Virus record (IMG/VR): IMGVR_UViG_3300048591_000295
Coordinates: 1-21,833 of that record
Reading direction: 5' to 3' (one strand)
DNA length: 21,833 bases
Source of the DNA: a virus
The notes beneath the pieces are model-generated. The model saw only the letters and a list, made by a program, of their open reading frames with translations, was not told the origin of the DNA and made no database searches. Positions 1-21,833 of this stretch are shown here, one piece after another. The stretch's first letter is position 1. Every line of letters begins with the position of its first letter. The translations under genes were made by a program, and so were the position numbers.

Positions 1-755
1 TGCACGGTAGTTCGTACGCCTACTTTGTCGCCTCTTACGACTTGAATCTTGCCGTTAGGGTCGGAGCGTAGGTAGTCATTTTGGCCTTGCGCCCACTTGA
101 CTGAGGCAAGGTCGGATTGGATGGTTTGGGTGCCTGTAGATATTTTATCGACATAGATAGTCAGGTCTGGCTCTACTGGCTCAAGGGTATTGTCTCCTGC
201 GGGTGTTCGTAGGATGTATTCCAGAAGCCTTCGATCGGTGGGGATAGCAGGTTCGAGGACTTGGTTTTCATCTTCGGTACCCTCGATCCAGTGATAGCCC
301 CCTGCATTGTCACCGACTAGGGCATCAATGCGATTGTAAAGCGATGGGGTGCCGGGTATAGTCTTGTCATTCTCTGTGCCGCCTTCTTGCAGCACTCCTT
401 CGTAGTTCCACTCGTATCCTGCGATATCGACCTGTGTAGCGGAATCAAAAGTGATCGTGCCTCGGGTAACTAACCCCTCTTGAGGGGCTGGAGGTTCTAG
501 GTCTTGGATTTTTTGCCAATCCTCAGACGTTAATACCCCGTTTTGACTTCCGCTTGCTAGGCCGATTGATAGCACCTGAGTGGCAGGATTGATGTATAGG
601 CCGTTTTCTGGTGATCCGATGGTTACGGCAGGATGGCTACCAATTGGGGGTAAAACGGGGTCAATAGGATCATCGACCGCATTAGGCGGACTGACAGGGG
701 TAACGCCCCTCCTTTGTGTCGTAGCTGTATAGAAAGTGCCTTGTACGTTTGCCAT
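1..755 (-). CDS. Distal tail / tail fibre-like protein, cut by the window edge
   Basis: An open frame starts at the ATG at 755-753 and runs off the left edge without a stop, giving at least 251 residues. It begins MANVQGTFYT and is rich in Pro, Gly, Thr and Asn. Residues about 55-85 (NGLYINPATQVLSIGL, then GVLTSEDWQKI) resemble the junction segments found in distal tail and fibre proteins of Bacteroidota phages. It starts 2 bases after the stop of the large tail-tip gene, so it is translated from the same mRNA and is the last tail gene visible. Its position and composition suggest a receptor-binding or fibre-attachment role, but no catalytic motif is seen. By a sampled line count its G+C (above 50% in places) is higher than in the rest of the window. 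The C-terminus, which would show the fibre tip or a chaperone domain, lies outside. Confidence 0.7.
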   Translation of the reverse strand, partial: MANVQGTFYTATTQRRGVTPVSPPNAVDDPIDPVLPPIGSHPAVTIGSPENGLYINPATQVLSIGLASGSQNGVLTSEDWQKIQDLEPPAPQEGLVTRGTITFDSATQVDIAGYEWNYEGVLQEGGTENDKTIPGTPSLYNRIDALVGDNAGGYHWIEGTEDENQVLEPAIPTDRRLLEYILRTPAGDNTLEPVEPDLTIYVDKISTGTQTIQSDLASVKWAQGQNDYLRSDPNGKIQVVRGDKVGVRTTV

Positions 756-757
756 AA

Positions 758-3220
758 TTACGATTCAATCAACCCAAGCTGATGCAGTTCTATTCTCCAA
801 GTGTTTAGCTGAAAATCCAAGTCGATTGCCAGTACCATCCAATACGCACCGTCATAAATGACATTTTGGAACGGTTCTACCTGCAAAGGATTAACCCCGT
901 CTCTTAATACCGTTGCAATCAGTCTTGGATTTCTTCGACCGTACAAGTTAGCAACTTCCTGTAACATTACCTCACTTAGTCTTAGTTCTACTGTACCGTC
1001 AATAGACCAAATACTAGAATGTGGGTAGTTAAATTGAGGTATATTTAGCTTTATTGCAGAGCTTGAGTTATCAGTACCAACATCTCCAATGTAGGTCTCA
1101 ATATCCGGATATACGTTGCTGTATCGGTCAGTAGTTATAAACTTATCCCGAATATCCTGCTTAGTGAATACCTCGTTTTGTTCGATCTTAACGGACATAT
1201 TGCGATAAGATACTGTATATCTATCAGCCGTTCCGCCGTTATTTATAGTTTCATAAAGTCGGATAGTGACTATCCCATCTTCGGGAATGACAATCGGTTT
1301 AATGTCAATGGTATTCCATTCTCTAAGATTGAGCATTGGAAACTCCATAACCGTTTCTGTGGTAGTCCAACTGAAAGTCTGATTTCCATCCCATTGAATG
1401 TAAGACGAACCAACTCGAATCATGACACCGCAAAACTGATTAACGGGCAATGGATCTCCTGAACCTCTAGGAAGTGTTAGAAATTCAATCTTAAAACCTA
1501 AAGTATTCGCTATCCCTTGAGCAACTTGGATTGGGTTCTTGTTTCGGTAACTGTCAATCTCAATATATGAGGTATTTGTATCGGCTATTCCAGCACTTGA
1601 AGTAGTTCCCCAAATCTGGCAATATCCTTCCGAAACAAATTGAACTAATGCTAAACTTGAACCCGTTGGATAACTGTCAGGTTGATTGCTTGGACGTGCA
1701 TTGACATACTTAAAGTTCTTTAATTGATACCTACCGACATAAGGCGAAGTAATACCTAACAGAATCCAATCTTCGTTTCCGAAACTGTATTCGATAAGCC
1801 CTCCTGAAGCAGCCACATCGAGAACCCCCAGTTTCAGTACATTGGTAAACTCCGTATAAACAGGCTTACCAGTCCTTTGCCCTTGCGTAAACTTGCAGGA
1901 CATATCCAAGCCTGAGGTTATTTCCTCCGAATCAATAAAGTCTCCGAAGGTGTCGTAATTGAAACGAGTATAGCTTGGTTTATTTAGCTCAGGTGTTGAA
2001 AGTATGTAGAACTCATTTTTCCACAGAAATAAACGGCAAAGGAAAGGCTTTAGCATCCTGTCTAATATTTCCCCGATATAAAGGGAAGTATTCAGTTCAA
2101 CAAATCCACCGTCAAAGAAAGTAGGGAGTTTACCGTCTTGATATACTGCATTGTCAGGAACTAATAATTGCTCAAATAAGCCTGTATTTCGGTCTAATCT
2201 CGTTTCGTAGATCGAACAGGCCACGGAAATCGGTCTTGCATTGTCAAAGGTTTGATTCACACATCTAACTATTGCCTCCATCATTTCAAATCCTGAAGCT
2301 AATCGGGTAAAGTATGAATCAATAGCCCGAATGGCATCTAAAGACTTCATCCCGTCAACGGCTGTAAATCGTTGGTTTTCTTCGTAGTCTAACTCATTAA
2401 CGGTTAGAAATTGATTTGAAAGGTAGCCCTCCCAGAATAGATTTGACTCGATTAGTAATCGAACCTTCCAGAACCGATACCCACCGTCCAAAAGCTCAAA
2501 GTATTCGTCACGGGTTCCAACTAAGCTAAACGAGATTGAACTAGGCACACGAACGTCTAAGACCTCGGAACCAAAGGAGCCAAAGGAATAGCGTACATTT
2601 GAACAAGGCTTTTTTACCGCTTCACCTTCATAGCCTTCCCGTAGGATTTGCAACTCGATAGCCTGACCTGTTATATCGCAGAACTCGGAATAATAGTATA
2701 GCCCGTGATTATCGGTATAAACTGGAATTCCTGTAGAATTAACCGTAATATCCACATCAGCGGAAGGCATGGTAAAGGTATAGGGATTGGTTCCTCCGAT
2801 TAGAAATCCGTTATTGATATTGAAATCAGTAAATGTAAATCCAGGCACTAATACCGTCTCGATCTCTAAAACAGTTCCTGCCTCGTAATATGGCTGTGCA
2901 ACTCCTCCGTTGACTGTGAACGACCCGATCCCGTTCCCGAACCTCCAAAAAAATCTGAATTCATTGGTGACAACTGGCGCGCCAGACCCCAATATTCGAA
3001 GGTAGATCCCTCCGACTGGCATCGGGAAAAGTGATAGCGGATTGCTAGTTCCCTCTGATTGGTTATTGATAATCCATTCTACATCCGTGTTACCATCGGT
3101 GAAGGTGGCCTGAATAGTCAGGTTAGTACCTTCCTCGTACTGAGACAAAGGGGGCGCACCGTTAACGGTTATCGTTCCCTCACACTGGAAAAAGAAGAAA
3201 TTGAAAGGTTGTAATGCCAT
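758..3220 (-). CDS. Large tail-tip / baseplate protein with N-terminal InlB-like repeats
   Basis: This 820-residue protein lies directly downstream of the tape measure (apart from an inserted plus-strand gene), the usual place of the distal tail or tail-tip hub protein. Residues about 14-60 and 100-165 look like two copies of a Listeria-Bacteroides (InlB B-type) repeat. Both have TVNG near the start, a Y-x-x-GT turn, and an aromatic strand; the second ends in NPYTFTMPSADVDITV. Such beta domains often decorate phage tails and may contact the host surface; that is inference. From about residue 170 onward the protein is a long beta-rich body (DNHGLYYYSEF, FWKVRLLIES, FWEGYL) of the type seen in Bacteroidota prophage tail proteins. 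No peptidase or lysozyme motif was recognised. The start ATG at 3220 lies 81 bases from the divergent gene at 3302. Confidence 0.75.
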   Translation of the reverse strand: MALQPFNFFFFQCEGTITVNGAPPLSQYEEGTNLTIQATFTDGNTDVEWIINNQSEGTSNPLSLFPMPVGGIYLRILGSGAPVVTNEFRFFWRFGNGIGSFTVNGGVAQPYYEAGTVLEIETVLVPGFTFTDFNINNGFLIGGTNPYTFTMPSADVDITVNSTGIPVYTDNHGLYYYSEFCDITGQAIELQILREGYEGEAVKKPCSNVRYSFGSFGSEVLDVRVPSSISFSLVGTRDEYFELLDGGYRFWKVRLLIESNLFWEGYLSNQFLTVNELDYEENQRFTAVDGMKSLDAIRAIDSYFTRLASGFEMMEAIVRCVNQTFDNARPISVACSIYETRLDRNTGLFEQLLVPDNAVYQDGKLPTFFDGGFVELNTSLYIGEILDRMLKPFLCRLFLWKNEFYILSTPELNKPSYTRFNYDTFGDFIDSEEITSGLDMSCKFTQGQRTGKPVYTEFTNVLKLGVLDVAASGGLIEYSFGNEDWILLGITSPYVGRYQLKNFKYVNARPSNQPDSYPTGSSLALVQFVSEGYCQIWGTTSSAGIADTNTSYIEIDSYRNKNPIQVAQGIANTLGFKIEFLTLPRGSGDPLPVNQFCGVMIRVGSSYIQWDGNQTFSWTTTETVMEFPMLNLREWNTIDIKPIVIPEDGIVTIRLYETINNGGTADRYTVSYRNMSVKIEQNEVFTKQDIRDKFITTDRYSNVYPDIETYIGDVGTDNSSSAIKLNIPQFNYPHSSIWSIDGTVELRLSEVMLQEVANLYGRRNPRLIATVLRDGVNPLQVEPFQNVIYDGAYWMVLAIDLDFQLNTWRIELHQLGLIES

Positions 3221-3244
3221 TTACCAAAAATAAGTAAAATAATG

Positions 3245-3276
3245 TTTGGATACTAAAATGGAATTGGTTAGGTTTG
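3245..3276 (+). promoter_or_regulatory. Bacteroidota-type promoter for the ParB-like gene
   Basis: TTTG at 3245-3248, a 20-base spacer and TAGGTTTG at 3269-3276 match the Bacteroidota -33/-7 consensus exactly. The leader that follows is A-rich (AAAACAGATAGATT) and the ATG is 25 bases after the -7 box. It gives the plus-strand gene transcription independent of the late operon. Confidence 0.8.
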
Positions 3277-3301
3277 AATCGAACTTTAAAACAGATAGAT
3301 T

Positions 3302-4114
3302 ATGATTATCGAAAGAAAATTAATTACTCCTAGCATAGCTAAGGAATTACTTGAATCAAACCTTACAAATCGAAGATTAAGACGTGAGGTGGTTTTGGTT
3401 TATTCCAGAGATATTAAAAATGGGAAGTGGAAACAAGACACTGGAGAACTTATTAAGATTTCCAAGGAAAATGTATTGCTAGATGGTCAACATAGGCTTC
3501 ATGCTGTAATTGAGGCAAATATCCCTGTTTTTTTCCACATAGCAAAAGATGTAGATGATTCAGTATTTGACGTTTTAGATACTGGAAAAATGAGGGGTGG
3601 ATCTGACACTTTGCAAGTCCAAGGTATAAAGCATTATAGCAGAGTATCTTCAATAATTACCGGATACAATACTTTGAAAATGGGGCAATCTCAGTTTCAT
3701 TTATCTAAGGCTAGTTCTGCAAGAATGACTAATCAGGATATTTTGAATCTACATAATCAAAGACCTGAATTTTGGCAAGAGGCTTGCAAAAAATCTGATA
3801 GTTGGTACAACCATTTTAGCAAGATTATTTCCTATTCAACAATAGGATCTTTTTACTCAGTTTTTTATGATTTGAGTCCAAAAGATGCTGAATCGTTTTT
3901 TGATCAACTTTGCGTTAATACTATTTTTCCTAAACATTCAGGTATTATCGCATTATCTAAAAAGTTGGTTGATGATCGTATTTCAAACAAGAAAATGACT
4001 CAATCATACCGAAATGCCTATATTTTAAAGGCATGGAACGCTTTTAGGTCTAATAAAGATGTTAAGGTTTTAAACTTTAACCCTGAAAAAGAAGAATATC
4101 CAAAAGCCCTTTAA
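3302..4114 (+). CDS. ParB/sulfiredoxin-fold-like protein with DGQHRL motif
   Basis: This 270-residue protein has the signature of a phage and actinobacterial family related to the ParB N-terminal / sulfiredoxin fold. The visible motifs are TNRRL (residues 22-26), the dipeptide run NGKW (40-43), DGQHRL (61-66) and DTGKMRGGSDTL (93-104). In the ParB/Srx superfamily the DGQHR/GxxRR loop binds a nucleotide or catalyses, but the substrate of this family is not known to me. The C-terminal half is helical with no clear domain. It is carried in reverse orientation between two tail genes, has its own promoter and shares a bidirectional terminator with the tape measure gene. Its A+T content is clearly higher than that of the flanking tail genes. 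This layout is typical of a moron, an independently expressed cargo gene. Possible roles are regulation, DNA modification or defence interference, all unproven. Confidence 0.75.
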   Translation: MIIERKLITPSIAKELLESNLTNRRLRREVVLVYSRDIKNGKWKQDTGELIKISKENVLLDGQHRLHAVIEANIPVFFHIAKDVDDSVFDVLDTGKMRGGSDTLQVQGIKHYSRVSSIITGYNTLKMGQSQFHLSKASSARMTNQDILNLHNQRPEFWQEACKKSDSWYNHFSKIISYSTIGSFYSVFYDLSPKDAESFFDQLCVNTIFPKHSGIIALSKKLVDDRISNKKMTQSYRNAYILKAWNAFRSNKDVKVLNFNPEKEEYPKAL

Positions 4115-4128
4115 TTAGGGCTTTTTTT
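4102..4128. terminator. Bidirectional terminator between convergent genes
   Basis: The hairpin AAAGCCCT-(loop TTAA)-TTAGGGCTTT is flanked by A's on the left and seven T's on the right, so it can end transcription from both sides. The stop codon of the plus-strand gene lies in the loop and the stop of the tape measure gene lies in the T tract. Confidence 0.88.
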
Positions 4129-6271
4129 ACCCCCCTCCCCTTTGACGTTCCTTAAATCGATCGTAAACAAAAACAATGTCCTCTCCGCTTACCCTTGCAT
4201 CTAACCTACCCTGAGCCTTATCGAAGTCAATCGAGCCACTAGGGGTAGGATTGGAAGGGCTTGGAGGTGTGACCGTGTTCGCATTTGTGAATATTTGAGG
4301 GGGACGGCCTGAGCCTGCTGAAGCGGATGGAATTGAACCGCCTCCGCCACCACCGCCATTGAACGCACCCGAGATCAAAGCTAAAGCCCCTCCGATCAAT
4401 ACAGGAAGTAAAGCAAGTCCAATAGGGCCCAAAGATTTCCCAGTCTCAGTGGCCATGAAAATACCATTCGCTAAAGCACCTTTTTTAGCCGTTCCAATAT
4501 TAGCATTAGCAGCCACTTTATTAGCCTGAGCAGTTGCCAAAACCGCTTGAATGATTCTTGGGGCATTTGATAATACTGTACTTACAAATCCCTTAACCGC
4601 ATCATTTTGAATATCCAAGTTAGCAGCTATTGCAGTGCCTAAAGCACCGAATGAATCGGTTATTGTCTTGTTTATGTTTACTATCTCTTCAGCACTTGAC
4701 TTAAATTCATCGGTTGGAATTGTTGGGATTATTACACCGGGAATATTTGGAGAAGTCACAGGTAAATTTCCATCTCTTGCAGGTAATCCAGAAGTATCTA
4801 TTCCAGTATCGACAGGTGTATTAGCCCGTTTAGCGATTGCATTAATCAGGCTTAACTCTTCCCTCAATAAATTAATTTTACCAGTAATTAGATTAACCTC
4901 TTCCTGAGTTTTAGCCAAATCCCTTTCTTTGACCAAATCATTTATTTGCTTAGTCAAACTAGAAATTAATCCTAGCCTTTCAGCTTGAGTTTCGGCAACT
5001 TCAATATTTTGCTCAGTAGCTTTAGTTACCTCCTCAGTATTTACTAAAGTTTCCTTTAAAGCATTATTTGCTACCTCTTGAAGATTGTTTCGATCTTCTT
5101 CAATCCTTAGCAACTGATTTACTGCCTCATTTTCATTCCTTAAAAATCGTATTGTATTTTCAGCTGTTAATTTTCTTCTTAATGCCAAATCCTTTTCACT
5201 AGCATCTTGAGAATTAGCTAAAATTTCAGCCTGCTTATTAGCTTGATCTTGTAGCGTTGCGATCCTTTCTCTAGTTGCTGTAATTTCCTCAAGACTGCTT
5301 TTATTTTGATCTAAAATCAGCCTTTCCTGATCGTTCAAATCTACTATCCTTTTTACAGTAGATTCAAGTTGTGCTTTTGCAACTAATTGTTTTACTACTT
5401 CTTCATAAGCCCCAGCAACCTGCCCTGCTAGGAAAGCCTCATCTGACAAGTTCTTTGAAATAGTAGGAAATTGGTCTCTTAATTCCTTAACAGCTAAAAG
5501 TCTTTTATCCCTTGAAACCGTTTCATCTTCAATAACATCCCTCAAAGAATTGAGTTTGATTATTTCCTGATCTGTATTTTTTAAAGATTCAAACCTTGCA
5601 GAATCTACCTCTGATAGTGATTCTCTAAACTTTTCTAGTTCTTCTCCAAAATCCTTTGTTGCTAATATCCCATCAAAAGCCCCCATCTGATAAGCTGTAA
5701 ACCCTGCCGTCAAAGCTGAAACAGCCAAAAGACCAAGGTTAACAGGGGAAATAATCGAAGCTAATGAAGCCTTGATAGCTGCACCTGTACCGCCTGCCGC
5801 CTTGCTTACATTGGAAAAGTTGCCCGCCAATTGTTGCAAGTTGTTTCCGATACCAATTAGGCCGAACGGAGCATCCTGAATGATTCGGTTAAATTCTTGA
5901 GCTACACCGTTTGCATTAGCCCCTTGTCTTGCTACTTGACCGAAACCATTAGCAGTTGATCCAAGGTTAGTGGAAACGGAACGTCCTAAAGCGTTTAGTC
6001 TAGTTAGTTCCCTGCTAGTTTCTTCCAGTTCAGCATTGTATTTGGCTATTTGAGTCTCATTAGTAGCCTGTGAAAGTGCCGTTCTGAGATTCTTTGCTTT
6101 ATTGGTAAGTTGCTCGATTAGGCCGATCTTATGTTTAAACCCGACATTACCTTTCTCAGACTCTTTATCTGTAGACTCTTCAAAAGACTTAATAGTCGCC
6201 TTGGCTTTATTTAAAGCAGTAGTTAACGCTGTAATATCTGCGCTTAATCTGATTTGGAGTTCATTAGCCAT
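4127..6271 (-). CDS. Tail tape measure protein
   Basis: This 714-residue protein has the layout of a siphophage tape measure. It has a helical, Lys/Glu/Asn-rich N-terminal coiled-coil region (about 1-110), then a Gly/Ala-rich hydrophobic part around residues 130-200 with RIIQDAPFGLIGIGNNLQQL. A long coiled coil covers about 210-470, and a second hydrophobic stretch lies near 620-650, before a Gly/Ser/Pro-rich tail. The DAPFGLIGIGNNL segment is characteristic of Bacteroidota tape measures. The ATG at 6271 (MANELQIRLS) is preferred over an upstream TTG at 6277 because that TTG is part of a -7 promoter box. By the usual rule of about 0.15 nm per residue the tail would be near 107 nm. It follows the G/T chaperone pair, the canonical order, but a terminator separates it from them. 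Confidence 0.93.
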   Translation of the reverse strand: MANELQIRLSADITALTTALNKAKATIKSFEESTDKESEKGNVGFKHKIGLIEQLTNKAKNLRTALSQATNETQIAKYNAELEETSRELTRLNALGRSVSTNLGSTANGFGQVARQGANANGVAQEFNRIIQDAPFGLIGIGNNLQQLAGNFSNVSKAAGGTGAAIKASLASIISPVNLGLLAVSALTAGFTAYQMGAFDGILATKDFGEELEKFRESLSEVDSARFESLKNTDQEIIKLNSLRDVIEDETVSRDKRLLAVKELRDQFPTISKNLSDEAFLAGQVAGAYEEVVKQLVAKAQLESTVKRIVDLNDQERLILDQNKSSLEEITATRERIATLQDQANKQAEILANSQDASEKDLALRRKLTAENTIRFLRNENEAVNQLLRIEEDRNNLQEVANNALKETLVNTEEVTKATEQNIEVAETQAERLGLISSLTKQINDLVKERDLAKTQEEVNLITGKINLLREELSLINAIAKRANTPVDTGIDTSGLPARDGNLPVTSPNIPGVIIPTIPTDEFKSSAEEIVNINKTITDSFGALGTAIAANLDIQNDAVKGFVSTVLSNAPRIIQAVLATAQANKVAANANIGTAKKGALANGIFMATETGKSLGPIGLALLPVLIGGALALISGAFNGGGGGGGSIPSASAGSGRPPQIFTNANTVTPPSPSNPTPSGSIDFDKAQGRLDARVSGEDIVFVYDRFKERQRGGG

Positions 6272-6274
6272 ACC

Positions 6275-6282
6275 CAAAGATA
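6275..6282 (-). promoter_or_regulatory. Possible -7 box just ahead of the tape measure start
   Basis: TATCTTTG on the minus strand fits TAnnTTTG exactly and lies only 3 bases before the ATG at 6271, so a transcript from it would be nearly leaderless. There is no TTTG box 19 or 20 bases upstream, which keeps this call weak. It lies directly after a terminator, where a fresh promoter would make sense. Confidence 0.4.
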
Positions 6283-6283
6283 T

Positions 6284-6311
6284 AAAAAAAGCCCTAATTT
6301 CTAGTTAGGGC
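6284..6311 (-). terminator. Terminator/attenuator between the T chaperone and tape measure
   Basis: On the minus strand GCCCTAA-(7-base loop)-TTAGGGC is followed by seven T's. The stop codon of the T frame lies in the loop. It would reduce read-through from tube and chaperone genes into the tape measure, a protein needed at far lower copy number. Confidence 0.8.
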
Positions 6312-6555
6312 GTTTAGCTTCATTCTGCTTCATAATCTTCTCAATAAAGAACTTGCGTACCTTATCCATTTCCTCTTTAGGCTTGCGCTTCAATCGGTCG
6401 CTTGAAAGTGGTAAATAAGCGTTAATCGACTTCTTACTATCCTTTGTAGGAGTAGAAGCATAGACTTGATATGCTACGACTCTAATCCTTTGCCATTCCC
6501 TTTCCTGTTTATTCTCATATCCTCGAATGGCTAAGACCGTCTCTTTATAGGTCAT
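6301..6555 (-). CDS. Tail assembly chaperone, T part (frameshift extension)
   Basis: This frame is the downstream half of a G/T tail-chaperone pair like that of phage lambda. Counted from its internal ATG at 6555 it codes for 84 residues rich in Lys, Arg and Glu. The frame is open upstream to the slippery run at 6625-6634, adding 23 residues that include GLSPIDFW just before RMTYKE; S-P-x-x-FW-x-M-T is the hallmark of tail assembly chaperone C-terminal parts. A -1 shift would give a G-T fusion of about 241 residues (7025 to 6301). In lambda, gpG and gpGT bind the tape measure and recruit tube subunits. A hairpin at 6556-6576 covers the bases just before the internal ATG, which argues against strong independent initiation there. 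The next gene is the tape measure, as in other siphophages. Confidence 0.85.
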   Translation of the reverse strand: MTYKETVLAIRGYENKQEREWQRIRVVAYQVYASTPTKDSKKSINAYLPLSSDRLKRKPKEEMDKVRKFFIEKIMKQNEAKRPN

Positions 6556-6576
6556 TCGCCAAAAGTCTATTGGCGA
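6556..6576 (-). other. Hairpin ahead of the internal ATG of the T frame
   Basis: TCGCCAA and TTGGCGA form a perfect 7-bp stem with a 7-base loop, ending one base before the ATG at 6555. It lies 48 bases after the slippery site, too far for a classical frameshift stimulator, so masking of the internal start is a likelier role. Confidence 0.5.
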
Positions 6577-6620
6577 TAACCCGATTTCACCAACGCAAAT
6601 CTGGAATAGATCGTCAAAGG

Positions 6621-7025
6621 TTACTTTTTTTTTTCGGCTTGTTCGCCTTCGAGTTCCTGCAACTTCTCAAGGTTCACACCTAAATCATTGAGAAACTTAT
6701 CCCAAATCTTGCCTGTATATTCGATCAATTCAGGCTCGGTCATATTCCCTACTAACTTACCAACCTCTGCAAATGAGTACATCGGTTTAGGGCTATCCGA
6801 TTCAAGCGAGTAACCGACAACACCCGAATAGATAATAGTTTTGCAAGCGAACATAAAGTTTTCAGCATTGATCTTATTGATTTCTTCAAGTAGTGCCGAT
6901 AGGTCAAAGGCTTTTGATTGGTTCCCGAATAATACCGTGCTCATAGCGTTAAGGCTAGAGTTGTTAAAGATCATCGGTATTTCCTGATCGTTGATGGTGA
7001 ATGTTATGAGGTTTGGGGAGGTCAT
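6621..7025 (-). CDS. Tail assembly chaperone, G part
   Basis: This 134-residue protein lies between the tail tube gene and the tape measure, the place of lambda G. It starts MTSPNLITFT, has a short beta-rich start (TFTINDQEIPM) and a helical body, and ends in a charged tail, LEGEQAEKKK, coded by the slippery run. The ATG at 7025-7023 overlaps the TGA of the preceding gene as ATGA, indicating coupled translation; an upstream in-frame TTG at 7034 is therefore not chosen. Most ribosomes would stop at TAA 6623-6621 and make G, while a minority shift to make G-T. The family is recognised from position, size and frameshift layout more than from sequence motifs, which are weakly conserved in G proteins. 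Confidence 0.85.
   Translation of the reverse strand: MTSPNLITFTINDQEIPMIFNNSSLNAMSTVLFGNQSKAFDLSALLEEINKINAENFMFACKTIIYSGVVGYSLESDSPKPMYSFAEVGKLVGNMTEPELIEYTGKIWDKFLNDLGVNLEKLQELEGEQAEKKK
6624..6635 (-). promoter_or_regulatory. Programmed -1 frameshift site A-AAA-AAG in an A10 run
   Basis: The minus strand reads G, ten A's, G, then TAA. In the G frame the codons are GAA AAA AAA AAG TAA, so the heptamer A-AAA-AAG sits directly before the stop. Slipping back one base continues as GTA ACC TTT GAC into the T frame. A-AAA-AAG is the strong heptamer used by E. coli dnaX. RNA polymerase slippage on the A10 run is an alternative route to the same fusion. Confidence 0.87.
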
Positions 7026-7228
7026 ATTAAACAAGATTCTACTAAATTAGAATGATAAGATTCAACAATTTCTAAAGCTTTTTTCAAAGTCTCAATTTCT
7101 TGCCTTTTTTCATCTTGCAAGCATCTTGGAGGATTAGTAGTCAATATCATTGGTAGGCTAGACATTACCTCTAAATCTCTTTCCAAAACCTCAATCAATA
7201 CGTTTAATTCTTTCATTTTCCTATCCAT
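7022..7228 (-). CDS. Small coiled-coil protein of unknown function
   Basis: This 68-residue protein begins MDRKMKELNVLIEVLERDLEV and continues with another charged heptad-like helix (EIETLKKALEIVESY) after a proline-containing break (TTNPPRC). It lies between the terminator after the tail tube gene and the G chaperone, whose ATG overlaps its stop. A -7 box lies 12 bases ahead of its ATG. It could help tail assembly or simply be the leader cistron of the chaperone operon; I do not recognise a family. Coding is supported by the ATGA coupling, the open frame and the absence of a competing frame. Confidence 0.65.
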   Translation of the reverse strand: MDRKMKELNVLIEVLERDLEVMSSLPMILTTNPPRCLQDEKRQEIETLKKALEIVESYHSNLVESCLI

Positions 7229-7240
7229 TTAAGTTCCATC

Positions 7241-7248
7241 CAAACCTA
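7241..7248 (-). promoter_or_regulatory. -7 promoter box for the chaperone transcript
   Basis: TAGGTTTG on the minus strand matches TAnnTTTG and follows the tail tube terminator. The surrounding bases, TTGGTTAGGTTTG, are the same as those at the promoter at 3264-3276 on the plus strand. The -33 position holds TTAG rather than TTTG, so the promoter may be weaker. Confidence 0.55.
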
Positions 7249-7261
7249 ACCAAATAAAATG

Positions 7262-7289
7262 AAAAAAGCTAACCTTTCGGCTAGCTTTT
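7262..7289 (-). terminator. Strong terminator after the tail tube gene
   Basis: On the minus strand AAAGCTAGCC-(GAAA)-GGTTAGCTTT forms a 10-bp stem (one G-T pair) closed by a GAAA tetraloop and followed by six T's. It separates the abundant tail tube message from the chaperone genes. Confidence 0.9.
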
Positions 7290-7316
7290 CGAACTTAAAA
7301 CAAACAGATATGGAAA

Positions 7317-7742
7317 TTAGGATGGTTCAGCGTCTAGTAGTGGTCCAGATACGGCAAGTGTTACTGAGAATGTGGCCTTATCACCTGTAGGGAATGTATT
7401 AGCAAAGGTCTCCAGGAATGCCTTTTCAGCGTAGTAAATGATGCTTGAATCTTCATTCTCAACTTTCCACTCGGAAACGGTCGCATCGTTAAACATTTCG
7501 TTCAATCCAGTTACTCCGATTTCGTTAACTCCAGGATCGGTTGAAATGTCTCCCTCAAACGAAATGGAGTTATTCTGAGTAGTTGCAAGCTTTTCAATGG
7601 CCCCTCCGGTACAGTTATTTTGAATCTCAATCGAAGCCCTTGACCTATCGACTGAGATCGAATTGGTACAAACTGCCAATTTCCATTGTCCAAGAACTTT
7701 AACCGATACTCCGAAATTTTCGCCTGTGATAAACGTTGCCAT
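7317..7742 (-). CDS. Major tail tube protein
   Basis: The 141-residue protein starts MATFITGENFGVSVK and is almost wholly beta-strand with Thr, Ser, Asn and Gly, as in major tail proteins of the TP901-1 type. The C-terminal half has KATFSVTLAVSGPLLDAEPS, a typical final tube strand. It lies between a DUF3168-like tail terminator and the G/T chaperones, the conserved siphophage order. It is framed by its own consensus promoter (7765-7796) and a strong tetraloop terminator (7262-7289), so it forms a single-gene transcription unit, as expected for a protein needed in over a hundred copies per virion. The leader is about 20 bases. Identification by order and composition is strong; no searches were made. 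Confidence 0.87.
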   Translation of the reverse strand: MATFITGENFGVSVKVLGQWKLAVCTNSISVDRSRASIEIQNNCTGGAIEKLATTQNNSISFEGDISTDPGVNEIGVTGLNEMFNDATVSEWKVENEDSSIIYYAEKAFLETFANTFPTGDKATFSVTLAVSGPLLDAEPS

Positions 7743-7764
7743 ATTCTCTAGTGGTTTATTGAAT

Positions 7765-7796
7765 CAAAGATAAATCGAATAAATTAACTATCCAAA
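7765..7796 (-). promoter_or_regulatory. Consensus promoter for the tail tube gene
   Basis: On the minus strand TTTG (7796-7793), 20 bases, TATCTTTG (7772-7765). It lies across the 3' end of the tail terminator gene and 22 bases ahead of the ATG at 7742. It should give the tube gene its own high-level transcript. Confidence 0.85.
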
Positions 7797-8212
7797 CCTA
7801 TAGGCCACACCTTATGCGTAAACGTCTTGATAACTCGGTAAATGTAATAGGTGCCCGTCCTTAGCTGTATAGGTGTTGAACTTGATCTAGTCTGCCCAAT
7901 CTGCCATCCCATTGAAGTAATATCTATCTGAGTTCTATTACTTGGATTGATAATAGCCTCAATGTCTTCCGATATGTTAAACGCCTGAGTTGATCCCGTT
8001 TGACTTAGGAACCCCGTCACAATATCCAAAGTAACAGTTACGTCAAATGATTTGCACTTAGAATCAAGTTCCTCAATAGGATCAATTGAAGCAATAATCA
8101 CATAAGGATAGGTCGCCGATTCAGGAATCGCAAAGGCATTGTAAATCGGTATTCCTATTTCAGGATTCAAAGCTTGGAAGTAACCGGATTGGATGGCTAG
8201 GGATATGTCCAT
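7784..8212 (-). CDS. Tail terminator / completion protein, DUF3168-like
   Basis: This 142-residue protein matches the usual size and pattern of DUF3168 tail completion proteins. It has an N-terminal helix (DISLAIQSGYFQAL), YPYVIIASIDPIEE around residues 35-48, a beta strand of the form FDVTVTLDIVT (57-67), an SEDIEAIINP helix (80-90) and a C-terminal strand with YYIYRVIKTFTHKVWP. The family caps the growing tail tube and joins it to the head connector. It sits one gene upstream of the tail tube gene. The proteins that should lie just ahead of it (connector and stopper) are not found in this window. A terminator at 8227-8254 lies immediately upstream, with no clear promoter between, so its expression may depend on read-through. 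Confidence 0.75.
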   Translation of the reverse strand: MDISLAIQSGYFQALNPEIGIPIYNAFAIPESATYPYVIIASIDPIEELDSKCKSFDVTVTLDIVTGFLSQTGSTQAFNISEDIEAIINPSNRTQIDITSMGWQIGQTRSSSTPIQLRTGTYYIYRVIKTFTHKVWPIGLDS

Positions 8213-8226
8213 GAGGTAAAGGTATG

Positions 8227-8254
8227 AAAAAAGCCGTTACGATTTGCAACGGCT
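8227..8254 (-). terminator. Terminator after the 218-residue unknown gene
   Basis: On the minus strand AGCCGTT-(9-base loop)-AACGGCT is followed by six T's. It separates the unknown genes and RNA locus at 8276-9442 from the tail module. Confidence 0.85.
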
Positions 8255-8275
8255 AGTATTGGGTGATTGGCGACT

Positions 8276-8932
8276 TTACTCCTTATTTAGGTATTCTTCT
8301 AGTTTTTCGGCTAGGAATTTACCTACTTTTGATTTATCAATTTCTTCACTCCCTTTAAATGAAAAGCCAAAAAACACATTTCCAGACCAAGTAGAATAAT
8401 CAACTCCAACGTGATCAACCTTAACCCTTTCCTTGACTCGTTTGGCCCATTTGCCTTGACGGTATAATTCTAGGTCGTAGTAAAATAACTGATCATCTTT
8501 TTTTATATAATCCCATTCCTCATTTCCAGATTTACTTAACAAATAGTTTCCATCTACGCTAGGGCTATTAAATTTTTCACCAATCTTAATCTCCCCAAAC
8601 AACTCAAACGCCTTAGCTTTCAGTTGATTGACGTAGGCCTGTTCGGTTGAGGGTTTAATCATTAAGTGATTTACCCAAATCCCATGTTCTTTTGTTTGTA
8701 TAATTTTATAAGAAGTCCCATATCCTAAGAATTGGGAAAAATGAGAATCTAAAACTTTAAATATTTGACCTTTCTTAAAGTTAGCTCCATCTTCAGTTAA
8801 TTCGATAAAATCCCATTCATCCTTGGTATTGATAGCTGAGAAGGTAGGATTAGACAAAACAACCTCGCATTTCATACCCTCCTTTTCCGCTTGCTTCTTT
8901 AGCTTTTCGATACGTTGCTCTAATGTTTTCAT
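8276..8932 (-). CDS. Unknown protein with internal duplication, in the capsid-gene position
   Basis: I do not recognise a family for this 218-residue protein. The N-terminal 20 residues are a charged helix (EQRIEKLKKQAEKEG). Two similar halves can be seen: a helix ending in L-K-x-x-A, then a loop with a proline, then EWDFIEL at 39-45 and EWDYIKK at 139-145, exactly 100 residues apart. The rest is rich in aromatic residues (YYDLELYRQGKW, WSGNVFFGFSF), which suggests a compact alpha/beta fold. It is A+T-rich compared with the tail genes and is followed by its own terminator. Its ATG overlaps the stop of the 62-residue gene upstream. The position, between portal and tail genes, is where capsid genes are usually found, but nothing here resembles an HK97-fold capsid protein or a protease. 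It may be late cargo. Confidence 0.72.
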   Translation of the reverse strand: MKTLEQRIEKLKKQAEKEGMKCEVVLSNPTFSAINTKDEWDFIELTEDGANFKKGQIFKVLDSHFSQFLGYGTSYKIIQTKEHGIWVNHLMIKPSTEQAYVNQLKAKAFELFGEIKIGEKFNSPSVDGNYLLSKSGNEEWDYIKKDDQLFYYDLELYRQGKWAKRVKERVKVDHVGVDYSTWSGNVFFGFSFKGSEEIDKSKVGKFLAEKLEEYLNKE

Positions 8933-9117
8933 AACAAATTCAATTTAGCCTTTCTGAACGCTTCTTGTTCACTGTTTGCAATATCCGTATCGAATATACC
9001 GTTGTAATTGATCCAATAGCCCCAGCCCGTGAAAAGCTTAAATACTCCTATTGATTTGTTTGGGAAAGTACCTTTGTCGTACATTTCAGCCGCCTGTGAT
9101 CCTGTGAATACGTTCAT
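8929..9117 (-). CDS. Small unknown protein after the RNA locus
   Basis: This 62-residue protein begins MNVFTGSQAAEMYDKGTF and contains an aromatic centre (FKLFTGWGYWINYNG) and a charged C-terminal helix. No family is recognised. Its ATG is preceded by AAACTAAAACAGAT, the same A-rich leader seen before several other genes in the window, which supports this start. Its TGA overlaps the ATG of the next gene (ATGA), so the two are co-translated. It follows the tRNA-like gene and the possible pseudoknot, and could be expressed from the RNA-locus promoter at 9447-9478. Confidence 0.65.
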   Translation of the reverse strand: MNVFTGSQAAEMYDKGTFPNKSIGVFKLFTGWGYWINYNGIFDTDIANSEQEAFRKAKLNLL

Positions 9118-9178
9118 ATCTGTTTTAGTTTAAGTTCTGAAAAGTTGCCCGTCTTTCCGAGCTGTCATATGGGGTAAG
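9118..9178 (-). other. Leader of the small gene at 9117; no further structure seen
   Basis: This part of the 379-base gene-free stretch (9118-9496) holds the A-rich leader just ahead of the ATG. The best -7 candidate, CAACTTTT, is a poor match. I see no ORF or strong hairpin in it. Confidence 0.4.
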
Positions 9179-9252
9179 GTCTCCATTTATTTCCTGTCAG
9201 GGGAGACTCCACGACAGACAGGCCAGATGTTTGCAGTTACCCATAAGCAAAC
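9179..9252 (-). ncRNA. Structured RNA: hairpin plus possible H-type pseudoknot
   Basis: Read on the minus strand, GTTTGC (9252-9247) pairs with GCAAAC (9234-9229) around a 12-base loop. It is followed by four 6-base segments in the order a, b, a', b': CCTGTC (9222-9217), GTCTCC (9207-9202), GACAGG (9198-9193), GGAGAC (9184-9179). The interleaved pairing a-a' and b-b' defines an H-type pseudoknot with loops of 9, 3 and 8 bases. The last loop is AAATAAAT; an A-rich third loop lying in the minor groove of stem 1 is common in known pseudoknots. It ends 61 bases before the ATG of the 62-residue gene. It may be a 5' regulatory element or part of a larger RNA with the adjacent tRNA. No known riboswitch class is recognised. 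Confidence 0.45.
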
Positions 9253-9259
9253 CAACGAG

Positions 9260-9331
9260 TAAGGGATTGGGACTCGAACCCAAATGTGCCAGATTTGCCG
9301 TCTGGAGCGTTCCATTTCCGCCATTCCCTTA
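9260..9331 (-). tRNA. tRNA-like gene, anticodon read as GCA (Cys), atypical
   Basis: The minus strand folds as a tRNA. TAAGGGA pairs perfectly with TCCCTTA for the acceptor, the D arm has GCG/CGC with GG in the loop, and the anticodon arm is CCAGA-CGGCAAA-TCTGG. A 5-base variable region follows, then the T arm TTGGG-TTCGAGT-CCCAA with a fully canonical T loop. Read by position the anticodon is GCA, for cysteine. Two features are unusual: base 33 is G instead of the near-universal U, and there are three bases rather than two between acceptor and D stem in this fold. The alternative acceptor register restores U8 but breaks pairing. CCA is not encoded. It may be a functional phage tRNA with altered decoding, a tRNA mimic or a decaying copy. 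It lies 4 bases after the nested-stem RNA, in the same transcript. Confidence 0.7.
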
Positions 9332-9335
9332 ATTT

Positions 9336-9442
9336 GTCGGGTTAAACAGGGTTCAATACCTGCTACTCTTAATTAGCCATAGATTGAGTACGGTAGGATA
9401 CAGGGCTACCTTTACCTGCCTTTAATCAGCCATTAACCCGAC
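9336..9442 (-). ncRNA. Candidate multi-branched RNA closed by a 10-bp helix
   Basis: A 107-base segment is closed by GTCGGGTTAA and TTAACCCGAC, a perfect 10-bp helix. Inside, read on the minus strand, are three hairpins in a row: GGTAG/CTACC (9-base loop), TACTC/GAGTA (17-base loop) and CAGG/CCTG (8-base loop). About 22 unpaired bases follow the first outer strand. No ORF covers the segment. The predicted transcription start of the promoter at 9447-9478 falls at or within a few bases of the first base of the outer helix, so the RNA would begin with its own closing stem. It is followed by the tRNA-like gene. I do not recognise the fold as a known class; the hairpins on their own are short, and the case rests on their nesting in a perfect outer helix. 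Confidence 0.55.
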
Positions 9443-9446
9443 TCAA

Positions 9447-9478
9447 CAAACCTAAACAAATACTAATTAACAAACAAA
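9447..9478 (-). promoter_or_regulatory. Consensus promoter for the RNA/tRNA locus
   Basis: On the minus strand TTTG (9478-9475), 20 bases, TAGGTTTG (9454-9447) fits the Bacteroidota consensus fully. A second TTTG lies 4 bases closer (9474-9471). It starts just after the portal gene and points into the 9336-9442 RNA, the tRNA-like gene and the small genes beyond. Confidence 0.8.
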
Positions 9479-9496
9479 CAAAAGCCCGAATTTATT

Positions 9497-10864
9497 TTAC
9501 TCGGTTGGCTCCATATCCAACTCACTCAACCCTAAATCCGATAGCCTAATATACCCTGAAGGAATAAGAACCTCATCCGGATTGACCTCTACTCCATAAC
9601 CCAAAGCCTGTCTAATCTCGGTCTGGCTGAATACCCCTGCCTGTCGCATCCAAGCTACCAATTCCTTTTTGTCCGCTTCGAGTTCAGGATAAACATCGGT
9701 ATCTGACATATATACAAGCGAGTCATCGCCATACCATTCCCGAAGCTTCATAGTCCGAATGTCATCAGACTTTCTCAAAAGAGGGATAACGCAATTGGTA
9801 ATTACCCTTACATCACCTGAATCTGAGTTAGCAAGCGTTCCATCGGGTTGAAGCAACTGACTAGGATAGCCGTAAATGTTAGCTATCTGCCGTTCCAAGT
9901 CCTTATTAAACTCCAAGATTTGAAGATCGACAGGGCTAAGACCTATCTGAACCCATTTAACATCGGCCGGAGTAATAATGATCGATCCTGCTTTATGCGC
10001 TCCCGTATGGTTCTGAACAAAGTCATCATTGATGGCTACCGCTTGCTCTGGAGTCAATTCAGTTCCCGCTACTGAACCGCTTGGGTTATTGCCTGAAATG
10101 ATACCAGCAGGGCCCATATTGGCAAATAGATTGCCTTGGGCTAAGTCAGCATATCTCTTTTGGCTAATCTGATTCCTAGCCGAACCTAAAGGGCTGAATC
10201 CCCAGAAGCTATTCTCATATCCCTGATCTTCACCTACCGGATTGAAGTACTTGAAATGGGTAATATTAGCCTTTGGAATAGTCTTATTATAAGCATAGGT
10301 AATCGCATAGCCTTCAATTGGATCTCTCCTATTACCTGACATCACAGGCTTGACGCATGGACTAGGTACTGACCATAATTCTACAGGTTGCTTCGCCCGT
10401 TCGCCTGAACCGGGACTTGCAGCGTATTCAATAGCGTTCCCCGTAATAAGGCAATAAGCGAAACTAGCCTCCCTTAATTCCCTACCTGACATGATAGGGT
10501 TAGGCCGATCCATCAATTCTAAGAACGGGTGATTATCTATTTGCTCGAATGCCTTGACCCGTAACTGCGCTAATTCAAATGCCTGAGCCTTGGACTTTAG
10601 ATATTTGACTTGAGAAAAGTATTTAGCTGCTGCCCTCTTATCTTTGATCCGCATTACCTGAGGCGTGGCATCTGCAGCCTTTTCAGCTATTCTAGAAACT
10701 AGGCTTTGAACTATCGGAATTGATTTAAAGGCTTTGGTGACGAAGATCGAGTCTAAATTGTCAAACGGGACGAATATTCCGTTTACAAAAGTCCAAGAAA
10801 GTCCCACTGGCACCCCTAACTCTTTTTTCTTTGTGCTGGAAGAAAAGGCTTTAAATAGCTTCAT
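9497..10864 (-). CDS. Portal protein, HK97 family
   Basis: The 455-residue protein has the length and motifs of HK97-type portals. It has the N-terminal region KSIPIVQSLVSRIAEKAA (about 47-64), NHPFLELMDRPNPIMSGREL (about 110-130), a segment AYCLITGNAIEYA, and a C-terminal wing with NKDLERQIANIYGYPSQLL followed by a helix rich in charged residues and EIRQALGYG. Twelve copies form the channel through which the terminase packages DNA and to which the tail attaches. It follows the terminase genes on the same strand, the usual order, but a plus-strand gene lies between them. Directly after it one expects prohead protease and major capsid protein, yet the next 379 bases have no gene. The start ATG at 10864 (MKLFKAFSSS) has no closer competitor. 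Confidence 0.92.
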   Translation of the reverse strand: MKLFKAFSSSTKKKELGVPVGLSWTFVNGIFVPFDNLDSIFVTKAFKSIPIVQSLVSRIAEKAADATPQVMRIKDKRAAAKYFSQVKYLKSKAQAFELAQLRVKAFEQIDNHPFLELMDRPNPIMSGRELREASFAYCLITGNAIEYAASPGSGERAKQPVELWSVPSPCVKPVMSGNRRDPIEGYAITYAYNKTIPKANITHFKYFNPVGEDQGYENSFWGFSPLGSARNQISQKRYADLAQGNLFANMGPAGIISGNNPSGSVAGTELTPEQAVAINDDFVQNHTGAHKAGSIIITPADVKWVQIGLSPVDLQILEFNKDLERQIANIYGYPSQLLQPDGTLANSDSGDVRVITNCVIPLLRKSDDIRTMKLREWYGDDSLVYMSDTDVYPELEADKKELVAWMRQAGVFSQTEIRQALGYGVEVNPDEVLIPSGYIRLSDLGLSELDMEPTE

Positions 10865-10885
10865 GGCTTAAAAATATGAAAATAT

Positions 10886-10894
10886 TTCCAAATT
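10886..10894. promoter_or_regulatory. Half-site of the palindromic operator
   Basis: TTCCAAATT matches the left nine bases of the TTCCAAATTTGGAA palindrome found at 12977-12990 and 13831-13844. It lies in the divergent interval between the portal gene and the plus-strand gene at 10961. The right half is not conserved, so binding here is uncertain. Confidence 0.35.
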
Positions 10895-10907
10895 ATTTTG
10901 CCTATCG

Positions 10908-10939
10908 CTTGCATAGTAATTAAATAGGTTGCATATTTA
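10908..10939 (+). promoter_or_regulatory. Weak promoter for the 68-residue gene
   Basis: CTTG (10908-10911), 20 bases, CATATTTA (10932-10939). It departs from consensus, but lies in line with ATTTACATAA, which also occurs at the early promoter near 13869, and is followed by the shared leader AAACAAACAAAGAC and ATG. Confidence 0.5.
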
Positions 10940-10960
10940 CATAACGAAACAAACAAAGAC

Positions 10961-11167
10961 ATGGAAACTTTAACTTTGAACCAAGCATCATCAATCAGCC
11001 ACATTTCTCCTGAATTTTCACACATTAATCCATTTAACGGATTGGCGGTTTACAAAATTTACACCCCTGACCATACAGACGAAGGAAAGTTTTTTTGCAA
11101 CCAGCATATGGTTTACATATTAGATATTAAAACTAAGATGCAAAATGGAAAATATGAGTTAATCTAA
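10961..11167 (+). CDS. Small unknown protein inserted between portal and terminase genes
   Basis: This 68-residue protein (METLTLNQASSISHISPEF...) is encoded against the direction of the late genes. It has no recognised family; it contains a Cys-x-x-His pair (FFCNQHMVY) near residues 46-51 and Tyr-rich strands, but not enough ligands for a clear zinc site. The start is supported by the A-rich leader AAACAAACAAAGAC. It has its own promoter and a strong terminator, so it is an independent unit and likely a moron or early gene. It shares the regulatory half-site TTCCAAATT with the early promoters, which suggests it is expressed with the early genes. Confidence 0.7.
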   Translation: METLTLNQASSISHISPEFSHINPFNGLAVYKIYTPDHTDEGKFFCNQHMVYILDIKTKMQNGKYELI

Positions 11168-11173
11168 GAATAT

Positions 11174-11195
11174 GGGCTTAAAAGCCCTTTTTTTT
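11174..11195 (+). terminator. Terminator after the 68-residue gene
   Basis: GGGCTT-(AA)-AAGCCC followed by eight T's. It lies between two convergent genes and ends at the stop of the large terminase gene. Confidence 0.85.
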
Positions 11196-12520
11196 CACCT
11201 AATTATTTTCCCATTAACCAAAACAAAGGATTGAGGCTTGTATTCGATCTCAAAATACATACGCATCATTAAAGCATCTGCAAAGTCAGGGGAACGGCCT
11301 AATATTTCCTTGACTTTCTCTTTTGGTAATACTGACAGTTTTCCGTCTTGATCTACTTTATCTCGTTTAACCTGCTCCAATTCCTCTATTATCTTTTCAG
11401 ATATGGATGCAAAAGGTTTGCTAATGAATATCTCAGCATTGTTAACCTTTTCAGCTAAATGGAAGTAGCATTGACTTTTTAAGTTCCTGTATTGAACCTC
11501 TTTACGTTCCTCTGGTAATGCTTTAGAACCGTTTATGAATCCTTTGCATTTGAGCATATCTACAACGCCACCGCCTACACCGTCCTCATCTGCTATCACT
11601 TGAGACATCGGTATTTGGTACAAGTTAGCCAAACGCCTAATTTCTGATGCTGTTTCAGGTATTGAGCTGACATCAAGTGTCACAATCTCCAATAGCTTCA
11701 ATCCATCCCAAACGCAAATCACTCCCTTATCAGAACCGAAACGAGCAATATCTGCGCTAATGTACTTTTTACCGCCTTGTACGTGTTCGTTACTCCAAAG
11801 GTCAATAATTGAATCGTATTCGATCAATTTAGCTGGATCGTCGTCATATTCCCAGTTACCGTAATAAAGCCTTTGTTTACTTACCTCATCTAATCCCAAA
11901 AGAGACTGCAAATAGGATTTGGGTAAATGTGGGTTATCCGTTGGTAACGCCTGAACAAAGGCACGATCTTTTCTAAGTTCCTTATCTCTCCAAGGCTTAA
12001 AAAATTCCTTATAAACCCATTTTTTGGTAGGATTACAACTTCCAAGAATCTTTGGGATTAATCCAAATTCATTTAGCTGGTATCGAATACGAGATTTAAC
12101 TATTTGCCAAGCCTTGTAAACGATCTGAGAAACTTCATCGACAAAGGCTCCGGTAATCTCTAAGGATCCAAGGGAATCAAATTCAGGATCGGAAGGGTAC
12201 AAAAACAAGTCTTTGAGAATTATCTCTGAACCGTTCTTCCAATAGATAACCCCTTTCTGATCGTTGTATTTATACTGATCTGAAATACCAAGTTTAGAAC
12301 TAAGTTGAAAGAAAGTATTTAAGGTGGTTTCCTTTAAAGTTTTGAGTTTAGCCCTACCCATTAGCCATCTAGTACCAGGATAAGTTTGGCATTGCTCAAT
12401 TAACCAAAGGCATCCTAAAGCTGATTTTCCACCCCCAGCGGCACCTCCGTAAATTACCTCCTCGGTAATTGAATCTTTGAGAAAGTAAACCGCATGCTCT
12501 TGTTTAAGAATCAGATTCAT
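11195..12520 (-). CDS. terL: Terminase large subunit (DNA packaging ATPase-nuclease)
   Basis: The 441-residue protein has both domains of a phage large terminase. The ATPase part shows Walker A GGAAGGGKS (residues 25-33), Walker B GAFVDE (124-129) and a coupling motif SCNPTKKW (161-168). The RNase H-like nuclease part has acidic residues Asp257 (ISADIARFG), Asp311 (VIADEDGVGGG) and Asp412/Asp415 (SPDFADALMM). It cuts concatemeric DNA and pumps it into the prohead through the portal. Its ATG overlaps the end of the small terminase gene by 17 bases. The sequence supports an intact enzyme. The GVGGG and FADALMM motifs are those of the Terminase_6C-type nuclease family found with HK97-like portals, though I cannot assign the packaging strategy from sequence alone. 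Confidence 0.95.
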   Translation of the reverse strand: MNLILKQEHAVYFLKDSITEEVIYGGAAGGGKSALGCLWLIEQCQTYPGTRWLMGRAKLKTLKETTLNTFFQLSSKLGISDQYKYNDQKGVIYWKNGSEIILKDLFLYPSDPEFDSLGSLEITGAFVDEVSQIVYKAWQIVKSRIRYQLNEFGLIPKILGSCNPTKKWVYKEFFKPWRDKELRKDRAFVQALPTDNPHLPKSYLQSLLGLDEVSKQRLYYGNWEYDDDPAKLIEYDSIIDLWSNEHVQGGKKYISADIARFGSDKGVICVWDGLKLLEIVTLDVSSIPETASEIRRLANLYQIPMSQVIADEDGVGGGVVDMLKCKGFINGSKALPEERKEVQYRNLKSQCYFHLAEKVNNAEIFISKPFASISEKIIEELEQVKRDKVDQDGKLSVLPKEKVKEILGRSPDFADALMMRMYFEIEYKPQSFVLVNGKIIR

Positions 12521-12938
12521 CTGGCTTCTTTCCTGAACCTAGTGAAATGATATTTGTAATTTCCCCTGAATGCCTATTGTCCAATTCTAATCTGTCTCCG
12601 TATTTCTTTGGAAGTAATTTTGATAACTCCCATTTCTTAGCATCTATTTTAAGCCTCTGAAGGTTTACCCATGCAGGGTCAATTTTACCAGTTTCAGGAT
12701 CCCTTTGAGGTTCCTCTGAGTAATCCTGCTCAATAGATTCAAATTTAGCATCAATACCTATTTCTTTCGCGCGCGTGTATTTGTCGATTTTTAATGAATC
12801 TTGATTAAGCCAATCATCAAAAGTATCTCGACAAGGCATTCCCTTTTCCTTGAGAATTGAAGATACAGACCTTCCTTTTCTTATCTCAGAAAGGATTTTG
12901 TTAAACTTTTCTTCTATTTCTTCAGGTCTGTAGCCCAT
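12504..12938 (-). CDS. terS: Terminase small subunit
   Basis: This 144-residue protein precedes the large terminase and overlaps it. The N-terminal part has a helix-turn-helix-like stretch (EIRKGRSVSSILKEKGMPC, then FDDWL), the DNA-recognition domain of small terminases. The centre has the conserved run LQRLKIDAKKWELSKLLPKK (about 93-112), followed by YGDRLELD, well known from Terminase_5-like small subunits. It binds the packaging site and regulates the ATPase. The ATG at 12938 is the first codon of the late operon and lies only 4 bases after a TATCTTTG box, so the message may be nearly leaderless. It diverges from the early operon across a 104-base region that contains a palindromic operator. 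Confidence 0.88.
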   Translation of the reverse strand: MGYRPEEIEEKFNKILSEIRKGRSVSSILKEKGMPCRDTFDDWLNQDSLKIDKYTRAKEIGIDAKFESIEQDYSEEPQRDPETGKIDPAWVNLQRLKIDAKKWELSKLLPKKYGDRLELDNRHSGEITNIISLGSGKKPDESDS

Positions 12939-12942
12939 ACGC

Positions 12943-12950
12943 CAAAGATA
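12943..12950 (-). promoter_or_regulatory. Possible -7 box of the late promoter
   Basis: TATCTTTG on the minus strand fits TAnnTTTG exactly and lies 4 bases before the terS ATG. There is no TTTG at the expected -33 distance, so an activator may be needed. A second possible box, TATTTTTTG at 12960-12952, lies about 20 bases from the TTTG in the palindrome on this strand and would give a normal leader. Confidence 0.5.
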
Positions 12951-12975
12951 CCAAAAAATATTTTAAAAATATTCA

Positions 12976-12991
12976 CTTCCAAATTTGGAAG
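12976..12991. promoter_or_regulatory. Palindromic operator CTTCCAAATTTGGAAG
   Basis: A perfect 16-bp palindrome lies between the divergent late and early genes. Its right half supplies the TTTG -33 box of the early promoter, and by symmetry it places a TTTG on the late strand. A dimeric regulator bound here would block the early promoter. The 14-bp core recurs at 13831-13844. Confidence 0.75.
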
Positions 12992-13015
12992 TAATACAGG
13001 AATCATTTACCTTTG
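12984..13015 (+). promoter_or_regulatory. Early promoter 1
   Basis: TTTG (12984-12987), 20 bases, TACCTTTG (13008-13015), an exact consensus. It is followed by the leader AATAAACAAACAGAAATT and ATG at 13043. Confidence 0.88.
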
Positions 13016-13042
13016 AATCATACTAATAAACAAACAGAAATT

Positions 13043-13375
13043 ATGGAATCAATCAGCAAGTTATCAGAAAAAGTAGAAGGAATGGTTAACATGGTAGTTA
13101 ACGGTTTTTGCAGTCAATATTTTTCCTTCACTTGGAATGATGAATTATGGACAGTAAGAGTTTCGGACCACAAAGCAAATCCTTTGAGGGTTTCAGAAAA
13201 TACTATTTCTTTTGTTGTTGAACCTTCAGAATCTGATTCTGAAGAGTATTCAAACTGGGGAAGAAACAAAAAAACATTTCGATCAATTTCAAATCAATTT
13301 TTTTTAGACTCAGACGGTGACTTTACAGAAAATTTTAGAGACATGGAAGAGTGTCTTGATTATATACTTAACTAA
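13043..13375 (+). CDS. First early gene, unknown function
   Basis: This 110-residue protein begins MESISKLSEKVEGMVNMVV and has an amphipathic N-terminal helix, a middle part with aromatic beta strands (QYFSFTWNDELWTVRV) and an acidic C-terminus. I do not recognise a family. The ATG at 13043 is chosen over an in-frame TTG at 13013 because that TTG lies inside the -7 box, upstream of the expected transcription start. The gene is first in the early operon and is followed after 8 bases by another small acidic gene. Acidic small early proteins are often host-takeover or anti-restriction factors, but nothing in the sequence proves that. Confidence 0.72.
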   Translation: MESISKLSEKVEGMVNMVVNGFCSQYFSFTWNDELWTVRVSDHKANPLRVSENTISFVVEPSESDSEEYSNWGRNKKTFRSISNQFFLDSDGDFTENFRDMEECLDYILN

Positions 13376-13383
13376 AAAAAATC

Positions 13384-13647
13384 ATGGAATCACTTACTAA
13401 AGAAATCGAAATCCAAATAGGCCAAGTTACCTATTACTTCGATGCTGAATTTTACTACTATTCAGGCACGAATGAACTCGATCCAACCGAGGGAGAAGAC
13501 TGGGAATATCAGGATCATCAAATCACATCTGATATTCTTGCTATTCACGAAAACGGCTTGGAATACATTGTTACCGATCAAGCTGAACGAGAGCAAGTCT
13601 TAGCTAAATTCCACCCTGAATCAGAATTAGAGGAGGCTTTGTTATAA
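13384..13647 (+). CDS. Small acidic unknown protein
   Basis: The 87-residue product (MESLTKEIEIQIGQVTYYFDAEF...) is strongly acidic and has an alternating beta pattern (IEIQIGQVTYYFDAEFYYY) followed by a loop with DPTEGEDW and a C-terminal helix. No family is recognised. The acidic surface might mimic DNA, as in several anti-restriction proteins, but that is only a suggestion. It starts 8 bases after the first early gene, and its TAA overlaps the ATG of the next gene (TAATG), so the three are read as one message. Confidence 0.7.
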   Translation: MESLTKEIEIQIGQVTYYFDAEFYYYSGTNELDPTEGEDWEYQDHQITSDILAIHENGLEYIVTDQAEREQVLAKFHPESELEEALL

Positions 13648-13826
13648 TGAAAACCATAACCATAACATCCAAAGAATACGCTGAGTTACACGGGTTGGTA
13701 ACTCAGCGATGGGTAAATGAATGCCTAAGTAAGGGCGTTGGATTGCCGTTTATGCTATCATTCCGAAAGTCTGGCGGCACCTGGTTGATTGACGTGCTAA
13801 AAAGTTGGTACGATTCGAAAAAATAA
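13647..13826 (+). CDS. Small winged-HTH / excisionase-like DNA-binding protein
   Basis: This 59-residue protein has the look of an excisionase or MerR-type helix-turn-helix. SKEYAELHGLV (8-18) would be the first helices, TQRWVNECLSKG (19-30) the recognition part, and SGGTWLIDVLKSW (42-54) the wing and last helix; the G-x-W-x-I pattern is usual in such domains. It is the last gene before the second operator-promoter and ends 4 bases before the TTCCAAATTTGGAA palindrome, so it is a candidate for the protein that binds it. No integrase is in the window, so a role in excision cannot be supported. A regulatory role is inferred. The ATG overlaps the upstream stop. Confidence 0.72.
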   Translation: MKTITITSKEYAELHGLVTQRWVNECLSKGVGLPFMLSFRKSGGTWLIDVLKSWYDSKK

Positions 13827-13830
13827 TCAC

Positions 13831-13869
13831 TTCCAAATTTGGAATTTAAAACCTAATTATCTACATTTA
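13831..13869 (+). promoter_or_regulatory. Early promoter 2 with second operator copy
   Basis: TTCCAAATTTGGAA (13831-13844) repeats the core of the 12976 palindrome and again contains the TTTG -33 box (13838-13841). After 20 bases comes TACATTTA (13862-13869), then a leader AAAACAAACAGAT and ATG at 13893. The two early promoters thus have the same operator in the same register. Confidence 0.82.
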
Positions 13870-13892
13870 CATAAACTTTAAAACAAACAGAT

Positions 13893-14180
13893 ATGAAAAT
13901 CACAGTAACAGAATCAGTCACACGGGATATTGAACTCCCAAAGTATTTCAAGTGCAAATCCACAAAGGATTCATATTACATGATCCTAGACAATCAGAGC
14001 CTTTTGTATGTCAAAGACTACAATGAACCTAGCCTAGGTTTATTCCCTGAAATCAGACAGGAAAAGATTAGCTATCATTCAGCTATTCTTAGCGCATATG
14101 GTTTTGAACCTATCTCCGAAACTGAGTTCAAAAACGCATTCCTGAAAGTTAGTTTGGAACTTGAAAAACTGGCGAACTGA
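13893..14180 (+). CDS. Unknown early protein ahead of the ERF gene
   Basis: This 95-residue protein begins MKITVTESVTRDIELPKYFK and has a beta-rich N-terminal half (SYYMILDNQSLLYVK) and a helical C-terminal end (FKNAFLKVSLELEKLAN). I recognise no family. It has the second early promoter directly upstream and its TGA overlaps the ATG of the recombinase gene, so the two are translated together. Position suggests a role in DNA replication or recombination, but nothing in the sequence shows that. Confidence 0.7.
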   Translation: MKITVTESVTRDIELPKYFKCKSTKDSYYMILDNQSLLYVKDYNEPSLGLFPEIRQEKISYHSAILSAYGFEPISETEFKNAFLKVSLELEKLAN

Positions 14181-14725
14181 TGGAAGGATCTGAATCAATA
14201 AAGGAGCTAAGCAAGGCCTTAGCTACCTTTCATTCTCAGGTGGGTAAAATAGGTAAGGATGCTAAAAATCCTTTTTTCAAATCCAATTACGCAAGCCTTC
14301 CGCATATCCTAACCGAGATTGCGGAACCTTTAGAAAAGGCTGGATTGGTGATAACTCAATTTCCTGACGGTGTTGGATTGACTACAATGCTTATTCATTC
14401 CGAAAGCGGTGAGTATTTGATGGCAAAATATGAGATGCCAGTAGCTAAGGCAAATGATCCACAGGCTCTAGGGAGTGCGATAAGCTATGCAAGACGCTAT
14501 GCAGTTTCATCAATCCTTAGCCTTAAGATTGACGATGACGATGCAGAGACTGCAATGAAGGCGGTTAGAGATCCTGAGCTTCCTTGGCTTAACAAAGGAG
14601 AGCAACTCGATAAGGCTATGGAATACCTTAGAAACGGCGGTAAGCTATCAACAATCGAGGCCAAGTATAAACTATCAAAGGAAATCAGAGCTTCGCTTGA
14701 GGCTGTAATCAAAGGACTATCATGA
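14180..14725 (+). CDS. erf: ERF-family single-strand annealing protein
   Basis: This 181-residue protein has the conserved pattern of ERF superfamily recombinases. Residues 30-40 read NPFFKSNYASL, followed by a helix IAEPLEKAGL; then LTTMLIHSESGE (67-78), the core motif DPQALGSAISYARRY (93-107) and the acidic run DDDDAE (118-123). ERF proteins anneal complementary single strands, form rings on DNA and help to circularise phage genomes. The C-terminal part (about 130-181) is basic and helical. It acts with the neighbouring Gp157-like protein and, from the second early block, the VRR-NUC nuclease and SSB-like protein. It overlaps neighbours at both ends by 1 and 4 bases. Confidence 0.93.
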   Translation: MEGSESIKELSKALATFHSQVGKIGKDAKNPFFKSNYASLPHILTEIAEPLEKAGLVITQFPDGVGLTTMLIHSESGEYLMAKYEMPVAKANDPQALGSAISYARRYAVSSILSLKIDDDDAETAMKAVRDPELPWLNKGEQLDKAMEYLRNGGKLSTIEAKYKLSKEIRASLEAVIKGLS

Positions 14726-15207
14726 ATCTATTTCAAATCACAGAAAAGGCGAGGGAGTTATCCCTTGCCCTTGAATCCGGTGAACTTACCGAGGAACTAG
14801 AAAACGAGTTAGTAATCAATCAAACAGAGCTTCAGGAAAAGGCTATAAATTACGGCTACGTGGTTAAAAGTCTGGAAATGGACATAGATGCCATTGATGC
14901 CGAAATGAAACGTCTGAAGGCTTTAAAAGACGCCAAATCAAATGCAATAAACCGAATGAAGGAGTCTGTATTGAATGCCATGCAGATTTACGGAATCGAA
15001 AAGGTTCAATCCCCCACTTTGAATTTGTCAGTGAGGCTTAATCCTGAATCAGTAGAAATCGATATGGCAGAGCTTTTAGATGAAAAGTTTTTGGTTACTA
15101 AAACCACGGTCGCACCGGATAAAGTCGCCATCAAAAAAGCGATCCAAAACGGGGAAAATGTGGAAGGTGCTAGATTGGTCAGAAATCAAAGCCTTGTTAT
15201 CAAATGA
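14722..15207 (+). CDS. Siphovirus Gp157-family protein
   Basis: The 161-residue protein matches the Sipho_Gp157 layout. It has an N-terminal helical region with acidic heptads (ESGELTEELENELVI), then a coiled coil LEMDIDAIDAEMKRLKALKD (about 52-71), the ANxIxRMKESVLNAMQIYGI helix, and a beta domain with TLNLSVRLNPESVEI. The C-terminal motif is PDKVAIKKAIQNGENVEGARL (about 133-153). The family is linked to recombination gene clusters in phages and was first named from Streptococcus thermophilus phage resistance work; its exact action is unclear. It follows erf with a 4-base overlap and overlaps the 48-residue gene behind it, so the unit is translationally coupled. Confidence 0.88.
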   Translation: MNLFQITEKARELSLALESGELTEELENELVINQTELQEKAINYGYVVKSLEMDIDAIDAEMKRLKALKDAKSNAINRMKESVLNAMQIYGIEKVQSPTLNLSVRLNPESVEIDMAELLDEKFLVTKTTVAPDKVAIKKAIQNGENVEGARLVRNQSLVIK

Positions 15208-15350
15208 AAAAGACCAAAGCTAAATTCTTGGATCAAAGAGAACGACAAAGCAATCACTTTGACCGAAAGCGAAATCAATACTATTCTGAAGCTGGATGCG
15301 ACCAGTCTCAGATTGACGAATTGAACGGGATTAAACACTACTGGAAATGA
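15204..15350 (+). CDS. 48-residue basic protein
   Basis: A short frame coupled at both ends by ATGA overlaps (15204-15207 and 15347-15350). The product begins MKKTKAKFLDQRERQSNHF and is basic in its first half, with RKRNQYY near the middle and a single Cys. It could bind nucleic acid; no family is recognised. The overlaps on both sides are the main reason to accept it as real. Confidence 0.65.
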   Translation: MKKTKAKFLDQRERQSNHFDRKRNQYYSEAGCDQSQIDELNGIKHYWK

Positions 15351-15727
15351 GCCGAACCCGAAAAGCTAACCTATACCTGCTTTGGTCTGCAATTAAGGAA
15401 ATAAGCCTTGATATGTACTCCGAGTTCAAGGGCTACGCTATACACGTTCCAAGCGTTCAGAACAAGTTATTAAACCTGAAAGTGGATTTGGAGCGGAATA
15501 GCAAAAAAATCCATGAAATGTTTTCCAAGGATAAGACGGGCCAAGAAGAAATCAATTACTATCGTATTGTAAATATTCTGGAAAAGCTAATCGAATCAGC
15601 ACACGATATGGATAAGTTTTCGGAGCGTTTAGGAATCATTGAAAAAGGCCTAAACGGTGAATACACAATGGTAGATGAAGAACAATTTAAAGAACTAATC
15701 AAACAGACAGATGAAAGCAATATTTGA
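15347..15727 (+). CDS. Helical early protein of unknown function
   Basis: This 126-residue protein is predicted to be almost all helix by eye: ANLYLLWSAIKEISLDMYSEF, then LLNLKVDLERNSKKIHEMF and ILEKLIESAHDMDKFSERL. No catalytic motif or known family is recognised. It is coupled to the gene before it by ATGA and overlaps the next by 17 bases. Its first residues MSRTRK are basic. A structural or adaptor role in the recombination operon is possible. Confidence 0.7.
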   Translation: MSRTRKANLYLLWSAIKEISLDMYSEFKGYAIHVPSVQNKLLNLKVDLERNSKKIHEMFSKDKTGQEEINYYRIVNILEKLIESAHDMDKFSERLGIIEKGLNGEYTMVDEEQFKELIKQTDESNI

Positions 15728-15923
15728 GGATGAGGCGACCATCCTAACTATTGGAGTGGAAGGTGAAAGGATTGTTTTTGTGAGTGAATATGAATCCGAA
15801 GCCATAGACACGGAATTAAGCCTACCAGAGGCTTATAAGCTTCAAAGATGGTTGAATACCTGTATAGCTGAAATCGAGGAAAAGGAACGGAAAAAACTAC
15901 CGGTATGGAAAAGACTATTCTAG
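15711..15923 (+). CDS. Small unknown protein
   Basis: The 70-residue product (MKAIFEDEATILTIGVEGERIVF...) has beta strands in its first half and a helix with EAYKLQRWLNTCIAEIEEKERKK in the second, ending VWKRLF. No family is recognised. The start is preceded by CAAACAGACAGATG, like the A-rich leader before other genes, and it overlaps neighbours by 17 and 19 bases. Confidence 0.65.
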   Translation: MKAIFEDEATILTIGVEGERIVFVSEYESEAIDTELSLPEAYKLQRWLNTCIAEIEEKERKKLPVWKRLF

Positions 15924-16210
15924 CAATGTTCAATTCTGGAAAGACGGTCAGAGAAATAGCTCAAGCAACCGAGATGGATATGGAAAGGGTAAAATACCTG
16001 GTCTATGTGAAGGCGGGTCTAAGACGTAAAGAGATCCAGTTCGAACAGGTCAAAGAACATATTGGTGATAAATTGGATAGGGTTCTTCATTTGTACAAGT
16101 GGGGATATACTCCATGTGAGATCAAAGAGGATGTAAACGTGCCAATTGATTTGATTCAGAAACTAATCAGAAATAGCGATGTCAAAAGAAAAGCCCCGAG
16201 TTACCGCTGA
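15905..16210 (+). CDS. Protein with two helix-turn-helix-like segments
   Basis: The 101-residue protein has two segments with the spacing of resolvase-type HTH motifs. The first is SGKTVREIAQATEMDMERVKYL (about 11-32), the second WGYTPCEIKEDVNVPIDLIQKL (about 66-87). Each has a Gly-x-[TS] entry, an Ile-Ala/Lys turn and a hydrophobic recognition helix. It is likely a small DNA-binding regulator or a replication accessory protein. It lies near the 3' end of early operon 1 and close to the inverted repeats at 16322-16530, possible targets. The last bases overlap the start of a 43-residue frame. Confidence 0.7.
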   Translation: MEKTILAMFNSGKTVREIAQATEMDMERVKYLVYVKAGLRRKEIQFEQVKEHIGDKLDRVLHLYKWGYTPCEIKEDVNVPIDLIQKLIRNSDVKRKAPSYR

Positions 16211-16310
16211 AAAGGTGGTGATTTACCAAAGCAAATTGAATGGGCCACGAAAAGCCGAAGAAATATTCCGATGGCTTTATTCGCCTATGTTTGGATGGGA
16301 TAGGGGGTAA
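16179..16310 (+). CDS. 43-residue basic protein at the end of early operon 1
   Basis: A short frame beginning MSKEKPRVTAEKVVIYQSKL and ending SPMFGWDRG, overlapping the HTH-like gene by 32 bases. It is basic and Trp-containing, with the segment NGPRKAEEIFRWLY. No family is known to me. Coding potential is supported by codon pattern and position before the operon terminator; its short length leaves doubt. Confidence 0.5.
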   Translation: MSKEKPRVTAEKVVIYQSKLNGPRKAEEIFRWLYSPMFGWDRG

Positions 16311-16321
16311 AATCAGATTTA

Positions 16322-16530
16322 GGGCAAAGTTTTGATATTAATATTAAACTTTGCCCAACATCGCCCAAACTTTGACCAATAAAAAAGTGGCTTTAATGTT
16401 AATTAAAGCCTTTTTTATACCTATTTGGGCAAAAGGGCGAAGTTAAAAGGTAAAAAGGGGACCCCCCCAAGATTTTTAAATTCATTGTCAAAGGGGGGTA
16501 TAGGAAAGGGTTAAGTTTGCCCAAAAACCC
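16322..16530. repeat. Inverted repeats and GGGCAAA/TTTGCCC copies: possible origin
   Basis: GGGCAAAGTTT (16322-16332) and AAACTTTGCCC (16346-16356) form a perfect 11-bp inverted repeat around an AT-only palindrome, ATATTAATAT (16335-16344). Related copies are GCCCAAACTTTG (16363-16374), TTTGGGCAAAAGGGCGAAG (16424-16442) and TTTGCCC (16516-16522). ACCCCCC (16461-16467) pairs with GGGGGGT (16493-16499). The segment is noncoding and lies just before the primase-helicase gene, so it could be a replication origin or a repressor-binding array. Confidence 0.5.
16381..16416. terminator. Strong terminator of early operon 1
   Basis: GGCTTTAAT-(GTTA)-ATTAAAGCC is a perfect 9-bp stem, followed by six T's and preceded by six A's, so it can work in both directions. 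It ends the operon that starts at 13043. Confidence 0.9.
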
Positions 16531-16546
16531 AAAGTGTTTAAATTTG
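16516..16546 (+). promoter_or_regulatory. Early promoter 3, for the replication block
   Basis: TTTG (16516-16519), 19 bases, TAAATTTG (16539-16546), an exact consensus. The -33 box is part of a TTTGCCC repeat, so a protein that binds the repeats could control it. The ATG of the HTH gene follows at 16578. Confidence 0.82.
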
Positions 16547-16577
16547 GACAAATAAAAAATATTAGTAAATTAGCATT

Positions 16578-16745
16578 ATGAAAAAGATAGCTGAGAAACT
16601 CATTCAGATTAATTCAAAAATTTGGCTTGCCGAAAGGTTAGGTATTTCAAGAGTCACACTTGACACACGGCTTGAAAAGGATAATTGGAAGAAAAGCGAA
16701 AAGGCTTTATTGCTTCAACTGGATAAGCAAATTTTGGTAGCTTAA
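16578..16745 (+). CDS. Small HTH protein ahead of the primase-helicase
   Basis: This 55-residue protein reads as a minimal helix-turn-helix: INSKIWLAERLGISRVTLDTRL (about 11-32) has the classical A-x-x-x-G turn and a recognition helix, followed by a second helix KKSEKALLLQLDK. It resembles Cro-size phage regulators or the HTH of small replication regulators. It is first in the replication transcript, 32 bases downstream of promoter 3, and 32 bases before the primase-helicase. It may repress its own promoter through the TTTGCCC repeats; that link is inference. Confidence 0.78.
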   Translation: MKKIAEKLIQINSKIWLAERLGISRVTLDTRLEKDNWKKSEKALLLQLDKQILVA

Positions 16746-16777
16746 TTTTTTTTCTCTTAACCTGTAAAAAATTAATC

Positions 16778-19150
16778 ATGAAGGACGTTAAAATTTCAAT
16801 TTTCAGGCATTTATACGAAACTAAGGACGTTCCTTATGAGTGTACGCTTGAAAAGGCTTTAGATCGTATAAAAAATGGAGCTAAAAGCAAAAATTTGATT
16901 GAAAACATTAGGGCTGAAAAAGATCAGGACAAAAGGAATGATCTTAAACGTAATTTGCCATGCTATCTCTTTTCAGGAACTTTTAAAGAGAGAAACTCAA
17001 ACGGATTGATTCAGCATTCAGGATTATTTGTTTGTGATGTAGACGACTTTCCAAATCAAGCAGAGCAAAAGAGGCTAAGAGAAGAGTTAAAATCAAATCC
17101 ACACGTACTATCGGTTTTTGTAAGCCCCTCAGGCGATAAAGGATTAAAGGCATTGGTAAGAATTCCTAAGTGCGACAAAAATCTTCATCCTAAATATTTT
17201 AAAGCTTTTTATAACCAATTCAGGTTTGACTATTTCGGAACTTCACAATCTAATATTGACAGGGTATGTTTTGAAAGCTACGATCCTAATATTTACATTA
17301 ATTGGGACGCAATAGAGTTTAATCCAGAATTAAAAGAAGAAGGATACGAATACAAGGATAAGCCTCCGGTAATTCCAATTGAATCTGATGCTGAAATAGT
17401 TGAAATGATTATGGCTTGGAATTGGGGGAAAGACTTTGTTTCAGGTCAAAGGAATAACTATATTTTTGATTTGGCTGGTGCGTTTTGTGAGTATGGGGTA
17501 AGCAAAGAATATGCTGAAGGATACATTTTAAACAATGTAGTAATCGGAGATTTTAGTGAATCTGAGGCAAAAACAACAATCAAAAGCGCATATAGGAAAA
17601 GACAAAAAGGGATAAAATACTTTGAGGACTATAAAAAGATTAAGCAGGTTAAAAAAGACCTGCACAAGGGCAAAGATTTAGTCATTAAAAAGCACAAGAT
17701 TTCAGATGATGTTTTTGATGAAATAAAAGTAGAGGTAGAACATGAGGACTTTTGGTATTTTGAGCAAACTAAGCAGGGAGAAAAATGTAAAATTGATACT
17801 TTGAAATATAAGCGGTTTTTGGAGGGTTCAGGATTTAAAAAGTATTTCCCATACGACACTCAAAAGCCAACATGGGTAAAAATAGTTTCTAATCAAGTAG
17901 AGGAAACAAGCATTGAAAAAATAAAGGACTTTGTTTTGAATTATCTTTTGGGTCGAGGGGAAACTACTGTTTGGGCATACTTTGCCAGCTTCCAAAACCT
18001 ATTTTCAGAATCTTTCCTTTTGATGCTAGATACAGTTGAATTAATGCTTTTAAGGGACACTAAAGAAAAGACCTACATAGCTTACGCAAACGGGATTTTA
18101 GAGATTACAAAGGATAAAGCTGAATTGGTTGAATATGTAGATGTAGAAGGTTATATCTGGAAAAGCCACATAATACCAAGAGATTTTGTAAAAACGGAAT
18201 CAGTTGAAAACGATTATAAAACATTTATTAAAAACGTATCAAACCGTAAACCAGAGCCTTTGGAATGTACTTTTGGGTATTTGATAAATACCTACAAAAA
18301 CAAGATGAACAATAAGGCTGTAATCTTAAATGATGAGGTAATAAGCGATAACCCGGAAGGAGGTACAGGAAAGGGATTATTTGTTCAAGGAATTAAGCAG
18401 GTTAGGAGGGTTTCAATATTAGACGGAAAGACATTTGATGACAAAAAATCATTTCCATATCAAACGGTAAGCCCAGAAACTCAAGTGTTGGTATTTGATG
18501 ACGTAAAGAAAAATTTTGATTTTGAATCCAAATTCAGCTTAGTTACCGAAGGAATGACTTTGGAAAGAAAGAATAAGGATGCTATTAAATTGAGTGTTGA
18601 GGATAGCCCTAAGATGCTTTTGAGCACCAATTATGCGATAAAGGGAGAGGGTAATAGCCACGATAGAAGAAGGCATGAATTAGAAATAGCTCAGTATTAC
18701 GGAAAAGATAAAACTCCATACGATGAATTTGGTAGAGAATTATTTTCAGATTGGTCATTAACTGAGTTTCAAAGGTTTGATAATTACGTGGTCTATTGTG
18801 TTCAGCTTTATTTACAAAAAGGACTAATTCAGCAAGAAGCAAAGAATATCAGATTGAGAAAATTCATTATGGAAACATCACAAGATTTCTATTACTGGAT
18901 TTCAGATCAATCTAATTTTTCCCTGAACCAATATTTGGATAAGTCTGCAATTTTTGAGGCTTTTGTAAATGACTATGTTGATTATAAAAAGTGGTTAAGT
19001 AGGAATAAGTTTTCAATATGGGTAAGCAAATATGCAAGCTACATGGGTATGAAATTCCACGAAACGCACTCGGGAAGTATTAGATATTTCATGATTGGAG
19101 AAAAAGAAAAAGATAGTATTGATTGGAACGACACAGAACCTAAATTTTAA
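16778..19150 (+). CDS. VirE_N primase / SF3-type helicase replication protein
   Basis: The 790-residue protein has the layout of Bacteroidota VirE/VapE replication proteins. Residues about 40-185 are a BT4734-like (VirE_N) primase-type domain with LPCYLFSGTF (60-69), the acidic centre CDVDD (86-90), SPSGDKGLK (116-124) and DRVCFESYDP (161-170). Residues about 215-280 resemble a primase C-terminal helical domain (SGQRNNYIFDLAGAF). The C-terminal half is a DUF5906/SF3-type ATPase with Walker A GGTGKG (528-533), Walker B LVFDD (571-575), a sensor STN (616-618) and an arginine-rich HDRRRHE (628-634). It should start and drive phage DNA replication. The motifs look intact. It is A+T-richer than the late genes and lies beside the origin-like repeats. 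Confidence 0.92.
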   Translation: MKDVKISIFRHLYETKDVPYECTLEKALDRIKNGAKSKNLIENIRAEKDQDKRNDLKRNLPCYLFSGTFKERNSNGLIQHSGLFVCDVDDFPNQAEQKRLREELKSNPHVLSVFVSPSGDKGLKALVRIPKCDKNLHPKYFKAFYNQFRFDYFGTSQSNIDRVCFESYDPNIYINWDAIEFNPELKEEGYEYKDKPPVIPIESDAEIVEMIMAWNWGKDFVSGQRNNYIFDLAGAFCEYGVSKEYAEGYILNNVVIGDFSESEAKTTIKSAYRKRQKGIKYFEDYKKIKQVKKDLHKGKDLVIKKHKISDDVFDEIKVEVEHEDFWYFEQTKQGEKCKIDTLKYKRFLEGSGFKKYFPYDTQKPTWVKIVSNQVEETSIEKIKDFVLNYLLGRGETTVWAYFASFQNLFSESFLLMLDTVELMLLRDTKEKTYIAYANGILEITKDKAELVEYVDVEGYIWKSHIIPRDFVKTESVENDYKTFIKNVSNRKPEPLECTFGYLINTYKNKMNNKAVILNDEVISDNPEGGTGKGLFVQGIKQVRRVSILDGKTFDDKKSFPYQTVSPETQVLVFDDVKKNFDFESKFSLVTEGMTLERKNKDAIKLSVEDSPKMLLSTNYAIKGEGNSHDRRRHELEIAQYYGKDKTPYDEFGRELFSDWSLTEFQRFDNYVVYCVQLYLQKGLIQQEAKNIRLRKFIMETSQDFYYWISDQSNFSLNQYLDKSAIFEAFVNDYVDYKKWLSRNKFSIWVSKYASYMGMKFHETHSGSIRYFMIGEKEKDSIDWNDTEPKF

Positions 19151-19155
19151 ATAAT

Positions 19156-19257
19156 ATGACTGAATTTGAAAAAAAACTTCTTCTATTACTGGCAGAAATA
19201 GCGGAGAATTTAGATTTTATAGCTCAAGAATTAAATAGCTTAAGGAATAAAAAATGA
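19156..19257 (+). CDS. 33-residue helical peptide
   Basis: A short frame (MTEFEKKLLLLLAEIAENLD...) that starts 5 bases after the primase-helicase stop and overlaps the next gene as ATGA. It would form one amphipathic helix with repeated Leu and Ile, able to dimerise. No function is recognised; the coupling supports translation. Confidence 0.6.
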   Translation: MTEFEKKLLLLLAEIAENLDFIAQELNSLRNKK

Positions 19258-19484
19258 CCGAACTACTAGATGAAATAACCGAAATCCCATTCCAAGTATT
19301 TAAGGAAAAATGGAATGAAGTAAATCCAGGTATTTATAACTGGAATAAAGCTGAGAAAGAATGGTTTTATATGCACGAAAACGACCGAGTAAATGCTTTC
19401 AGTGCATTGGCTAAGGTTCATCCTATGCTTCAGGTTGTAAGAGAGCCTTATGAGTTTTTGATTCACTTCCAAATGCCATTTTGA
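19254..19484 (+). CDS. Small unknown protein
   Basis: The 76-residue product (MTELLDEITEIPFQVFKEKW...) is acidic and rich in Trp, Phe and Tyr (NPGIYNWNKAEKEWFYMH), with a helix HENDRVNAFSALAKVHP. It has no recognised family. Its start overlaps the 33-residue gene, and the nuclease gene follows one base after its stop. It may be an accessory of the helicase or nuclease, but this rests only on position. Confidence 0.7.
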   Translation: MTELLDEITEIPFQVFKEKWNEVNPGIYNWNKAEKEWFYMHENDRVNAFSALAKVHPMLQVVREPYEFLIHFQMPF

Positions 19485-19485
19485 T

Positions 19486-19956
19486 ATGAAACCACTTGAC
19501 CACTTAAGAGAGCGAAAGTCTAAAGAGCAAAGGCAAAGATACCCAAACGTGCCAGAGTATGCATTAAAAACTCCGAAATACACTGATAAGACTGCTAATG
19601 GATTGACCAAGTGCATAATCGACTACCTTACATTGGAAGGATGGCAGGCCGAAAGGATAAATACGATGGGCCGTATGATTGACAATCGGAAGCAAGTAAC
19701 CGACGTAATCGGAAGGACAAAGATAATAGGATCGACAAAATACATCCCTACAACCGGAACCAAAGGAAGTGCTGATATTTCAGCAACTATAAAGGGAAGA
19801 TCAGTTAAGATTGAGATTAAAATAGGTTACGATATGCAAAGCCAAGATCAGAAAAGATACCAAGAATCCATTGAATCAAGTGGAGGCATATACTGGATTG
19901 CAAAAAGTTTCGATCAGTTTTATGAATTGTATCAAGAATATTTGGAAAGTAATTAA
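19486..19956 (+). CDS. VRR-NUC domain nuclease
   Basis: The 156-residue protein carries a PD-(D/E)xK nuclease domain of the VRR-NUC type. Residues 36-60 form the first helix (TANGLTKCIIDYL). The catalytic part is GSADISATIKGRSVKIEIK (94-112), with Asp97 and the Glu110-x-Lys112 pair. The last helices, QSQDQKRYQ then GGIYWIAKSFDQF, are typical of the family. VRR-NUC enzymes of phages cut branched or flap DNA in replication and recombination. The active site residues look complete. It lies after the primase-helicase and before the SSB-like gene. The next promoter is inside its 3' end. Confidence 0.88.
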   Translation: MKPLDHLRERKSKEQRQRYPNVPEYALKTPKYTDKTANGLTKCIIDYLTLEGWQAERINTMGRMIDNRKQVTDVIGRTKIIGSTKYIPTTGTKGSADISATIKGRSVKIEIKIGYDMQSQDQKRYQESIESSGGIYWIAKSFDQFYELYQEYLESN

Positions 19957-19971
19957 TTAGGTTTATATTTG
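19941..19971 (+). promoter_or_regulatory. Consensus promoter in the 3' end of the nuclease gene
   Basis: TTTG (19941-19944), 19 bases, TATATTTG (19964-19971). It is followed by the leader AACAAACAAACAGAT and the ATG at 19993. Confidence 0.82.
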
Positions 19972-19992
19972 AACAAACAAACAGATAAGAAA

Positions 19993-20226
19993 ATGACACC
20001 GGAACAAATAATAGAAAGGCATTCAAAGTTTCCAGAGGCAACAAAAACTCTCATTGAAGCCTATGGGTTTCAGCAATATAGAAAAGCAGTGGAGGATCTT
20101 ATTAATAAGTTTGGAAAGGTTACTAACATTCCTGATTCATTTTTGACAATTATCGTCTGTAATGATTTAAATTTTAATGACTGGAAGTCTGGAATGCTTA
20201 GTGACTATAAAATGAATAATAAATAA
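19993..20226 (+). CDS. Small helical unknown protein
   Basis: The 77-residue protein starts MTPEQIIERHSKFPEATKTL and appears helical, with QQYRKAVEDLINKFG in the middle and a C-terminal part ending DYKMNNK. The ATG at 19993 is preferred to an in-frame TTG at 19969, since that TTG is inside the -7 promoter box. No family is recognised. Its own promoter shows it is expressed as a separate unit or boosted early. Confidence 0.68.
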   Translation: MTPEQIIERHSKFPEATKTLIEAYGFQQYRKAVEDLINKFGKVTNIPDSFLTIIVCNDLNFNDWKSGMLSDYKMNNK

Positions 20227-20239
20227 TTTAACCATTTCC

Positions 20240-20270
20240 TTTGATCTTAAACCCTAAACAAATATATTAG
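20240..20270 (+). promoter_or_regulatory. Promoter ahead of the SSB-like gene
   Basis: TTTG (20240-20243), 19 bases, TATATTAG (20263-20270). The -7 box ends 4 bases before the ATG at 20275, so the message would have almost no leader. Confidence 0.6.
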
Positions 20271-20274
20271 CGAT

Positions 20275-20592
20275 ATGGAAAAAATTTATTGTGGCAGTGG
20301 CAAAACTAGGTCAGGCCAGTACGGAGAATTTTACGGAATATCAATCTGTTTGAGCGATTTGCCAGCCGAACATATTACCACGGCTAAGAACGGCAAAAAG
20401 TACATCAATTTGACTGTGAATAAGAAAAAAGAACCTGACCAATACGGCAAGGATTTAAGCGTGACAGTGGACACCTTTAAGCCTGAAAAAGCATCTACTC
20501 CAAAGCAAGAACAATCGCATACGGCTAAGAAGGAGTATGAGGCAGTTAAGAGCCATATTGAGGAACAAGAATCAGATGAGCTTCCGTTCTGA
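20275..20592 (+). CDS. SSB-like protein with DELPF tail
   Basis: This 105-residue protein ends in EEQESDELPF. An acidic tail with a final Pro-Phe is the hallmark of bacterial and phage single-stranded-DNA-binding proteins, which use it to recruit partner enzymes. The N-terminal 65 residues have a beta pattern (EFYGISICLSDL, KKYINLTVNKKKEP, LSVTVDTF) that could form an OB-like barrel, but the sequence is shorter than classical SSB and does not carry its usual motifs. The middle (65-95) is a charged linker. Placed between the nuclease and small early genes, it probably coats replication intermediates. Confidence in the role is moderate because it rests mostly on the tail and position. Confidence 0.7.
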   Translation: MEKIYCGSGKTRSGQYGEFYGISICLSDLPAEHITTAKNGKKYINLTVNKKKEPDQYGKDLSVTVDTFKPEKASTPKQEQSHTAKKEYEAVKSHIEEQESDELPF

Positions 20593-20846
20593 TGCCAAAA
20601 AACAGGAACTCAGATACACCTGACTATTCAATCCGAAGGAGGTTCTTTAATGAAATAGGAGAACCTTTGGAGTGGCAAGATTCAGGCCAAGGCGTATTTG
20701 ATTTGGCAACGGTTCAAAAGCAAATCAGAATGCTTTGTCAATGCAGTAGAAGGGTTGAGATTGAGTTGGTTAAGGATGGTAAGCTATTGGGTTATAACGG
20801 GGAAGAAACGGTAAAAACTATAATTTATGAAAAAACAAGAAGGTGA
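20592..20846 (+). CDS. Small unknown protein
   Basis: The 84-residue product begins MPKNRNSDTPDYSIRRRFF and is basic, with a central helix VQKQIRMLCQCSRRVEIELV that contains a C-x-C pair and a C-terminal strand region. The start overlaps the TGA of the SSB-like gene by one base. No family is recognised. It overlaps the next frame by 20 bases. Confidence 0.65.
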   Translation: MPKNRNSDTPDYSIRRRFFNEIGEPLEWQDSGQGVFDLATVQKQIRMLCQCSRRVEIELVKDGKLLGYNGEETVKTIIYEKTRR

Positions 20847-21060
20847 ATTCCTAAAAAAGCGGGATAAAGTCAGACATCATTTGATTATGACTAGGTTAGG
20901 GTTGAAGAACCAGACTTATCAAAAAATAATGCAGCAATTATCAAATGGGAAGTATAACCAGCCATTTAACGATAAAGAAGTTGAGACTTTGAATACTGGA
21001 TTGCAGGTAGTTATTGACGCTTGTAAGGACTTGCAAGAAGAACTTAAAAAGAAGGACTGA
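20827..21060 (+). CDS. Small helical basic protein
   Basis: The 77-residue product (MKKQEGEFLKKRDKVRHHLI...) is helical and basic. Residues 19-45 (LIMTRLGLKNQTYQKIMQQL) have the look of a DNA-binding helix-turn-helix but lack a clear turn. The C-terminal helix (TLNTGLQVVIDACKDLQEEL) is amphipathic. Both ends overlap neighbours, with TGATG at the 3' end. No function is assigned. Confidence 0.65.
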   Translation: MKKQEGEFLKKRDKVRHHLIMTRLGLKNQTYQKIMQQLSNGKYNQPFNDKEVETLNTGLQVVIDACKDLQEELKKKD

Positions 21061-21221
21061 TGTACACCGCAAAAATATTAGGAGATAAACGGATCATTCA
21101 GGGAAGTTATATCCCTAAAGGACATACTTGCAAGTGCAAGTCCTGTAAGTTCACAATCGAGGTTCCGAAGGGTACAACTGATGAGCACGTAAAGGCTATC
21201 ATTGAGTTAATAACCAAATGA
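21060..21221 (+). CDS. 53-residue Cys-rich protein
   Basis: A short protein (MYTAKILGDKRIIQGSYIPKGH...) with the cysteine cluster CKCKSC at residues 24-29, which could hold a metal or disulfide, although a second pair of ligands is not seen. The rest is a small beta hairpin and a C-terminal helix (DEHVKAIIELI). It is coupled to both neighbours (TGATG and ATGA), which supports it as a gene. Confidence 0.65.
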   Translation: MYTAKILGDKRIIQGSYIPKGHTCKCKSCKFTIEVPKGTTDEHVKAIIELITK

Positions 21222-21833
21222 AAAAAGCCGTTTTCACAGTCAACTTTGGGAATTATGATACGATCAAAGTAGTTCCTAAATGGGATGGATGGGATAGTAT
21301 ATTGGTTACTGACTTACCGATTGAAGATCCTCGGTTTACAAAAGTTCTGTATCGGGAAACTAACCAACCGGAACTAGACTCAAGATACTGCAAATGGTGC
21401 AGTCACATTACATTGCCAGAATACGATACGGTGATCTATTACGATGCTAATTTGCAACTGATTAGAAAGCCTGAACAGGATCATTTTCATATTGTCCACG
21501 AGGTCAGAAAGTCAGTCAGAGAAGAGATAGACGCTTTGATTAAGTTGAATCACAGATGGGACAAAGAGAGCTTGGAAAAGCAATGGAAATGGATGATTGA
21601 TATGGGGTTCAAAGACGATCAAGGGTTATTTTTGAATGGCTTCTTTGGCCGTTCAAATAGGGATCAGAAAATGAATAGGCTATGCGAGGATATTTGGGAT
21701 AATTGCCAGAAATGGACTAATAGGGATATGTTGGCATTACCGTTTCAATTGTACCGGCACGGTATCAAGTTAGAAAGACAAGTCAAACGATCATTCTTTT
21801 CTTACCACGTTCGGAGGCCAGCGCATAAGGGGG
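21218..21833 (+). CDS. DUF616-like glycosyltransferase, cut by the window edge
   Basis: The visible 205 residues resemble the DUF616 (TOD1/MUCI70) glycosyltransferase-like family. They start KKAVFTVNFGNYD, where a nucleotide-sugar-binding first strand is expected, and go on with SILVTDLP (27-34). Next come RYCKWCSHITLPEYDTVIYYDANLQL (about 56-81); the YYDAN is in the place of the usual W-x-D-G-N metal-binding motif. Near the end is NRDMLALPFQLYRHG, matching the family's R-D-x-x-x-x-P-x segment. The catalytic Asp is present but the Gly is Ala. In phages such enzymes modify DNA or host surface glycans; the target here is unknown. It overlaps the Cys-rich gene by ATGA. The C-terminus lies outside the window. 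Confidence 0.75.
   Translation, partial: MKKAVFTVNFGNYDTIKVVPKWDGWDSILVTDLPIEDPRFTKVLYRETNQPELDSRYCKWCSHITLPEYDTVIYYDANLQLIRKPEQDHFHIVHEVRKSVREEIDALIKLNHRWDKESLEKQWKWMIDMGFKDDQGLFLNGFFGRSNRDQKMNRLCEDIWDNCQKWTNRDMLALPFQLYRHGIKLERQVKRSFFSYHVRRPAHKG

Follow-up and report, generated by a model that had tools for sequence, protein, structure and literature searches.

The tRNA-Cys locus and its promoter

The window, by which we mean the whole 21,833-nt stretch of viral DNA analysed here, is a fragment of a tailed phage in which genes for the terminase small and large subunits, the portal protein, an ERF recombinase and a BT4734/PriCT-type primase are present. The nearest portal proteins from isolated phages are those of Cellulophaga phages, at about 30% identity; two further viral loci, L002 and L003, encode portal proteins 93% identical to that of the window. 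The portal gene (9497-10864) is separated from a 62-aa ORF (8929-9117) by 379 nt that contain no ORF of at least 60 aa. Read on the minus strand, this gap holds a predicted promoter, a segment closed by a helix (element A), a tRNA-Cys that is identical in the window, L002 and L003, and a second structured segment (element B) that begins at the 3' end of the tRNA (Table 1).

Table 1. Features of the region between the portal gene and the 62-aa ORF, with the helices of element B.
Feature	Position	Strand	Basis or remark
Weak intrinsic-terminator-like hairpin	9486-9504	-	Terminator scan; at the 3' end of the portal gene, ahead of the tRNA operon
Bacteroidota-type promoter, TTTG-N20-TAGGTTTG	9447-9478	-	Pattern scan; predicted to drive the tRNA operon
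Element A, putative 5' leader	9336-9442	-	10-bp closing helix, arms 9433-9442 and 9336-9345; fold, shuffles, arms pairing in L002/L003
tRNA-Cys (anticodon GCA), CCA not encoded	9259-9331	-	ARAGORN; Rfam RF00005, 38.8 bits
Element B, double-pseudoknot RNA family member without a hammerhead	9165-9260	-	Covariance model R1 built without the window; family covariation
Element B, P1	9247-9252/9229-9234	-	GTTTGC/GCAAAC
Element B, P2	9240-9245/9168-9173	-	TATGGG/CCCATA
Element B, P3	9217-9222/9193-9198	-	CCTGTC/GACAGG
Element B, P4	9202-9207/9179-9184	-	GTCTCC/GGAGAC
Small hairpin, GCTC-GGAAAGAC-GGGC	9147-9162	-	Recurs beside other copies of element B

The promoter shows both boxes with a spacer of 20 nt upstream of element A, and the same spacing is found in L002. 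The first-pass annotation had placed a full-consensus promoter 4 nt before the first base of the helix; the distance was confirmed, but the promoter is of the Bacteroidota type, and a sigma-70 promoter was rejected because a sigma-70 scan gave no match at that place. Sites of the form TTTG-N18-21-TANNTTTG, which we take to be the Bacteroidota promoter pattern, occur seven times in the window against an expectation of 0.81, an excess that makes a host from the Bacteroidota probable. When the stem that could form from +1 was compared at the seven promoter-like sites of the window, it reached 10 bp at element A and at most 6 bp at the other six. Terminator-like hairpins were about as numerous in the scan as expected by chance; the one listed in Table 1 is kept in L002 as AGCCCGAAAATAAATTCGGGCTTTTTG.

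Element A as a probable paired leader

The perfect 10-bp outer helix reported from the first reading was recovered (GTCGGGTTAA/TTAACCCGAC), as was the tRNA-like gene 4 nt beyond it, which is the tRNA-Cys(GCA). When the intergenic region was shuffled with its dinucleotides preserved, 6 of 300 versions (2%) contained a perfect Watson-Crick stem of such length, so that the helix alone is only moderately unusual. The three consecutive hairpins that it was said to enclose were not confirmed, as the centroid structure consists of the closing helix and one hairpin only; the minimum free energy structure of the minus strand includes interior hairpins. Folding energy on the minus strand did not stand out from shuffled sequence either (z -1.71, with 13 of 200 shuffles folding equally well). 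Since the stem arises in 2% of shuffles and the minus-strand fold is unremarkable, the sequence of the window by itself is no proof of an RNA. The plus strand of the same segment folds far better than its shuffles (z -4.2), which, like the modest minus-strand z-score, speaks against a leader RNA on the minus strand, although the changes seen in L002 favour that strand.

The comparison with L002 and L003, which are identical to each other in this region, was more informative. Both keep the promoter and the tRNA-Cys, and in place of element A they carry an unrelated sequence of 64 nt. Its arms, fixed in the same register by the promoter and the tRNA, continue to pair and extend the stem to 17-19 bp. 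From the window to these relatives, arm pairs 1-5 are unchanged, pair 6 goes from G-C to T-A, pair 8 from T-A to G-T, and pairs 7, 9 and 10 change on one side, with no pair broken. The 19-bp stem of L002 is the longest among 143 phage tRNA upstream regions, where shuffles reached a maximum of 13 bp. Element A of L002 folds to -21.3 kcal/mol on the minus strand against -13.9 kcal/mol on the plus strand, and the minus strand is likely to be the RNA strand because the G-T pairs of L002 would become A-C mismatches on the plus strand. As the comparison comprises two distinct homologous sequences only, the pairing of the arms in two lineages is suggestive but not conclusive evidence for an RNA.

Further copies of element A were sought by several routes. 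An Rfam scan gave no match even at E 5, in keeping with the earlier statement that no known family was recognised, and neither the element nor the whole intergenic region was found in known phages. A search of IMG/VR with a motif from the interior matched a near-identical contig only, and homologous portal loci in viral contigs supplied no further copies, because the next gene there mostly follows directly after the portal gene. No additional locus bearing element A was recognised in a search with a tRNA-Cys motif, and no prophage was found among species-genome contigs with a portal alignment. In L028, a 68%-identical relative, a tRNA-like gene (2483-2553) likewise follows the portal gene, without a comparably long stem; the post-portal position may thus be an insertion hotspot for tRNAs, as L028 suggests. 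L002 also carries a permuted tmRNA (2226-2449, RF04321, 51 bits; likewise at the equivalent position of L003) adjoining a tRNA-Tyr, and its source is a probable Bacteroidota phage. The tRNA-Tyr and the permuted tmRNA are both missing from the window, apparently through a deletion between 10-nt copies of GGGCAACTTT.

Because the interior is unrelated in L002 and L003 while the arms remain paired, element A is most plausibly a structure-only leader at the 5' end of the tRNA operon and not a conserved dedicated small RNA; selection would seem to be confined to the stem, with its placement and pairing. With a predicted transcription start on or beside the first base of the closing helix, the operon transcript would have its 5' end sequestered in a stem, which may slow 5'-end-dependent decay and keep leader and tRNA from misfolding together. 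RNase P would then cut 4 nt past the stem, at the 5' end of the tRNA, to release a short closed leader RNA. The earlier proposal that the RNA opens with its closing stem, ahead of a tRNA, is supported in this form by the promoter match, the spacing from the predicted start and the arm covariation in two lineages. Its other part, that this is a dedicated small RNA, is weakly supported, as the interior differs in length and sequence in the nearest relatives (107 versus 64 nt).

We consider it unlikely that element A is a trans-acting small RNA or decoy freed by RNase P, with an interior evolving fast along with its target. The closed stem at +1 and the 4-nt tail left by the RNase P cut would yield a stable RNA of 111 nt, and the interior hairpins of the minimum free energy structure fit such a role; nevertheless, the interior has been replaced entirely, by a sequence 43 nt shorter, in relatives with a 93% identical portal protein, its motif matched no other IMG/VR contig searched, and the z-score of -1.7 is unexceptional. 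A non-conserved interior argues against a sequence-specific small RNA. The instability of the island, in which two RNA genes have gone missing between the GGGCAACTTT copies, would accord with a decaying or transient insertion, in which case the helix would be the remnant of a former RNA gene within a tRNA island prone to recombination; we regard this as improbable, since compensatory changes keep the arms paired in both lineages and the stem is even longer in L002. That element A is a degenerate tRNA is barely credible, for all its tRNA-like length and a closing stem beside a tRNA: neither ARAGORN nor Rfam (RF00005) made a tRNA call there even at E 5, the tRNA-Cys being the only one, no T-arm stands at the right place and the L002 version is a single long hairpin. 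The degenerate tRNA was rejected on the absence of both calls. The structured leader is the reading we consider more likely than not for element A.

Element B and its relatives

Over 200 nt comprising the tRNA-Cys and its 3' sequence, the window and L002 are 99.5-100% identical, whereas their portal DNA is 85% identical. A gapped pattern derived from the sequence 3' of the tRNA matched a similar element in a phage contig of 168 kb, whose BLAST relatives were phages of Enterobacter, Pectobacterium and Dickeya, and the refined pattern matched in 68 IMG/VR contigs. When aligned, these share four helices arranged as a double pseudoknot, with P1 interleaving P2 and P3 interleaving P4, and the conserved segments ATCTGG, GGAG and GGAATAA(C/A)TGGA. 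Among 59 distinct members, P1 is paired in 98% against 65% with shuffled partners, P3 in 99% against 79%, and the variable pair of P4 appears as all four Watson-Crick types. In an alignment of 28 members, from which the window was excluded and in which the hammerhead (see below) was excised and its flanks joined, 99.1% of cells are paired against 77.6% when shuffled, 15 of the 24 pairs have double changes, and covariation is 0.586 against 0.150, a value that none of 500 shuffles reached. All seven pairs of P2 covary. Sliding the partners destroys the covariation of the alignment. An extra covarying position links the 5' CGTGGG to the AACTGGA segment, being G-C in 46, T-A in 9 and with one exception. 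A covariance model built from the 28 members (R1) matched the window's element B at 62 bits (E 3e-16), the next match in the window having E 0.6, and four isolated phages outside the model at 61-73 bits, namely Microcystis phage Mwe-JY26, Arthrobacter phage Constance and Mycobacterium phages Gaia and phiGD24-3. Counting the enterobacterial phages and the probable host of the window, the family spans four host phyla. The window's element B is thus a member of a widespread, tightly conserved double-pseudoknot phage RNA family.

Most members carry an additional module. A CTGANGA...GAAA motif precedes the core at 38 of 46 loci with the forward order and at all 27 permuted loci; in the one permuted case scanned, L134, it matched Hammerhead_1 (RF00163) at 24.7 bits (E 6e-4), under the Rfam gathering score. 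Cleavage is predicted immediately 5' of G(U/C)GGAG. The hammerhead lies within the P3 loop in the forward order, while in the permuted order it leads the element and a hairpin has formed from what was the outer end, so that the two forms are circular permutations of one RNA. No hammerhead core (CUGANGA...GAAA...NUH) was found in element B of the window, where the P3 loop is too short. Since the hammerhead-less copies (the window, L131, L141, L148, L171 and L173) keep the core, the core presumably has a role that is independent of the hammerhead and would work without it.

A tRNA lies within 250 nt of 21 of 74 loci, against a mean of 6.3 and a maximum of 13 in 1000 random placements; most of the 74 have none within 250 nt in the sequence available, a point against tying element B to tRNA operons. 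In L146, L158, L171 and L187, element B occupies the interval between two tRNAs, leaving only 0-2 nt unfilled. A single phage array in L133 (1808-13142) comprises 21 tRNAs, element B, a GOLLD RNA and a permuted tmRNA. A lambdoid prophage of E. coli CFSAN061763 (L184, 5001-5281) has a permuted copy that is flanked by the Q antiterminator and holin genes and overlaps no annotated feature. By BLAST, this permuted form is matched at least in part in 518 of 5426 complete E. coli genomes (about 10%), with 14 of the 518 covering at least 80% of the query; 121 of the 560 matching places are on plasmids and others on chromosomes. A pattern search of 84,980 species genomes returned no match, which contradicts the BLAST result, and this zero is not relied on. 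The small hairpin with the GGAAAGAC loop, preceded by TGACA, recurs by element B in L121, L138, L149, L156 and L164; nine instances lie within 300 nt of element B and five in the rest of the 1.35 Mb (both strands), and it is possibly a second small module beside element B.

Interpretation and relation to known systems

The minus-strand stretch 9496-9120 is probably a compact operon of structured RNAs belonging to a tailed phage, itself probably of Bacteroidota, in which the portal 3' end is followed by a promoter, element A as 5' leader, tRNA-Cys and element B. In such an operon, tRNA processing would excise element B as a discrete RNA; in other members the hammerhead of the P3 loop would cut the polycistronic transcript directly 5' of G(U/C)GGAG, and P2 and P3 would hold the cut halves together. 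No family in Rfam 15 matched element B, and neither RefSeq annotation nor full-text literature, queried also with the conserved letters and leaving most subscription journals outside its scope, contained a description of it. Element B appears to be a member of a new phage RNA class, a claim of novelty that concerns element B and not element A. In its full form, the proposal is of an unreported double-pseudoknot RNA class of about 100 nt in phages of Bacteroidota, Pseudomonadota, Actinomycetota and Cyanobacteriota, freed by tRNA-processing cuts, with an optional hammerhead and natural circular permutations, and directed at a host component that is conserved throughout bacteria; we would give it an even chance.

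A system that separates tRNAs is a tentative and rather doubtful alternative for element B. The hammerhead would cut between tRNAs, the pseudoknotted core would position it, and the purpose would be like that of the theta ribozymes considered below. Both the hammerhead core in most members, including the RF00163 match in L134, and the exact abutment to tRNAs would be expected of such a system, but the window and five other copies keep the core without a hammerhead, and many copies lie away from tRNAs, the E. coli prophage copy between Q and holin among them. This alternative can be compatible with a leader role for element A. Element B points to a broadly distributed phage RNA family that covaries strongly and that, in the queried form, occurs in about one-tenth of complete E. 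coli genomes, with no annotation found. Through its tRNA abutment and optional hammerhead, the family lends itself to direct tests in laboratory phages and bears on the question of why non-tRNA RNAs occur in phage tRNA islands.

Leaders with a 5' stem-loop stabilise bacterial transcripts, ompA being one example. Element A would have such a stem starting at its predicted +1, although it precedes a tRNA and not a coding mRNA, and a stabilising effect is putative; alone, it would be an ordinary leader hairpin, real but modest, of a known kind. The nearest published idea for element B is that of the theta ribozymes, HDV-like RNAs beside phage tRNAs in Bacteroidota and Bacillota phages that were proposed to process tRNA 3' trailers (PMC10879173). 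Element B is likewise a structured phage RNA directly beside a tRNA, but the ribozyme associated with it is a hammerhead in P3 that is missing from the window's copy, and Rfam HDV-like models had no match in 9120-9500 at E<=5. Hammerheads have been described in phages and prophages, where they are intergenic and flank phage genes (Perreault et al., 2011; PMC3088659); the passages concerned describe the hammerhead itself and not the core of element B, which is a double pseudoknot with an optional hammerhead. The first-pass annotation had pointed to large phage ncRNAs that lie beside tRNAs, such as GOLLD and ROOL. This parallel does not extend to element A, which is unrelated to them in sequence, and the Rfam models of both had no match in the window; it does apply to element B, on the opposite side of the tRNA-Cys, one relative of which shares a tRNA array with GOLLD. 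Like GOLLD (RF02032) and ROOL, element B is a phage ncRNA among tRNA genes, but it differs from them in its length of about 95-150 nt and in its fold.
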